DNA of 51,351 nt, taken from contig JANQND010000023.1 in assembly GCA_028279765.1 (NCBI GenBank), positions 1 to 51,351 of the forward strand, written 5' to 3'. The notes under the pieces were generated by a model. That model saw nothing but the letters and a program-made list of their open reading frames with translations, did not search any database and was not told the origin of the DNA. How positions within the stretch are numbered: the first letter of the stretch is position 1; each line of letters starts with the position of its first letter. This DNA comes from Candidatus Nanoarchaeia archaeon. Lineage in GTDB: Archaea; Nanobdellota; Nanobdellia; Woesearchaeales; WJIZ01. The position numbers and the translations under genes were made by a program. Positions 1 through 51,351 of this stretch are shown here, piece by piece.

Positions 1-1
1 G

Positions 2-130
<129 letters not shown>

Positions 131-188
131 GCTACTTGTGCGACTTTAGCAGAAAAAAGTAAATTCACTTTATTTTCAGGATAATTAC

Positions 189-221
189 TCCTGTGAAACA
201 GGATAGGAAAGCATTTTATAT
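189..221 (+). promoter_or_regulatory. Small hairpin and TATA box before the M50 protease gene
   Basis: A short hairpin, TCCTG/CAGGA with a 5-base loop, lies at 189-203. A TATA-like TTTTATAT follows at 214-221, about 25 bases before the ATG at 242. The spacing fits a leaderless transcript. The hairpin is short, and a terminator role for the upstream asd gene is only a possibility. Confidence 0.45.
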
Positions 222-241
222 GTGATAACGTTACTAGAACC

Positions 242-871
242 ATGAAATATATTCATACAACTGATGAGAGAAACAAGGTCCATTTTGGATCCATTTCCTT
301 TTCAGAAAAAGAGATTCGGGATATTATTAAGTCCTGGCTTGCGATTAGCTTAGCCTTTGCATTGATCATTTCCGGTGTTGGATCCGGGTTATTTGCTGCG
401 TTTGTGCTGTCTGCATTAACCGTTGGCGTGGGCTTTATTGCGCACGAGCTCGGTCATAAGGTGCTGGCGCAAAAATATGGTGCCTGGGCAGAGTTTCGGG
501 CGTGGGATCAGATGCTTTTGTTTGCTATTGTTTTAGCATTGCTATTTGGCGTAGTGTTTGCAGCTCCCGGTGCAGTGATGATTATGGGCAGAACGATCGG
601 TAAGTCCCGCTATGGAAAGATTGCCGCTGCAGGCCCTATTATGAGCTATGTGGTTGCACTGGTGTTTTTGGGGATTTCATTAGTTTTTGCTGATGGGTTA
701 TTTGCCCTTATTGGGCAGTATGGTTTCATGATTAATACCTGGCTTGGGCTGTTTAATATGATCCCCTTTGCCATGCTGGATGGCAAGAAAATCTGGGATT
801 GGGATAAGAGAGTGTTTTGGCTGCTTGTTGGCGTTGGGGGTGTGCTGATGGGTGTGCAGGGTATCGTTTGA
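242..871 (+). CDS. Site-2-protease-like M50 membrane metalloprotease
   Basis: A 209-residue membrane protein with the zinc-protease motif HELGH at residues 68-72, inside a hydrophobic segment, and a second conserved block LDGKKIWDWD near residue 180. That block matches the LDG motif that supplies the third metal ligand in intramembrane M50 proteases. Four to six membrane segments are visible. Family members cleave transmembrane substrates such as anti-sigma factors or signal-peptide remnants; the substrate here is unknown. No PDZ or CBS domain is attached, so this is a minimal form. The ATG start fits the TATA box about 25 bases upstream. The catalytic residues look intact. Confidence 0.85.
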   Translation: MKYIHTTDERNKVHFGSISFSEKEIRDIIKSWLAISLAFALIISGVGSGLFAAFVLSALTVGVGFIAHELGHKVLAQKYGAWAEFRAWDQMLLFAIVLALLFGVVFAAPGAVMIMGRTIGKSRYGKIAAAGPIMSYVVALVFLGISLVFADGLFALIGQYGFMINTWLGLFNMIPFAMLDGKKIWDWDKRVFWLLVGVGGVLMGVQGIV

Positions 872-906
872 GCTACTTCCATTGATGGAGTTTAAAAAAC
901 AATACC

Positions 907-916
907 TTTATAAATA
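907..916 (+). promoter_or_regulatory. TATA-like box beside an uncertain start codon
   Basis: TTTATAAATA ends three bases before the TTG at 919. If it is the promoter, transcription would begin near 935-942, inside the assigned reading frame, which argues for a start codon further downstream. Confidence 0.35.
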
Positions 917-918
917 TT

Positions 919-2295
919 TTGCTACTTACAGATAGTAAATTCATTAGAGAGAGTAATAGACTAGATGACTTGAAGAGATGTTGCATATTGGACAAACCAC
1001 AAATACCAGAGGAAATTGAAAATATTGCCTATCTTTACTTATCAGAAAAGAATACGATTTCTCATGACGAGGCAAAAGATCGATTCGAATTAGCCTTTGT
1101 CCATGATCATGATGATCCGCAGGGAAAGCATGGCAGGGTCTATATCTTGCAGGCCGATGACCCTCAATCCACAAACCGAACAAATTTTGTAGTGAAGAAA
1201 AATAGGGCAGACTCCCCTGAAGAGAGAATAGCCATCACTGAGATAGAGCATATCATTCTTGGAGCTCTCAAAAAAGAAGGACTTCCAGTAGTAGATTCCG
1301 AGTACAGAAAAGGAGAGTTCCTAGTCAATAGCTATGTACAGGGAACAGTTGTAGGAGAGTACATTAAAAAACACGGTGACCTCCCCCATCACATTCTTTC
1401 AAACAATATTGATTGTATGTTTTCGATTCAACGGAGCCTTGAGCACCTTATTAATGAAAACAATGGCCCTCTTGGTGAATCTCATAAAACTTTCCTTCAG
1501 GAAAGGCCTGTGAAACTGATTACTACATTGTTCAATGATGTTACTTCCGAAAGAGCTGAGGAAGGATACTATACCTGGCGTGTACTGAGGGAGGCAGGTT
1601 TAGAGGAATCAGAGCTTCTTCTTGAAAGTGATTTCTCTTCGCTATATTCTGGAATCAATGCAACTTTAAGAAATGCACCACAGACTTGGATTAGCTTTGA
1701 TCATTCACATAACCGTATTATTAATCAGCCTGAAAGTGATAATCCAAAGGTTATCCGTTACGATTTCAACCATCTGGAAAGAGGATACTGGGGATTGGAT
1801 CTTGCGTTGGCACTCACTACATTGGGCTTCGAGAATCTTCAGGAAGGGAGCAAGACTATTATCGATTACACGCATCTTGGCATATTAAAAAAGAATTCAT
1901 CGGATCCGGTTCCCGATGGGGTAAGTGATCCGGATTTAACAGAGGTCAAAAGCGCAGTAATTGCCGCAGACAAAAAACTCGCATCTCCTGGCTCTAACTA
2001 TTCTGTTGATCTCGATGGTTTTCTGGGTATTGAGCCGATTAAACAAGATGCTGTTTCAATGTATGCTGCCTACACACATCGAATTTTGTTGAGTGTAATC
2101 AGGAATTATAATCAAGCACGTGAAGGAAATGCGAAAGCTTCAGATCGTCTGGACACTTACTTACAGATGCTTCGCAGAGTAAGTATACAGGGTGCAAAAT
2201 TCCTAAACAACTTTAAGCATGATGACAGTATAATCACAGTACCCTATAGAGATATTAACGAGTTCGCTTCTAGACGATATAGCCTTAAACTTTAA
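919..2295 (+). CDS. Divergent protein-kinase/aminoglycoside-phosphotransferase-fold protein
   Basis: Up to 458 residues. Several features match the kinase/APH fold in order: a glycine turn with GRVY, a lysine strand FVVKK about 15 residues on, a hinge-like FLVNSYVQG, a catalytic-loop-like SFDHSHNRI (compare HGDxHxxN of phosphotransferases), and YDFNHLERG followed by LDLALAL, resembling the metal-binding IDFE...DLA block. The substrate is not predictable. The start is unclear: TTG at 919 sits almost on a TATA-like box, no in-frame ATG occurs in the first 100 codons, and another in-frame TTG lies at 970. The stop overlaps the convergent AbrB-PhoU gene by four bases. The fold call is an inference from motif order. 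Confidence 0.55.
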   Translation: MLLTDSKFIRESNRLDDLKRCCILDKPQIPEEIENIAYLYLSEKNTISHDEAKDRFELAFVHDHDDPQGKHGRVYILQADDPQSTNRTNFVVKKNRADSPEERIAITEIEHIILGALKKEGLPVVDSEYRKGEFLVNSYVQGTVVGEYIKKHGDLPHHILSNNIDCMFSIQRSLEHLINENNGPLGESHKTFLQERPVKLITTLFNDVTSERAEEGYYTWRVLREAGLEESELLLESDFSSLYSGINATLRNAPQTWISFDHSHNRIINQPESDNPKVIRYDFNHLERGYWGLDLALALTTLGFENLQEGSKTIIDYTHLGILKKNSSDPVPDGVSDPDLTEVKSAVIAADKKLASPGSNYSVDLDGFLGIEPIKQDAVSMYAAYTHRILLSVIRNYNQAREGNAKASDRLDTYLQMLRRVSIQGAKFLNNFKHDDSIITVPYRDINEFASRRYSLKL

Positions 2296-3188
2296 TAGTG
2301 AATTTCCTTAGATATGTGACTTATTTTGTTAATTATATTGTGGTAGAAACTGAGTACTACTCCGTCATTTTCTGGTTTCTGTAGCAACTCAACAATTCTC
2401 CTCGACAAGTCTTTTACGCCTTTATTAAAATCAAAGAGCGCATCACTATCAAAATTATGAAATAGATCGTTAGTTTTTCTAAAATACTTTAAGCAATCCT
2501 GTGCTACTTTGATAGTACTTTTGCTAACTTTGAGTTTTCGAGATGATACGTGAGTGCAAATGTCTCTCAGTTCATCAACAATCTCTTCAATGAGCAAAAT
2601 AGTGTAGTATATTGAATTAGTCTTGTTTGAATCATGATATCCTTTTTTGTTGAGAATCCTTAGACAAAAATACGATAGCTTGTTGTTTGTTACTTCTAGA
2701 TTTTTAAGATTATCTAGCTTCAAGTAGTCGCTTTCGGAAAGCCCGCTTGAGAGGTCTTCCATCATGGATATTGTCGAGACAAATATTCTCCGAATAATGA
2801 CATCGAGATCATTATCCAATTCAGTTGCAACACTTTTTATGGTACAATAATTTGCTCCTTGTTGAATAATTTCATAGCCCATTAGAAGTTGAACTTCGTC
2901 CGAAACCAGATCAAAAACTTTCGGATCTTTATAGTTTACTTTTAGCTCAGTATATCCCTGAATATAGGGGGAAAATAACAACCTTCTTAAGAATCGTGAC
3001 GGGTTATCGATTTGTAGTTCAAGGGCTTTCTCCTTTGCTGATGTAGATAGCGAACTGATAATGAGTTCCTGTCCGGACTCCTCCACATCAACTTCATCAC
3101 CCTTCTTTATCCCGTACTTGATGGCCCATTTTCTTGGCAAACTAATTAGCTGCGTTGAATCTGCAATTTGGATAACTTTTCTTCTCAT
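2292..3188 (-). CDS. AbrB-PhoU family phosphate-uptake regulator
   Basis: 298 residues. Residues 3-45 form a SpoVT/AbrB-type DNA-binding hairpin (LISLPRKWAIKYGIKKGDEV), followed by helical sequence with PhoU-like spacing from about residue 120 to the end. Archaeal proteins with this arrangement are generally annotated as phosphate-uptake regulators. No phosphate transporter gene is nearby, so the target is open. The ATG at 3188 has the ribosome site AAGGGGGT just upstream and a TATA-like TTTATATTA at about 3216-3224. The gene faces the 30-residue ORF at 3330 across 141 bases that hold both promoters. Confidence 0.75.
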   Translation of the reverse strand: MRRKVIQIADSTQLISLPRKWAIKYGIKKGDEVDVEESGQELIISSLSTSAKEKALELQIDNPSRFLRRLLFSPYIQGYTELKVNYKDPKVFDLVSDEVQLLMGYEIIQQGANYCTIKSVATELDNDLDVIIRRIFVSTISMMEDLSSGLSESDYLKLDNLKNLEVTNNKLSYFCLRILNKKGYHDSNKTNSIYYTILLIEEIVDELRDICTHVSSRKLKVSKSTIKVAQDCLKYFRKTNDLFHNFDSDALFDFNKGVKDLSRRIVELLQKPENDGVVLSFYHNIINKISHISKEIHY

Positions 3189-3329
3189 TTGTACCCCCTT
3201 AATGTACCATAAGGTAATATAAACTTATATATAAAGATTTCTTTTTTTATAATACTTATAAATTTTAAGAAGAAATTATATAAAGTACCCTCTATTCCTA
3301 GATACTGAAAGATAGTGAGGTGGTTTACA
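3189..3329. promoter_or_regulatory. Divergent promoter region with short GTACC motifs
   Basis: Two promoters point away from each other. For the minus-strand regulator there is a ribosome site at about 3191-3199 and a TATA box near 3220. For the plus-strand small ORF there is AAATTATATAAAG at about 3273-3285 and GAGGTGG near 3317-3323. GTACC occurs at 3191, 3204 and 3285, and the 12-base imperfect palindrome TACCATAAGGTA lies at 3205-3216, near the expected start of the regulator transcript. It could be an autoregulatory site, but the motif is short and one copy overlaps the ribosome site. Confidence 0.45.
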
Positions 3330-3422
3330 ATGAAGAAACTGAAAAATAATACGAAAGATACAATGAAAACAGATGACTTTGAGCTTAGCTATGATGATGC
3401 CCCTATGCTTTCCCTGAAGTAA
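3330..3422 (+). CDS. Putative 30-residue charged peptide
   Basis: An ATG-started reading frame of 30 codons with a good ribosome site (GAGGTGG, about seven bases before the ATG) and a TATA box about 50 bases upstream. The product starts MKKLKNNTKDTMK and continues with an acidic part ending DDAPMLSLK. It has no hydrophobic segment. The stop lies two bases before the end of the convergent aIF2-gamma gene. Nothing in the sequence identifies a function. Support comes from the promoter, ribosome site and lack of competing frames; comparison with relatives would decide whether it is translated. Confidence 0.5.
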   Translation: MKKLKNNTKDTMKTDDFELSYDDAPMLSLK

Positions 3423-3424
3423 AT

Positions 3425-4720
3425 TTATTTTTCTTGAATTATTCCATATCCGATTAACCGGAACCGGTTGCCGAGCATTCGGGAAATAGTAATTCTCGAT
3501 CCAATGGCAGCGCACACAGGAAGCTTGAGTTTACAGAGAATTTTATCCTTCTTAAGTTCAGTGACTACCCCTACGGTAGATGCAGAATTCACGTTCATCA
3601 TGAGTGCTTCGCCTTTCTTGATAGGCTCTACAGCCTCATTCTTTGCTGTCCCCACTGCTCTTGCAAGCAGATGAACCTCCAGGCTTAAGTCATAATGAAC
3701 AGGAGGAAGCTTTCCCGGGATCCCTATCACAGATCCGGTCAGCTTGTCTGATTTTACGACGGAAGGATCAAGAAGAGTCATAATGCCTGTAGATCCTCCG
3801 GGCTTTGCAGCAGAAATGGCCTTTGTTCCTGATTTTAACCCGACGATAGATGCCTTCAGCGGCTGGAATATCTTTTGATTCTTCTCTACCACTTCATGGC
3901 CGGGACGTATCTCTATGTCCATCCCTTCTTTGAGTTCTCCCTCAATGAGGGACCCGCCAAGTACTCCTCCTACCAGGGAACCTACTTTTGAGCCTGGCTT
4001 ATTGATGTCAAAACTTCTTGCAACTAAGAACTGAGGATCCCTGGAACTGTCTCTCTGAGGGGTTGGAATTATTTTTTCTATGGTTCCAATTAATGCTGAA
4101 ATTCCCACATTGTGCTGTGCGGAAATAGGAATAATCGGTGCATTCTCGTAGGGAGTTCCCTTTAAGAATTCTTTAATTTGCTCGTGATTCTTGACTGCCT
4201 CTTCCTCTGAGACAAGATCAATTTTGTTTTGCACAACAATGATATTCTTAATGCCAACAATCTCCAGGGCCTGCAAATGTTCCCGCGTTTGAGGCTGCGG
4301 GCATTTTTCGCTTGCTGCAATAAGAAGAAGCGCCCCATCCATGATGGTTGCCCCTGCAAGCATCGTTGCCATAAGTGATTCGTGGCCAGGTGCATCAACA
4401 AAGCTTACTTTTCTCAATAAGGTTGCATCTTTTTGCTCTTCTGTAGTAAATGACCCATCTTTAAGCTGATAGAAACTGGTGTTTGCGTATCCCAGCCGGA
4501 TAGTGATTCCCCGCTTGATTTCTTCAGAGTGCGTATCTCCCCACTTTCCGGATAATCGCTCTAAGAGGGTTGTTTTTCCATGGTCAACATGGCCCACCAT
4601 GCCGATGTTTACTTCCGGCTGAATCTCATCCCCTGCAGGTTTCGCTTTTTTTGCAGTTTTTTTTGCTGTGCCTGTCTCTTTTTCAGAAGTCTTCTTTGCT
4701 TGTTTCTTTTTGGCACTCAT
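3425..4720 (-). CDS. eif2g: Translation initiation factor aIF2 subunit gamma
   Basis: 431 residues. The GTPase motifs are clear: GHVDHGKT at residues 43-50, DAPGHE near 110, and NKIDL near 163, followed by two beta-barrel domains ending in RLIGYGIIQ. The protein binds GTP and initiator Met-tRNA within the aIF2 heterotrimer. An extra N-terminal tail of about 35 residues is rich in Lys, Ala and Thr. The zinc-knuckle cysteines that most archaeal members carry between the G1 and G3 motifs are missing here: that stretch reads QLKDGSFTTEEQKDATLLRK. The gene follows S6e by 46 bases on the same strand, probably as one operon. aIF2 alpha and beta are not in the window. Confidence 0.97.
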   Translation of the reverse strand: MSAKKKQAKKTSEKETGTAKKTAKKAKPAGDEIQPEVNIGMVGHVDHGKTTLLERLSGKWGDTHSEEIKRGITIRLGYANTSFYQLKDGSFTTEEQKDATLLRKVSFVDAPGHESLMATMLAGATIMDGALLLIAASEKCPQPQTREHLQALEIVGIKNIIVVQNKIDLVSEEEAVKNHEQIKEFLKGTPYENAPIIPISAQHNVGISALIGTIEKIIPTPQRDSSRDPQFLVARSFDINKPGSKVGSLVGGVLGGSLIEGELKEGMDIEIRPGHEVVEKNQKIFQPLKASIVGLKSGTKAISAAKPGGSTGIMTLLDPSVVKSDKLTGSVIGIPGKLPPVHYDLSLEVHLLARAVGTAKNEAVEPIKKGEALMMNVNSASTVGVVTELKKDKILCKLKLPVCAAIGSRITISRMLGNRFRLIGYGIIQEK

Positions 4721-4766
4721 GGTAATAGTAATTGCTCTCTAAAAAAAGATATTGGATAATAAAAAA

Positions 4767-5180
4767 TTATGAGGATGCGTTTTCCTCGGCTTTTTCCTGC
4801 GGTGCAGCAAAGATTTCCTCGAGCTTTTTTGTACCGGTCTTTAGCGGCTTGAGATTAATCTGCGTAATTTTCTCATTGATTTTCTGTCCGCAGACTGTCT
4901 TCCTTTTCTTGGTCCCCTCGTCAAGAGTTTTTCTTAAGCCGACGCCACCGAGAAGGTTCAGTTTTTTTCTTACTCCGAGAATCCCTCTTCGCATAGGAAA
5001 ACCGCAGTTGTCTGAGCCACCGGTGATCTGGAACTCATAGCCGGTCATGCCGAATACTTCGCCTTTTACTTTTTCGCCGATATTCAAGCCCATGAAAGGC
5101 TGTGCTTCTGCATCTTTTACTTCTTTTTGATAGGTCTTGCCTGATGCTGGATCGCTAATGCATACTTTGAAATCAACCAT
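4767..5180 (-). CDS. rps6e: Small-subunit ribosomal protein S6e
   Basis: 137 residues, the usual length for the short archaeal form. Characteristic blocks are VKGEVFGMTGYEFQITGGSD, GFPMRRGI and RKTVCGQKI. The protein belongs to the 30S subunit. Its C-terminal end, after about residue 115, is a variable charged tail. The ribosome site AAGGAGG lies seven bases before the ATG, and a TATA-like TTTTTAAAGG lies further upstream. The order S6e then aIF2-gamma recurs in archaeal genomes and suggests co-expression of translation genes. Confidence 0.97.
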   Translation of the reverse strand: MVDFKVCISDPASGKTYQKEVKDAEAQPFMGLNIGEKVKGEVFGMTGYEFQITGGSDNCGFPMRRGILGVRKKLNLLGGVGLRKTLDEGTKKRKTVCGQKINEKITQINLKPLKTGTKKLEEIFAAPQEKAEENASS

Positions 5181-5282
5181 TGTTTTTCCTCCTTATGAAG
5201 TACTGAAGGAACAGGAATCCCTTTAAAAAGGTTATGTATCAGAAATTAGCTTCACATTCTGAAACCATTGTTGCTGGCAGTA

Positions 5283-6455
5283 TCACCCTTTCAGAACGCT
5301 ACGATCCTTTTTGATCCATCTCTTCAGAACAACCGGGAAAGATAAGGTGGTAATAATAGCCATAGTAACGATCGCAGAATAGACTTCCAGAGGAATTAGC
5401 CCTGCAGATCGGGCGATTTCTGCAACAACCAGCTCGATTGCTCCTCTTGAGTTCATCCCCCATCCTATCAAATGAGTTTGGCTGATGTTTAAGGAAGTAA
5501 AAGGTGTCGCCATGACTGATCCGAGTATTTTCCCGACCATTGCAACCAGAAGCACCATGACCACTAAGGGAAGATTTTGCCATGCGCTGATTGCGTTGAA
5601 GTGCAGCCCGATATTGATGAAGAAGAACGGGATAATAAGGCTGAAGGTCATTACCTGCAGTTCTTTTACAGTCTCTACATGCTCCCATTTTTTGTGTTCT
5701 GAGAGATGAATAATTATTCCGGCAATGAAGGCACCGATTATAGGGCCGAGCCCTAGTTCTTTTGAGAGGACGGCAATAATGATGCCGAAGATAAGAATGA
5801 AGGAAAAGGTGGATACTCTGGAGTGCTCTTCCTCGACTTTCCTGAATACCAGAGGAAAAATGCGATAGACCAGGTAGACAATGCCAACAAAGAGGACCAC
5901 TTTGAAGGGGAAGGAAACAAACGCGGTCACATTTCCGCTTACAAAAAAGAGCACGACAGAGAGTGCAATTACCTCAAAAATATCGTCCAGAATTCCTGCA
6001 CCCAGCATGATCGCTCCTACTTTTGTGTTCAGGGCACGCATATCTAAAAGCACTTTGAGTTTTGTGCCTTCCGCGGTAAGCGAGAGGCAGGCTCCAACGA
6101 CCAAGGCAACAATGTTGTCATACCCTGCCACTTTCATCAGGGCAAATCCCAGGGTAAAGGGAAGAAAAAAGCAGAAGAGTGCGATCACTGTTGCGTCCCT
6201 GCCGGCTTTTCGGAATTTATCCAGATTTAGCTGCAGGCCGGTGAGCAGGAGTAAAAAGATTATTCCCAGGTCAGCAAGAAAGCCGATGTCGTCAATAATG
6301 TTTTTTCCGAAAATAACTCCAAAGAGAGGAAGGCCAAGGAAAATCCCTGCGAGGATCTGGCCAATGACCCGAGGATATTTTATCTTAAAGAAGAACTCTG
6401 AGAATATGTACGATACTGCAAGGATTATTGCGAACGCTGTTAGTACTTCAGCCAT
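5283..6455 (-). CDS. Cation:proton antiporter, CPA2 (KefB/NapA-like) membrane domain
   Basis: 390 residues with about 12 hydrophobic segments. Family features include FSEFFFKIKYPRVIGQILAG at the N-terminus and GPIIGAFIAG and GWGMNSRGAIELV in the core. Proteins of this family exchange Na+ or K+ for H+ across the cytoplasmic membrane and help set pH and ion balance. No cytoplasmic RCK/TrkA-N domain is attached, so regulation, if any, comes from a separate protein. The ATG at 6455 is preferred; a TATA-like TTTATAAAG lies about 45 bases upstream. It is probably a single-gene unit. Ion specificity cannot be told from sequence. Confidence 0.88.
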   Translation of the reverse strand: MAEVLTAFAIILAVSYIFSEFFFKIKYPRVIGQILAGIFLGLPLFGVIFGKNIIDDIGFLADLGIIFLLLLTGLQLNLDKFRKAGRDATVIALFCFFLPFTLGFALMKVAGYDNIVALVVGACLSLTAEGTKLKVLLDMRALNTKVGAIMLGAGILDDIFEVIALSVVLFFVSGNVTAFVSFPFKVVLFVGIVYLVYRIFPLVFRKVEEEHSRVSTFSFILIFGIIIAVLSKELGLGPIIGAFIAGIIIHLSEHKKWEHVETVKELQVMTFSLIIPFFFINIGLHFNAISAWQNLPLVVMVLLVAMVGKILGSVMATPFTSLNISQTHLIGWGMNSRGAIELVVAEIARSAGLIPLEVYSAIVTMAIITTLSFPVVLKRWIKKDRSVLKG

Positions 6456-6523
6456 ACCATCAACTCTTTTTTAGGAAATGAGTTGTTTTCGGTATATGGC
6501 TTTATAAAGATTGGGGTGAGAAT

Positions 6524-7162
6524 TTAGATGGAGTAATTGATAGGGTTAGACTGTGTATAGCATCGAAGATTCGCCTTTCTTGGTTCATTAATTTTCTTTA
6601 GAGCATCGTCCATCTCTTGTAGTACATCCAGAGTAGGGTCAAGAGATTGTGCTGCTTTCATGTAGCTAGCAGCGCGTTGAAGAGCTCGTGAAGGAGTGAT
6701 CTCAGACTGCCTATTGCTACTTTTCAGGTTGCCACGACTGAGAGCAGCCACAGCTTGATTCAAGTATACTTGAGTTTCAGCCTGAACAAAAGTACCCTCT
6801 GGCTCGCCAAGCTGATGATATTTATCCACCCTTTTTGCAAACTCTATTTGTGATAGGGCCTTATGCAATGAGCCATACTCCAACATTGTCGAATCTTCAT
6901 TGAAGTGTGCCTGTAAAGCGATCTCCTTCGCTTTTTTGATGCAATATCCAATAAATTCCAGGGGAATTACAGGGACTTCATGGAATGTAAAAGATTCTCC
7001 AAATGATTTAGGCTGCAGATATAACTCCTGTTCGACAAGGTTTTTTCCATCGTCTTTAACTAGCCTGTTTACCTGCGCATTATCAACGACAATGGATGGA
7101 GCGGTCTCTATAAGCGCATCAAGTGATCCATTGCTTCCAGATAAGTTTTGTGAACTAATCAT
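6524..7162 (-). CDS. Hypothetical helical protein
   Basis: 212 residues with no family I recognise. The N-terminal 75 residues are mixed and polar. Residues of about 75-195 look helical, with a pattern reminiscent of TPR/MIT-like bundles (YCIKKAKEIALQAHF, ALQRAASYMKAAQSLDP), but no canonical TPR consensus is visible. There is no signal peptide or membrane segment, so it is probably cytoplasmic. The ATG at 7162 lies about 27 bases after a TATA-like TTTATAAATA, fitting a leaderless single-gene transcript. Confidence is good that it is a gene and low for any function. Confidence 0.6.
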   Translation of the reverse strand: MISSQNLSGSNGSLDALIETAPSIVVDNAQVNRLVKDDGKNLVEQELYLQPKSFGESFTFHEVPVIPLEFIGYCIKKAKEIALQAHFNEDSTMLEYGSLHKALSQIEFAKRVDKYHQLGEPEGTFVQAETQVYLNQAVAALSRGNLKSSNRQSEITPSRALQRAASYMKAAQSLDPTLDVLQEMDDALKKINEPRKANLRCYTQSNPINYSI

Positions 7163-7228
7163 CCTGCTAGGAAAGTGCTACTAATTATTTATAAATCTTT
7201 CCATTAGTTGTAACTATTTAGTAGTTAA

Positions 7229-9172
7229 TTAATCTTTAGAATTCTCCCAGAGGAAATCAAAATATTTTCTGTAGTCTTGTGCAAGTTCTTGATTGTCTAT
7301 CAAAAACACAATAGATTTATCCCAGAGGACCTGAGCAACTTTGTTTCCAAAGACCCAGATAACAAGAGGGGATTTGAACTGTGCGGGGAGGTATTTTACC
7401 TTTGAATTTGGAAGCGCATTGAATGGGCTGCCCCTGGTTTCTTCAATACTGAGATGATGCCTTTGTATGCCTGCTTTGACCCTTTTTTGGTCCCATTCTG
7501 CAAAGAATTCTCTGTGGTTTTCAAGAATGGATGCATTTGCTCCGATGAGGTAGAGGTCTTGCTGCTGCTCCAGGACACTCCCGCATAATTCTTCAACTGC
7601 CTGTTTCCCCTGAAGGGTTACCATTTCCTGATTCCATAGGAGATCAAATTGCTGCTTGTAGACGTCCCGTATGTTTTTATTATTCATGATAATTGCAATA
7701 GGCTCATCATCCATCCAGTTGCTGATGACTACCTTTTCTTTGAAAATCCAGAATACACTAAGCTTACTGAACTCTGCTGAGAGAGTGTACTTCGTTCTTG
7801 CAAAGGGAAAAAGAGTAATCTTCCTTCCTCTGATTTCACTATCCACTATATTTCGAATCCGTATTCTTTTGGCCTTTGCCCGCTTTTCCCACTCCTCAAT
7901 GTAATCAGGGCGAGCATCAACGAAGTACCCTCTGGCACCGATGAAATCTATTCCTCCCTCTTCAAGAATGTCCTCAAAGAACTTCTCGATCTCATCTAAA
8001 CCTCTGACAATTTGAACATCCTGATTCCATAAAGAATCAAAATACGCCTTAATTGCCTGGACTACCTTTGCATCCTGAATGAGAAAACTAATGACATTGC
8101 TCTCCCAGAGAGTAATATAGAGCTTATCTTTATAGAAAGTCATTTGCAGCGGTGAGCGAAAACCTGCAGGTAAGAATTTGTACTCTTCTTTTTTGAGCTG
8201 TATCAGCTTCGGATAGTGCTTCATATCGTCGTTGAGAAGCATGTTGACCTTGATTCCTTTTTGCTCTCTTTTTTTGTGATACTGCGGGAAAAATTTTTTG
8301 AGTTTTGCTGTCTTCTCATGCCCTTTATTTGCATTAATGACAAAATACTCTTCTCCTGCTTTAAGATCAGTAAGTATCTGCTCAAAAAATTTTATTGCCT
8401 GGCCTTCCCCCTCATATACCTGAACTTTTTGATTCCATAATGCTTCAAAGTATGCGCGAAAACTGTCAGCAACCTGCTCATTTTTTATTTCTACAGAGAT
8501 AGGATTCTCAGAGGGAACTCCAAGCACTGTTGTATCCCTGAACACCTCGATCCAGGAAGGGGTTGAGATTTGAAAAGGCATGTATCTTGCATGGCAATAG
8601 TTGAATGAATTGCGATTGTCAAGTTCTTTCTTATCGACATCAGCATTGAAGAGTATTTTTGTTGCGATTTGCTTCTTTTCCCTTCGTGAATGATAATCCT
8701 GCCAATAGTTCTTTAGTTTTTCTGAGGAGAGGACTGAGGCACCCATGAAATAAAATTCCTCTCCTTTCTTTAGTTCCTGAAGTGTTTTTTCATGAGCAGT
8801 CTTTACTCCTTTAAAGCCCTCATAGATATTGACTTCCTGAGTTTTTTTTGATAACTCCTGCTTTAACAATAGCTCCGGCAATATCTTTTCAACTTCCTGC
8901 TCTTGCTCCTGGATTTTTTTTTGCTTTTCCTGTAAATAATCTTTTATTCGCTGAGGAGACGCGGCTTTGAAGAACTTACGGTTTTCTCTATTGATATAGC
9001 TCACTAGTCCCTTATCGATTAAGCGCTCAAGAATATCGTACACTTTTGATGAGGATACCTTCGCCTTATCGATGATAGGGCCTACGGTGCTGGACCCAAC
9101 TTCCAGAAGGGCAAAATACACCGAAATTTCACCCTTAGTGAGGCCAATTTCTTCCAGTATGTGAGACTGCAT
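7229..9172 (-). CDS. TrmB-family regulator with four tandem effector-domain repeats
   Basis: 647 residues, far longer than the usual 230-350 of TrmB proteins. Residues 1-80 form the TrmB winged helix (LTKGEISVYFALLEVG, SSSKVYDILERLIDKGL). Residues 80-110 are a coiled coil. Four related repeats of about 130 residues follow, at about 112-248, 249-384, 385-514 and 515-643. Each ends in a version of YFxxLWNQ and contains a central GxxFYxxGA-like strand and a WxxYxxxRxxK helix. TrmB C-terminal domains bind sugars or other ligands and change DNA binding. The divergent neighbour, a putative surface protein, is the natural target. A TATA box (TTTATATAGG) lies upstream on the minus strand. Confidence 0.85.
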   Translation of the reverse strand: MQSHILEEIGLTKGEISVYFALLEVGSSTVGPIIDKAKVSSSKVYDILERLIDKGLVSYINRENRKFFKAASPQRIKDYLQEKQKKIQEQEQEVEKILPELLLKQELSKKTQEVNIYEGFKGVKTAHEKTLQELKKGEEFYFMGASVLSSEKLKNYWQDYHSRREKKQIATKILFNADVDKKELDNRNSFNYCHARYMPFQISTPSWIEVFRDTTVLGVPSENPISVEIKNEQVADSFRAYFEALWNQKVQVYEGEGQAIKFFEQILTDLKAGEEYFVINANKGHEKTAKLKKFFPQYHKKREQKGIKVNMLLNDDMKHYPKLIQLKKEEYKFLPAGFRSPLQMTFYKDKLYITLWESNVISFLIQDAKVVQAIKAYFDSLWNQDVQIVRGLDEIEKFFEDILEEGGIDFIGARGYFVDARPDYIEEWEKRAKAKRIRIRNIVDSEIRGRKITLFPFARTKYTLSAEFSKLSVFWIFKEKVVISNWMDDEPIAIIMNNKNIRDVYKQQFDLLWNQEMVTLQGKQAVEELCGSVLEQQQDLYLIGANASILENHREFFAEWDQKRVKAGIQRHHLSIEETRGSPFNALPNSKVKYLPAQFKSPLVIWVFGNKVAQVLWDKSIVFLIDNQELAQDYRKYFDFLWENSKD

Positions 9173-9287
9173 ACACTAACATTTGTTCCCCACCTATATA
9201 AATCTTATTATTTCTACCCCTTTAGGGGGAGGTAATATTTAAATAGCATCTAATTACTACAATAGAGTAATAAAACGAGGTGGTACT
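9173..9287. promoter_or_regulatory. Divergent promoter region with two inverted repeats
   Basis: Between the two TATA boxes (minus strand about 9195-9204, plus strand TATTTAAATA at about 9236-9245) lies the palindrome CCCCTTTAGGGG at 9217-9228. A second inverted repeat, ATTACT (9253-9258) and AGTAAT (9266-9271) with a 7-base spacer, sits near the expected plus-strand transcription start. The ribosome site GAGGTGG is at 9277-9283. Both repeats are candidate operators for the TrmB-like protein. The sequence shows them directly; binding is an inference. Confidence 0.55.
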
Positions 9288-9395
9288 ATGATAACTGAAA
9301 TCGCATTGGTTTTGCTGGGATTCGTGGTATTCGCACTGAACGTGAAGCCCAATGAGGAGTATGATGAGCTGGATACTGGATATGGTGACCAATGA
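9288..9395 (+). CDS. Putative 35-residue single-pass membrane peptide
   Basis: ATG-started frame of 35 codons with a strong ribosome site (GAGGTGG, spacing four) and a TATA box about 45 bases upstream. The product has one hydrophobic segment, EIALVLLGFVVFALNV, followed by an acidic tail, KPNEEYDELDTGYGDQ. Its stop overlaps the next start as ATGA, so the two frames are probably translationally coupled. It could be an assembly or anchoring partner of the secreted protein downstream, or simply a leader ORF that controls its translation. No homologue is recognised. Confidence 0.6.
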   Translation: MITEIALVLLGFVVFALNVKPNEEYDELDTGYGDQ

Positions 9396-10435
9396 TGGGA
9401 CTGGATGATATTATGAAGAGGGCATTCCTGGGTATGCTTGGTCTGTTGATGCAAGCCGAAGCTGCTAGAGGAGATGAAAGTCCCCTGGATATCAAAGTCA
9501 AGGCAAATTATCGCTCAATACGCTTCCTTGAGGCACCCTCCAAAGAAATGGAGAATTTTAGTTCGAATGCCCTGAGAGTTACTGCTTTTGAAGCATATTC
9601 ATTTGATGAAAATTTCACTGTTGAGAGTTCGCAATCTACGAGGATCATTGATAGGAATTTTTTTGGTAATGAGCGATTCGATTCTGAGAAGCCGGCGTAC
9701 ACTGTTGACACTGCCTCTTTAGCTTTTCAAGAAGGCCCACTGAAAATCACAGGAGGAGTCTTCTATGATACACTACTTTCAAACAATGCTACAAGAGACC
9801 CAGATTTGCCTGCAACCGGATTCGTAGTACAATATGATACAGAGAGTAACGAAGACACAAAATTAACCGGAAGATTTGCAAAATATTTTGCTTCGAATAT
9901 GAACAATGATCCCAGTTTATCTCAATATAATTTTGAGGCTGTTTGTAGTACTACCAACGAAAGCTACTCAACTATCGTATCCGTGATGTACAGTACTATA
10001 GATGAGGAAGTAGATCACGATGGAAATGTAAATGAAGATGGTTACGATCGTTTCAGTTCCTTTGGAAAGATAACCTTTGATTTACCAGAAGACCCTCTTC
10101 TAAGTGGCATGAGTCTTTTTGGATCCTATTGGAGAACATTCAGAGATGATAACCATCATGATGCATATGTAGTAGGAATTGAGAAGGAACTAGTCGACGG
10201 GATTCGTTGTAAAGTGCTCTATGCAGAGCGAGAGTTAAGTAGCATTGGAGCTGACTTTCATGATGACTTAGCAAAGCAGGGGAAAATTTTTGCAGCTGGT
10301 GGAAGTGTTGATATTGGCGAAGTTTTTGATCTCGATAAGATTCTAGGAGCGGAAAAAATCGTCGCAGATATTGTCTACAAACAATCAGATATAGGTGTTA
10401 GTGCTGTACAGTTTGGCGTAAACATGACTTATTGA
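9392..10435 (+). CDS. Secreted protein with a beta-barrel/porin-like strand pattern
   Basis: 347 residues. A signal-peptide-like start, MKRAFLGMLGLLMQAEA, begins at residue 8, so the ATG at 9413 is a possible alternative start. The rest is rich in short amphipathic beta strands separated by turns containing D, N and G: LKITGGVFYDTL, TGFVVQYDT, TKLTGRFAKYFAS, AYVVGIEKEL, IRCKVLYAERE. It ends in AVQFGVNMTY, an aromatic C-terminus like that of bacterial outer-membrane beta-barrels. No transmembrane helix or lipobox follows the leader. It is coupled to the 35-residue ORF and divergent from the TrmB-like regulator. Alternatives are a soluble extracellular beta protein or an S-layer-associated protein. 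The barrel call is inference. Confidence 0.55.
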   Translation: MMGLDDIMKRAFLGMLGLLMQAEAARGDESPLDIKVKANYRSIRFLEAPSKEMENFSSNALRVTAFEAYSFDENFTVESSQSTRIIDRNFFGNERFDSEKPAYTVDTASLAFQEGPLKITGGVFYDTLLSNNATRDPDLPATGFVVQYDTESNEDTKLTGRFAKYFASNMNNDPSLSQYNFEAVCSTTNESYSTIVSVMYSTIDEEVDHDGNVNEDGYDRFSSFGKITFDLPEDPLLSGMSLFGSYWRTFRDDNHHDAYVVGIEKELVDGIRCKVLYAERELSSIGADFHDDLAKQGKIFAAGGSVDIGEVFDLDKILGAEKIVADIVYKQSDIGVSAVQFGVNMTY

Positions 10436-10452
10436 AGAATCTGATCAAATGC

Positions 10453-11628
10453 CTAACCATATAAATCGCTCGTAACTTTTCCTGCTTTAATCGTATCCAC
10501 ATATGTTGATTCAAGCTTGTCTTTTTTCTTTTTGATGTGCTTGCCGGATAAGACCGTTTTGCCTGAGACAAATACACCCATCTCCTTGCCTAAGGAACAG
10601 TAGAATTTGTTTTTCATTTGCCTGTAGGGTTTTAATTTCCTGCCATTGAGAAGCGCATGCACGTTATAGGCAATATATCGTGCCTGGTCAATTGCGTTTT
10701 GGGCAGTTTTAACGTAAGGAAGGGCGGGGTTTTTCGGGCAGATGCAATCTCCTGCACCGAAAATAGAGGGATGTGTGGTGGACTGCAGAAATTCGTTAAC
10801 CATCATTCCTCCACCAGGAAGGCCGCGCTCACCTGCTTTCTCTGAGTATTCCAAGCTGGATTCTATTATCAGGGGATGCGTTCTCAATCCCCCACACCAA
10901 ACCCCCAGATCGTATGCAAGAGATTCTTTAGAGCAAAAAATCCGTGACTGCGTTACCCGCCTGATTTTTTTATCTGTAAGAAGAGATATTCCCTGTTTTT
11001 TGAGATACGCTGTTGCTGCCTTTATTGCTTTATCAGGCAGGCTGGCAAGGATAGAGGGAGCAGCATCAATGAGGGAAACAGAAAAGTTCTTCGGATTTTT
11101 TTTTCGTTGCCTGCATTCTGAGAATATATGTTCCTGCAGTGAGCTTGCAAATTCTACACCTGTCAGCCCTGCACCGCAAATAGAAAATTGGTGCTTTTTC
11201 TTGCTGCTGATGGCCCAGGAGACGTATTCATAAATCTGCTGCGCATCTCCCCTGGTTTTGAGATCAAGCAGGTACTGCTGCGCACCCGGCACTGCATAAT
11301 AATTTGTCTGGGCGCCGATTGCTATGATTAGCACATCATAATGAATTGTTTTGATATTTTTGGTATGAACCCTCTTCTTTTTGGGATCAATGGAGAGAAC
11401 CGTGTCCCGATAATGAAGAATATCTTTTTGATGAAGCAGCTGCGATGCCAGAATGCACACGTTGCTCTCGTCCTGCTCTCCTGCTGCAGTCTCATAGAGC
11501 CCGGGCACAAAGGTAAAGCAGTCATCGTTGTGTATAAGAAGAATTTCTGCCTTTTTTTCGAGCCGCTTGAGCCTAAGGGAAGTCTCCATACCGGCAAACC
11601 CGCCGCCTATGATGATTACGCGCTTCAT
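10453..11628 (-). CDS. Type II NADH dehydrogenase / sulfide-quinone reductase family flavoprotein
   Basis: 391 residues with two Rossmann motifs: VIIIGGGFAGMET at residues 4-16 for FAD, and FSICGAGLTGVEFA near 148-161 for NAD(P)H. IFGAGDCIC near 290 is the second FAD contact. The length and the block FTFVPGLYETAAG match NDH-2/FAD-dependent pyridine nucleotide-disulfide oxidoreductases, which pass electrons from NADH to a quinone or another acceptor at the membrane. The C-terminal amphipathic helix typical of membrane-bound NDH-2 is short, and the CxxC of disulfide reductases is absent, so the acceptor is unknown. A TATA-like TATTTAAAG lies about 20-25 bases before the ATG. Confidence 0.82.
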   Translation of the reverse strand: MKRVIIIGGGFAGMETSLRLKRLEKKAEILLIHNDDCFTFVPGLYETAAGEQDESNVCILASQLLHQKDILHYRDTVLSIDPKKKRVHTKNIKTIHYDVLIIAIGAQTNYYAVPGAQQYLLDLKTRGDAQQIYEYVSWAISSKKKHQFSICGAGLTGVEFASSLQEHIFSECRQRKKNPKNFSVSLIDAAPSILASLPDKAIKAATAYLKKQGISLLTDKKIRRVTQSRIFCSKESLAYDLGVWCGGLRTHPLIIESSLEYSEKAGERGLPGGGMMVNEFLQSTTHPSIFGAGDCICPKNPALPYVKTAQNAIDQARYIAYNVHALLNGRKLKPYRQMKNKFYCSLGKEMGVFVSGKTVLSGKHIKKKKDKLESTYVDTIKAGKVTSDLYG

Positions 11629-11772
11629 TGACCAGATTCTTAGTATTTAACTTTAAATAGTTTTGTTACGCGTGCGAAGTGCTCATTACAAAGGAGAGAG
11701 GAAAAAGAAGAAAAGCGAATGAATGAGAAGAGTTAAGAAAAAAGAAATAAAAAAAAAGAGAAGGCGCAAGAG

Positions 11773-12561
11773 CTACAGCTTTCCGCCACCTATTTTTTTG
11801 AGCGCTGTCAATGCTTCCTTAGGCAGCGCATACACCACAGTATTACTTTTGTCTGAACTCAAATCATTGATCGTCTGCAGGGTCCTTAGATGCAGTGCAC
11901 CTGGATTCTTTGTCAGGTTTTTTGCCGATGCTGCAATGTTTTGTGCTGCAGAGACCTCTCCTTCAGATTTGATGATGACAGACCTTCGTTCCCGCTCTGC
12001 TTCTGCCTGCTTTGCCATCACTCGCTGCATTTCCTTTGGCACTTCAATGTGCTTGAGTTCTACAGAGTCCACTTTAATGCCCCAGGGGTCTGTTGCGAGG
12101 TCCACAATTTCCTGCACCTTCTTGCTGATGTTGTCCCTGCTGCTAAGCAGTTCATCAAGCATTACCTCACCGACCACGTTTCGCAGAGTTGTCTGGGCAA
12201 CCTGTGAGGTGGCAAACATGAAATCACGAACTTCAAGAACGGATCTTTTTGCATCAGTCACCTTATAATATAATACAGCATTGATTTTCACGGAAACATT
12301 ATCTTTTGTAATCGTTTCCTGGTCAGGTACGTCGATGACTTTTGTCCGAATATCGATCCTTTGCCAGGATTGCAGGATAGGCAACACGACTTTCAGGCCG
12401 GGATCCATGACACTGGAAAACCTGCCAAGCGTGAATTTGATTCCTCTTTCATACTGGTTTACAACTTTTAGGCCCAGAAGTACCCAGCCAATCAATACGA
12501 GGATAATAATTCCGGCTGTTCCGGCACCAATTAAGAGAGTTATTATAGGTTCCATTTGCAT
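11773..12561 (-). CDS. SPFH/band-7 protein (slipin/stomatin), downstream copy
   Basis: About 262 residues. An N-terminal membrane helix (LIGAGTAGIIILVLIGWVLL) is followed by the band-7 domain, with NQYERGIKFTLGRF, VVDVP-like IDVPDQETITKDNVSV and DPWGIKVDSVELKHIEVP. Slipins form membrane-bound rings thought to organise microdomains or guard proteases. Its start overlaps the stop of the upstream stomatin gene (TGATG at 12559-12563), so translation is coupled; a second ATG at 12555 would be better spaced from GAGGTG. It is paralogous to its neighbour over the whole length. No NfeD protease gene is next to the pair. Confidence 0.88.
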   Translation of the reverse strand: MQMEPIITLLIGAGTAGIIILVLIGWVLLGLKVVNQYERGIKFTLGRFSSVMDPGLKVVLPILQSWQRIDIRTKVIDVPDQETITKDNVSVKINAVLYYKVTDAKRSVLEVRDFMFATSQVAQTTLRNVVGEVMLDELLSSRDNISKKVQEIVDLATDPWGIKVDSVELKHIEVPKEMQRVMAKQAEAERERRSVIIKSEGEVSAAQNIAASAKNLTKNPGALHLRTLQTINDLSSDKSNTVVYALPKEALTALKKIGGGKL

Positions 12562-13304
12562 CACCTCACACTCATGCCTTCCAAGGCGCCCAGGCTCTCA
12601 ATCGGAACCGCAAAAACAATGGTGTTTGTTTGATCGGAGCTAATGTCATTGAGATTCTGTAATGTTCGCAGGTGCACTGCCCCTTTGGTTGAGCCAAGCA
12701 CCTTTGCCGCCTGCATAAGCTTCTCACTTGCGATCCGCTCACCGTCTGCCCGAATAATAATTGCCCGACGCTCACGCTCGGATTCTGCTTCTTTTGCCAT
12801 GGTTCTCTTCATGTTTTCAGGGAGCTCTACATCCTTGAGATCAACTGCATCCACTTTGATACCCCACTCATCGGTAGCCTTGTCCACGATACTTTCAATC
12901 TTCTTGCTGATTTGATCTCTCTGTCCCAAAAGCTGATCAAGCGTAACCTCTCCTACTGCATTTCGCATGGTTGTCTGAGCAAGCTGCGAGACCGCATACA
13001 AATAATTTTCCACCTGGATAACCGCTTTTTGTGCAGTGCTTACTTTGAAGTACAGTACTGCGTTTACCCGCACTGATACGTTATCCTTTGTAATACAATC
13101 CTGGTCCGGAACATCAACGACATTGACACGCATGTCCACACGCTGCCAGGTCTGAATGACTGGTATGACCAGCCGAAGACCTGGTTTCATCATGCCTGAG
13201 AATTTACCGAAGGTGAACTTCACTCCACGTTCGTATTGAAAAACAATCTTTAGACTTGAGAGCAGGATAAGCCCTGCAATATATAATAGAATTGTCCATG
13301 CCAT
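12561..13304 (-). CDS. SPFH/band-7 protein (slipin/stomatin), upstream copy
   Basis: 247 residues with an N-terminal membrane helix (ILLYIAGLILLSSL) and band-7 blocks FQYERGVKFTFGKF, VNVVDVPDQDCITKDNVSV and DEWGIKVDAVDLKDVELP. It differs from the downstream copy mainly at the two ends. Tandem slipins suggest a mixed oligomer, though that is inference. The ATG at 13304 has a ribosome site AAGGGGGT about eight bases upstream and a TATA-like ATATTTATTAA about 40 bases upstream. The two genes form one transcription unit. Confidence 0.88.
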   Translation of the reverse strand: MAWTILLYIAGLILLSSLKIVFQYERGVKFTFGKFSGMMKPGLRLVIPVIQTWQRVDMRVNVVDVPDQDCITKDNVSVRVNAVLYFKVSTAQKAVIQVENYLYAVSQLAQTTMRNAVGEVTLDQLLGQRDQISKKIESIVDKATDEWGIKVDAVDLKDVELPENMKRTMAKEAESERERRAIIIRADGERIASEKLMQAAKVLGSTKGAVHLRTLQNLNDISSDQTNTIVFAVPIESLGALEGMSVR

Positions 13305-13580
13305 AGTATTAATACCCCCTTGAGAGATTTGAGAAAAAAGAGGTTAATAAATATTGTGGTTTGAGTTTACTGCGAGGAGAGATCGTACTGTGTCCTTTAG
13401 TATTTTCTTATTTGCTTTTATCAGTAGGATCAGTGGGCTTTTTGATGAAGTGCCCTGATGATGAATCTGAGGAATTGAAAGCTGTCCATAAGACAGAGGG
13501 ATAAGGCAGAGAAGTTCAACCGAAATGCTTATATATAATTGAGTATCACTTTAGAATAATAACACTTTTGAGAACTCAAA
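13305..13580 (+). promoter_or_regulatory. Intergenic region with promoters and an ambiguous tiny ORF
   Basis: The region holds the stomatin promoter on the minus strand and CTTATATATAATT at 13528-13540, the likely TATA box of the surface-protein gene at 13581. Between them a GAGGAG motif near 13374 precedes a GTG at 13390 opening a 22-codon hydrophobic frame. An overlapping frame from TTG at 13364 would give 47 residues with one hydrophobic stretch and an acidic end. The two frames compete and neither is convincing, so no gene is called. Confidence 0.4.
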
Positions 13581-15407
13581 ATGAAACCTATTGCATTCCT
13601 TTTGCTATCCTTTATTTTTCTTGCAAACGTAGCTTTTGCAGACTTCACCCTGAACAATCCTACTGTTGATTTCGGATCTAAGAATTCAGGGGAAAGCCTG
13701 AGCAATACCCTTAATGTCACTAACGGCGCTGCAGATACTATTCTTATTTTCCCGGGAAATATTGGATTTACTGGTCCAGCAAACTACACCGTAGATATCA
13801 GTATCACCGGAGACCCGGTACTGCTTGCAGATGAGCAGCGGGCATTTGATTATTCCCTGACTCTTCCTTCCGATATGATTGCAGGCGATTATGCGGGCAC
13901 TATTAGTATTATTGATGATCAGAGCGATGCAGAGGAACAGTCGCTTTCATTGTCAGTTGCAGCAAGTGCAAGTTTTGATCTGCGCGAAGAATCGGTAGAC
14001 TATGGTAGGGTATTCTATAATGAAACCAAATCAGTGACTTTTACTCTGCGCAATACAGGGAACACTCCTCTCAGCGGGATTACTCTTTCCAGTTCTGCAG
14101 ACTCTTCATTTGAGATGCAGTTTTCAGAAATTACTTCCCTTGCTCCGGGAGAGGAAAAAGAGATTACTGCTACTATCTTTGTTCCTTTTGACACCACCAT
14201 TGAAGATCGCGTGAATCTTGGAAGCCTGGTCATTGGATCAGACCAGCTTTCTGATGCGACCTTTAACAGCTTCTTTCTTCTTGATGTAGGCTCCTATTTA
14301 AGCCTGGAAAAAGTTCGTACGAAGGTTGAGACCACTACACAAACCATCTCAGAGGACGGCGATATCATTGATGAGAAAGCGCGGCCATTAGAAAAAGTGG
14401 AGCTGGATGTCGAGGTTGAAAATTTGTGGAAAAGCGAGCGGAACGAAGAGATTGAATTTGATGATGTTGAAGTTGAACTGAAAGTCTTTGCAATTGATAA
14501 AGATGATGAGGATATTGAGTTCACCAGCGAAACCGTCAGCCTTGATTTTGAGGGCAATGAGAGGAAACACACCTTCCACTTTGAATTCCTAGTTCCCGTC
14601 GAGACAGACGATGGAACTTATGATATGGAGATTAAACTGACCGGCACTGATGATGAAGATAATGATTATGAAGTCATCTGGAACATTGATCTGGAAGTAG
14701 ACCGTGACAGCCATGATCTGATTATTTCTGAATATTCACTGAGCCCAAGCCAGGTCAGCTGTGAAGGCTCTTCTCTTGCGGATATAGAAATTTCAAATCT
14801 GGGCAAGAACGATGAAGACTATGTGCGCTTTACGCTCAAGAACTCTGAGCTTGGTATTGATGAAGTCAAGAGCAGGTTCGAGATTGAGGCTGATATTGAA
14901 GAGGATGAAATCCGGCATCGAGAGACTGTGCCCTTGTCGATCTCGAATCCTTCCGACGGCACCTATCCGGTTGAGTTGCGTGTATACCGTGACTTTGACA
15001 CTCTTGAAGATATTCTTACCCGTAATCTGGTAATTTCCGGCTGTGATGATCAGGATCAGGCATCAAATGAAGTTGAAGAGCCGCAGGGAGAGCCTGAGCC
15101 CGTACCTGTTATTGCACCCCCCGAACCTCAGGTTCCTGCCGTGAGTGAACCAGATGCTACACAGGAGCCTGAAGAAGAGGAAACTGATGTTGAGGTTGAT
15201 CAAACAGAAACAGTTGAGCAGCCGCGAAGAGTCCAGCAAACACCTCAGGTAAGGGTTGCAGATAACCAGCCAGTGCTGGTTGGAACGCCTGCGGTAAATG
15301 CGTATGCAAGCTTTCGGGAGTCACCTGCATATGTGTATTTACTTGGTGTAGGGTATCTCTTTGTGCTCTTTCTTGCCCTTTTTCTTATTGTTCTGGTAAG
15401 AAAATAG
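13581..15407 (+). CDS. Large acidic surface protein with C-terminal anchor, S-layer-like
   Basis: 608 residues. The signal peptide is MKPIAFLLLSFIFLANVAFA, and a C-terminal membrane helix (YVYLLGVGYLFVLFLALFLI) is followed by VRK. Between them lie beta-sandwich modules: residues 20-115 and 120-225 resemble ASPM/Ig-like folds (VDYGRVFYNETKSVTFTLRN). A second half, about 235-490, with very acidic sequence and one Cys pair (SCEG...SGCDD) is shared with the next gene. A Pro/Glu-rich linker (490-575) precedes the helix. The layout, outward domain, stalk and single anchor, fits an archaeal cell-surface or S-layer protein. It is preceded by a TATA box 45 bases upstream. Glycosylation is possible; NxS/T sites are present. 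Confidence 0.7.
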   Translation: MKPIAFLLLSFIFLANVAFADFTLNNPTVDFGSKNSGESLSNTLNVTNGAADTILIFPGNIGFTGPANYTVDISITGDPVLLADEQRAFDYSLTLPSDMIAGDYAGTISIIDDQSDAEEQSLSLSVAASASFDLREESVDYGRVFYNETKSVTFTLRNTGNTPLSGITLSSSADSSFEMQFSEITSLAPGEEKEITATIFVPFDTTIEDRVNLGSLVIGSDQLSDATFNSFFLLDVGSYLSLEKVRTKVETTTQTISEDGDIIDEKARPLEKVELDVEVENLWKSERNEEIEFDDVEVELKVFAIDKDDEDIEFTSETVSLDFEGNERKHTFHFEFLVPVETDDGTYDMEIKLTGTDDEDNDYEVIWNIDLEVDRDSHDLIISEYSLSPSQVSCEGSSLADIEISNLGKNDEDYVRFTLKNSELGIDEVKSRFEIEADIEEDEIRHRETVPLSISNPSDGTYPVELRVYRDFDTLEDILTRNLVISGCDDQDQASNEVEEPQGEPEPVPVIAPPEPQVPAVSEPDATQEPEEEETDVEVDQTETVEQPRRVQQTPQVRVADNQPVLVGTPAVNAYASFRESPAYVYLLGVGYLFVLFLALFLIVLVRK

Positions 15408-15474
15408 GTGTGAAGTGTTTCACTACTATATCTCGAAAAAAATAAGGTCTTTGTAACTACTTTTAAATGGAAAA

Positions 15475-15526
15475 CTTTATAAAGTAGTACTTATTTTACG
15501 AGTATTCATTATAACTACGTGGGGTA
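15475..15526 (+). promoter_or_regulatory. Promoter and ribosome site of the second surface-protein gene
   Basis: CTTTATAAAG at 15475-15484 is a strong TATA-like box, and GTGGGGT at about 15520-15526 is the ribosome site seven bases before the ATG at 15533. A separate promoter means this gene can be expressed independently of its paralogue upstream. Confidence 0.55.
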
Positions 15527-15532
15527 TACTCT

Positions 15533-17179
15533 ATGAAAAAGATAACACTTTTTGGATTATTCATGATTTTTCTGTTAGGAATTGTTAGTGCAGCACCTCA
15601 AATAAGCAATGTTGCTGTCTCTTCAAACCCTACAGAGAATTCTACTATTACCGTTACGGTTACTGCAACGGCTGCAGACAACGGAACTTCTGTTTTTTCT
15701 GTTAACGATTCACGGCTTGTTGAGAGTTCCAGTGATGCCACCAGTGCCGTGTACACCTGGGATACTGACTTTAATTCAGCAGGAACACACGCGATTAACT
15801 TTACGGTGAGTGATGCTGATTCCAGTGACAGCCAGACACAAACAATCACTGTTGCTAGTGTTAATAGGGCACCTGTTGCCAATGCAGGATCTTCCCAGTC
15901 AGTCGATATTAATGCTACGGCAACCCTATCCGGTTCAGGAACTGACGAGGATGGAGATAGTATCGCATCGTTTTCATGGGTTCTGGTATCAACTGTTTCC
16001 GGTGCTAACGCACAGCTAACGAATGCAAACCAGGCAACGGCAAGCTTTGTTTCTGACAAAGAAGGCTCATATGTATTCAACTTAACAGTTACCGATTCCA
16101 ATGGCGCATCTTCAAAACCAAGCCAGGTTACCGTTACGGTAAATGTTCCTGTTAGACTGGTCCTTGAAGACCTTGACATCAAGGTTGGCTCCAGTACTGA
16201 CAGTAACATCGAGGACAAAGGAGACGGCTATAATATTGACAAGGATGCTGAACCTGGAGATAAGATTACCGTTAAGGCAAATGTTGAGAATACGTTCACT
16301 GAAGACATCGATATCGAGGATGTATTCATGAAGGTTACCATCAAGGATATTGATGATGATGATGACCTTGAAGATGAAACCAGCGAAGATGATATTAGGG
16401 ATGGAGATGATCAGAAATTTGAGTTGGATTTCAACGTTCCTGAACGAGTAGATGAGGGCACCTATGATCTGATCATTGAAATTGAAGGTGACGATGAAAA
16501 TGGTGGAAGCCACAGGATTGTCAAAAACTTCATTCTTGAGGTTGATAAGGAATCCCATGATGTACGCATCAATAAAGCTGATCTTCGTGCAAGCACGCTG
16601 AGCTGTTCACGATCTACCAGTCTGGAAATTGAAGTTGTTAATTTTGGTGCAGATGAAGAAGAAGAGATCTTAGTTTCTGCTAAGAACTCTGAAATCGGAC
16701 TGGACTATGAGCTCTTTGATGATGGAGATATTGAGCTTGAAACAGGAAGCGATGACGATGCTGAACTGGATGTGAGCGTTCCTATTGTTGCAAGTGATGC
16801 ATCAGCAGGATCCTATCCTATCGAAATAAAAGTATTCCGTGATGAGTCCCGGCTGGAAGATACCAAGACTGTTACCCTGATTGTTGAGGATTGCTCAGAG
16901 CCTGCTCCGACAACCCCAAGTACACCTGCACAGGATGATCGCGATAATGACCGCTCTGACAGCAGAGATGATAATGTGGTAGTAGTAGTTGATCAGCCAA
17001 AGGACGATAGTGGATCCACTGTTCCAAGCACTGCAACATCATTCCCTGTCCTTGCCCAGCAAGTAAGTGATGATTCCTTTGCAGATTCAACCGGATATGT
17101 GGTTCTGCTTGGAGTTGCAGCACTTGTTCTTATCGTGCTGATCATCATGGTGGGAATGCTTCTTGGAAAGAAGAAGTAA
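15533..17179 (+). CDS. Large acidic surface protein with PKD-like domain, paralogue of the upstream gene
   Basis: 548 residues. The signal peptide is MKKITLFGLFMIFLLGIVSA. Residues of about 22-107 and 110-205 form two Ig/PKD-like domains; the second has the PKD signature (VNRAPVANAGSSQSVDINAT, GSGTDEDGDSI). Residues of about 208-455 correspond to the second half of the upstream protein, including LEVDKESHDVRI, KNSEIGLDYE, YPIEIKVFRDESRLEDT and a Cys pair. A Ser/Asp-rich linker and a C-terminal helix (VLLGVAALVLIVLIIMVGML) ending GKKK anchor it. The D/E content is very high. It is probably an abundant envelope protein; whether it forms the S-layer is inference. Confidence 0.7.
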   Translation: MKKITLFGLFMIFLLGIVSAAPQISNVAVSSNPTENSTITVTVTATAADNGTSVFSVNDSRLVESSSDATSAVYTWDTDFNSAGTHAINFTVSDADSSDSQTQTITVASVNRAPVANAGSSQSVDINATATLSGSGTDEDGDSIASFSWVLVSTVSGANAQLTNANQATASFVSDKEGSYVFNLTVTDSNGASSKPSQVTVTVNVPVRLVLEDLDIKVGSSTDSNIEDKGDGYNIDKDAEPGDKITVKANVENTFTEDIDIEDVFMKVTIKDIDDDDDLEDETSEDDIRDGDDQKFELDFNVPERVDEGTYDLIIEIEGDDENGGSHRIVKNFILEVDKESHDVRINKADLRASTLSCSRSTSLEIEVVNFGADEEEEILVSAKNSEIGLDYELFDDGDIELETGSDDDAELDVSVPIVASDASAGSYPIEIKVFRDESRLEDTKTVTLIVEDCSEPAPTTPSTPAQDDRDNDRSDSRDDNVVVVVDQPKDDSGSTVPSTATSFPVLAQQVSDDSFADSTGYVVLLGVAALVLIVLIIMVGMLLGKKK

Positions 17180-17212
17180 AACTTCTTTATTTTTTTATTC
17201 TCTTTTTCTTGT
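17180..17212 (+). terminator. T-rich terminator after the surface-protein gene
   Basis: The stop codon is followed by runs of T (TTTATTTTTTTATTCTCTTTTT) before the end of the convergent gene at 17213. Archaeal termination typically occurs at such T-tracts without a hairpin. Confidence 0.55.
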
Positions 17213-18025
17213 TTATTTCTTGTCTTCCTGATGAATAAACTGTTTCATTCTCTCAACAAAATGAGTTGCCTCTTCAAGATAGCGATCATAGTCTGATCCT
17301 CGAATCTCATGCACTTCACGATGCATAATTTGTTTGGCTAATTGATAGAACATACGCATGGTTTTCGAGTATTTTTTTTCTAATAGGCGCTTATTTACGA
17401 GCACTTCATCCAGAAGATCTGCCACATGCTCAGGTGTTGGCGGAACCGATCCCTGACTCATGAGCGCTGCGTGCGCAGCATCAATAACAGCCCAATAGAG
17501 ATCCACGGTTGCCTGCATTATGAGCTGCTTGGATCTGTTAATCGTTGGTGTTGCTTTAGAGTAATAGGACCAGATGCTTTCTTTTGATGGCCTGACACGG
17601 CCTTTCTTCAAGAGGAGTTGCAACGGATCAAAGAAACCAGTATCGTAGAGTGAGATTCCGTCCCTAAGAATGTTTACTCCGATGGGATCGCCGTTCCTCA
17701 TATATTCCCAGAAACTTGTTAGCCTAAGGGTTATTACGTGCAGCTTTCTGGATACTTTGAGAATGATGTTTTGGATTGCTATCCTGTAGGCGTCTGATAC
17801 GTCCTTATTGATAACAATAGAGAGATCGTCGATAATAACCATCACATCGATATCAGAATTCGGTGTGGCTGTTTTTCGGGCACTGGAGCCGAACAAGACG
17901 ATAGCACTGATGAATTTGCCCATTTCTTTGTGGAGCTCCTGTGCAAATTTAGCTGCCAGGTCATAGTCTTCCTTCTTATAGTGCTCCATATTTGGATGAT
18001 CCCTTCTTGGAATATCTATCTCCAT
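17213..18025 (-). CDS. Nucleotidyltransferase (MNT) domain fused to a HEPN-like domain
   Basis: 270 residues. The N-terminal domain has the polymerase-beta-type signature GSSARKT at residues 46-52 and SDIDVMVI at 57-64, giving the DxD metal pair D58/D60. After about residue 130 the protein is all-helical, with IDAAHAALMSQG and AKQIMHREVHEIRGSDYD, resembling HEPN domains fused to archaeal nucleotidyltransferases. Separate MNT-HEPN pairs act as toxin-antitoxin systems in which MNT modifies HEPN; a single-chain fusion could be a self-contained nucleotide transferase instead. The TATA box and the ribosome site AGGGGAAA support the ATG at 18025. No separate partner gene is adjacent. Confidence 0.75.
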   Translation of the reverse strand: MEIDIPRRDHPNMEHYKKEDYDLAAKFAQELHKEMGKFISAIVLFGSSARKTATPNSDIDVMVIIDDLSIVINKDVSDAYRIAIQNIILKVSRKLHVITLRLTSFWEYMRNGDPIGVNILRDGISLYDTGFFDPLQLLLKKGRVRPSKESIWSYYSKATPTINRSKQLIMQATVDLYWAVIDAAHAALMSQGSVPPTPEHVADLLDEVLVNKRLLEKKYSKTMRMFYQLAKQIMHREVHEIRGSDYDRYLEEATHFVERMKQFIHQEDKK

Positions 18026-18108
18026 TTCTTTTTCCCCTAAAGGATGACTCTGCTCAGGAACGTATATAAAAGTTAGTAACTATTGTTGAGGGGTAGAAGA
18101 AAAAGTAG

Positions 18109-18486
18109 TTATTTAAGAAATGCTTCGAGAATCTCTCTTGACACTGGCTTTTTCATATAGGTCACTCCCTGGGATTCCAGAGTTTCGATTGTTGCATCCT
18201 TTGAATCAGAAGTATGTAGAGCAATTCTTGCATTGGTTCCCTCCCTTAGAAGATTCTTTGCCAGATTTATTCCCACATCATATTTAGCTGGTCCTCCTTC
18301 ATCAAAGGGAACAGTATTATCCAGAATTATCGCATATGGGGAAAGATGATCAGATTTCTCAAGGAATCCTTGTTTACTCTGGGTTAGAAGCGGTTCATAC
18401 CCCAGATCTGTCAATTTAGCAATCAGAAGGCCAGCTTCATGGTTATCATCTTCAAGCAGAAGTACTTTTTTTTGTTCATTATACAT
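18109..18486 (-). CDS. Stand-alone response-regulator receiver domain (CheY-like)
   Basis: 125 residues, a complete receiver domain and nothing else. The acidic pocket is E12-D13-D14 in LLLEDDN, the phospho-acceptor is D56 in AIILDNTVP, T92 is in LHTSD, and the conserved lysine is in YMKKP near residue 112. An extra acidic loop (FDEGGPAKYD) follows the D56 strand. With no output domain it must act by protein-protein contact. Its neighbour at 18551-19045 is a histidine-kinase-type ATPase domain, so the two probably work together. A TATA-like TTTATATAG lies about 28 bases before the ATG, fitting a leaderless message separate from the ATPase gene. Confidence 0.88.
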   Translation of the reverse strand: MYNEQKKVLLLEDDNHEAGLLIAKLTDLGYEPLLTQSKQGFLEKSDHLSPYAIILDNTVPFDEGGPAKYDVGINLAKNLLREGTNARIALHTSDSKDATIETLESQGVTYMKKPVSREILEAFLK

Positions 18487-18550
18487 ATTGGAAAAGAGTG
18501 CGAGTGTACTATATAAATCTAATTCTATTATAGATTTACATTAAGAAAGA

Positions 18551-19045
18551 CTAAACTTTAAGAGGTAGTATAACGGTAGCATCAACTTTATAATCCCAAT
18601 CGGGATGGTTCTCATAGTACATGACTCCGCCCCCTTTATATGCCCCCACAGCAGCCCTAGCGTTCCCGGTAAGTCTACCTTGCCACGCTGTACGCCCTCC
18701 TGATCCAATTTGAGCTAGTTTCGTATTTAGCTCTGAAAGTGTCTCTTCGGGAATCGGTTTTCGATCATTCTCAATAATAAGTACTTGTGTGTTGTCAACA
18801 AGCAGAGTGCTGTATCTTAACTTAGTAATGCTGCCATCGTGAATTGGCTTGTTGTCAAGTTGTTCATTAGTTAATTCAGAAAGGATTGTTAACAGATACT
18901 TTGGAGTACCTTCTGTCGATGTGAAGTCAGAATATATTTTTGGCATGTCAGGATCGAGATCAACCTCCACTTCGAAATTTCTATTTCTGAGATATTGATC
19001 TTTCATTTGAATATGTTGTTGTACAATTTCATTCAAGGATTCCAT
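18551..19045 (-). CDS. Orphan histidine-kinase-type ATPase (HATPase_c-like) domain
   Basis: About 164 residues from the ATG at 19045, which lies about 28 bases after GTTTTATAAAC; a TTG at 19063 would add six residues but sits too close to that box. The sequence runs like the end of a kinase: FEVEVDLDPDMPKIYSD, then LLTILSELTNEQLDN (N-box), then LIIENDRKPIPEETL (G1-like), then a Gly-rich lid, AVGAYKGGGVMYYENHP and DATVILPL. The second glycine motif is degenerate, and there is no dimerisation domain with a phospho-acceptor His. It may be a catalytic-only or inactive, ATP-sensing partner for the adjacent receiver. The family call is based on motif order. Confidence 0.65.
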   Translation of the reverse strand: MESLNEIVQQHIQMKDQYLRNRNFEVEVDLDPDMPKIYSDFTSTEGTPKYLLTILSELTNEQLDNKPIHDGSITKLRYSTLLVDNTQVLIIENDRKPIPEETLSELNTKLAQIGSGGRTAWQGRLTGNARAAVGAYKGGGVMYYENHPDWDYKVDATVILPLKV

Positions 19046-19218
19046 GATACCAGAGAATTTCAATAGTTTATAAAACTACCTTTATTTACTACTTTCTAAA
19101 AGTAACTCTCCATCGGATTTGAGCATATACGATTGATTTAGAAAATCTCAAAAAATTGGGCTAATCACACCCTATAAATCATCAAAACCCATATAAACAA
19201 GCACAATAACTATTTCTC

Positions 19219-20046
19219 ATGCTTCAAAAGCTTTATTCTCTTCTGGGATCCTGGACTAAGGCACTTGATATTTTGTATGTGCATGAAGGGGTAAAGCCCT
19301 GCTGCAGAGTCCTTGATGTTGATGGACTGAGTGATATTCTCAAAGAGATGAAGTTGTCCTATGAGACCTCTGATTTTGGTGTGGAGATGCAAAAGAATGT
19401 CGGAGGATCTTATACCGATAAGGGAAAGAGTGTGAAGGAAGGCGGAAGAAGGGTTTTATACGTCTCTAAGGATGCGCAGAGTGCAAAGGAAGCAAAACAG
19501 GCAGAATCTGAGCAGAATCACAAGAGGCTTGGTTTGCTGCTTGGTTATCCTTGCTGCTGTGTTGAGTTTTTCCAGGAGCATGCTGAAAAAGAAGAAGAGT
19601 CAGACTTTGACCTTACCGTGAATGTTGCGGCGGCTTCGGTCGGCGTTAAGCACCCCTGGCACACCAATACCTGCCTTCGCGGGTTTGATGTGAACCTGTT
19701 ATCGCACTTTCCCTGCAGTTTTCAGTGTGAGCAAAGTAAAGAAATAGCAGAGAAGAACCTGGCGATTATCAAAAAGCATGAGTCTGATCTTGCTCAGTAT
19801 TTTGTGCACGCCCTGCAATGCGCCCTGATCTATGCACGGGGAGTGGGCGTGTATAGCTTTAAGCGAGCGGCTATGGACAGGAATATCATGGTGTATGATT
19901 CCCGACATTTGGTTTCAAGCTCAAAGAATAGTTTTCACGATCTGCTCATCAGGGAGAACAAAATAGCTCTTCTTGGGAAACAGCATTTTCTCGTAGGAAA
20001 AACAAAGGTGCAGGACGATCAGACCTTTTTTGCCTTGTTCTCATAG
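19219..20046 (+). CDS. DUF483-like cysteine-containing archaeal protein
   Basis: 275 residues. Two cysteine-rich blocks stand out, LGYPCCCVEFFQEH and SHFPCSFQCEQSKEIAEKN, with a conserved-looking WHTNTCLRGFD between them. This arrangement matches my recollection of the archaeal DUF483 family, whose function is unknown; the Cys and His residues suggest a metal or redox site. There is no signal peptide, so it is likely cytoplasmic. The ATG lies about 27 bases after CCATATAAAC, fitting a leaderless start. Its 3' end overlaps the convergent methyltransferase gene by 28 bases. The family assignment is from memory of the motif and moderately sure. Confidence 0.6.
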   Translation: MLQKLYSLLGSWTKALDILYVHEGVKPCCRVLDVDGLSDILKEMKLSYETSDFGVEMQKNVGGSYTDKGKSVKEGGRRVLYVSKDAQSAKEAKQAESEQNHKRLGLLLGYPCCCVEFFQEHAEKEEESDFDLTVNVAAASVGVKHPWHTNTCLRGFDVNLLSHFPCSFQCEQSKEIAEKNLAIIKKHESDLAQYFVHALQCALIYARGVGVYSFKRAAMDRNIMVYDSRHLVSSSKNSFHDLLIRENKIALLGKQHFLVGKTKVQDDQTFFALFS

Positions 20047-20555
20047 ACACAGACCGTAAAATGATTGGTCTCGAACTCGTCGACTTTCTTTAGGGTTTTA
20101 GGCTGAAAGATTGAGGAGTAAACCATTAACATCCCATTGAGTTCTTCTTTGAGCTTTTTTTCCAGCTTCAGGGAAAATGGCTGATCCGGCGCCATGTAGA
20201 GGAAGTCGTAATCAGTAAAGGAGACATCATAAAAATTCTTCTTGATGAAAGTGGTATTTTGTATTGAGAGCTTTTGCTTCATACTGTTTGAGATGTTGAA
20301 CAGGCTCTCATCCAGTTCGATTCCGTGAGCGTGCCTGAAGAAAAGTGAGGCAACCATGACCGCTATGCCATCACCTGAGCCTAAATCGAGAAAGACCTTT
20401 GATTTGTCTTCGTATTTTTTGTAGGCCTTGAAAATCTCTTTGGGAAGAGAGGGTGCCCAAATGCCATGATCCATGTATTTGATAAGGATAGGATTCTCTT
20501 TTAAGAATTCTTCATGATGTTTTTTGTAGGTTTCTTTTATTTTTTCGAATGACAT
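20019..20555 (-). CDS. Class I SAM-dependent methyltransferase
   Basis: 178 residues. Motif I is VFLDLGSGDGIAVMVA near residues 54-69, followed by HGIELDESLF (acidic SAM ribose contact) and DFLYMAPDQPF in the motif IV position. The small size and the helical N-terminal cap (YMDHGIWAPSLPKEIFKAYK) resemble a group of small archaeal methyltransferases whose substrate may be a protein or small molecule. The ATG at 20555 is preceded by GAATATAAAAG only 6-16 bases away, too close for a normal promoter spacing, so the promoter or the start is uncertain. The 3' end overlaps the DUF483-like gene. Confidence 0.78.
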   Translation of the reverse strand: MSFEKIKETYKKHHEEFLKENPILIKYMDHGIWAPSLPKEIFKAYKKYEDKSKVFLDLGSGDGIAVMVASLFFRHAHGIELDESLFNISNSMKQKLSIQNTTFIKKNFYDVSFTDYDFLYMAPDQPFSLKLEKKLKEELNGMLMVYSSIFQPKTLKKVDEFETNHFTVCVYENKAKKV

Positions 20556-20582
20556 TTTACTTTTATATTCGCGGTTTCAGTA

Positions 20583-20721
20583 GAAACAACAATAATGGTA
20601 GGCATCCTCAAAAATCAGAGATTTTTGGGACCCTGAAAATCTTTGATTTTCATGGAAACGATTTCGCTCTAGACAAAATTCATAGCTCTAAATCTTCGTC
20701 CATTCGCGCCATTGTTGTTTC
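20583..20721. repeat. Structured element: outer inverted repeat enclosing two tandem hairpins
   Basis: Outer arms are GAAACAACAATAATGG at 20583-20598 and CCATTGTTGTTTC at 20709-20721, complementary except for a three-base insert. Inside lie two perfect stem-loops: CAAAAATC/GATTTTTG (20609-20616 and 20620-20627, three-base loop) and TGAAAATC/GATTTTCA (20634-20641 and 20645-20652, three-base loop). The two hairpins resemble each other. It could be a small mobile element of MITE type, a non-coding RNA or a strong transcription barrier between divergent genes. The 60-codon frame across it is ignored, as it follows the repeats. Confidence 0.6.
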
Positions 20722-20780
20722 AGGTAGTTAATATTTCCACTTGAGTAACATTAAAAAAGCCTGCTGCATTCCCCTCTGTT

Positions 20781-20981
20781 ATGGCAAGCCGTCGTGAACT
20801 TATTTTATTATTGCTCCTGGTAGTTCTGTTTGCCGGGTTTTTTATGGCTGCGTTTTTGAATGCGCAGAGAGGAGTTGCGGTATTTGGCATTGGGTTTGAC
20901 CCTGTTGTTGAGGATTATGTGATCATGGCTCTCTCGTTTGCCTGCTTAATCCGAACCTTTGCTGCGATTGTGTCCCATTAG
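20781..20981 (+). CDS. Hypothetical small membrane protein with two helices
   Basis: 66 residues. The first hydrophobic segment, LILLLLLVVLFAGFFMAAFL, follows a basic N-terminus (MASRREL), and the second, VIMALSFACLIRTFAAI, ends near the C-terminus. No family is recognised. The stop overlaps the convergent 155-residue gene by four bases. The promoter is weak: no clear TATA box at the usual distance. It lies right after the structured repeat element, which may contribute to its expression. The frame is short but its charge and hydrophobicity pattern look protein-like. Confidence 0.5.
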   Translation: MASRRELILLLLLVVLFAGFFMAAFLNAQRGVAVFGIGFDPVVEDYVIMALSFACLIRTFAAIVSH

Positions 20982-21445
20982 CCTTTCGAATAATCCCGGA
21001 TCTTTTTGAGAACGGATTTTGATGCTGAAATTTCTGCTCCTTTTTCTACTTCTGATTTGTAGGCAACCGTATCATCCATCTTAATGGTGATTTCCCTTTG
21101 GATGCCACTGTCTGCTGCCCCATAATGAGAGGGCTGGTCTGCAGAGTAGTTATCAGAGGGAGTATAGGCCACCCCTTTCGAATCTTCTTTCTGTTTAGGT
21201 GCCTCTTTGTGCACTGTTCCTTCTAATCCCTCTGGGGCCTCAAACATGGCTGAAATATCGACTGGCTGGAGCTGAGGGACTTCAATATCCGGGAGGGAGT
21301 CTCGTTGTGCAATTTCCTGCTCTGCTCGCTTAATGAGCTCTTCTGCTTCTTTTTCCTCTTTTTTTCGCTGTTCTTTGAAATCTTTCAATTCCCTGAGCCG
21401 CTCTTCTGCAGAGAGTTTTCCGAGCTTTTTTTTATCTAATGCCAT
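20978..21445 (-). CDS. Hypothetical protein with N-terminal coiled coil
   Basis: 155 residues from the ATG at 21445; a TTG two codons upstream is less likely. Residues of about 2-50 form a highly charged helix (AEERLRELKDFKEQRKKEEK) predicted as a coiled coil. Residues 50-115 are low-complexity and rich in Pro, Glu, Ser and Gln. Residues 115-155 contain ITIKMDDTVAYKSEVEKG and a basic end, SVLKKIRDYSKG. There is no membrane segment. It may be a cytoplasmic adaptor or scaffold, but there is no direct evidence of function. It overlaps the convergent small membrane protein gene by four bases. Confidence 0.6.
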   Translation of the reverse strand: MALDKKKLGKLSAEERLRELKDFKEQRKKEEKEAEELIKRAEQEIAQRDSLPDIEVPQLQPVDISAMFEAPEGLEGTVHKEAPKQKEDSKGVAYTPSDNYSADQPSHYGAADSGIQREITIKMDDTVAYKSEVEKGAEISASKSVLKKIRDYSKG

Positions 21446-21581
21446 CCCCAATTATAGCTCTGAATTGTACAGATATAAAAATATTCTTGCTTGAAAGAGA
21501 ATTTTGACTAAAGAGAAGCAAATGATATTAAATAGAGACTCTCAATATTTTTATCTCTTTTCAGTGGTTACAAATGGCAAG

Positions 21582-21590
21582 ATTTATAAA
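21582..21590 (+). promoter_or_regulatory. TATA box of the polysaccharide deacetylase gene
   Basis: ATTTATAAA lies 24-32 bases before the ATG at 21614, with no ribosome site in between. This is a typical leaderless arrangement in this window. Confidence 0.55.
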
Positions 21591-21613
21591 GGGCTATTTT
21601 TCCTCCTACTAAT

Positions 21614-22492
21614 ATGGCTCAAAAAGTATTGTCGTTAGGCTTTGATACGGAGCGACCCTATGGAAATTTTGCTTATACTCCTGAAGGAAAAGATTTAAGG
21701 AAGAAGCAGATTGAATTTGTTGCGAAGATCAATGAAGAGTATGACAAACTGGGGGCTCCGCGAACGTTTTTTATTCTGGGTCATTATTTAGATGCTAGCC
21801 TTGATGAATTTTCTCAAGAGCATTTGCAGCAAATATATGATAAAAGTAATCTACTAATTGAACTCCAACAACATAGTTATTCTCACCTCATTTTCAGGCC
21901 AATTAAAGGCAGAGATGATGCAGTGGTAGGTGCTGGAGAATTTATTGAAGACCTTTCCAATGCCAATGAAACCATTGAGAAAATCTTGGATGTTAAACCT
22001 GATGGGCTGAGAGTGCCGATTGGTTATGATCAGGATATGTCCAATCAAACCGAGATATTACAAGGTTTGAAAAAGTTAGGCATTCGTTATATCTCTTCTG
22101 TTACTCGCAGCAAGGATTCTATGAATGCTCCCTTTGGTAAAGATAAGCAGCCTCATCATTACGGAAAAGAAGAGTATCCTGATATTGCTGAGATTCCGTC
22201 CCATGGCTGGCAGGATGCGATATTCACACCGGAAAATACGAGAAAGCTTCTTCAGAAAGGCCCTTTCTCTCCAAAAGGAATCATTGAGCATTATGAGGGA
22301 TTGTTTGCTGATGCGAGAAAGATTAATTCAGATTTTGTAAGCGTTGGACTCAGCCTGCACCCCTGGGCAATGATGGAGTATGACCCTAAATTAGAGATTC
22401 ACAAGCACTTAATCGGTTCAGCAAGGGAGAAAGGGTTTGAAATTGTAACCTATGGAAAAGTTGCTGATATAGTCCTTTCCCAAAACACTTAA
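21614..22492 (+). CDS. Polysaccharide deacetylase (NodB-like, CE4 family)
   Basis: 292 residues. Metal-site motifs appear in order: GFDTE at residues 9-13 (catalytic base Asp in motif 1), QHSYSH at 86-91 (HxxxH zinc ligands), GLRVPIGYD at about 131-138 (motif 3, RxPxG), and SLHPW near the C-terminus. CE4 enzymes remove N-acetyl groups from amino-sugar polymers or glycans. There is no signal peptide, so it may act on an intracellular glycan precursor rather than on a finished wall. It lies upstream of the pyr operon but has its own promoter. Neighbouring GT-C enzymes and large surface proteins suggest a role in glycan synthesis, by inference. Confidence 0.85.
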   Translation: MAQKVLSLGFDTERPYGNFAYTPEGKDLRKKQIEFVAKINEEYDKLGAPRTFFILGHYLDASLDEFSQEHLQQIYDKSNLLIELQQHSYSHLIFRPIKGRDDAVVGAGEFIEDLSNANETIEKILDVKPDGLRVPIGYDQDMSNQTEILQGLKKLGIRYISSVTRSKDSMNAPFGKDKQPHHYGKEEYPDIAEIPSHGWQDAIFTPENTRKLLQKGPFSPKGIIEHYEGLFADARKINSDFVSVGLSLHPWAMMEYDPKLEIHKHLIGSAREKGFEIVTYGKVADIVLSQNT

Positions 22493-22636
22493 ATAATCAC
22501 TTAAATTCCTTATTATTATGCCCAAAAGGCATTCTTCTTAGGGGTGACCCTTTTTCATTTTGGCGTTTTTCTGCACGACAACTGCCGCATTTATCGCAAG
22601 TTTTAAATAACACCAACCGATTATTTTATTTTTAAG
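22493..22636 (+). promoter_or_regulatory. Terminator-like region and pyr operon promoter
   Basis: After the deacetylase stop comes AGGGGTGACCCTTTTT near 22540, then TTTTTCTG: a small hairpin and T-runs that could end transcription. TTTTAAATAA at 22601-22610 is the TATA-like box about 27-36 bases before the pyrB ATG. No attenuator-like ORF or riboswitch structure was seen. Confidence 0.5.
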
Positions 22637-23554
22637 ATGACATTCAAAGGAAGAAGCATAATCTCTATCCGCGACTTTTCTAAGCAAGATTTATTGACCG
22701 TTCTTTCTCATGCAAAAAAGCTGGAGAAAACACCGCAGCCAAACCTGATGAAGAATAAGGTGATGGCAACACTGTTCTTTGAGCCCTCAACAAGGACGCG
22801 ATTAAGCTTTGTGAGCGCCATGGAAAAAATAGGAGGAAGCATCCTGGGTTTTGAAAATACGGACACCACCAGCGTTACCAAGGGAGAGACACTATGGGAT
22901 ACGATCAAGATGGTCGATCAGTATGCAGATGTTATTGTGATGCGCCATAGCATTGAGGGTGCAGCACGCCTTGCATCAGAGGCATCAGCGGTTCCCGTCA
23001 TCAATGCAGGGGATGGGGCGAATCAGCACCCTACGCAAACACTTCTCGATCTCTATACGATCCAAAAGGAAAAAGGAAAGCTGGATGGCTTGAATGTCGG
23101 CTTTGTAGGAGACCTCAAGTATGGAAGGACAGTGCATTCCCTCTGCATTGCCATGTCGCATTTCAAGACAAAGATGTTTTTCATTGCTCCAAAGGCACTG
23201 CAAATGCCTAAGTCATATTTAGAGGATCTGAAAAAGAATAACATCCCCTATGTGTTAGAGGAAGACCTTGAAAAGGTGGCAAAAGATATGGATATTATCT
23301 ACATGACACGTATTCAGAAGGAGCGGTTTACTGACCCGGTAGAATATAACAAGCTTAAAGGAGTGTATCAGATTGATGCAAGCCTGCTTAAGCATACAAA
23401 GAAAAATGTCAGCATCCTGCATCCGCTTCCGAGGGTGGATGAGATTAGCACTGACCTGGATGAGACCCCGAACGCAGCCTACTTTCGACAGGCAGGAAAT
23501 GGGGTGCCGGTTCGGCAGGCAATTATCGGACTCGTAACAGGAAAACTCAAATAA
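22637..23554 (+). CDS. pyrB: Aspartate carbamoyltransferase, catalytic subunit
   Basis: 305 residues, the normal length. Carbamoyl-phosphate and aspartate site motifs are intact: FFEPSTRTRLSF near residue 48, MRHS near 102, HPTQTLLDLYTI near 134, and HPLPRVDEI near 262. The enzyme makes carbamoyl aspartate, the first committed step of pyrimidine synthesis, and works as the catalytic trimer with PyrI. It is the first gene of pyrBIDKCEF, and translation of pyrI begins four bases after its stop. A TATA box about 30 bases upstream of the ATG suggests a leaderless message. No carbamoyl phosphate synthetase gene is in the window. Confidence 0.97.
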   Translation: MTFKGRSIISIRDFSKQDLLTVLSHAKKLEKTPQPNLMKNKVMATLFFEPSTRTRLSFVSAMEKIGGSILGFENTDTTSVTKGETLWDTIKMVDQYADVIVMRHSIEGAARLASEASAVPVINAGDGANQHPTQTLLDLYTIQKEKGKLDGLNVGFVGDLKYGRTVHSLCIAMSHFKTKMFFIAPKALQMPKSYLEDLKKNNIPYVLEEDLEKVAKDMDIIYMTRIQKERFTDPVEYNKLKGVYQIDASLLKHTKKNVSILHPLPRVDEISTDLDETPNAAYFRQAGNGVPVRQAIIGLVTGKLK

Positions 23555-23558
23555 AAAA

Positions 23559-24011
23559 ATGAAGAAAGAGATTATTATCCCGGCAATAAAAAATGGTACG
23601 GTCATAGACCATATTCCCAGCAGGGTAACTTTTCGGGTAATGCGGCTCCTTGATCCGCAGGAATATGAGCACACAATAAATGTTGCGCTAAATCTGGAAA
23701 GCGATAAGATGGGTAAAAAAGGAATCATCAAGATTAGTGATCGCGTGCTCACGCAGGAAGAGGTGAACAAAGTCTCTATTCTTGCTCCAGAGGTGAGCGT
23801 GAGCATTATTAAAGATTACAGTGTAAAGAAAAAAATCGTGGTGAAGCTTCCTGAGCGAATAGAGAAAATCGTCAAATGCAATAATCCTAAGTGTATTACC
23901 AATATTGAGCCGGTTGATACCAGCTTTTCCGTTATCTCTAAGAAGCCCTTAAAGATTCGATGCAAATACTGCGAGAGATCCATGTCCAGAGAGGATATTG
24001 CGCTGTGGTGA
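23559..24011 (+). CDS. pyrI: Aspartate carbamoyltransferase, regulatory subunit
   Basis: 150 residues, the usual length. The N-terminal nucleotide-binding domain has IPAIKNGTVIDHIPSR and an IKISDRVLTQEEV stretch. The C-terminal zinc domain has four cysteines in VKCNNPKCITNIEP and RCKYCERSM. In the holoenzyme it binds CTP or ATP and adjusts PyrB activity, so allosteric feedback is likely retained. The stop lies two bases before the preferred pyrD start, so the genes are tightly coupled. Confidence 0.96.
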   Translation: MKKEIIIPAIKNGTVIDHIPSRVTFRVMRLLDPQEYEHTINVALNLESDKMGKKGIIKISDRVLTQEEVNKVSILAPEVSVSIIKDYSVKKKIVVKLPERIEKIVKCNNPKCITNIEPVDTSFSVISKKPLKIRCKYCERSMSREDIALW

Positions 24012-24013
24012 AG

Positions 24014-24919
24014 ATGTTATCTACGACATTATGCGGGGTAAAGCTCAGAAACCCCACTATTCTCGCATCAGGAATTCTGGGAATTTCTAAGGATTCTGCT
24101 CAAAGAATAATCAAAGGAGGAGCAGGAGCTATCACACTTAAATCTCTTTGCCATGAAGAGCGCAAGGGCCACCCTGGCCCGAACATGGTGGTTATCGATA
24201 GCGGAATGCTCAATGCTGTTGGGCTGCCCGGACAAGGGATGGATAATGCTATTGCTGATTTTGAGCGCCTTGATGATCTTGCTGCTCCAATCATCGGAAG
24301 CATTTTTGGGTACACTATTGAAGATTTTGGTATCGTTGCCAAAAAAATGGCTTCACTCAGCCCTGCGATGATTGAAATTGATATTTCCTGTCCGCACATG
24401 AGTTATTCGAAACCCTTCTATGCAGATGCTGAATCCATTCAGAAGATTACCCGGCTCGTGAAGAAAAATGCCGGCGGAATTCCGGTAAGTGCGAAACTAA
24501 GCCCGAATGTTCATAACATTGCTGAGCTTGCTTTGGTTGCTGAAAAGGCTGGTGCTGATGCTATCACCGCGATCAATACTGCATCAGGAATGAAAATAGA
24601 CCTTGAGACTAGGACACCTTTGCTGGGAAATAAAACAGGTGGGCTGTCTGGCCCTGCACTGAAGCCGATTGCTGTTCGCTGTGTGTATGAAGTGTATGAG
24701 GCTGTAAAGATACCGATTGTCGGAACAGGCGGCGTTACTACAGGAGAAGATGCTATCGAAATGATCATGGCAGGAGCAACTGCTGTTGGCGTTGGCACTG
24801 CATGCTATTATCATGGACCCGATGTTTTTTCCAGGATTTGCGATGAGATGAAGGCCTGGATGAAGAAAAACAAGGTGAAGAGTTTGGATGAGATCAGGGG
24901 GAGCGCGCATGGGAAGTAA
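24014..24919 (+). CDS. pyrD: Dihydroorotate dehydrogenase, catalytic subunit (class 1B)
   Basis: 301 residues from the ATG at 24014; an upstream in-frame ATG at 23960 would overlap pyrI by 52 bases and adds non-family sequence. FMN and substrate motifs include [34 protein letters not shown] and [12 protein letters not shown]. The catalytic cysteine is C126 in [11 protein letters not shown]. In well-studied class 1 enzymes this block reads NxSCPN; here the two Asn are Asp123 and His128. Pairing with PyrK indicates NAD+-linked class 1B. The enzyme oxidises dihydroorotate to orotate. Its end overlaps pyrK by 11 bases. Confidence 0.93.
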
Positions 24920-25715
24920 CTGTTCTCTGAAAACGGAGCTGCCTGTTATCTATGAGGTTTCCAGAGTAGTGCAGGAAGCAAAGGATGTGCACTCTATTTT
25001 TCTGAAAGGAAAGCTTGATTGCAAGCCTGGGCAGTTTATTATGGTCTGGCTCCCGGGTGTTGAAGAGAAGCCTATGGCTGTCTCGGAAGTGAGGAAGGAT
25101 GAGTTTGCGTTTTGTTATCATAGTGTTGGACCATTTACTCAGGCGTGTGATGCGCTGCAGAAAGGAGATAAAGTAGGGATTCGCGGCCCCTATGGAAATT
25201 CCTTTTCTCTTGACAAAAAAACTGTCGTTGTTGCCGGAGGGATTGGTATTTCCTCGGTGTCTACTGCGATTGATGGGCTGTCGAGCCCTGTTGTTATTCA
25301 TGGCGCGCGTGATAAAGATCATCTGGTTTATACAAAGCGATATAAAAGCATGATCCTGACCACTGATGATGGTTCTGCAGGCAGAAAAGGGTATGTTACG
25401 GGTGCGCTTGCTGAAGTTCTTGAGAAGAATAAGGATATTGAGCAAGTGATTACCTGCGGACCCGAGATGATGATTGTAAATGTGCTCCATGTGTGTCAAA
25501 AGTATGGAGTTGAGTGTGAGGCATCGCTCGAGCGATACATGAAATGCGGATATGGAATCTGTGGCAACTGCCTGGTTGACGATAAGATCCTGTGCATTGA
25601 TGGGCCTATCTTTAATTCCAGAATACTGAAAAAAATGAAAGAACTTGGAAAGTTTGCACGCCTGAAAACAGGAAGGAAAGTTTCTTTAAAGGAGTACTAT
25701 TCCTGGAGGGGATGA
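24909..25715 (+). CDS. pyrK: Dihydroorotate dehydrogenase electron-transfer subunit
   Basis: 268 residues from the ATG at 24909; an earlier in-frame ATG at 24888 would overlap pyrD more. The ferredoxin-reductase-like fold shows KPGQFIMVWLPG, the FAD motif KPMAVSEV, RGPYGNSF, and the NAD motif VVAGGIGISSV. The [2Fe-2S] cysteines are C213, C218, C221 and C229 in KCGYGICGNCLVDDKILC. PyrK passes electrons from PyrD to NAD+. Its stop is overlapped by the pyrC start (ATGATG at 25712). Confidence 0.95.
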   Translation: MGSNCSLKTELPVIYEVSRVVQEAKDVHSIFLKGKLDCKPGQFIMVWLPGVEEKPMAVSEVRKDEFAFCYHSVGPFTQACDALQKGDKVGIRGPYGNSFSLDKKTVVVAGGIGISSVSTAIDGLSSPVVIHGARDKDHLVYTKRYKSMILTTDDGSAGRKGYVTGALAEVLEKNKDIEQVITCGPEMMIVNVLHVCQKYGVECEASLERYMKCGYGICGNCLVDDKILCIDGPIFNSRILKKMKELGKFARLKTGRKVSLKEYYSWRG

Positions 25716-26902
25716 TGTTAATTAAGAATGGTTCAGTAATGATCGATGGAGAGCTACAGAAAGTTAATATTCTTATTAAGGATGGCAAGATTGCCAAGCT
25801 TACCACTGAGGAGCCTGAATCACATGACATCATTGATGTGAATGGCCTGACAGTCATCCCCGGCTGTATTGATGTGCATGAGCATTGCCGGGACCTGAAT
25901 CAGGCATACAAGGAGGATTTTCTGACTGCATCTATGGCGGCTGCAAAGGGAGGGATTACCACTATTTGTGCGATGCCCAATACCGATCCTCCTGTTATTG
26001 ATAAAGAGTCTTTAGAGAAGGAACGTGAGGTTGCCAAAGAATCAGTGGTGAACTATGGCCTGTATGTCGCAGGTGTCGACGGAAACAGCGCGAAGATTCC
26101 TGAGTGTAACAATATTGCCGGGGTCAAAGTATTCATGGATGTGACAACCGGGAACCTGAAGGTTTCTGATGATGCTGAACTGGAAAGATTGTTTTCTTCC
26201 TATAAGCGTATTGCTGTTCATGCCGAGGAGGATCATGTGCACAAAGCAATATCTTTGATCAAGAAGACGGGCAATAGCTTGTATCTTGTACATATCTCCC
26301 GGGCAGATGAAATTGAAACCATTCGCAAAGAAAGGAATAAGCAGGTATTTTGTGAAGTGACCCCTCATCATCTGTATTTTACTTCCGAGGATGTAGAGAA
26401 ATTGAAAGGGTATGGCATCATGAAGCCTCCCTTGCAGTCAAAGAAAGACCAGGTTGCTTTATGGGAGGCATTAGCTGATGGAACGGTTGACACTGTCGGG
26501 ACGGATCATGCCCCCCATACAAAAGAAGAAAAAGAAGGGGCAGAACCCGTGTATGGGGTAACTGGCTCTGAGACGATGCTACCGCTGCTGCTGCATGCAG
26601 TTTATAATAAATTATTGAGCCTTGCCCGTGTTGTGGAGCTTACATCTATTAATCCTGCCCGAATCTTCGGTATGAAGAATAAGGGAAAGATTGCACAAGG
26701 ATATGATGCGGACTTAGTTTTGATTGATATGAACGCTGATTTTGAAGTGAAGAATGAGGAACTGCTAACGAAATGCGGCTGGAGCCCTTTTCACGGGTAT
26801 GTATTGAAAGGAATGCCGGTGATGACGATCGTAAATGGCAATGTAGTGTATGATGGAAAAATCCATAAGGAATTTAAAGGATCGGAAGTTATCTTTGAGT
26901 GA
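25712..26902 (+). CDS. pyrC: Dihydroorotase
   Basis: 396 residues, an amidohydrolase of the class I dihydroorotase type. Metal-site blocks are DVHEHCRD (the HxH pair; most relatives have HVHxR), AVHAEEDH, YLVHISRADE and TVGTDHAPHT; TICAMPNTDPP is the substrate loop. It closes carbamoyl aspartate to dihydroorotate. The overlap with pyrK is four bases (ATGA), and pyrE starts on its stop codon. A second ATG three bases in (25715) cannot be excluded as the start. The active site appears complete. Confidence 0.94.
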   Translation: MMLIKNGSVMIDGELQKVNILIKDGKIAKLTTEEPESHDIIDVNGLTVIPGCIDVHEHCRDLNQAYKEDFLTASMAAAKGGITTICAMPNTDPPVIDKESLEKEREVAKESVVNYGLYVAGVDGNSAKIPECNNIAGVKVFMDVTTGNLKVSDDAELERLFSSYKRIAVHAEEDHVHKAISLIKKTGNSLYLVHISRADEIETIRKERNKQVFCEVTPHHLYFTSEDVEKLKGYGIMKPPLQSKKDQVALWEALADGTVDTVGTDHAPHTKEEKEGAEPVYGVTGSETMLPLLLHAVYNKLLSLARVVELTSINPARIFGMKNKGKIAQGYDADLVLIDMNADFEVKNEELLTKCGWSPFHGYVLKGMPVMTIVNGNVVYDGKIHKEFKGSEVIFE

Positions 26903-27540
26903 TGAGTATGAATAAGGAAATCGCAAAACTATTGCTTGAAGCAAAGGCTGTTGACCTGAATACTTCTGAGGGGTTTACGTATGCTTCCGGCAGAAAAGGC
27001 CCGATCTATTGTGATAATCGCCTGCTGCTTTCCTATCCTGACTATCGTGAACAGATTATTTCTTCCTTCATTTCTCTGATTGAAGAGAAAAATATTTCAT
27101 TTGACATAGTAGCTGGTGTTGCAACCGGTGCTATTGCGTGGGGCTCCTTTATTGCTGATCGCCTGAAAAAGCCAATGATCTATGTGCGTGCAAAAGCAAA
27201 AGACCATGGCAAAACGAACCAGATTGAAGGAGAGCTGGAGGAGGGGAAAAAAGTCTTGGTGATTGAAGATCTGATCAATACCGGTGGCTCCAGTGTTGCT
27301 GCGTGTGATGCTATTGTTCAGGCCGGCTGCTCAGTTGTTGCATGCCTGGCAATTTTTAATTATGGTTTTGACGATGCAGCAAAACTCTTTACTGATGCGA
27401 AGATTTCGCTGTATTCATTAAGTGATTTTAATGCACTTCTTTCTGCTGGCATGGAGATGGAGTATATTGATGATACTGCTAAAAAGTCCTTGCTGGAGTG
27501 GCAGAAGAATCCGAAGGAGTGGGGGCCTGATAATGAATAA
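26902..27540 (+). CDS. pyrE: Orotate phosphoribosyltransferase
   Basis: About 212 residues from ATG 26902, which overlaps the pyrC stop as TGATG; an ATG at 26908 is an equally plausible start, and a GTG at 26899 also lies in frame. Diagnostic blocks are TYASGRKGPIYCDNR (orotate/PRPP site), FDIVAGVATGAIAWG, the flexible loop MIYVRAKAKDHGKTN, and the PRPP motif VLVIEDLINTGGSS. It converts orotate and PRPP into OMP. The last eight bases overlap pyrF. Confidence 0.95.
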   Translation: MSMNKEIAKLLLEAKAVDLNTSEGFTYASGRKGPIYCDNRLLLSYPDYREQIISSFISLIEEKNISFDIVAGVATGAIAWGSFIADRLKKPMIYVRAKAKDHGKTNQIEGELEEGKKVLVIEDLINTGGSSVAACDAIVQAGCSVVACLAIFNYGFDDAAKLFTDAKISLYSLSDFNALLSAGMEMEYIDDTAKKSLLEWQKNPKEWGPDNE

Positions 27541-28234
27541 GATAATTAATCCAGACAAATCTATCATCCCAGCCTGTGATGTGGCTACACTTGAAGAGCT
27601 TCAGAAATTAGTGCAAGAGACACATGATGTTGAAGGCATCGGTGCCTATAAGATCGGCTTTGAGCTGGTTATTCCTTATGGCATGAAACAGGTCGTCAAG
27701 ACTATTCGGGATATTTGTGATCACCCGATTATTTATGATCATCAGAAAGCTGCTACCGATATTCCTGATACCGGAATCAAGTTTGTTCGGGCCTGCAAGG
27801 GCTGCGATGCGATCATTTTGTTTCCACAAGCAGGACCGGTGACTGAAGAGGCCTGGATTAAGGCTGCGCAGGAAGAAGGGATGCAAGTTATTGTTGGTGG
27901 CGAGATGACGCATAAAGGGTATTTAGCTGCTGATAATGGCTATCTCTCTGATGATATGCCAACGCGTGCGTATACTATTGCAGCGAATTTAGGTGTTACT
28001 GATTTTGTTGTTCCCGGAAATAAGCCTGAAAAAATCGAGCAGTATCGAAAAATGCTTGAGGCAATGGGTATTTCGCCTACGTTTTATTCTCCTGGGCTTG
28101 TTGCTCAGGGAGGATCTATTACTGATGGTGCGAAGGCTGCCGGGAAAAGCTGGCATGCGATCGTTGGCCGCGGGATCTATAAAGCAGACGATATGAAGAA
28201 GGCTGCGCAAGAGTTCGTCAAGGAATTGATTTAG
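27533..28234 (+). CDS. pyrF: Orotidine-5'-phosphate decarboxylase
   Basis: 233 residues from the ATG at 27533, inside the end of pyrE; an in-frame upstream ATG at 27422 would lie deep inside pyrE. The TIM-barrel shows YKIGFELVIPYGM, IIYDHQKAATDIPDT, FVVPGNKPEKI, SPGLVAQGG and HAIVGRGIYKADD. The catalytic block here has D69, K72 and D76 (DHQKAATD), one residue longer between Lys and Asp than the common DxKxxD. It is the last gene of the operon and makes UMP. Its 3' end overlaps the convergent glycosyltransferase gene by four bases. Confidence 0.93.
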   Translation: MNKIINPDKSIIPACDVATLEELQKLVQETHDVEGIGAYKIGFELVIPYGMKQVVKTIRDICDHPIIYDHQKAATDIPDTGIKFVRACKGCDAIILFPQAGPVTEEAWIKAAQEEGMQVIVGGEMTHKGYLAADNGYLSDDMPTRAYTIAANLGVTDFVVPGNKPEKIEQYRKMLEAMGISPTFYSPGLVAQGGSITDGAKAAGKSWHAIVGRGIYKADDMKKAAQEFVKELI

Positions 28235-29598
28235 TATGTACACTCATATATCCGGTATATGTTTTTGTTCTCCTGAAATTCTTTCATAGGTGTTTCATTG
28301 AAATTGCAGTAATTATTAAGGTATTGCTGCATTCTTGTTTCTTTCCAAAGAGGGTTCAACTGCCCATCCTGCTCATGCACAAGGAAGAATTCCGGTTTTT
28401 CCTGTTGTAACTGGCTTATCATCGCATTAGTGTCTAAAAAGTACTGCGTGAGAGGGTACGTATCCAGGTTTGCTGATACCGACATTTCTCTTGAGAGGCT
28501 TAAAGCTACTAATGGTGTGATGTGATAATCTCCCCAAATGCTCGCATCTCCTTTTCCAATATACGTTGCAAGCTCGATCGTTTTGGTGAATTGATGGTTG
28601 TCCTGATAATGATGTAGCCATTTGAGATTCATAAATATGCCGAAGAACAAAATATATACTATAAGGAAGATGTAGAGTTTTTTTTGCGGGAGTACCTTAA
28701 AGAGATGTTTTGCTATCAGTAGTGCCATGAGCGGGTAAATGATGATAAAATAATAGCGAAAAGGCTGTTGGAGTATGATAGTGAAGAGAGTATAGATTAT
28801 GATCGTTATAAGCGGCAGTGTGAGTGCCTTTCTTTTTGCGATGAGGAAAAAAAGAACAAGAAGGAAAGGAAGGATAACTAGGAAGTCAGAGATGACAGTG
28901 TCTGTAATAAAGGCTATTTTTGAGATGGGAGCAATTGGCGGCTTGGTTACGTGATAGAAGAATACCTGCCTTATGAACTCTCCCTGAGTTATCCCCTGCA
29001 AGAGAAGGTAAAGAGGAAGGATAAGGGTGAGAAACCCTGAGAGAAACGATTGGAGTGATGATCGGTTTTTTAATAACAGGAAAATAAGGAACCCTGCTGC
29101 AATCGGAAGAACATGGTTCACCGTTAGAGCTGCCAGCGCTAAACCCATGCCTGCAAGGAAGGGCTTTCTTTTTTCTGTGAGCAAATAATAGCTCAAGAGT
29201 ACGAGCGTTGCCGCAATGTTGATACCATAATTTATAGAGCCTGAGTAGAAGACGGTTGTCGTGAATAAGAAGAGAAATACTGCCAAGATTGATTCTTTTG
29301 TTCCGTATTTTTTGGTGAGTTCATAGATAAGATACGCCGAGAGCAGAGTGAAGAGTGTTGCAACAGATTTGAGTAAGAAATAATTAAATCCTGCCAGCTT
29401 GAAGAGGATTCCAAAAAGATAAATTTGCAGCGGTGGATGTGCAAAGAAAAAGTCTTTGTATGGTGTCTTTCCTTCTGAGATAAGTTTTCCGAGGTAGAAA
29501 TAATTGTTTTCGTCACTTAGCAGCGGAGAGTAGAGGGGAATTCGTGAGAAAAGAAATAGTGATGCAATAATGAATAGGAAGAGATAGCCTTTCTTCAT
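28231..29598 (-). CDS. GT-C-type membrane glycosyltransferase (PMT/ArnT-like)
   Basis: 455 residues from the ATG at 29598. An ATG at 29646 would add 16 charged residues but sits only about five bases after a TATA-like TTATAAAT, so the later start is preferred. About 11 hydrophobic segments follow. The first luminal loop has LLSDENNYFYLGKLISEG and KDFFFAHPPLQIYLFG, matching GT-C enzymes of the PMT/ArnT group, where the Asp/Glu binds a lipid-linked sugar. These enzymes transfer sugars from lipid carriers to proteins or glycans outside the membrane. Substrate is unknown. Its 3' end overlaps pyrF by four bases. Confidence 0.82.
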   Translation of the reverse strand: MKKGYLFLFIIASLFLFSRIPLYSPLLSDENNYFYLGKLISEGKTPYKDFFFAHPPLQIYLFGILFKLAGFNYFLLKSVATLFTLLSAYLIYELTKKYGTKESILAVFLFLFTTTVFYSGSINYGINIAATLVLLSYYLLTEKRKPFLAGMGLALAALTVNHVLPIAAGFLIFLLLKNRSSLQSFLSGFLTLILPLYLLLQGITQGEFIRQVFFYHVTKPPIAPISKIAFITDTVISDFLVILPFLLVLFFLIAKRKALTLPLITIIIYTLFTIILQQPFRYYFIIIYPLMALLIAKHLFKVLPQKKLYIFLIVYILFFGIFMNLKWLHHYQDNHQFTKTIELATYIGKGDASIWGDYHITPLVALSLSREMSVSANLDTYPLTQYFLDTNAMISQLQQEKPEFFLVHEQDGQLNPLWKETRMQQYLNNYCNFNETPMKEFQENKNIYRIYECTY

Positions 29599-29681
29599 GT
29601 ACTCTTCTTTGGTTGTTTTCTTTAAAGGTTTTTTGGATAGGTACATTTATAACTTCAATTCATTTCAAAGTCTTAGGCAGG

Positions 29682-29717
29682 TATTTATATATGCCTTCCT
29701 ATCTAAAGATTGGTGAT
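29682..29717 (+). promoter_or_regulatory. Promoter of the beta-propeller lipoprotein gene
   Basis: TATTTATATA at 29682-29691 is a TATA-like box 31-40 bases before the ATG at 29722, and GGTGAT at 29712-29717 is a short ribosome site. Confidence 0.5.
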
Positions 29718-29721
29718 AATC

Positions 29722-31908
29722 ATGAGAAAAATAATACTCTGTATGATTTTAGTGATTAGTTTATTTGTTATTGGATGCCAGAATCCGCAGGTGGTTCCTT
29801 TGGATTCGCAGGATTCCTCCGGACAGAAAGATACCGGCGCTGGCCAGGTAAAGGAGCCTGTCGAAATTACACCGGTGCCTAAAGAACTGGAATCCTCACA
29901 GGAGCTTAAGAAGTTTACCTCCACAGAAGATATTAAAGCGTATCTGGACGAAAACCGGATGCAGAATGCCGTATTCTTTGGGTTAGGGAGTGAACTTGCG
30001 AGAAGTTTTCGTGACGATACAGTTGCCTTTGATGGGGTTGCTGTACAGGAAGCTGCGGTTTCTGCTCCTGCTGCACAAAAATCTGCAGGTGGAGCAAGTG
30101 ATTTCTCTACTACGAATATACAAGTAGAGAATGTCGATGAGGCAGACTTCGTAAAGAATGATGGAAAGTATGTGTATGTGTTATCGCAGGATAAGCTGGT
30201 CATTGTGGATGCGTTTCCTGCAGATGATGCTCAGATCCTCTCTGAGACAGAGATTGAAGGGAGGCCCTCTCAGTTGTTTATTAACGGAGATAGGCTCGTT
30301 GTTTTCAGTGTAGCTGATGAGGAAACCTATGCTATCCCTGAATATGATTTTGTTCCTCAGCTGCGCTATACCCAACGAACACATGCGTATGTCTATGATA
30401 TTCGTGATAGAGAGAAACCGTTGCTTGTCAATGATTTCAATGTTGATGGGCAGTTTTTTCAGGCCCGAATGATAGGGGATATCGTGTATTTCATTGCTAA
30501 AGAGAACGTGTATTATTATAATAATGTGGTAGATCTTCCTGTTGTGTTTGAGGGAGATACGAGAATTGCTTCTCCTGAAGTGTTCTATTTTGACAACCCT
30601 GAACAAAATTTTGTCTTCCACACTATTGCTGCATTTGATGTGAACTCAAATGAGATCAACGCACAAAGCTATATGATGGGACACTCTAATACGCTGTTTG
30701 TTTCTGAGAATGCCATCTATATTGCCTATCAGAAGAATTTTCCTTATGCGTATCGTCAGTATGATAACAAGGAGCGATTCTTTGAAGTAGTGTATCCGCT
30801 GCTTCCTTTGGATGCACAGCAGTTGATTGAAAAGGAAGACTCCTGGGAAGACATTTCTTCTGTTCTTGAAGATGCCTATAATGCCATGGATGAGAAGGAG
30901 AAGAGTGTACTTCTGGAGAAGATCTCTAACGCAGCCCAGGAATATGATATGAAACGGGAGATTGATCGCAGAAAGACGGTGATTCATAAGATTGCTATTG
31001 ATGGCAGTGAGCTGGAATATGTTGCAAAGGGAGAAGTGTCTGGGCATTTATTGAATCAGTTTTCGCTAGATGAGTTCGAGAATAATCTTCGGGTGGCTAC
31101 TACTACCAATGTATGGACCCGATTTGAGAATCAGCAATTCAGCAATGTATTCGTGCTGGATGATAGCATGAAGCAGATTGGCGCACTTGAAGGCATAGCT
31201 CCAGATGAGCGTATTTATTCCACGCGTTTCATTGGCGAGCGACTGTATATGGTGACCTTTAAGCGGATTGATCCCTTCTTTGTGATTGATTTGTCTTCGC
31301 CAAGTGAGCCAACTATTTTGGGTGAGCTGAAGATTCCCGGTTTTTCAGACTATTTGCACCCGTATGATGAGAATCATATCATAGGAATTGGAAAGGAGAC
31401 AGAAGGAAACCAATGGGGAGGGATTTCTGTTAAGGGCGTTAAATTAGCACTTTTTGATGTCTCTGATGTTTCCAATCCGCGGCAAGTGGACAAGTTTGAG
31501 ATTGGGAGCAGTGGGACTGATTCAGAGGCTTTGCGCGAGCATAAGGCATTCCTTTTTGATCGAGAGAAGAATTTGCTGGTGCTGCCAATTCGTGAGGTGA
31601 AGGGACAGAGAGTGTTTGACTCTCTTCGCGGGTATTACCGCCAAAATATCTGGCAGGGCGCTTATGTGCTGGGTATTGATGAGAATGGATTTAGCCTGCG
31701 CGGAAAGGTAAGCCACAATGAGGGAAACGAAGATAGCCGGCATTACTGGGGATCTCCTTACGCGGTGCGAAGATCACTGTATATGGATGATGTGCTGTAT
31801 ACTGTTTCATCCCGAAAGATCCTGATGAATGATCTGGATGATTTAGATACGGTCAATTCGGTTGACCTTCCGTTTAAGAAGGAGCAGTATTATCCGATTT
31901 GGTACTAG
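29722..31908 (+). CDS. Secreted lipoprotein with C-terminal beta-propeller
   Basis: 728 residues. The signal peptide ends in a lipobox, LFVIGC, so the mature protein starts at a lipidated Cys. A Pro/Ser/Glu-rich linker is followed by the beta-propeller, beginning at TNIQVENVDEADFVKNDGKY and VYVLSQDKLVIVD. This matches the archaeal and bacterial secreted beta-propeller family distantly related to WD40 (Beta_propel). Repeated blades carry ING-, IAYQ- and DVSDVSNPRQVDKF-like motifs. Function of the family is unclear; extracellular ligand or protein binding is likely. TTG at 29710 could give four extra residues, but the ATG at 29722 is better placed. Confidence 0.85.
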   Translation: MRKIILCMILVISLFVIGCQNPQVVPLDSQDSSGQKDTGAGQVKEPVEITPVPKELESSQELKKFTSTEDIKAYLDENRMQNAVFFGLGSELARSFRDDTVAFDGVAVQEAAVSAPAAQKSAGGASDFSTTNIQVENVDEADFVKNDGKYVYVLSQDKLVIVDAFPADDAQILSETEIEGRPSQLFINGDRLVVFSVADEETYAIPEYDFVPQLRYTQRTHAYVYDIRDREKPLLVNDFNVDGQFFQARMIGDIVYFIAKENVYYYNNVVDLPVVFEGDTRIASPEVFYFDNPEQNFVFHTIAAFDVNSNEINAQSYMMGHSNTLFVSENAIYIAYQKNFPYAYRQYDNKERFFEVVYPLLPLDAQQLIEKEDSWEDISSVLEDAYNAMDEKEKSVLLEKISNAAQEYDMKREIDRRKTVIHKIAIDGSELEYVAKGEVSGHLLNQFSLDEFENNLRVATTTNVWTRFENQQFSNVFVLDDSMKQIGALEGIAPDERIYSTRFIGERLYMVTFKRIDPFFVIDLSSPSEPTILGELKIPGFSDYLHPYDENHIIGIGKETEGNQWGGISVKGVKLALFDVSDVSNPRQVDKFEIGSSGTDSEALREHKAFLFDREKNLLVLPIREVKGQRVFDSLRGYYRQNIWQGAYVLGIDENGFSLRGKVSHNEGNEDSRHYWGSPYAVRRSLYMDDVLYTVSSRKILMNDLDDLDTVNSVDLPFKKEQYYPIWY

Positions 31909-31937
31909 TTTTTTCTTTTTTTTCTTATTCTTTTTTC
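31909..31937 (+). terminator. T-tract terminator after the lipoprotein gene
   Basis: Immediately after the TAG stop there are repeated T-runs (TTTTTTCTTTTTTTTCTTATTC), a typical archaeal intrinsic termination signal. The trxB promoter, CTTTATAAG near 31950, follows. Confidence 0.6.
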
Positions 31938-31991
31938 ATTAATCACAATCTTTATAAGAAGTCTTACTTCACTTTTTCTTAGGTGGTACTT

Positions 31992-32906
31992 ATGAGTGAA
32001 GAAATATACGATACAATCATCATTGGAGGCGGTGTGAGTGGTTTTGCTGCTGCAATGTATGCCGGACGATTTGAAATGAAGACTTTGCTACTTGGAGATA
32101 TTATGGGCGGAGTAATTATTACCACCAATGAGGTTGCGAATTATCCTGGCTTTAAGATGGTGAGCGGCATGGAGCTTGCCGATAAGCTGCGTGAGCATGC
32201 CCTCGAATATAATGTAGAGATGAAAGAAGAGAAGGCTGATGGCGTTGAGAAAACTTCAGACGGATTTGCAGTTACTGCGAAAAGCGGTACCTATAAGACG
32301 AAAACAATTATCTTCGCGACAGGAACAGAGTGGAGAAAACTGGGTGTTTCTGGTGAAAAGGAATATGCGAATAAAGGTGTTCATTATTGCGCTTTATGTG
32401 ATGGCGCCTTCTATAAGGATAAGACTGTTGCTATTGTGGGCGGCTCTGATAGCGCTGCTAAGGATGCTTTGGTCCTTACTGAATATGCGAAAAAAGTGTA
32501 TATGATTTATCGGGGAGAGCAGATTCGTCCTGAACCGATCAATCTACGCCGTGTGGAGCAGAATGAGAAGATTGAAGTCATTAATAAGACAAATGTGAAG
32601 GAGATCAAGGGTGAGCAGTTTGTTACTTCCGTTGTGCTTGATAAAGAGTATAATGGCTCTTCAGAGTTAGCGCTTGATGCTGCGTTTATTGCTATTGGGC
32701 ATATTCCTTTGTCATCCCTTGCCAAAGATCTGGGTGTTGCGCTGAATGAGAAAAATGAAATCATTATTGATCGGCATGGAATGACCAACTTGGAAGGCGT
32801 GTATGCTGCAGGTGATGTCGTTGATACTGATTTCAAGCAGGCAATTACTGGTGTTGGCGAGGGCGTGACTGCTGCATACAATGCGTATAATCATATAAGT
32901 AAATGA
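31992..32906 (+). CDS. trxB: Thioredoxin reductase
   Basis: 304 residues from the ATG at 31992, with ribosome site AGGTGG five bases upstream; a GTG at 31983 overlaps that site. Motifs are TIIIGGGVSGFAAAMYAGR (FAD), YCALCDG near residue 133 (redox-active CxxC), VAIVGGSDSAAKDAL (NADPH) and VYAAGDVVD (FAD). The enzyme reduces thioredoxin using NADPH, or in some archaea NADH or coenzyme F420. No thioredoxin gene is adjacent. The CALC dipeptide differs slightly from the more common CATC. A TATA box near 31950 supplies the promoter. Confidence 0.93.
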   Translation: MSEEIYDTIIIGGGVSGFAAAMYAGRFEMKTLLLGDIMGGVIITTNEVANYPGFKMVSGMELADKLREHALEYNVEMKEEKADGVEKTSDGFAVTAKSGTYKTKTIIFATGTEWRKLGVSGEKEYANKGVHYCALCDGAFYKDKTVAIVGGSDSAAKDALVLTEYAKKVYMIYRGEQIRPEPINLRRVEQNEKIEVINKTNVKEIKGEQFVTSVVLDKEYNGSSELALDAAFIAIGHIPLSSLAKDLGVALNEKNEIIIDRHGMTNLEGVYAAGDVVDTDFKQAITGVGEGVTAAYNAYNHISK

Positions 32907-33124
32907 AGGTTGAATTCTATTTTATTGCGCTATTGATACTGAATAATTCTGAAATAGTGGAAAAAATATATAAATAACCCCTTCCTTTCAACCCGTATGT
33001 CCACAGAATGTGTCATTATTTCGCGTGTGGTCGTACTACACCACGCTCATTGATGGATCTTTCTTAGTTACAATTTTTCTGTGTTGGCATGCAAGCGATG
33101 AATTGTTTCTTAAGAGAGATTTCT
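32907..33124 (+). promoter_or_regulatory. Leader region with strong TATA box and small frame
   Basis: TATATAAATA at 32967-32976 lies about 25-30 bases before an ATG at 32997 that opens an 18-codon frame (MSTECVIISRVVVLHHAH). GCGTG/CACGC arms surround part of it, near 33024-33048. The next gene begins only about 75-80 bases after this frame ends, so it has a 5' leader of about 130 bases. The frame may be a leader peptide or chance; no known riboswitch fold is evident. Confidence 0.4.
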
Positions 33125-33134
33125 ATGGACGTGG

Positions 33135-33746
33135 TTGGAGAAAAAATTGAACATAAAAGATCTTAAGCTTGACCATATCAACTTTGAAAATAATCCTATT
33201 GCTACTGATAAGACCCAGACAACAAACAGATTTGATGCTAGCAAATTTGAATTTGATGGTGCAGACTACCTAAACAATGGAACTCAAACAGATGCAGAAC
33301 CTTTCACCCTGAAATACATACTGAACAGAATTGCTATCATAGATGGGCCACCGTTAGATGCAGATGAGCTACTATACAACAGACTAGTTATGTGCATGAT
33401 TGATAAAAATCCAGTTTCTACAGACAGCGATTATTTGCAGGAACAATTGGGTGGCTTCAGTGTTTATGGTTGGAATGGGAAGATTAAATCAGAGACTACA
33501 ATTCGGAGTACCTATCACTCTGGGGGCAAAAGCATTCCAGTTCTACTAGATTATCAAGTGAGAGAGAAAGAAGTTGTAACTATGGTTCGAGGAGACCCAT
33601 TCGAATTTAATGGAAAAATTCTTACTCCCGGATATGAGAAGACAACTACTACACACTATGGAAGATTACACCTCTATTCTGCTAATGGAAAGGAAGTTCC
33701 TTTAGAAGGAATTGCAAAGGATATCTGCGATCACCTAAATATATAA
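33135..33746 (+). CDS. Hypothetical protein, start region possibly frameshifted
   Basis: 203 residues from a TTG at 33135, the only in-frame start before codon 77. A nearby ATG at 33125 with a better ribosome site (AAGAGAG) leads into the same frame if one A is removed from the run of six at 33141-33146, giving MDVVGEKLNIKDLKLD. That suggests a sequencing error, a natural frameshift or chance. The product is polar, mixed alpha/beta, with DGPPLDADELLYNR and FEFNGKILTPGYEKTTTTH. There is no signal peptide or membrane segment. No family is recognised. The next gene has its own TATA box. Confidence 0.55.
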   Translation: MEKKLNIKDLKLDHINFENNPIATDKTQTTNRFDASKFEFDGADYLNNGTQTDAEPFTLKYILNRIAIIDGPPLDADELLYNRLVMCMIDKNPVSTDSDYLQEQLGGFSVYGWNGKIKSETTIRSTYHSGGKSIPVLLDYQVREKEVVTMVRGDPFEFNGKILTPGYEKTTTTHYGRLHLYSANGKEVPLEGIAKDICDHLNI

Positions 33747-33778
33747 CTATTTAAGCAACCTTCTTTTTTCTCCTTTCT

Positions 33779-34381
33779 ATGGATGAAGTCTATGAGCCGC
33801 AGGAAGATTCTTACCTGCTACAGAAATATGTGAAGGAGTACGCCAAAGGAATAGTGCTGGATGTGGGGACCGGGAGCGGTATTCAGGCAGCGACTGCGGC
33901 AAAGAGAGCAGATTTTGTTATTGCTATCGACATCAATGATAAGGCTCTGCAGCATTGTGCTGCTCATGTGCATTCTGATCGCATTTTATTTATGAAATCT
34001 GATTTGTTCTCGGTGTTTGAGAAACGGGAGATTTTCGTCAAGGGTTCTCTGTTTAAGGGAATTGGTGATCGCAAAGAAGGGAATAAATTTGATCTGATTA
34101 TTTTTAATGCGCCGTATTTGCCTGAGGATTCTCGTGATAAAGATATTGCCTTGGATGGAGGTAAGGAAGGACATGAGATCATTGAGCGGTTCTTGTCTTC
34201 CGCTGCAGAGTATCTTGCACCAGAGGGAAAGCTATTGCTTATTTTTTCTTCTCAGACTGGTAAGGAAGAAGTAGATTCTTTAATTGAAAAGAATGGATTT
34301 GGTTTCAAGGAGTTAGAAAAAATCCATATCTTTTTTGAGGATATTTTTTGTTATTTGATTGAGAGGAAGTCTCCTAGATAA
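33779..34381 (+). CDS. HemK/Mtq2-like protein-glutamine methyltransferase
   Basis: 200 residues. The N-terminal YEPQEDSYLL and motif I VLDVGTGSGIQAATAA are typical of archaeal and eukaryotic HemK2/Mtq2 enzymes, which methylate the glutamine of the GGQ motif in release factor aRF1. The catalytic NPPY-type motif reads FNAPYLPED, with Ala in the second position; this may still bind glutamine but differs from the consensus. An insert of about 15 residues (VFEKREIFVKGSLFKGIGD) lies before that motif. A TATA-like ACTATTTAAG about 25-30 bases before the ATG suggests a leaderless message. Confidence 0.82.
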   Translation: MDEVYEPQEDSYLLQKYVKEYAKGIVLDVGTGSGIQAATAAKRADFVIAIDINDKALQHCAAHVHSDRILFMKSDLFSVFEKREIFVKGSLFKGIGDRKEGNKFDLIIFNAPYLPEDSRDKDIALDGGKEGHEIIERFLSSAAEYLAPEGKLLLIFSSQTGKEEVDSLIEKNGFGFKELEKIHIFFEDIFCYLIERKSPR

Positions 34382-34382
34382 A

Positions 34383-34943
34383 CTATTTCATAACTATCGT
34401 AATTTTTTCTGCATTCTTATCATCATACATTATTGATTCTAAATTAAGCTTTTCTCCATATTTTTCGTACAATGAGATCATATGAGATCCTACTACTACT
34501 TCTCTTCCTGCCACTGCCTGAATAAGATACAAAGACCCCGTTTTGCTGATTTCAGATCTGTTGGTAAGATGATAAGCTATTTGTTCTGGTTTAGGGAAGT
34601 CTTCTTTAACGCTTTTTACCAAATCATCAATTTCATTGTAGTGATATGTATTCGATTTTATAGTCTTTGGTCGAATAATGGGACTATCCTCCAGATCGGC
34701 CATCGCTTGCACATATCCCAAGATATGTAATGCAAATTCTCTGCTTCCATAGAGATTTTGGATGGCTGCTTGCTGTTTAAAGAAGAGATTTCCTCCACCA
34801 TCTATCCCCTGTGTTGCCCAAAAATCATATGCTCCAATTTCTTTTATCTTAGACTTGAAACTATCCTGATCAAGTAGTATAGTGTCCATCCCCTTAGATT
34901 TTGAGGTATCTATGGGAAGCAATAAGGTCAAGTAGTTTGCCAT
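34383..34943 (-). CDS. Hypothetical protein
   Basis: 186 residues from the ATG at 34943, which lies about 28 bases after GTTTTATAAAG; the GTG at 34964 is too close to that box to be the leaderless start. The sequence MANYLTLLLPIDTSKSKGMD starts with a moderately hydrophobic strand, but there is no clear signal peptide. Later parts are mixed alpha/beta (YVQAMADLEDSP, LIQAVAGREVVVGSHM). No family is recognised. The gene ends one base after the HemK-like gene on the opposite strand. Confidence 0.6.
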   Translation of the reverse strand: MANYLTLLLPIDTSKSKGMDTILLDQDSFKSKIKEIGAYDFWATQGIDGGGNLFFKQQAAIQNLYGSREFALHILGYVQAMADLEDSPIIRPKTIKSNTYHYNEIDDLVKSVKEDFPKPEQIAYHLTNRSEISKTGSLYLIQAVAGREVVVGSHMISLYEKYGEKLNLESIMYDDKNAEKITIVMK

Positions 34944-35019
34944 AACAAGAAGAATGAAAATCACTTTATAAAACCCTATTATGGGGAATCTTTAAGTACC
35001 TCTCTTAGATTCTTAGGGG

Positions 35020-35598
35020 ATGGAACTGTATGCGAAGGGAAAGCGGGGATTAGTGTACCTCACTGACTTTAAAGGAGAAAAAATTGCTGTCAAAAAGAAA
35101 AACCCTTCTTCTACTGCGATTGCCCGTATTGATATTGAGGCACAGTTTCTTCCCCTGTTAAACAAGCATACAATCGGTCCGAAGTTCCTGTTTTTTGAGA
35201 ATAATGAGTTAGGGATGGAATTTATTGAGGGTATGTTGTTTGAAGAGTATCTCGTTACTGCGTCTAAAGCCAAGATAAAGAAAGCCATTGATTCGCTCTT
35301 TGAACAGATGCGTGTACTAGATGCACTGGGCATCAACAAAGAAGAGATGCATCATCCGTTTAAGCATATCATTGTTCGTGATGATAAGCCTGTTCTTATT
35401 GATTTTGAGCGCTGCAGATACACAGAAAAACCAAAGAATGTAGCGCAGCTTCTGCAATATGTTTCCGGTAAGAAGATAAGAGATATGCTTGCCAAGAAAG
35501 AAATTCATATAGAAAGGGAAGAGGTTATTTCCCTATCTAAAGAGTATAAGCAGGAACTGGATTTCTCAGGTATCAGAAGGTTTCTTAAGCTTCTTTAG
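35020..35598 (+). CDS. RIO-like/COG2112-type serine/threonine protein kinase
   Basis: 192 residues, small like archaeal Bud32 and COG2112 kinases. It has a glycine loop variant, AKGKRGLVYL, the lysine of KIAVKKKNP, EAQFLPLLNKHTIGPKFL, LGMEFIEGMLFEEY at the hinge, and a catalytic segment HHPFKHIIVRDDKPVLIDFE with the metal-binding D in LIDFER. The usual HxD is replaced by HPxKH, as in this subfamily. The target is unknown. The ribosome site AGGGG lies directly before the ATG and a TATA-like CTTTAAGTA about 30 bases upstream. The 3' end overlaps the convergent glycosyltransferase gene by 33 bases. Confidence 0.8.
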   Translation: MELYAKGKRGLVYLTDFKGEKIAVKKKNPSSTAIARIDIEAQFLPLLNKHTIGPKFLFFENNELGMEFIEGMLFEEYLVTASKAKIKKAIDSLFEQMRVLDALGINKEEMHHPFKHIIVRDDKPVLIDFERCRYTEKPKNVAQLLQYVSGKKIRDMLAKKEIHIEREEVISLSKEYKQELDFSGIRRFLKLL

Positions 35599-36681
35599 TA
35601 AATGATAAAGTATAGCAAAGAGAATAATATGCCTTATTATCACTAGTAAGCCGGTGAGGGCATAGGCAGTAGTATTGGTGTAATCAGAGAAGATGTAGGG
35701 AAGTGTTGCAAAAAGTACTCCTGCGTTTACTATTTCTAGCGTATAGAATTTTTGCAGTTTTAGCCCATAGAGTGCAAAGAAAGGAAGCAGCCAGAGAATA
35801 AACTGAGGAGAGAACACTTTGTTAATCAGCAAGAATAATAGCGTTGCTACAAAGGAGAGCTTGATGAAATCCGCTTTTCGAAAGAGAATCATCACGATGA
35901 GATATGACCCTGCAAACAAGATAAGGGTAAGCGTATTGACGCTGGCAGGTGTAAGGCTGGGAAAAATATTTACAATAAGCCCCCAGATGGAATCGATATT
36001 AGGAGGGCGGACACTATGAAAACCATAGATATAGTACCAGGTTGAGAAGCTATTAATGATGAAGTAGAGGTTGATTGTGAGAAAGGTAATAACAAATACG
36101 GTCCCCAGTTTAATCCAATCCCTGAAAGGCCTGTGCAATAGAACAGGGAACAGGAAGAGAATGGGATACATCTTCGTGGCAAACCCTAAGGAGAGTAGCA
36201 CCGTTGCAAGCACGTCTTTTTCCTTTTTGAAGTAATAGAGTGCCATGACCGAGAACATGACCGTAATGATGTCCCAGTTATAGTAGACGAACCAGAGAAG
36301 TGTGGGGGACGCTGCCCAGAAGAGGAATAAATTGATTTTTTTTGTTTGCAGTAATTCTGATAGCTTGTAGAGATAAAATGTTGTTACTGCAGTGACTATC
36401 AGAAATAGAAAATAGTGTGAAAACAGCCAAAAGGTTTGCCCGAACTGCGAGGCAAAAAACATCGTGAATCCAATCATTACGGGATATTCGATCTGGTTCT
36501 CAATGTAGGGTATTCCTTTTACCGCCCTCTGATACCAGGGGCCTAAATCATTATATGCAAGATTCCAGGGAAGTATGCTTTGCATGCCCAGATATTTGAT
36601 GAGAAAGCAAATCGTGGTCGTTATGAGTGCTGTTGCAAGAAGATACTTGAGCGCCTGCTCTTTTTTGAATGCTATTTTCAT
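35566..36681 (-). CDS. GT87/DUF2029-like membrane mannosyltransferase
   Basis: 371 residues from the ATG at 36681, about 25 bases after ATTTAAAC; an ATG at 36756 would add 25 residues lacking family features. About ten hydrophobic segments follow. The first external loop has NDLGPWYQRAVKGIPYIENQ and IEYPVMIGFTMF, and later WFVYYNWDIITVMF and VNKVFSPQFILWLLPF-like sequence, as in GT87 polyprenol-mannose transferases. These add mannose to glycolipids or glycoproteins on the outer face. It pairs functionally with the other GT-C enzyme and the surface proteins, but the exact acceptor is unknown. Confidence 0.8.
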   Translation of the reverse strand: MKIAFKKEQALKYLLATALITTTICFLIKYLGMQSILPWNLAYNDLGPWYQRAVKGIPYIENQIEYPVMIGFTMFFASQFGQTFWLFSHYFLFLIVTAVTTFYLYKLSELLQTKKINLFLFWAASPTLLWFVYYNWDIITVMFSVMALYYFKKEKDVLATVLLSLGFATKMYPILFLFPVLLHRPFRDWIKLGTVFVITFLTINLYFIINSFSTWYYIYGFHSVRPPNIDSIWGLIVNIFPSLTPASVNTLTLILFAGSYLIVMILFRKADFIKLSFVATLLFLLINKVFSPQFILWLLPFFALYGLKLQKFYTLEIVNAGVLFATLPYIFSDYTNTTAYALTGLLVIIRHIILFAILYHLLKKLKKPSDT

Positions 36682-36798
36682 CTCAATTGTAATTGTTTTT
36701 GTTTGTTTAAATACATTTGGGTGAGTGAATCCGAACCTATACCCTCTGATAATCATTTCTGCATAAATTATTTATACCTGAATATCCTGCACAGGAGT

Positions 36799-37107
36799 AT
36801 GATTCAGCAATTTCTTAATAGGGTACTGTGCGAATGTGAGAAGATTCCAAAAGGGAAGGTTTCTACTTATCGTGAAATTGCTCATCAGTTGGGCACCCGG
36901 GCATATCGCGCGGTGGGAACTGCGTTAAAAAAAAATCCCGATGCTCCGCGGATTCCCTGCCACCGGGTCGTTTCTTCGGACGGCTCCTTGGGTGGCTATG
37001 ATGGAGAGATGAATTCTTCTCGAAAGATCGAATTGCTTGCCCAAGAGGGAGTAAAAGTCTCTGATGGAAAGATTGTAGACTTTGAGAAGAAGCTGTTCAT
37101 GTTTTAG
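36799..37107 (+). CDS. ogt: O6-alkylguanine-DNA alkyltransferase catalytic domain
   Basis: 102 residues from the ATG at 36799; a longer frame exists upstream but overlaps the glycosyltransferase and is not family-like. It has the DNA-binding winged helix (KGKVSTYREIAHQLG, AYRAVGTALKKNP) and the active-site motif RIPCHRVV with C54, followed by GGYDGE. It transfers alkyl groups from O6-alkylguanine to this Cys once. The N-terminal domain of longer Ogt proteins is absent. TATA-like ATTATTTATA at about 36768-36777 and AGGAG close to the ATG support the start. Its retention of Cys separates it from alkyltransferase-like (ATL) proteins. Confidence 0.88.
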   Translation: MIQQFLNRVLCECEKIPKGKVSTYREIAHQLGTRAYRAVGTALKKNPDAPRIPCHRVVSSDGSLGGYDGEMNSSRKIELLAQEGVKVSDGKIVDFEKKLFMF

Positions 37108-37141
37108 GTTTTTTTAAGAGGGTATTCATTTTTTCTAGTAT

Positions 37142-37966
37142 CTACTTTCGAGAAGAGAGGGAGCAGCTATGAAAATAGACTGTATTTCCTTCAACTGTAA
37201 TATATGTTGGTATGCCCTTTTCAAGTCTTGAGTCTCCGACAGAGCCAGGGTTGATGATAAATTTCTCTTGCGGACTTATTTCATATTGATACCCTATTTC
37301 ATCAGGGAGCATAAACATTTTTCCTTCCAGTAGAAGCCCGGGTACATGAGTGTGGCCCACAAAACAATGCTGAATACGAGCGAACTGTTTTTTTCTCATG
37401 TCTTCTAGTGCTTCAACCAAATTGATATTGTGTCCTGTTTTATGGGAGTGCTTGGCAAGTATTTTCATTGCCTTTGCATCATGGAATATATATCCCTGAG
37501 TAGGAAGATTTGGAGAGGCATGATAGAGCTGGAATGTGAACTGATTATCACTGTCATAGAGAATAGTTAGCTCAGTTTCCAAATTGTCAAGAAAAGAGAG
37601 ATATTTCTCTTTTTTTGAGCTATTCGCTAAGTGTTTTCTCGTTGCGTCCCAGGATTCTTTTACCTTAGAGATTGTTCCCTTCTCTATTTCATCATCAAAG
37701 AACTGATATACTATGTGCGCTTTTTCTGCATACTCTTGGGATAGAACTCCCTCGTCATGATTCCCCCTGAGATTAGCATCAAATTCTATTGCTTGGTTAA
37801 GGCACCTCTTGGGGCTATATCCCCTACCGATGGTGTCCCCCAGATTAATAATTCTCTCGATCCCTCTCTTTTCAATATCTCTCAATACAGCAGTGAGAGC
37901 TCCATAGTTGGCATGAATGTCAGAAATAATGGCAAATGGTTCATTCAATTCCAGAGTGTTTGCCAT
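37142..37966 (-). CDS. Calcineurin-like metallophosphoesterase
   Basis: 274 residues. All metal motifs are visible: AIISDIHANYGAL (DxH) near residue 13, INLGDTIGRG (GD) near 40, NLRGNHDEG (GNHD) near 66, YHASPN, and FVGHTHVPG (GHxH) near 200. This matches the YfcE/MJ0936-like group, which includes bis(5'-nucleosyl) tetraphosphatases and cyclic nucleotide phosphodiesterases. An extra helical insert, residues 75-135, is between GNHD and the H motif. TATA-like CTTATAAATATAGG about 25-35 bases before the ATG suggests a leaderless message. The substrate is unknown. Confidence 0.87.
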   Translation of the reverse strand: MANTLELNEPFAIISDIHANYGALTAVLRDIEKRGIERIINLGDTIGRGYSPKRCLNQAIEFDANLRGNHDEGVLSQEYAEKAHIVYQFFDDEIEKGTISKVKESWDATRKHLANSSKKEKYLSFLDNLETELTILYDSDNQFTFQLYHASPNLPTQGYIFHDAKAMKILAKHSHKTGHNINLVEALEDMRKKQFARIQHCFVGHTHVPGLLLEGKMFMLPDEIGYQYEISPQEKFIINPGSVGDSRLEKGIPTYITVEGNTVYFHSCSLSSRK

Positions 37967-38036
37967 AATGAGAAAAGAATGAACCTATATTTATAAGGTG
38001 TATGCAACAAAAATCTGATAGAAAAAATAAAGTCAA

Positions 38037-38960
38037 TTACCGCTTCTTTTTCTTGGTCTTCTTAATCTCCTTTTCAAGATTAAGCTCATCCAATAGCTCT
38101 TTGTAGCGGTTTCGAATCGTCACTTCAGTAACGCCTGCAACATCGGCAACCTCCCGCTGCGTTCTTTTCTCCCCGTGAATCAAAGCAGAAACGTACAGTG
38201 CTGCGCTTGCAATGCCAGTCGGGCCTCTCCCTGAGGTGAGCTCGATTTTTTGCGCTCTTTCAAGGATTTCAATAGATTTTGACTGGGTTTCTGCGGAAAG
38301 ATTCAATGCTGAAGAGAACCGCGCAATATAATCTGCCGGGTTTGATGGAAGGATGGTTAAACCAAGCTCTCTGGTAACAAATCGGTACGTTCTTCCGATT
38401 TCTTTCTTTTCTATTCCGGATGCCTCGCTTAATTCGTCAAGCGTTCGTGGGACTTCGTGCCTTCGACAGGCTGCATAGAGTGCGCCAGCGACTACACTTT
38501 CCATGGAACGTCCTCTTACTAATCCCCGCTGAACTGCAAGAGTATAGATTCTTGCTGCTTCCTCTTCTACCGATTTGGGAAGCTTCAGGAAGGAAGATAC
38601 TCTTTTAAGCTCTGCCAGGGCAAGCTTAAGATTTCTCTCGATTGCAGTAGAGATTCTGTACTGCCACTTTCGGAGCCTGAAGAACTTGTTTCTATCCCCA
38701 CCGTCAAGCTTGAATAAATCGGACTTCTGACCGATTTCTGTTCCCAGACCCTGATCGTACTGGGTGAAGGTCATGGGTGCCCCTGTTCTTCGTTTGCTTT
38801 CGCTCTCAGAAGAGTCAAATTCACGCCATTCCTGCGTGAAATCTACCATTTTATCTTCAATAACGAGACCACAGTCCCGACAAATAATTTCGCCTTTTTC
38901 GCGATTCCAAAACAAATTAATGCCCCCACATTCCGGACACTTTTTAACCATTTCAGCCAT
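38037..38960 (-). CDS. tfb: Transcription initiation factor TFB
   Basis: 307 residues from the ATG at 38960; a GTG three codons upstream and an ATG at 38951 are other options. The N-terminal zinc ribbon is KKCPECGGINLFWNREKGE with CRDCG. The B-finger/linker includes EWREFDSSESESKRRTGAP. Two cyclin-like repeats follow (residues of about 110-200 and 205-295), with ending YKELLDELNLEKE. TFB recruits RNA polymerase to TATA-bound TBP. A ribosome site AGGTGG sits five bases before the ATG, and TATA-like TTTTATATAATA lies about 70 bases upstream, giving a leadered mRNA. Confidence 0.96.
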   Translation of the reverse strand: MAEMVKKCPECGGINLFWNREKGEIICRDCGLVIEDKMVDFTQEWREFDSSESESKRRTGAPMTFTQYDQGLGTEIGQKSDLFKLDGGDRNKFFRLRKWQYRISTAIERNLKLALAELKRVSSFLKLPKSVEEEAARIYTLAVQRGLVRGRSMESVVAGALYAACRRHEVPRTLDELSEASGIEKKEIGRTYRFVTRELGLTILPSNPADYIARFSSALNLSAETQSKSIEILERAQKIELTSGRGPTGIASAALYVSALIHGEKRTQREVADVAGVTEVTIRNRYKELLDELNLEKEIKKTKKKKR

Positions 38961-39205
38961 AGCTACCACCTAGGTTATGAATTAGGATCCCCCAACATGT
39001 TTTCCTAATATCAGTATTATATTATATAAAAGTTTATAAAGAGAAATTGATCATCTTATATAAAGCTTTGCTTTTTCTAGGAAGGAAATTCGTTTGAAAC
39101 GCTAAGGATGGCCCTCAAAAATCTCACTCTTGCAGAATAATAATATTTATATATCAGTATACATTTTCGTATACCTATTATTTTCAAACGAAAAGGTGAG
39201 CGTGA
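38961..39205. promoter_or_regulatory. Divergent tfb/parA promoter region with repeated sites
   Basis: On the minus strand TTTTATATAATATA lies about 39010-39030 for tfb. For parA, TATTTATATAT lies about 39144-39154. The palindrome GTATAC occurs twice, at 39157-39162 and 39169-39174, one helical turn apart and overlapping the likely parA transcription start. A perfect 11-base inverted repeat, TTCGTTTGAAA at 39089-39099 and TTTCAAACGAA at 39182-39192, brackets the promoter. ParA proteins commonly repress their own gene, so these are candidate operators or partition sites. Confidence 0.55.
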
Positions 39206-40015
39206 ATGAGAAAGATTTGTATTATTAATCAGAAAGGTGGAGCAGGAAAGACCACAACATCTATTAACCTTGCTGCCGGTCTTTCAAGAAATGATAAAAA
39301 GGTTCTTATGATTGACATGGACCCTCAGGGAAATATAGGAACATCCCTTCATCTGGATTCTGATAAAGATATTCATGACTTACTGGTTGAAAATGCTGAT
39401 CCTGCAGAGTGTATTCGGCCTCTTGCTAAGAATTTAGATATTTTGTCCAGTAAAGAGACGTTGACCAAATCAGATGCTATCCTTTCCCGAAAGGAAAACA
39501 GCCAATTTGTGCTTTCTGAGAAATTAAAGAAACTAAAAGGATACGATTACGTAATCATTGACGCATCGCCTTCATTGAGCATCCTTAATCAGAACGCTTT
39601 GGTGTATGCTGATGAGGCATTTATCCCTGTACCCACTGATTATTTAGGATATGATGCGCTGGGAAAGATGATTCAGGCAATTCTTACGATTAATCATGTA
39701 TTTGGCTCTGAGACCAAGGTTACAAAAATTGTTCCAACCATGTATGACAAGCGAAATAAGATTTGTAATGAGTTCTTAGATAAGCTTCGCAACAAGTATT
39801 ATGATATTTTAGCAGAGCCTATCCGAGTGAATGCTAAGCTGAAAGAAGCCCCAAAGTTTGGTAAGTCTATTTTTTCTCATGACAAGAAGTCACGAGGGGC
39901 AAAGGATTATATGCAGCTGGTTAAGAGTGTCATTAATGATGAGAAGAAGATGAAAAGCCTTACTGAAGAGGTCATGAAAGAGAGTGTGAAGGCAGCCTCC
40001 GTCAGTGCTTCGTAA
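39206..40015 (+). CDS. parA: ParA/Soj family ATPase
   Basis: 269 residues. The deviant Walker A motif is QKGGAGKTTTSINLA at residues 9-23, followed by VLMIDMDPQGNIGTSL and DYVIIDASPSLSILNQNAL (Walker B). The C-terminal end has a basic stretch, SHDKKSRGAKDYMQLVK. ParA ATPases drive chromosome or plasmid segregation with a ParB-like partner; no parB-like gene is next to it, so the archaeal partner is not evident. A shorter relative is MinD, but the helix-turn elements here favour ParA. The ribosome site GGTGAG is close before the ATG. Confidence 0.9.
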   Translation: MRKICIINQKGGAGKTTTSINLAAGLSRNDKKVLMIDMDPQGNIGTSLHLDSDKDIHDLLVENADPAECIRPLAKNLDILSSKETLTKSDAILSRKENSQFVLSEKLKKLKGYDYVIIDASPSLSILNQNALVYADEAFIPVPTDYLGYDALGKMIQAILTINHVFGSETKVTKIVPTMYDKRNKICNEFLDKLRNKYYDILAEPIRVNAKLKEAPKFGKSIFSHDKKSRGAKDYMQLVKSVINDEKKMKSLTEEVMKESVKAASVSAS

Positions 40016-40037
40016 GGTTTCTTTTTCTTTAGCAATA

Positions 40038-40048
40038 ACTTTATAAAA
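40038..40048 (+). promoter_or_regulatory. TATA box of proS
   Basis: CTTTATAAAA lies about 25-33 bases before the ATG at 40071, with no ribosome site, so a leaderless start is likely and the ATG is preferred to the TTG at 40068. Confidence 0.55.
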
Positions 40049-40070
40049 TCGTGTCGTAATCAATTCTTTG

Positions 40071-41513
40071 ATGGCTGAGAAACTCGATACAAAGGGAATT
40101 ACGGTTAAGAAAGCTGACGACATGCCGCAGTGGTATGGTCAGGTTATTATTAAAGCAGAGCTTGCAGACTATTCTCCTGTTCGCGGAACGATGATTATTC
40201 GCCCGTATGGCTATGCGATCTGGCAGAAGATCATGGATTATTTTAATACGATCCTCAAAGATCTTGGCGTTGAGAATGCTTATTTTCCTCTCTTTATTCC
40301 GGAGAATTTCTTTCATAAGGAAGCAGAACATGCAGAAGGGTTCTCTCCTGAGGTTGCCTGGGTCGAGAATAAAGATGAAGACTCGCAGGAGCGTCTTGCT
40401 ATCAGACCGACGTCTGAGACTATCATGTATGATTCGTACGCACGGTGGATTCGCAGCCATCGAGATTTGCCTCTGCGAATGAATCAATGGTGCAATGTAG
40501 TGCGCTGGGAAGTGAAGGATGTAAAACTATTCTTGCGATCACGTGAATTTCTCTGGCAGGAAGGGCACTGCGTGTATGAGACTGAAGAGGAATGTGATCG
40601 GGAGACTATGATGTATTTAGAGGAGTATGCGACGCTTCTGGAAGATGTCCTGGCCGTGCCTGTGGTAAGAGGTAAGAAATCTGAAAAGGAAAAATTTGCA
40701 GGCGCAAAGTATACAACGACTATTGAGGCTTTCATGCCTGATGGGAAATTTTTACAATGCGGAACTTCTCATAATCTTGGCCAGGGATTTGCCAAGGCGT
40801 TTGGAATTAATTATGTTGGTAAAGATGAGAAAGAGCATCTTCCGTGGCAGAATAGCTGGGGATTTTCGACCCGGTTAGTTGGTGCCCTGGTAATGCAGCA
40901 CGGAGATGATAGAGGACTAGTGTTACCTCCCCGTATTGCGCCAATACAAATTGCAATAGTTCCTATCCTGTTTGAGAAGAGCAAGAAGGATACACTCAGG
41001 GCTTGCTCGCAGTTGAAGAAAAAACTCTCAAAGTATGAGGTGACGATTGATGATCGTGAAGAGTATTCTGCTGGCTGGAAATTCAATCAATGGGAGATGA
41101 AAGGAGTTCCTCTTCGCATCGAAATTGGACCAAAAGATATAGAAAAGGACCAGGTCGTTATTGTTCGAAGGGATACCTCAAAAAAATACTTTGTGAAAAA
41201 TGAGGAGTTAAAGGAAAAGGTCGAAGAATTACTTGAAGATATTCAGAATCACTTGTTTGACAAAGCGCATGAGCATTTGAAGAAAAGTATCGTTGAAGTA
41301 GAGTCCTGGGATGAGTTTTTAGCAGCTGTTGATGATCGAAAAATAATTTATGCACCATTTTGCGGTGCTAAAGACTGTGAAGATCAGATCAAAGATAAGA
41401 CAAAGGGTGCAAATAGCAGATGTTTCCCTTTAGAGCAAAAAGAGACTTCTAAGAAGTGCGTGTATTGCGGAAGTGATGCTCGCTTGTATGCGTATTTTGG
41501 GAAGAACTATTGA
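40071..41513 (+). CDS. proS: Prolyl-tRNA synthetase, archaeal/eukaryotic type
   Basis: 480 residues. The class II core has VRGTMIIRPYGYAIWQ, an RPTSETIMY motif 2-like segment, LRMNQWCNVVRWE and FLWQEGH, and TSHNLGQGFAKAF and GDDRGLVLPP in motif 3. The C-terminal zinc-binding extension has CGAKDCEDQ, RCFPLEQK and CVYCG and ends in Tyr (GKNY), as in archaeal-type ProRS. The enzyme charges tRNA-Pro. It has no bacterial INS editing domain. It lies 55 bases after parA with its own promoter. Confidence 0.97.
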   Translation: MAEKLDTKGITVKKADDMPQWYGQVIIKAELADYSPVRGTMIIRPYGYAIWQKIMDYFNTILKDLGVENAYFPLFIPENFFHKEAEHAEGFSPEVAWVENKDEDSQERLAIRPTSETIMYDSYARWIRSHRDLPLRMNQWCNVVRWEVKDVKLFLRSREFLWQEGHCVYETEEECDRETMMYLEEYATLLEDVLAVPVVRGKKSEKEKFAGAKYTTTIEAFMPDGKFLQCGTSHNLGQGFAKAFGINYVGKDEKEHLPWQNSWGFSTRLVGALVMQHGDDRGLVLPPRIAPIQIAIVPILFEKSKKDTLRACSQLKKKLSKYEVTIDDREEYSAGWKFNQWEMKGVPLRIEIGPKDIEKDQVVIVRRDTSKKYFVKNEELKEKVEELLEDIQNHLFDKAHEHLKKSIVEVESWDEFLAAVDDRKIIYAPFCGAKDCEDQIKDKTKGANSRCFPLEQKETSKKCVYCGSDARLYAYFGKNY

Positions 41514-41657
41514 TTGGGTGATGGGATTTTTAGCTGAATTATAATTCCTTATTTTTATTTCTATATAGTAATTAACTCCATTTCACCACCTAGCAATAAA
41601 CGCGAGGATTTATATAGGAGTTATGCAGTGATATACTAATTTAGGGGGAAGTGTTAC
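41514..41657 (+). promoter_or_regulatory. ribD promoter region
   Basis: ATTTATATA at 41608-41616 is the TATA-like box, about 43-50 bases before the GTG at 41658, and AGGGGGA at 41643-41649 is the ribosome site. I looked for an FMN riboswitch core upstream of the riboflavin genes and saw none. Confidence 0.5.
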
Positions 41658-42731
41658 GTGATTCCGCATAAAAAGTATATGCAGCAGGCTCTTACTTTAG
41701 CTAAGAAAGGGGGGAAAAAAGTCTCTCCAAATCCGCAGGTTGGGTGCGTTATTGTAAAACGTGGACAAATAGTGGGCAGAGGGTACCACAAGGAATATGG
41801 TGGTAAGCATGCTGAAGTAATCGCCTTGGAACAGGCAGGCCATAAAGCACGCGATTCTATTCTCTATGTCACCTTAGAGCCCTGTTCACATTGGGGAAAA
41901 ACACCGCCGTGCACTGAGCAGATAGTGGATGCTGGTGTTCGCGAAGTGGTTATTGGGATGAGCGATCCAAACCCAAAGGTGAGCGGGTATGAAGTTCTCA
42001 AACTGCGCGGGCTGAAAACGCGCGCAGGAATTCTTGAAGAAGAGTGCAAAGAAATTAATGAGGCCTATATCAAGTATATCAAGAAAAAAATGCCCTTGGT
42101 CATCCTTAAAGCGGGAATGACTCTGGATGGAAAGATTGCCACTTCAACCGGCAAGTCAAAGTACATTACCGGAAAAGAATCCCTAAAACAAGTTCATAAG
42201 CTTCGTGATGATGCGGGCGTGGTAATGATAGGAGTCAACACACTTCTCAAAGATAATCCCCAATTAGATACCCGATTAGTTAAAGGTGCTGAGCCAACGA
42301 AGCTGATTATTGATACGAATCTGAAGATTGGTTTGAAAGCGAAGGTACTGAAAAAACCGGAAACCGTCATCATTGCCTGCTCGGAGCGTGCGCCTAAGGC
42401 AAAGATGAAGAAACTGGAGAGTATGGGCGTGCATATTATTGGTACTAAAACGAAAAACAAGCAGGTTGATTTGAAAAAAGTGATGAAAACCCTTGCAAAG
42501 CATGGATATACTAAGATTTTGCTTGAAGGAGGATCGCAATTGAATGCTTCCATGATTCAGGAGAAATTAGTTGATAAAGTAATGCTTTTTGCCTCACCGA
42601 AAATCCTTGGTTCAGAAGGATTAAGCGTAGTAGGAAAGCTTGGTATCAAGGAGCTGAACAAAGTAGTGACCCTAAAGGATATTAAATCGAAAACCGTAGG
42701 GTCAGATATTCTGATTGAAGGAAACCTCTAG
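41658..42731 (+). CDS. ribD: Bifunctional riboflavin deaminase/reductase RibD
   Basis: 357 residues, starting at a GTG with ribosome site AGGGGGA. The N-terminal deaminase domain has HAEVIAL (H51, E53), LEPCSHWG (C76) and TPPCTEQI (C85), the zinc motif. The C-terminal reductase domain runs from about residue 143 with LKAGMTLDGKIATSTGKSKY, DNPQLDTR and LLEGGSQLN. It deaminates and then reduces the pyrimidine intermediate of riboflavin synthesis. This fused bacterial-style enzyme contrasts with the reductase-first route common in archaea. ribB follows 62 bases downstream. Confidence 0.95.
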   Translation: MIPHKKYMQQALTLAKKGGKKVSPNPQVGCVIVKRGQIVGRGYHKEYGGKHAEVIALEQAGHKARDSILYVTLEPCSHWGKTPPCTEQIVDAGVREVVIGMSDPNPKVSGYEVLKLRGLKTRAGILEEECKEINEAYIKYIKKKMPLVILKAGMTLDGKIATSTGKSKYITGKESLKQVHKLRDDAGVVMIGVNTLLKDNPQLDTRLVKGAEPTKLIIDTNLKIGLKAKVLKKPETVIIACSERAPKAKMKKLESMGVHIIGTKTKNKQVDLKKVMKTLAKHGYTKILLEGGSQLNASMIQEKLVDKVMLFASPKILGSEGLSVVGKLGIKELNKVVTLKDIKSKTVGSDILIEGNL

Positions 42732-42793
42732 CCTACTCAATTCTAAGTAACAGTTACCAATAATTTATTAAATCAACTGCTTTTTGTGTTGGT

Positions 42794-43411
42794 ATGGATT
42801 TTTCACCTATTGAAGAGGCGGTGCAGGATTTGCAGCGCGGCAGATTTGTTATTATCATTGATGATGAGGGCCGGGAAAATGAAGGAGACTTGGTTATTGC
42901 AGCAGAGAAGATTACTCCCTCCAAGGTTAATTTTATGATTAAGAGAGGAGGGGGACTGATTTGTGTTCCCCTGTTATCATCCCGGTTGCAGGAGCTGTCC
43001 ATTCCACTCATGGTTGATGATTCTGAGAATTCCGAGATTACGAAATGTAAATTCACGGTTTCTGTTGATCTGAAAAAAGGAACCACTACCGGGATTAGTG
43101 CTGCTGACCGGAGCCTGACAATCAAATCGCTTATTGATTCGAAGACTGTTCCTTCTGATCTTGCAAGACCAGGGCATATTTTTCCTTTAGCTTACGAAGA
43201 GGGCGGTGTTTTATCCCGTGAAGGGCACACTGAGGCTGCAGTTGATCTGTGTAAGATAGCCGGGTTGTATCCTGCGGGAGTCATTTGTGAGATTCTTACG
43301 GAGAAAGGAGAGACCGCCAAAGGCGAAGATTTGGCTGCATATGCTAAAGAGCATCATCTGAATATTATTTCTATTGCGGATCTGATTGCGTATCGAAAGT
43401 CGCTTGCGTAG
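42794..43411 (+). CDS. ribB: 3,4-dihydroxy-2-butanone-4-phosphate synthase
   Basis: 205 residues, the stand-alone form. Conserved blocks are FVIIIDDEGRENEGDLVIAA near residue 18, GGGLICVPL, TTTGISAADRS, ARPGHIFPL and GHTEAAVDL, with the catalytic acidic and His residues in place. It converts ribulose 5-phosphate to the four-carbon unit of riboflavin plus formate. No fused GTP cyclohydrolase II domain follows. A TATA-like AATAATTTATTAAAT lies about 25-35 bases before the ATG. ribE and ribH are not in the window. Confidence 0.95.
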   Translation: MDFSPIEEAVQDLQRGRFVIIIDDEGRENEGDLVIAAEKITPSKVNFMIKRGGGLICVPLLSSRLQELSIPLMVDDSENSEITKCKFTVSVDLKKGTTTGISAADRSLTIKSLIDSKTVPSDLARPGHIFPLAYEEGGVLSREGHTEAAVDLCKIAGLYPAGVICEILTEKGETAKGEDLAAYAKEHHLNIISIADLIAYRKSLA

Positions 43412-43412
43412 G

Positions 43413-44687
43413 TTATTTCGTCTTCCTAATGAGATTCACTACCAGAAATCCGACTACAAGGATTGTTATGGTGAATATACTCCACAGAAGCAGCTTATTC
43501 TCTGTTAGCCGATCATCCTTTGGGTCACATTCATCTCCTATGCCATCATTGTCCAGGTCAGATTGTGAGGGATTGCGATCGTTTGGGCAATTATCTTCTG
43601 GATTGATTGTGCCGTCTCTATCCCGATCATCGCATGCATCGCCTCTTCCATTAAAATCCTCATCACGTTGGCTAGGATTTGGCTCATGAGGGCAATTGTC
43701 GCAGGAATTCCCCAAAAGATCCCCATCGCTATCCTGCTGAGCAGCATTCGCAACTGCAGGACAATTGTCACAGGAGTTGCCTAACCCATCCCGATCATCA
43801 TCTTTTTGATCAGGGTTTGCTATTAAGGGACAGTTATCATATATCACTGCATCATTATCGGGATCGTTGTCAAATTTTTTGTTTCTTGTATGCTTTGAGA
43901 GGGTTGCGATAGGGAGATCGCGCTCAAAATACAACTCACTGGTGTTATAAGCTATTTTTTTTGTAAGCCTGTTTCCATAATAGATACGATAGTCTTTATT
44001 TTCTTCTGCAAGGAAATAGAGCTTTCCTGTTGAAGTCCCCTTGATTTCTATTTCTGAAATAGAAAGAGATTGAGTGTGTGTTAAAGTAAATCGTAGGTAG
44101 CGGTAATCTACAGGAGAGTAAAAGACCGTTCTCACCGAAGATTTATGATACGGTGTTTGTGCTTTAATCAGATTCCATTCTTTATTGTCGTAACTTCCCT
44201 CTATTTTGATACTTGTCCAGGTATACTGAGGATTTTGTGACCAGATCGTTATGCTGCTGCTCAGGCTATTAGATCCTATGTCTACGACGAAGTATGCTGA
44301 GGATTGATCTTTAGTTGAGTCAATCTCCCATGTTGACCCTGCTGCTGCATCATATCTGCCATCAATCATATTCTCTTTTGCGAAATCAAGATCCCGGTAA
44401 GGTTTTCTGGTTGAGGATGCGAAAATGACATCTGCACCATGAGCATAATCGGTTGGCTGCGTCAGTTTGACGACGTAGGGTACGTCCTGATTATCAGCAA
44501 CTATGCGCAGATCAGACGCATCATTATTCATGTAATCGAGTACTTCTTTATCCAGTTGAACCTCTAGCGGTTTCCCTGCAGAGTCATAAGAAATCTCTTT
44601 ATAGTACGGCCAGGCAGACTGATCGAATGCGTGCGTGACAAAACATGCACAAATAAGAATGAAGATAAAAGAGAGGATTTTTTTCAT
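43413..44687 (-). CDS. Secreted DUF3999-like protein with thrombospondin type 3 repeats
   Basis: 424 residues. The signal peptide is MKKILSFIFILICACFVTHA. The next 80 residues contain WPYYKEISYDSAGKPLEVQL and SDLRIVADNQDVPYVV, which resemble DUF3999. Residues of about 100-215 match an F5/8 type C-like beta sandwich (YFVVDIGSNS, IKIEGSYDNKEWNLI, YRYLRFTLTHTQSLSISEIE). Residues of about 285-395 contain four to five calcium-binding thrombospondin type 3 repeats (DSDGDLLGNSCDNCP, DLDNDGIGDECDP). A C-terminal helix anchors the protein. The adjacent DUF2339 gene, nine bases downstream in sequence but upstream in transcription, is a common partner of DUF3999 genes in bacteria. Confidence 0.75.
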   Translation of the reverse strand: MKKILSFIFILICACFVTHAFDQSAWPYYKEISYDSAGKPLEVQLDKEVLDYMNNDASDLRIVADNQDVPYVVKLTQPTDYAHGADVIFASSTRKPYRDLDFAKENMIDGRYDAAAGSTWEIDSTKDQSSAYFVVDIGSNSLSSSITIWSQNPQYTWTSIKIEGSYDNKEWNLIKAQTPYHKSSVRTVFYSPVDYRYLRFTLTHTQSLSISEIEIKGTSTGKLYFLAEENKDYRIYYGNRLTKKIAYNTSELYFERDLPIATLSKHTRNKKFDNDPDNDAVIYDNCPLIANPDQKDDDRDGLGNSCDNCPAVANAAQQDSDGDLLGNSCDNCPHEPNPSQRDEDFNGRGDACDDRDRDGTINPEDNCPNDRNPSQSDLDNDGIGDECDPKDDRLTENKLLLWSIFTITILVVGFLVVNLIRKTK

Positions 44688-44695
44688 TTTTTAGG

Positions 44696-46987
44696 TTAAA
44701 TGTACTCTTTATACTTGTTATAGAGAAATGCTGCTACTAATAGAATCACTCCCAGGAAGAAGAATGAAAAAATTCGTGCCAGGGTCTCCAGCATACTTAA
44801 GTCAAAAAGGAAAATTTTGAAAATGGATATGAAGAATAATACTATTCCCATGATTCGCGCAGCGCGCACTTTTGATGCGAAGCCATATACGAGCAAAACC
44901 AATGCCTGAACAATCCAGGCGATGGAGAGCATCATCTGAATAACTTCTCCTTCACCGGAAATCGAAAGAATTTCGAGCGTGAGAATTATTGTCGTGAATG
45001 CGGTTGCTACAATAGCAATCCCAAGGGCAACTTTTCCGGTGTAAATCTTATAATGCTCATCAAAGAGCTTTTTATTCTTCTTGTAGAGCCATGCCATGGT
45101 GTAGAGAATCAGTATTCCCCAAAAGAATGAGAAGAATCGCGTACTTTCCAGGATATTACTACTACTGAACGCGGTGAGTGTCCAACTGTCATAGAAAAGT
45201 ATTTTTATCGATGCAACACCTGCAACAACCGAGCTGAGCAGGCGGATAACGTTTTCTCTGAGCCGAAAGCTTAAGAGTAGCAATAATAATGCCTCCAGCA
45301 TCCAGGAAAAGGTAATCCAGTTTTGATTGAGCTGCAAGGGAACCGCGATGGTTAAGTAGGTCAAGGATAAGAACGCAAAGGTATTGAAGCTGTAGGGCTT
45401 TTCTTTTCCATAAGCAGCATAGGCAATTACCAGATAGAAGATCGCAAGGCACAGAGCAAAAATGCCGTCCATGTCCGGATAGTACTGAAGAATGACTATG
45501 AGATTAAGCGAAAACGCAGCAAAGGAGCTGAGTAATACCATAATAGTGTTTGTCACATCCTGTTTTTGGACGAGTGATGCCAAAGTAAAGAGGAGCAGAT
45601 ATACGCAAACAAGAAGGATATGCAATGGAGCATCAGTGATTGCATCATTTTGTGCCAGCCAAATATATTGAATGAGGAACGTTCCTACAACTGATATTAT
45701 TGGCAGGAAATTGAGTTGCTGGTTCATGGCAAGAACAATAGACCCTAATACCAGAACGATAAGTGAGATCAGCAGTGGTACCTTGATTGGAAGCATGAAA
45801 AAGAAGAAGTAACTGAGTACAAAAACAATATAGATGAGCGCCTGCGGTGTGCTTGATTGCTCGTTTCTTTCATTCTCATTTTTTCTCATAAATAGTCCAA
45901 GGAGAGTAAATAACACAATGTAGAGCAGGATAAAAATCGTATGAATAATAGAAGCATTAGGATCATTTCCGTGCCTTCCAAGCCAGACACCGTGTATTAT
46001 GAAATTAAATATCATTCCTCCAAAACTCAAGGTTGTCCAGCCTCTCGCATAAGAGACAAGGATTAATCCTACGCTGAGCATGACAGCATAAAAGAGCGAG
46101 AAGAGGTTGACTTGTCCAATGATAAGCGGAGCAACATACCCCAGGAGGAATGCTTCTGCTGCTATGATTGGAGAATTGTATCGCAGCGAAAATACCACTG
46201 CAAAAACAATGACTGCAGTGAGCAGAACCAATGCCAGTATTTCTGAGGATATTAAGTGATGAAAATTATGTGCTGCATAAAAGGAGAAATAGAGGATAGC
46301 AAACCCTCCGCCTGTTAGTGTTCGCGCATAATTGGTGTAGGTTTTGCGATCAAGTAGTTCCCCCAGGAAGAGTAATACTAGTCCTATGGCAATTCCTATG
46401 GCAATTTGTCCGGTTGGGCCAATAAATTTGTTTTGAATCGCATAGATCAGGAAAAAGGCTACACTGAGAGTAATAGATATTATCCCTAACCTTGCAAACC
46501 ATTTTCTTCCAATATTTGCTTCAGTACCTTCTTTAGGCTGTGCTGGTTGCCCAGATGCTGTCTTTCTGGCTTGCGGGGTTGATTGTGCCTGCATTTTCGC
46601 AGGAGAAGGTTGTGCGAAGATTTCTCCATTATCCTCGTCGTCTTGCTGGCCTGCTGGCGACCTGGTGCCTCCTTTTGATTGCGTGACCAGTAAAACAATT
46701 CCAGCAATAACAAAGATCCAACCGAGAGGTGAGAGAAGTCTTATGAAACTATTTCTGAAAATCAATGAAAGAATAGGAAACCCAATAATGCTCATAAATA
46801 GTCCCAAGGCTAGAAGTATCCCTCCAACTATTCTCATAGGATTTGACTGACTTGGGGCTGATGCAGGAGCATTTTGAGCAGGTGCAGGCTGCATGGCCAT
46901 TCGCTGTTCAATTGCGCTAACCCGCTTATCTAGTTGTGAGAGAGAATTCTGAATCTGAACTAATGGATCAACCTTTTTTCTCGGCAT
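44696..46987 (-). CDS. DUF2339 family multi-pass membrane protein
   Basis: 763 residues with about 20 or more hydrophobic segments. The N-terminus has a short coiled coil (IQNSLSQLDKRVSAIEQRM) and a Pro/Ala/Gln-rich linker. The diagnostic block KFIGPTGQIAIGIAIGLVLL and DRKTYTNYARTLTGGGFAILYF match DUF2339. The family's function is unknown; its size and helix number suggest a transport or envelope role. It is the first gene of the two-gene unit with the DUF3999-like protein. A TATA-like CATTTAAATAAA precedes the ATG. Confidence 0.85.
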   Translation of the reverse strand: MPRKKVDPLVQIQNSLSQLDKRVSAIEQRMAMQPAPAQNAPASAPSQSNPMRIVGGILLALGLFMSIIGFPILSLIFRNSFIRLLSPLGWIFVIAGIVLLVTQSKGGTRSPAGQQDDEDNGEIFAQPSPAKMQAQSTPQARKTASGQPAQPKEGTEANIGRKWFARLGIISITLSVAFFLIYAIQNKFIGPTGQIAIGIAIGLVLLFLGELLDRKTYTNYARTLTGGGFAILYFSFYAAHNFHHLISSEILALVLLTAVIVFAVVFSLRYNSPIIAAEAFLLGYVAPLIIGQVNLFSLFYAVMLSVGLILVSYARGWTTLSFGGMIFNFIIHGVWLGRHGNDPNASIIHTIFILLYIVLFTLLGLFMRKNENERNEQSSTPQALIYIVFVLSYFFFFMLPIKVPLLISLIVLVLGSIVLAMNQQLNFLPIISVVGTFLIQYIWLAQNDAITDAPLHILLVCVYLLLFTLASLVQKQDVTNTIMVLLSSFAAFSLNLIVILQYYPDMDGIFALCLAIFYLVIAYAAYGKEKPYSFNTFAFLSLTYLTIAVPLQLNQNWITFSWMLEALLLLLLSFRLRENVIRLLSSVVAGVASIKILFYDSWTLTAFSSSNILESTRFFSFFWGILILYTMAWLYKKNKKLFDEHYKIYTGKVALGIAIVATAFTTIILTLEILSISGEGEVIQMMLSIAWIVQALVLLVYGFASKVRAARIMGIVLFFISIFKIFLFDLSMLETLARIFSFFFLGVILLVAAFLYNKYKEYI

Positions 46988-47058
46988 AGCGTGGTTTTTG
47001 TTAAATTTTTATTTAAATGTTTGCATCGAGAAACTTCTTTTTTTCCTATAAAGAATAA

Positions 47059-47070
47059 AATATTTAAACC
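47059..47070 (+). promoter_or_regulatory. TATA box before the nucleoside phosphorylase gene
   Basis: ATATTTAAACCG ends about 20 bases before the ATG at 47091, with the box centre about 28 bases upstream and no ribosome site; a leaderless start is likely. Confidence 0.5.
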
Positions 47071-47090
47071 GCTCTTTTATTGGTATTTTT

Positions 47091-47792
47091 ATGTCTAAGA
47101 TTGCATTCATCGGTGGGTCAGGGTTTAGCAAGCGAAAACTCTTTGACGGCTTTGAGAAAAGCTATGTGAAAACGCAGTATGGCAATGTTCTTTTATTCGT
47201 TAAGGGCAAAGTAATTTATCTTGCGCGCCATGGCATCCATAAGAGCATTCCTCCTCATCGCATTAACCATCGTGCGAATATTTGCGCTCTTAACTTGCTT
47301 GGAGCAGAGAGAATTATCGGTATTAATTCTGTGGGATCGCTAAAAGAAACCATCAAGCCTGGCTCTATTGTTGTTGCCAGCGATTATGTTCATTTGGATC
47401 CGCCCAGTTTCCATGATTTTGAACTGAAGGCGATAACACCGCAGCTGGATACTGATCTCATCAAAAAAATAAAGGCCGCTGCAAAGAAGGCAAAGGTTAC
47501 TACAAAGAATACTGGAGTGTATATTCAGACAAAGGGTCCTCGTTTTGAGACTAAAGCAGAGGTTTCAATAATCAAAAAATGGGGCGATATTGTAGGGATG
47601 ACGATGGCATCTGAGGCAACCCTTGCCCAGGAAATTGGCCTGCCATATGCGAGTATTTGTGCAGTAGATAATTATGCGAATGGAATTTCAAAGAAAAAAC
47701 TGACTGAGGCGACTTTGAAGAAAACGCATGAGAAAACACAACCTAAGATGGAGAAAATTATTAAGGAGCTCATGCGTTCAAGCGCGAAATAA
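47091..47792 (+). CDS. Nucleoside phosphorylase, probably methylthioinosine/6-oxopurine type
   Basis: 233 residues of the MTAP/PNP family: IAFIGGSGF (phosphate loop), ARHGIHKSIPPHRINHRANI, NSVGSLKETIKPGSIV, KGPRFETKAEV, and MTMASEATLAQEIGLPYA. The base-recognition block reads CAVDNYANG at about 191-198. Adenine-using MTAPs have TDYDCW there, while 6-oxopurine and methylthioinosine phosphorylases have an Asn followed by an aromatic residue and Gly. This favours a hypoxanthine-type substrate. The gene lies two bases before the methylthioadenosine deaminase gene, so the two products probably act in series. The substrate assignment is an inference. Confidence 0.72.
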   Translation: MSKIAFIGGSGFSKRKLFDGFEKSYVKTQYGNVLLFVKGKVIYLARHGIHKSIPPHRINHRANICALNLLGAERIIGINSVGSLKETIKPGSIVVASDYVHLDPPSFHDFELKAITPQLDTDLIKKIKAAAKKAKVTTKNTGVYIQTKGPRFETKAEVSIIKKWGDIVGMTMASEATLAQEIGLPYASICAVDNYANGISKKKLTEATLKKTHEKTQPKMEKIIKELMRSSAK

Positions 47793-47794
47793 CG

Positions 47795-49048
47795 ATGTCG
47801 ATTCTGATAAAAAACTGTTTAGTGGGTAATTCCCGAAAGGATATTTATGTTGAAGGAAAGACTATTTCTGAAATATCTTCTCAAATTTCTGTTGAGGCAG
47901 ATCAGAAGATTGACGGTAAGAGGTTAGCTGCTTTGCCTTCTTTTGCTAATGCGCATACTCATTCTGCTATGACTTTATTTCGCGGTTATGCCGATGATAT
48001 GCAGCTTATGCCCTGGCTTGAGCAAAAAATCTGGCCGAATGAGGCAAGACTTACTGAAGAGATGGTGTATCAGGGATCGCGGCTTGCCTGTCTTGAGATG
48101 ATTAAGTCAGGAACGACGTTCTTTAATGATATGTACTGGCATTTCAAGGGAACGTTCAAGGCAGTAAAAGAGATGGGGATTCGGTCATCTGTGAATGGTG
48201 TGTTCATTGATTTGTTTGATCCCAAAAAGGCAGAGGAGCAGAAAAAAGAATCCAAGGCATTATTTGATGAGTTTCATAATTCTCATGAGCGCATTCAGTT
48301 CTCTTTAGGGCCCCATGCTATCTATACGGTATCTGAAGAATCACTTCTGTGGATTAAAGAGTTCTCTGAGAAGAATGATTTGCAGGTTCATATTCATGTA
48401 TCGGAGACTGAACAGGAAGTGAAGGATTGTGTTAAAAAAAACGGTTTACGGCCTGTTGAGTATTTAGATAAGATTGGGTTTTTGTCTGAAAGAGTAGTCG
48501 CTGCTCACTGTGTGTGGCTTAATGAGAAAGAAGCTAAAATTATGGCTAAGCATGATGCTGTTATTGCCCATAATCCTATCGCGAACATGAAGCTTGCTGT
48601 CGGCGGTGTGTTTCCGTATTCGTTGTATAAGAAGCATGGCGTTCGAATGGCCCTGGGTACTGATGGTACTGCCTCAAATAATAACTTGAGCATGTTTGAC
48701 ACCATGAAAACAGCTGCATTGTTGCAGAAGTTTCATCAAAATGATCCTACGGTACTTCCTGCATCTGAGTGTTTTGATCTGGCCACTCGCTCTGGGTATG
48801 CTTGCTTTGGCCTTGATGCAGGTATTACTGAAGGGAAGGTAGCTGATTTCATGCTGGTGAATACTTCTGATCCTGTTCTTTCTCCTTCCCATAATATGGT
48901 TTCTGATATGGTATATGCTGCTCATGCCGGCTGTGTTGATACGGTTATTTGTAATGGTTCAGTTCTGATGAAAAATCGTCAGGTGAGTAATGAAGCAGAA
49001 ATTGTTGAAGAGGCATCTGCTGCTGCACATGAGCTGTTATCATCATGA
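47795..49048 (+). CDS. mtaD: 5'-Methylthioadenosine/S-adenosylhomocysteine deaminase
   Basis: 417 residues, amidohydrolase superfamily. Metal-site motifs are ANAHTHSAM (HxH), HIHVSETEQEV, VAAHCVWLNEKE and LGTDGTASNNNL. The block PWLEQKIWPNEARLTEEMVY is typical of the MtaD/SsnA-like group. It would convert methylthioadenosine to methylthioinosine (or SAH to S-inosylhomocysteine), feeding the phosphorylase that precedes it by two bases. A small inverted repeat begins at its stop codon. It may also deaminate adenosine or 5'-deoxyadenosine, as in some archaeal relatives. Confidence 0.88.
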   Translation: MSILIKNCLVGNSRKDIYVEGKTISEISSQISVEADQKIDGKRLAALPSFANAHTHSAMTLFRGYADDMQLMPWLEQKIWPNEARLTEEMVYQGSRLACLEMIKSGTTFFNDMYWHFKGTFKAVKEMGIRSSVNGVFIDLFDPKKAEEQKKESKALFDEFHNSHERIQFSLGPHAIYTVSEESLLWIKEFSEKNDLQVHIHVSETEQEVKDCVKKNGLRPVEYLDKIGFLSERVVAAHCVWLNEKEAKIMAKHDAVIAHNPIANMKLAVGGVFPYSLYKKHGVRMALGTDGTASNNNLSMFDTMKTAALLQKFHQNDPTVLPASECFDLATRSGYACFGLDAGITEGKVADFMLVNTSDPVLSPSHNMVSDMVYAAHAGCVDTVICNGSVLMKNRQVSNEAEIVEEASAAAHELLSS

Positions 49049-49111
49049 AAATCGGCTACAATTCCTTACTCTTTATTTCAAGACAGGTGCTTGTATTAGC
49101 TAGCCGATTTT
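49048..49111 (+). repeat. Perfect 11-base inverted repeat between mtaD and the cupin gene
   Basis: AAAATCGGCTA at 49048-49058 and TAGCCGATTTT at 49101-49111 are exact complements separated by 42 bases. The left arm begins at the last base of the mtaD stop and the right arm ends four bases before the cupin ATG. It may be a terminator, a processing site or a regulator of cupin translation. Confidence 0.6.
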
Positions 49112-49115
49112 TAAG

Positions 49116-49520
49116 ATGCCAAAAATTTCGGAGAAATTTTTTAGCATGATTAAAGACATTTCTTCTCTTCCCTCAATAGTTGCGGGAGATGGTTGTATTC
49201 TCAAAGAGGTGTTGAGTCCTTTACGTGATGATGTTTCTTTGCGCTATAGCTTAGCGCATGCTGAGGTGAAGCCTGGAGAGAAGACTGCGCTTCATACTCT
49301 GAAAAGCTCTGAGGTGTATTACATTATAGCAGGAGAAGGGGTGGTGAGTATTGATGGTGCTAATTCTTCTGTTCGCGGGGGAAGTGTAGTGTACATTAAG
49401 CCTGGCGCTTCTCAGTGTATAGAGAACACCGGTACTTCGGATTTAGTTTTCTTGTGTATTGTCGATCCTGCCTGGAAGAAAGAGGATGAAGTCATAGAAA
49501 TTATTGACAAGCATCCATAA
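49116..49520 (+). CDS. Small cupin-domain protein
   Basis: 134 residues with one cupin_2 barrel: VKPGEKTALHTLKSSEVYYI and IAGEGVVSIDG (motif 1, with H and E), then GGSVVYIKPGASQCIENTG (motif 2 with a less typical, Gln-containing metal site). The fold often binds a metal and a small ligand; the enzyme activity is unknown. Start ATG at 49116 lies directly after the right arm of the inverted repeat, with no obvious ribosome site of its own. It may be cotranscribed with the purine-salvage genes, but its role there is not evident. Confidence 0.78.
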   Translation: MPKISEKFFSMIKDISSLPSIVAGDGCILKEVLSPLRDDVSLRYSLAHAEVKPGEKTALHTLKSSEVYYIIAGEGVVSIDGANSSVRGGSVVYIKPGASQCIENTGTSDLVFLCIVDPAWKKEDEVIEIIDKHP

Positions 49521-49614
49521 ATAATCGAGTTTTCTAGATGGCTTGCTATCAATAATTTCCAGGACACAAAAAAGCCATACTTTCAATGCAAAGAATAGAG
49601 CTTTTTTCGTGTGA

Positions 49615-50124
49615 TTAGCTCTTCAGAATCCCAATGAAGGGTAAGTCTCTGTGTTGCTCGTTGTAATCTAATCCATATCCTACCAAAAATTCATCGGGAA
49701 CTTCAAAACCAACATAGTCTGCATTTGTGTTTGTTCGCTCTTTCTTATCAAGGAGAGCGCAGAGTTTTAGTGATTTTGGTTTCTTTTTCTTTAGATGATT
49801 GATAATGAATTCTGCTGTTAATCCCGTGTCAATGATGTCTTCTATGATGAGAATATCTTTGTTTTTTACTTTCGTTGCATCAAGCTGCAGATTAATTTTT
49901 CCTGTTGAGTTTGTTCCGTCGTAGCTTTTTACTTTCATGGATTCGTAGGTGATGTTGAGGTTCAGTTTTTTCAGCTCTCTCATCAAATCCGCAAAGAATA
50001 CCATCGCACCATCGAGAATAACAATGCAGTGAATGTCTTTTTTGAAGTCTTTTTGAATTTCTCTTGCTAATTGTTTGATTTTCTTTTGGATTTGCTTTTC
50101 TGTTATGTAAGGTGTTATTTGCAT
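49615..50124 (-). CDS. hpt: Hypoxanthine phosphoribosyltransferase
   Basis: 169 residues, bacterial-type HPRT. The PRPP motif is ILIIEDIIDTGLTAE near residues 90-104; the N-terminal block is VILDGAMVFFADLMREL, and the C-terminal purine-binding part is DYVGFEVPDEFLVGYGLDY. It converts hypoxanthine (or guanine) and PRPP into IMP (or GMP). Convergent with the cupin gene, it could use hypoxanthine made by the phosphorylase at 47091. A TATA-like ACTTATATTC precedes the ATG by about 25 bases. Confidence 0.93.
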   Translation of the reverse strand: MQITPYITEKQIQKKIKQLAREIQKDFKKDIHCIVILDGAMVFFADLMRELKKLNLNITYESMKVKSYDGTNSTGKINLQLDATKVKNKDILIIEDIIDTGLTAEFIINHLKKKKPKSLKLCALLDKKERTNTNADYVGFEVPDEFLVGYGLDYNEQHRDLPFIGILKS

Positions 50125-50503
50125 GACTGCATTTCATCATGATGAGAATATAAGTTTTGTGATTGAGAGTTAGATGAACTGGGTGCTTGGGGAACGATGA
50201 ATGAACTGTATAATTCCTGTTAAACTCTCCAAAGGATTGAATTTTAGTGCAACGTTCCGTAGCGAAGCGAAGGAAAAATTCAAAGTAATTTTTTGGGCGT
50301 TCATTCAGGTGAACACAGCGAGCTATGTAGAACAAGAAACCAAGAGGGCACATTCACTATATAGGTAGTGAGCTATAAAGCTTATGTCAACTATTCACGA
50401 TCTTTCTTTGGTCATAGAAACACAATGGACAAAATAACCAAGATTATAAAAACCCAATAACTATTTAATCAAATATTCAAATATAAAATTATAGAGTCCA
50501 AAA
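50125..50503. repeat. 379-base non-coding region with nested inverted repeats
   Basis: No convincing gene is seen. It holds the hpt promoter on the minus strand and, at 50479-50489, the TATA-like AATATAAAATT of the next gene. Between them, TGAATGAAC (50198-50206) pairs with GTTCATTCA (50299-50307), and inside it TTGAATTTT (50237-50245) pairs with AAAATTCAA (50275-50283). The centre contains GTGCAACG at 50247-50254, which recurs in the element at the window end. A small RNA, a terminator or a degraded element are all possible. Confidence 0.5.
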
Positions 50504-51160
50504 ATGAAAGATACTGCAAAAGAGTTTTGGGATAAGGCTTCAAAAAATTATGATAAAACAGAAGAGCGTTTTGAATATATTCATAGCAAGTCTAGAGAAA
50601 ACACTAAAAAGTATCTTAAGGGCAATAATATTGTTTTGGATTATGGATGTGGGACAGGTACAACGTCCTGTGAATTTGCCAATCAGGTAAAAGAGATTCA
50701 AGCTATTGATATATCACCTAAAATGATTGAAATTGCAAAAAAGAAAGCAATTGTTAGTAAAGTTGAAAATGTAAATTTCCTGCAAACAGATATTTTTGAT
50801 AAGAGATATAAAAAAGAATCTTTTGATACGGTCCTGGCTTTTAATATGTTGCATACAGTGCCTAATCCACAGAATGTTATTCAAAGAATATATGAATTGT
50901 TAAAACCTGATGGGTTATTTATTACTGTAACACCTTGTCTACGGGATAAGATGTCATTTTTAGTTAATGTTCAGATTCAGCTAGTTCGAATATTGTGTAA
51001 AATTGGAATAATACCCATTCCCATAAGAAGACTTAGAAGCTCTGAATTAGACGAATTATTGGCAAATGGGAATTTTCAGGCTATTGAAACAGAAGAAATA
51101 TATAAAGGAGCATCTAGTTATTTTGTGGTGGCAAAGAAAATACGTAAAACTTATGGATAA
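50504..51160 (+). CDS. Class I SAM-dependent methyltransferase
   Basis: 218 residues of the Methyltransf_11/25 type. Motif I is IVLDYGCGTGTTSCEFA near residues 43-59, then IQAIDISPKMIEIAKKKA with the acidic SAM ribose contact, DTVLAFNMLHTVPNPQNVI as motif IV, and LLKPDGLFITVTPCL as motif V. A hydrophobic C-terminal part (SFLVNVQIQLVRILCKIGII) suggests lipid or quinone-like substrates, but nothing specific can be claimed. The region looks more A+T-rich than most of the window. The ATG lies about 20-25 bases after a TATA-like box. Confidence 0.83.
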   Translation: MKDTAKEFWDKASKNYDKTEERFEYIHSKSRENTKKYLKGNNIVLDYGCGTGTTSCEFANQVKEIQAIDISPKMIEIAKKKAIVSKVENVNFLQTDIFDKRYKKESFDTVLAFNMLHTVPNPQNVIQRIYELLKPDGLFITVTPCLRDKMSFLVNVQIQLVRILCKIGIIPIPIRRLRSSELDELLANGNFQAIETEEIYKGASSYFVVAKKIRKTYG

Positions 51161-51212
51161 AGTTATGCGTGAATTGCCCTCTTTCTCCTTTTTAGCCCAA
51201 AAAATTATTGAG

Positions 51213-51351
51213 TTTAACATCGGGCTTAACTGAAGTTCATGGGTGGCAGCATCCCGCAGGTTAGGGTAAATTTATTTTCTTTAGAATTATAAATTTGGAT
51301 GAATTTGGGTCGAGCGAAGTGCAACGAGCGAGCCAGTTAAGCCCTGTTAAA
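51213..51351. repeat. Long inverted repeat at the window end
   Basis: TTTAACATCGGGCTTAACTG at 51213-51232 pairs with CAGTTAAGCCCTGTTAAA at 51334-51351, complementary throughout except for a two-base bulge. The enclosed 101 bases contain AGCGAAGTGCAACGAGCGAG, sharing GTGCAACG with 50247-50254. The repeat reaches the last base of the window, so the arm may continue. A MITE-like element or a structured RNA are the main possibilities. Confidence 0.6.

Follow-up and report, generated by a model that had tools for sequence, protein, structure and literature searches.

KdgM and NanC are 12-stranded oligosaccharide channels of Gram-negative bacteria, and porin-like beta-barrels are held to mark Gram-negative bacteria and organelles. 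The archaea considered here are not known to have an outer membrane, and outer-membrane barrel proteins are not expected in archaea. Ihomp1, a pore protein from the archaeal outer membrane of Ignicoccus hospitalis, is a 6.2-kDa protein that forms oligomeric pores and has no recognized homologues in other archaea (PMC5468417). On the regulatory side, TrmB-type proteins such as TrmB and TrmBL1 of Thermococcales and Halobacterium bind TACT-N3-AGTA and TACT-N7-8-GAGTA sites; the known regulators act as activators from sites ahead of the TATA box and as repressors from sites at or beyond it (PMC4158304).

We analyzed a stretch of 51,351 nucleotides (hereafter the window) from an archaeal genome of 1.5 Mb that is ~90% complete. 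The gene under study (9392..10435, + strand) encodes a 347-aa orphan protein that we propose, from its genomic slot, to be an exported porin-like beta-barrel. Divergent from it lies a TrmB-type regulator of 647 aa (7229..9172, − strand). The preliminary description had paired the putative barrel with a 35-residue membrane peptide and had not mentioned the regulator; our comparisons identify the regulator, and not the peptide, as the conserved partner. We consider it likely that the 347-aa gene represents, at this locus, a conserved module—a multi-sensor TrmB-type regulator facing a divergent gene for an exported transmembrane beta-barrel. Contamination was rejected as a source of the gene, because archaeal genes flank it on both sides in the contig and its promoter is archaeal.

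Several features first read from the 347-aa product hold up, and its fold is where support thins. Both open frames exist as described, the 35-aa frame at 9288–9395 and the 347-aa frame at 9392–10435 on the + strand, overlapping by ATGA at 9392–9395. The composition of the longer frame is coding-like (GC12 0.44 versus GC3 0.33), with the codon score highest in its own frame. Its signal-peptide-like start is most natural from the third methionine, Met8 at 9413 (MKRAFLGMLGLLMQAEA), and the candidate Sec signal peptide from there (MKRAFLGMLGLLMQAEAA; 9413..9466, +) passes a simple signal-peptide rule, by which the protein has no other transmembrane helix. The aromatic, outer-membrane-type C terminus is likewise borne out: The beta-signal-like octapeptide QFGVNMTY (10409..10432, +) fits the strict bacterial pattern of a terminal polar-x-G-x-x-hydrophobic-x-hydrophobic; among 540 background ORFs, this pattern is matched by 7. 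The claimed amphipathic strands fared less well, with an alternation z of 0.9 and a barrel-model z of 0.8–1.0 that do not separate the protein from nonbarrels, and a single-sequence AlphaFold2 model was unusable (pLDDT 32). Searches of Pfam, PHROG, NCBIfam, and the PDB returned no match; no convincing relative was found in its own genome, where it also has no paralogue, in 371 genomes of the phylum, or in 353 genomes of the order, nor did collections of genomes and of viral contigs, or plasmids and phages, yield one. The best weak match (E 2e-4) was a DNA polymerase B and the others were chance, including plasmid matches at E 0.3.

The regulator shares the N-terminal winged-helix domain of TrmB and TrmBL1 (PF01978; 57.9 bits against a cut-off of 25.6, E 8.9e-16) and departs from them beyond it. 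Four tandem repeats of ~134 aa (residues 114–249, 250–385, 386–517, and 518–647) follow the domain and align at z 9–14.5, whereas the described regulators have one effector domain. In the match to PDB 3qph (E 4.6e-06), residues 3–94 alone align, and the repeats show no match to the effector portion of TrmB. Against the NCBIfam cut-offs for TrmB, the protein falls well short (34.8 of 600 bits). Homologous regulators, whose named members are mostly Candidatus Woesearchaeota, increase in length by steps of ~135 aa (~250, ~385, ~515, ~660, and ~795 aa), length classes that, read from the sequences, are one to five tandem sensor-like repeats; those of the module carry two to five.

The promoter is a conserved part of the locus. 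A 35-bp block, TTTCTACCCCTTTAGGGGGAGGTAATATTTAAATA (9211..9245, +), combines a putative operator, CCCC-TTTA-GGGG (9217–9235), with the TATA box that follows it (9236–9245). Around the expected transcription start lies the palindrome TTACT-N7-AGTAA (9254..9270, +), a putative TrmB-type operator. The block, with the form TTTCTCCCCC-N4-GGGGTAGGTAATATTTATATA (42.7 bits), was scored in 29 intergenic regions, the window's among them, and is present in 28; the 29th (L137) has a weak match. Scored with itself left out, the window copy reaches 51.6 bits, and the next, unrelated site in the window reaches −5.4. The 19-bp palindromic core occurs once per genome in the three family genomes carrying the module, and a TACT...AGTA palindrome, visible in many other loci, usually lies downstream of the block near the expected transcription start. 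The block is kept although the partner proteins are not. Related CCCC...GGGG elements accompany several one-repeat TrmBs, so part of the operator belongs to a wider regulator group. The palindrome, and the placement of sites ahead of the TATA box or around the transcription start, recall TrmB and TrmBL1 (PMC4158304); the additional CCCC-N4-GGGG putative operator, and a target that would be an exported barrel in place of a sugar ABC transporter, set the module apart. Since both known TrmB site positions are occupied here, dual control by activation and repression is plausible.

The first ORF of the transcript is the 35-aa single-pass peptide (9288..9395, +), which takes the canonical first-gene position 45 bp beyond the promoter block, behind a ribosome-binding site, GAGGTGG (9277..9283, +); several other module loci likewise have GAGGTG ahead of the start. 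With its own ribosome site, the TATA box, and the first-gene position, this ORF is probably translated. It is present in a single copy in its genome and is not conserved elsewhere. At almost every other locus, the gene for the barrel-like protein starts 29–75 bp past the block, which leaves no room for such an ORF and makes the peptide a local addition; the proposed coupling of peptide and barrel therefore fails as a conserved feature, and we rejected the two as a functional unit. At three loci (L093, L119, and L125), one or two additional ORFs separate the promoter block from the barrel-like gene, as the peptide does in the window.

Conservation of the regulator–barrel slot was assessed by scanning named genomes with the regulator alignment, which yielded 68 loci; 30 regulators of at least 375 aa (two or more repeats) were compared with 35 one-domain TrmBs with a readable neighbor. 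About 28 of the 30 regulators with two to five repeats, from Woesearchaeota and their kin, face an exported beta-barrel-like protein, and one locus (L129) has a clearly different neighbor; one-domain TrmBs, as a rule, have no such partner in the slot. Divergent partners were signal-peptide-like at 23/30 multirepeat versus 6/35 one-repeat loci (P = 1.5e-6) and had an alternating hydrophobic C terminus at 20/30 versus 3/35 (P = 1.1e-6). In 20 further neighborhoods across the order, each multirepeat regulator stands opposite a 200–380-aa, mostly signal-peptide-bearing protein, many with outer-membrane-like C termini (VELQLKF, FRINF, VTYRF, IQYKF, and GVRYRF). Regulator relatives in two genomes of the window's taxonomic family also face an exported protein; these two partners (L017, 409–1305, −; L030, 3035–3844, +) carry a lipobox-like LAGC motif, which suggests lipid-anchored surface proteins.

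The partners form two main sequence families and many singletons, mostly unalignable. Families A and B do not align with each other, and the window protein showed no detectable homology to the partners, with no signal in profile comparisons to either family. A contrast is seen between the window and L072/L092, where the regulators are 66% identical and the partners (347 and 351 aa) align at chance level (z 1.6). We infer either that unrelated barrels refill the slot or that its occupant diversifies very fast, as host- or virus-facing surface proteins do. A reverse search with family B found 16 of 353 genomes positive, each with a single copy, which in 12 of them lies next to a TrmB gene or at a distance of one gene; the association thus runs in both directions and is not absolute. 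At L171, a single family-B barrel relative occurs with no TrmB in the examined stretch, divergent from another secreted protein; the two genes lie at 1495–2343 (−) and 2597–3579 (+).

Structural evidence for the slot comes from the partners. For the family-B partner L104, an AlphaFold2 model built from an 8-row alignment gave 12 strands at a mean pLDDT of 89.8 and a pTM of 0.80, and all 50 of the 50 Foldseek PDB matches listed were transmembrane barrels or designs of such barrels. The best global fits were NanC (TM 0.70/0.65) and KdgM (0.68/0.73). In the model strands, 2 charged residues fall on one face and 21 on the opposite one, as expected, on this model, for a lipid-facing exterior and a polar lumen. 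Beyond this predicted fold, which superposes at a TM of about 0.7, the likeness to KdgM and NanC extends to a signal peptide, a C-terminal beta-signal, and regulated expression. The differences are as marked: L104 has no sequence similarity to them (6–8% identity in the structural alignment, with no PDB or Pfam sequence match), and the module has an archaeal host, promoter, and regulator, with no Omp85 found in the window's genome. Compared with known porin families in Pfam, NCBIfam, and the PDB, no partner exceeded a curated cut-off, the best being OMP_b-brl at E 0.11 (L089). Like Ihomp1, the partners would be archaeal pore proteins, but they are predicted beta-barrels of 200–380 aa.

A simple hydrophobic-alternation statistic did not separate barrels from Ig-like secreted proteins and was rejected as a barrel test. 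We used instead a segment model of strands with out/in alternation, trained on archaeal partners only. Seven unseen Escherichia coli outer-membrane proteins scored z 1.6–4.7 and twelve nonbarrel controls −1.7 to 1.8, an overlap with the weakest E. coli barrels that makes single scores below 2 uninformative. Most held-out partners scored 3–6, with L092 at 2.2 and L110 at 3.7; the two partners from the window's own taxonomic family scored 0.3 and 0.8, and the window's Ig-like secreted proteins 1.5–1.8. An outer-envelope barrel in an archaeon, as the preliminary description proposed, is thus upheld for the gene slot, by the family-B model and by most counterparts scoring as barrels. The window protein itself, with its low score of 0.8–1.0, is a candidate barrel by virtue of its locus, promoter, signal peptide, and C terminus rather than its fold.

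That low score leaves room for a different occupant, namely a secreted soluble or surface-anchored beta-rich protein, a beta-sandwich or similar, that has replaced the barrel here while only the other members are barrels. Such a protein would account for a score no better than that of the Ig-like proteins and for the missing sequence link to barrel families, and the lipobox-like N termini of the two own-family partners suggest surface lipoproteins there. It sits poorly with the strict C-terminal beta-signal, the lack of any other membrane anchor, and a length like that of a 16-stranded porin and of the barrel-scoring partners L092 and L110; we judge replacement distinctly unlikely. A chance or decaying frame that yields no functional protein is a highly improbable reading of the ORF pair: The genomes searched hold no homologue, but composition is coding-like, signal peptide and C terminus are intact, and so are the conserved promoter and ribosome site.

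A separate question is which membrane the barrels reach. A search of the ~90% complete genome for Omp85 (PF01103), which inserts barrels, detected its positive controls and no Omp85, so the cell's own outer layer and a host's membrane are both candidate targets. DPANN archaea are thought to be symbionts, and barrels released or presented to insert into a host or neighbor membrane could open nutrient exchange for such a cell; strong divergence of the partners beside a conserved regulator is what proteins facing other cells would show, and the missing Omp85 points the same way. However, we saw neither a secretion system nor any toxin-like feature, and the envelope in which a bacterial-type C-terminal signal is read is normally that of the producer itself, which leaves delivery into another cell somewhat unlikely in our estimate.

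For the conserved regulator–barrel module, we envisage that the TrmB-type protein, as repressor or activator, would bind the CCCC-N4-GGGG and TACT...AGTA elements and respond to small molecules, probably sugars. Upon its release, the barrel would be exported by Sec and would insert into a membrane beyond the cytoplasmic one, where it may act as a solute channel, possibly for oligosaccharides, or as a variable surface receptor. The window protein, though unalignable, would be a larger barrel, of about 16 strands by its length, with the same job. The literature searched, which had subscription journals and preprints outside its scope, held no description of such proteins in Woesearchaeota or Nanoarchaeota. 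Tentatively, then, we suggest an undescribed system spanning the order in Woesearchaeota, in which porin-like barrels under multi-sensor TrmB control reach an outside membrane, their own or a host's, without Omp85, and in which promoter and regulator persist while the barrel at the slot is swapped or rapidly diversifies. A regulated archaeal module of this breadth bears on the construction and nutrition of little-known and presumably symbiotic cells, on the possibility that some archaea possess or breach a second membrane, and on whether barrels can insert without Omp85; it is also compact enough for laboratory testing.

The surroundings of the barrel-like genes vary. In the window, an FAD/NAD oxidoreductase (10453–11628), closest to the "Nterm_to_SelD" group, is convergent with the 347-aa gene. 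It is mostly absent from other family genomes, and conserved synteny with it was rejected, with a match in one of six other family genomes at 26% identity. A tandem pair of overlapping SPFH/HflK-like membrane proteins occupies 11773–13304. Elsewhere, the barrel-like gene of L080/L099 (G462) is split between two frames that overlap, which may reflect a frameshift or a copy in decay. In 5 of the 20 loci across the order (L073, L074, L079, L082, and L084), a B12-binding radical SAM enzyme of ~440 aa lies directly 3′ of the barrel-like gene and might modify lipids or the barrel.

Follow-up and report, generated by a model that had tools for sequence, protein, structure and literature searches.

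Integron attC sites are folded DNA with asymmetric arms and carry the boxes R'' (RYYYAAC) and R' (GTTRRRY), and the terminal repeats of parvoviruses are T-shaped, with an outer stem, two small hairpins and arms that serve as templates for one another during replication. The Rickettsia palindromic element is inserted in frame within protein genes. Prokaryotic MITEs are characterized in excerpts of PMC10969869 as short, non-coding, multi-copy and intergenic, with a possible stable stem-loop. The REP, BIME and REPIN palindromes have been linked to Y1 (RAYT) transposases (PMC3733652, in excerpt), and none of Woesearchaeota, DPANN and Nanoarchaeota is named in the excerpted main text of a REP survey (PMC12306157). 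attC sites and CALINs are also known in archaea (PMC9668308, in excerpt), and the double-hairpin and repetitive hairpin elements of mitochondria are described as dispersed, palindromic, intergenic and thought to be mobile (excerpts of PMC4478555 and PMC2800124).

Here we describe an element found in a stretch of 51,351 nt, referred to as the window, from a Candidatus Nanoarchaeia archaeon (contig JANQND010000023.1, assembly GCA_028279765.1). It belongs to a family of probably non-autonomous, non-coding, dispersed, MITE-like DNA palindromes, of a novel form and presumably recognised by their folded shape. No description of such a family was found among the open-licence PMC papers listed in literature searches.

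Layout of the window copy

The window copy, a long form of the element, covers 139 bp (20583-20721) and is oriented like the family model on the + strand, where the model matched 20578-20724 with 28.3 bits. An inverted-repeat listing gave 11-nt perfect inverted repeats as the outer stem, with the left arm GAAACAACAAT at 20583-20593 and the right arm ATTGTTGTTTC at 20711-20721. As read from the sequence, the left arm continues into a one-sided 3-nt bulge (20594-20596), an excess present in 78/80 aligned rows, and the stem then resumes with GGT-AG-GC on the left (20597-20603; GGC-AG-GC in the family) and GCGCC on the right (20706-20710). The pairs are G20597-C20710, G20598-C20709 and T20599.G20708, followed beyond the AG bulge (A20600-G20601) by G20602-C20707 and C20603-G20706. 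A first-pass annotation had proposed arms of 13-16 bases, and about that length is reached when the 11-bp perfect arms are taken together with the stem continuing past the bulges.

Inside the outer stem are two extra hairpins, the first and second halves of a double-hairpin module. As the annotation had stated, both have perfect 8-base stems (8/8 paired) and three-base loops: hairpin 1 occupies 20609-20627 (arms 20609-20616 and 20620-20627, loop AGA) and hairpin 2 occupies 20634-20652 (arms 20634-20641 and 20645-20652, loop TTT). The resemblance between the two that had been pointed out was borne out by a direct-repeat listing, and in an alternative fold they would pair together into one long hairpin. 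Comparison with short copies and the low model score suggest that 20656-20705 holds worn P2 and P3 junction hairpins, which are still intact in the short copies. The window copy is probably a worn, enlarged and older copy, one that would have gained the extra double-hairpin module and in which the original P2 and P3 have become worn. Its folding energy corresponded to z = -3.3 on the + strand and -4.67 on the - strand, with 0/200 shuffles as low on either strand.

The flanking ORFs are 20019-20555 (-), presumably methyltransferase-like from a motif, and the small 20781-20981 (+); a 60-aa ORF (20549-20731, +) traverses the copy. Given that the lengths of the aligned rows modulo 3 are 22/28/30 (n = 80) and that 35/80 rows have a stop in the frame of the 60-aa ORF, we do not take this ORF as coding, in keeping with the earlier view that no gene explains the element. 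A coding reading in which the arms give NNNNGR in one frame was rejected on the same two counts, the lengths not being multiples of three. A Rickettsia-type palindromic element was likewise rejected, on the basis of the row lengths and of places that lie mostly between ORFs.

A dispersed family built on a three-way junction

The annotation had raised the prospect of further copies, and searches of the full genome with blastn and a covariance model found them at about 45 places. In the genome of the window (G000; 1.5 Mb, 31 contigs, about 90% complete), blastn found 55 matching stretches, many of which were incomplete. The covariance model R1, built from 16 short copies, returned 58 rows at E values up to 10, corresponding to 45 places and 13 opposite-strand repeats. 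The 45 places are spread over 18/31 contigs in both orientations; three have E > 0.02, two of these three being backed by blastn, and a further place (C13:41426) came from blastn alone.

The short unit common to the family measures about 80 nt and folds into a three-way junction made up of an outer stem, one-sided bulges and two hairpins, with the bulges of the outer stem on the left side only. The left half of the short copies reads AACAACAAT-AAY-GGC-AG-GCxxx and is followed by a 2-nt joint, a P2 hairpin of the GATTTTGC..GCAAAATC type, a 1-nt joint, a P3 hairpin of the CGAGCTTAG AGA CTAAGCTCG type and the right half, xxxGC-GCC-ATTGTTGTT. Unit lengths range from about 80 to 190 nt. The double-hairpin module was matched, with at least its first hairpin, at 8 places in the own genome, one of them in the window. 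Hairpin 2 of the window also recurs in a different element type, at C14:74624, C20:20120 and C23:2644 (L017, L021, L020), so hairpin modules are common property of more than one element family and the elements have a mosaic build. The flanks of this other type are CCGAAGGTCATGGAAAGC..CTTTCCAGGA.

We also noted a second subfamily beside the main one, with the pattern ~TGAC-G-GCAGACGG..TCTGCGTCA, a CCGAAGG- or CCCCG-type loop and a length of 100-150 nt, whose members are L074, L077, L079, L092-L097 and L099 in the own genome together with L113, L114, L173 and others. Right-half remnants of another copy follow immediately after a complete copy in the right flanks of L060, L079 and L092, and at L124 two copies (1392-1499 and 1501-1582) are in inverted tandem.

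Covariation with few wobble pairs

Covariance was the other check named in the annotation, and it was seen in two alignments. In a plain MAFFT alignment of the 16 own copies, 17/30 predicted pairs were changed on both sides. In a model-fitted alignment of 80 rows, which leans towards its own structure, standard pairs accounted for 95.4% of 2539 cells and double changes were present in 33/33 pairs. Double-change cells numbered 516, compared to a shuffle mean of 125, and pairing fell to 35.8-58.0% when the partner was slid by one to three columns. The 80 rows include one opposite-strand duplicate (L151), which was dropped to leave 79 rows for the end, tag and box tests.

With compensatory changes at every pair, the usual test would announce the family as a new RNA. 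A structured-RNA family, be it of small RNA genes or of cis-acting leaders or terminators, with selection acting on the transcript, is favored by this very strong covariation, as well as by the conserved unpaired positions (A17, A23-G24 and A-g-A in the P3 loop) and by the strong folding of both strands. The stem mismatches, however, point elsewhere: once three end pairs were set aside, the remaining 2318 cells contained 19 G-T and 24 A-C, so that G-T was not the more frequent of the two, and the same held in all 2539 cells (24 G-T, 31 A-C), whereas 13 control tRNAs, taken from loci in the same genomes, had 34 G-U in 288 pairs, their zero A-C being partly due to the detection method of ARAGORN. 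Because selection for an RNA on one strand would tolerate G-U but not A-C, the equal counts argue against one RNA, and we conclude that pairing is maintained on DNA, or on both strands. The near absence of wobble pairs places the constraint there, making this a case in which covariation need not signal an RNA.

Consistent with this, the window matched no RNA family in Rfam at the gathering score, and an Rfam search of seven other loci at E-value 5 gave two sub-threshold matches (E 3.3 and 3.6), neither of which lay in an element. The wobble count and the Rfam result disfavor the RNA gene that the annotation had offered as one possibility, and we regard a structured RNA as an unlikely explanation of the family.

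Fixed bulges and exchanged arms

The irregular parts of the fold are nearly invariant. On the left, 78/80 rows have 4 unpaired nt in a run, compared to 1 nt on the right in 79/80; the second bulge (1-2 nt) is kept in 79/80 aligned rows, and the junction lengths are almost constant (2 nt in 71/80 and 1 nt in 71/80 rows). The arms vary. Some copies in the own genome have A/T-rich arms in place of CAACAACAA, and the five copies in a related genome, G005, have two unrelated arm pairs, each of which is self-complementary. The G005 cores share 98-102 identical positions of 113-115 across arm types, about the same level as in a pair of copies with common arms (102/113), and among the three copies bearing the second arm type, similarity ends at the arm ends.

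Two side observations concern the borders and stems of single copies. The G005 copies L080 and L086, which have the same arms, have CAAGCTGC.TGAT in common 20-35 nt upstream of the left arm, so the unit may extend past the arms there. L228 (G253 C3, ~155358) lies inside dispersed repeats shared piecewise with G359 and G408, and differs from L270 in one hairpin stem with the loop TTACGAAGTT kept.

Exchange of whole arms as matched pairs, as in G005, and stems that are Watson-Crick with rare intermediates could also be the product of template switching during replication alone, acting on selfish or neutral palindromes whose fold is not recognised by anything. A route of this kind to perfect stems has been published, with the principle shown for RNA genes (PMC8794818, in excerpt). 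Template switching should nevertheless erase the one-sided bulges, and their retention in nearly all rows indicates that it is insufficient by itself. The nearly fixed junction lengths also speak against it, and it offers no account of how the family came to occupy tens of places. As the whole account of the family, it is decidedly unlikely.

Gene context and orientation of the copies

Most copies are located between genes, whatever the strand of those genes. Using simple ORF rules, we counted 15 '<E<', 14 '<E>', 9 '>E>' and 7 '>E<' arrangements among 45 places, a count that includes the weak C2:88858 (E 6.6) and omits C7:16, at a contig end. Under a longest-start rule, 5/45 places overlap an ORF of at least 150 aa, each by more than 30 nt. 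Three of them do so where the ORF begins, C21:4792 runs through a 539-aa ORF, and the fifth is the weak C2:88858. This spread of contexts is without transcriptional logic. It disfavors the attenuator, another of the annotation's suggestions, and it weighs against structured RNA in general, as all four arrangements are present and 14/45 places are between divergent genes. If both strands were obliged to fold as RNA, equal G-T and A-C counts would also be expected, but the gene contexts offer this variant no transcriptional logic either. A riboswitch, attenuator or terminator fits the same 45 places poorly, as they have no fixed orientation to one flanking gene.

Judged by GC skew, the model strand in the own genome is on the G-rich strand in 33/40 copies, a set that omits C7:16, C24:32809, C8:62500, C8:63058, C2:88858 and the window copy. 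Adding four of the omitted places, two of them positive, gave positive skew in 35/44. GC skew also tracks gene strand, and the orientation effect persists at zero gene-strand bias (intercept t 6.5). Orientation agreed in 44/59 pairs of same-contig copies in the own genome (p about 0.002); for adjacent same-contig copies, agreement was 19/27 in the own genome (p 0.05) and 11/16 elsewhere (p 0.21). No skew bias was seen in other genomes, either with short flanks (G146 2/6, G021 9/16, G065 5/9, others 15/22) or with flanks of up to 5 kb (G021 7/23, G009 5/12, G111 3/7, G146 2/3), the genomes of the latter test having weak skew (mean absolute 0.036-0.081).

The own-genome bias, and its persistence at zero gene-strand bias, would suit a chromosome-maintenance site, that is, a cruciform to which a nucleoid or segregation protein binds and which is oriented with replication. 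However, the other genomes show no such bias, 125/145 genomes drawn from the order gave no match (E 1e-4, strict filters), and the nesting of hairpin modules, like the occurrence of nearly identical copies at separate places, has the look of mobile DNA, all of which makes a maintenance role very improbable. IS200/IS605 elements insert in a single-strand, fork-linked manner, and by analogy the orientation bias hints, without proving it, that the MITE-like palindromes that we favor might insert in this way as well.

Distribution and signs of movement

The family is patchy among genomes. With the own genome included in each count, carriers made up 4/7 genomes in the family (E 0.1), 20/145 drawn genomes in the order (E 1e-4) and 26/371 drawn genomes in the phylum (model R2, E 1e-5), where the order and phylum searches used stricter filters than the family search and lost weak matches. 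All 26 carriers from the phylum search belong to the same order, the share of the 371 drawn from other orders not being given. The best named match to the aspartate carbamoyltransferase encoded in the window comes, at 78% identity, from a Woesearchaeota genome, which makes Woesearchaeales the probable order. The top match counts in the order search were 27 (own genome) and 26 (G021). Patchiness of this kind is a further point against structured RNA. A pattern scan of genome contigs with both arm ends gave no match in a collection from which records of or near the genome of the window may be absent, and a scan of viral contigs gave 3 exact pattern matches, whose printed stretches, inspected by eye, were without such arms.

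An apparent empty site was found in G003, a genome of the same genus as G005 that had no model match at E 0.1. Both 1.5-kb flanks of one G005 copy align to a continuous G003 stretch, with 76 and 78% identity, and G003 is without a 195-nt stretch consisting of the element plus about 20-25 nt on each side. CTCTTTTT flanks the G005 insert on both sides and is single in G003, making it a candidate 8-nt duplication. Since the model match spans 149 nt and the insert 195 nt, the insert ends differ from the arm ends. This is a single intergenic case with inexact ends, part of which intergenic divergence could mimic. Two further attempts gave no two-sided synteny, and a third led to a repeat-rich stretch unreadable as an empty site. 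In G146, five copies at different places share a 91-nt unit, with only short likeness outside it; four are nearly letter-identical and one has a different P3.

The copy ends gave no strong signal in 79 copies except for more T. Each of the four positions just past the right arm has T as its most frequent letter, a feature that would fit a structured RNA. Adjacent direct repeats of at least 3 nt were present in 7/79 copies, against a random mean of 3.1 and maximum of 10. Separately, the three-way junction of the G146 copies L135-L137 is enclosed by a weak outer inverted repeat, TGGGCAGTATT / AATACTGCCCA, and their right flank TTTCTCTCCT also occurs in two G060 copies (L120 and L133).

We searched for an enzyme that might move the elements. 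The Y1 transposase family PF01797 had no match at E 0.001 in the own genome, about 90% complete. Tyrosine recombinases had three matches there, the nearest to a listed copy being C8:47665, over 14 kb away. Of the matches at C22:3503-3874 (G000), C27:820 and C8:47665, the first, of the phage-integrase type, has one in-frame TGA and the other two are without stops. No neighbor-gene family was found beside more than 3/128 loci, in a comparison that used a non-overlapping locus set with all pairs retained.

We infer a mobile element, to which the genome-wide Y1 search and the neighbors of the copies tied no transposase, and propose the following mode of movement. A recombinase or transposase acting in trans would recognise the folded single strand or an extruded cruciform, through its shape, bulges and junction rather than through end sequence. 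Spread would occur mainly at the replication fork, when single strands are exposed, and the arms could stay complementary by one being copied from the other, through self-primed or template-switch synthesis. A more specific form of this proposal, which we put forward tentatively and hold to be possible rather than probable, is a shape-only transposable element of archaea: a single strand folded into a T, its junction and its two one-sided bulges being fixed. It would be mobilised in trans at the replication fork, on one template strand, and would have mutually copied arms in which whole pairs can be replaced in one step without loss of function.

Comparison with known systems

Like MITEs, the family is short and non-coding, forms stem-loops and has many dispersed copies, mainly between genes. 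Unlike them, its terminal repeats are not conserved in sequence and are exchanged as matched pairs within a genome, no general target-site duplication was seen (7/79 copies, within the random range given above), it has a conserved three-way junction with one-sided bulges, and no parent insertion sequence was found in the genome-wide Y1 search or among the neighbors of 128 loci. MITE-like is the best of the annotation's three guesses (MITE-like element, RNA gene or attenuator) and is partly supported: the dispersed, patchy, mostly intergenic and non-coding copies and the one empty site in a relative agree with it, but with unconserved arms, and with no general target-site duplication seen in the 79 copies, the family is not an ordinary MITE.

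REP sequences resemble the family in being dispersed extragenic palindromes in which structure rather than coding matters and mobility is suspected. They differ in size and form, being palindromes of 20-40 nt compared to a three-way junction of 80-190 nt, and in their tie to Y1 transposases, for which no gene was found in the own genome (PF01797, E 0.001). REP tags were rare within 8 nt outside the left arm (GTAG in 2/79 and CGTC in 1/79 copies). The resemblance to attC sites is that of folded DNA with asymmetric arms, the shape kept and the sequence variable. Here, however, sites are on 18/31 contigs in either orientation rather than in one-direction cassette arrays, and the R-box pair (R'' RYYYAAC / R' GTTRRRY) was found in 0/79 copies.

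The mitochondrial elements are likewise dispersed, palindromic, hairpin-forming intergenic DNA, though of organelles rather than archaeal chromosomes, and the excerpted descriptions include no three-way junction with fixed bulges. The T-shaped DNA fold of parvovirus termini offers an analogy of mechanism only, as the present elements are interior chromosomal repeats with no Rep gene or nicking site identified. With its many copies, the family provides a data set on the way in which complementarity between the arms of DNA palindromes is preserved. It also offers a lead to an enzyme that mobilises such DNA in a group of archaea with few described mobile elements. Collectively, it fails the sequence-defined REP and attC tests, and the MITE tests in part, and it works like MITEs, REP sequences and the hairpin elements of mitochondria.
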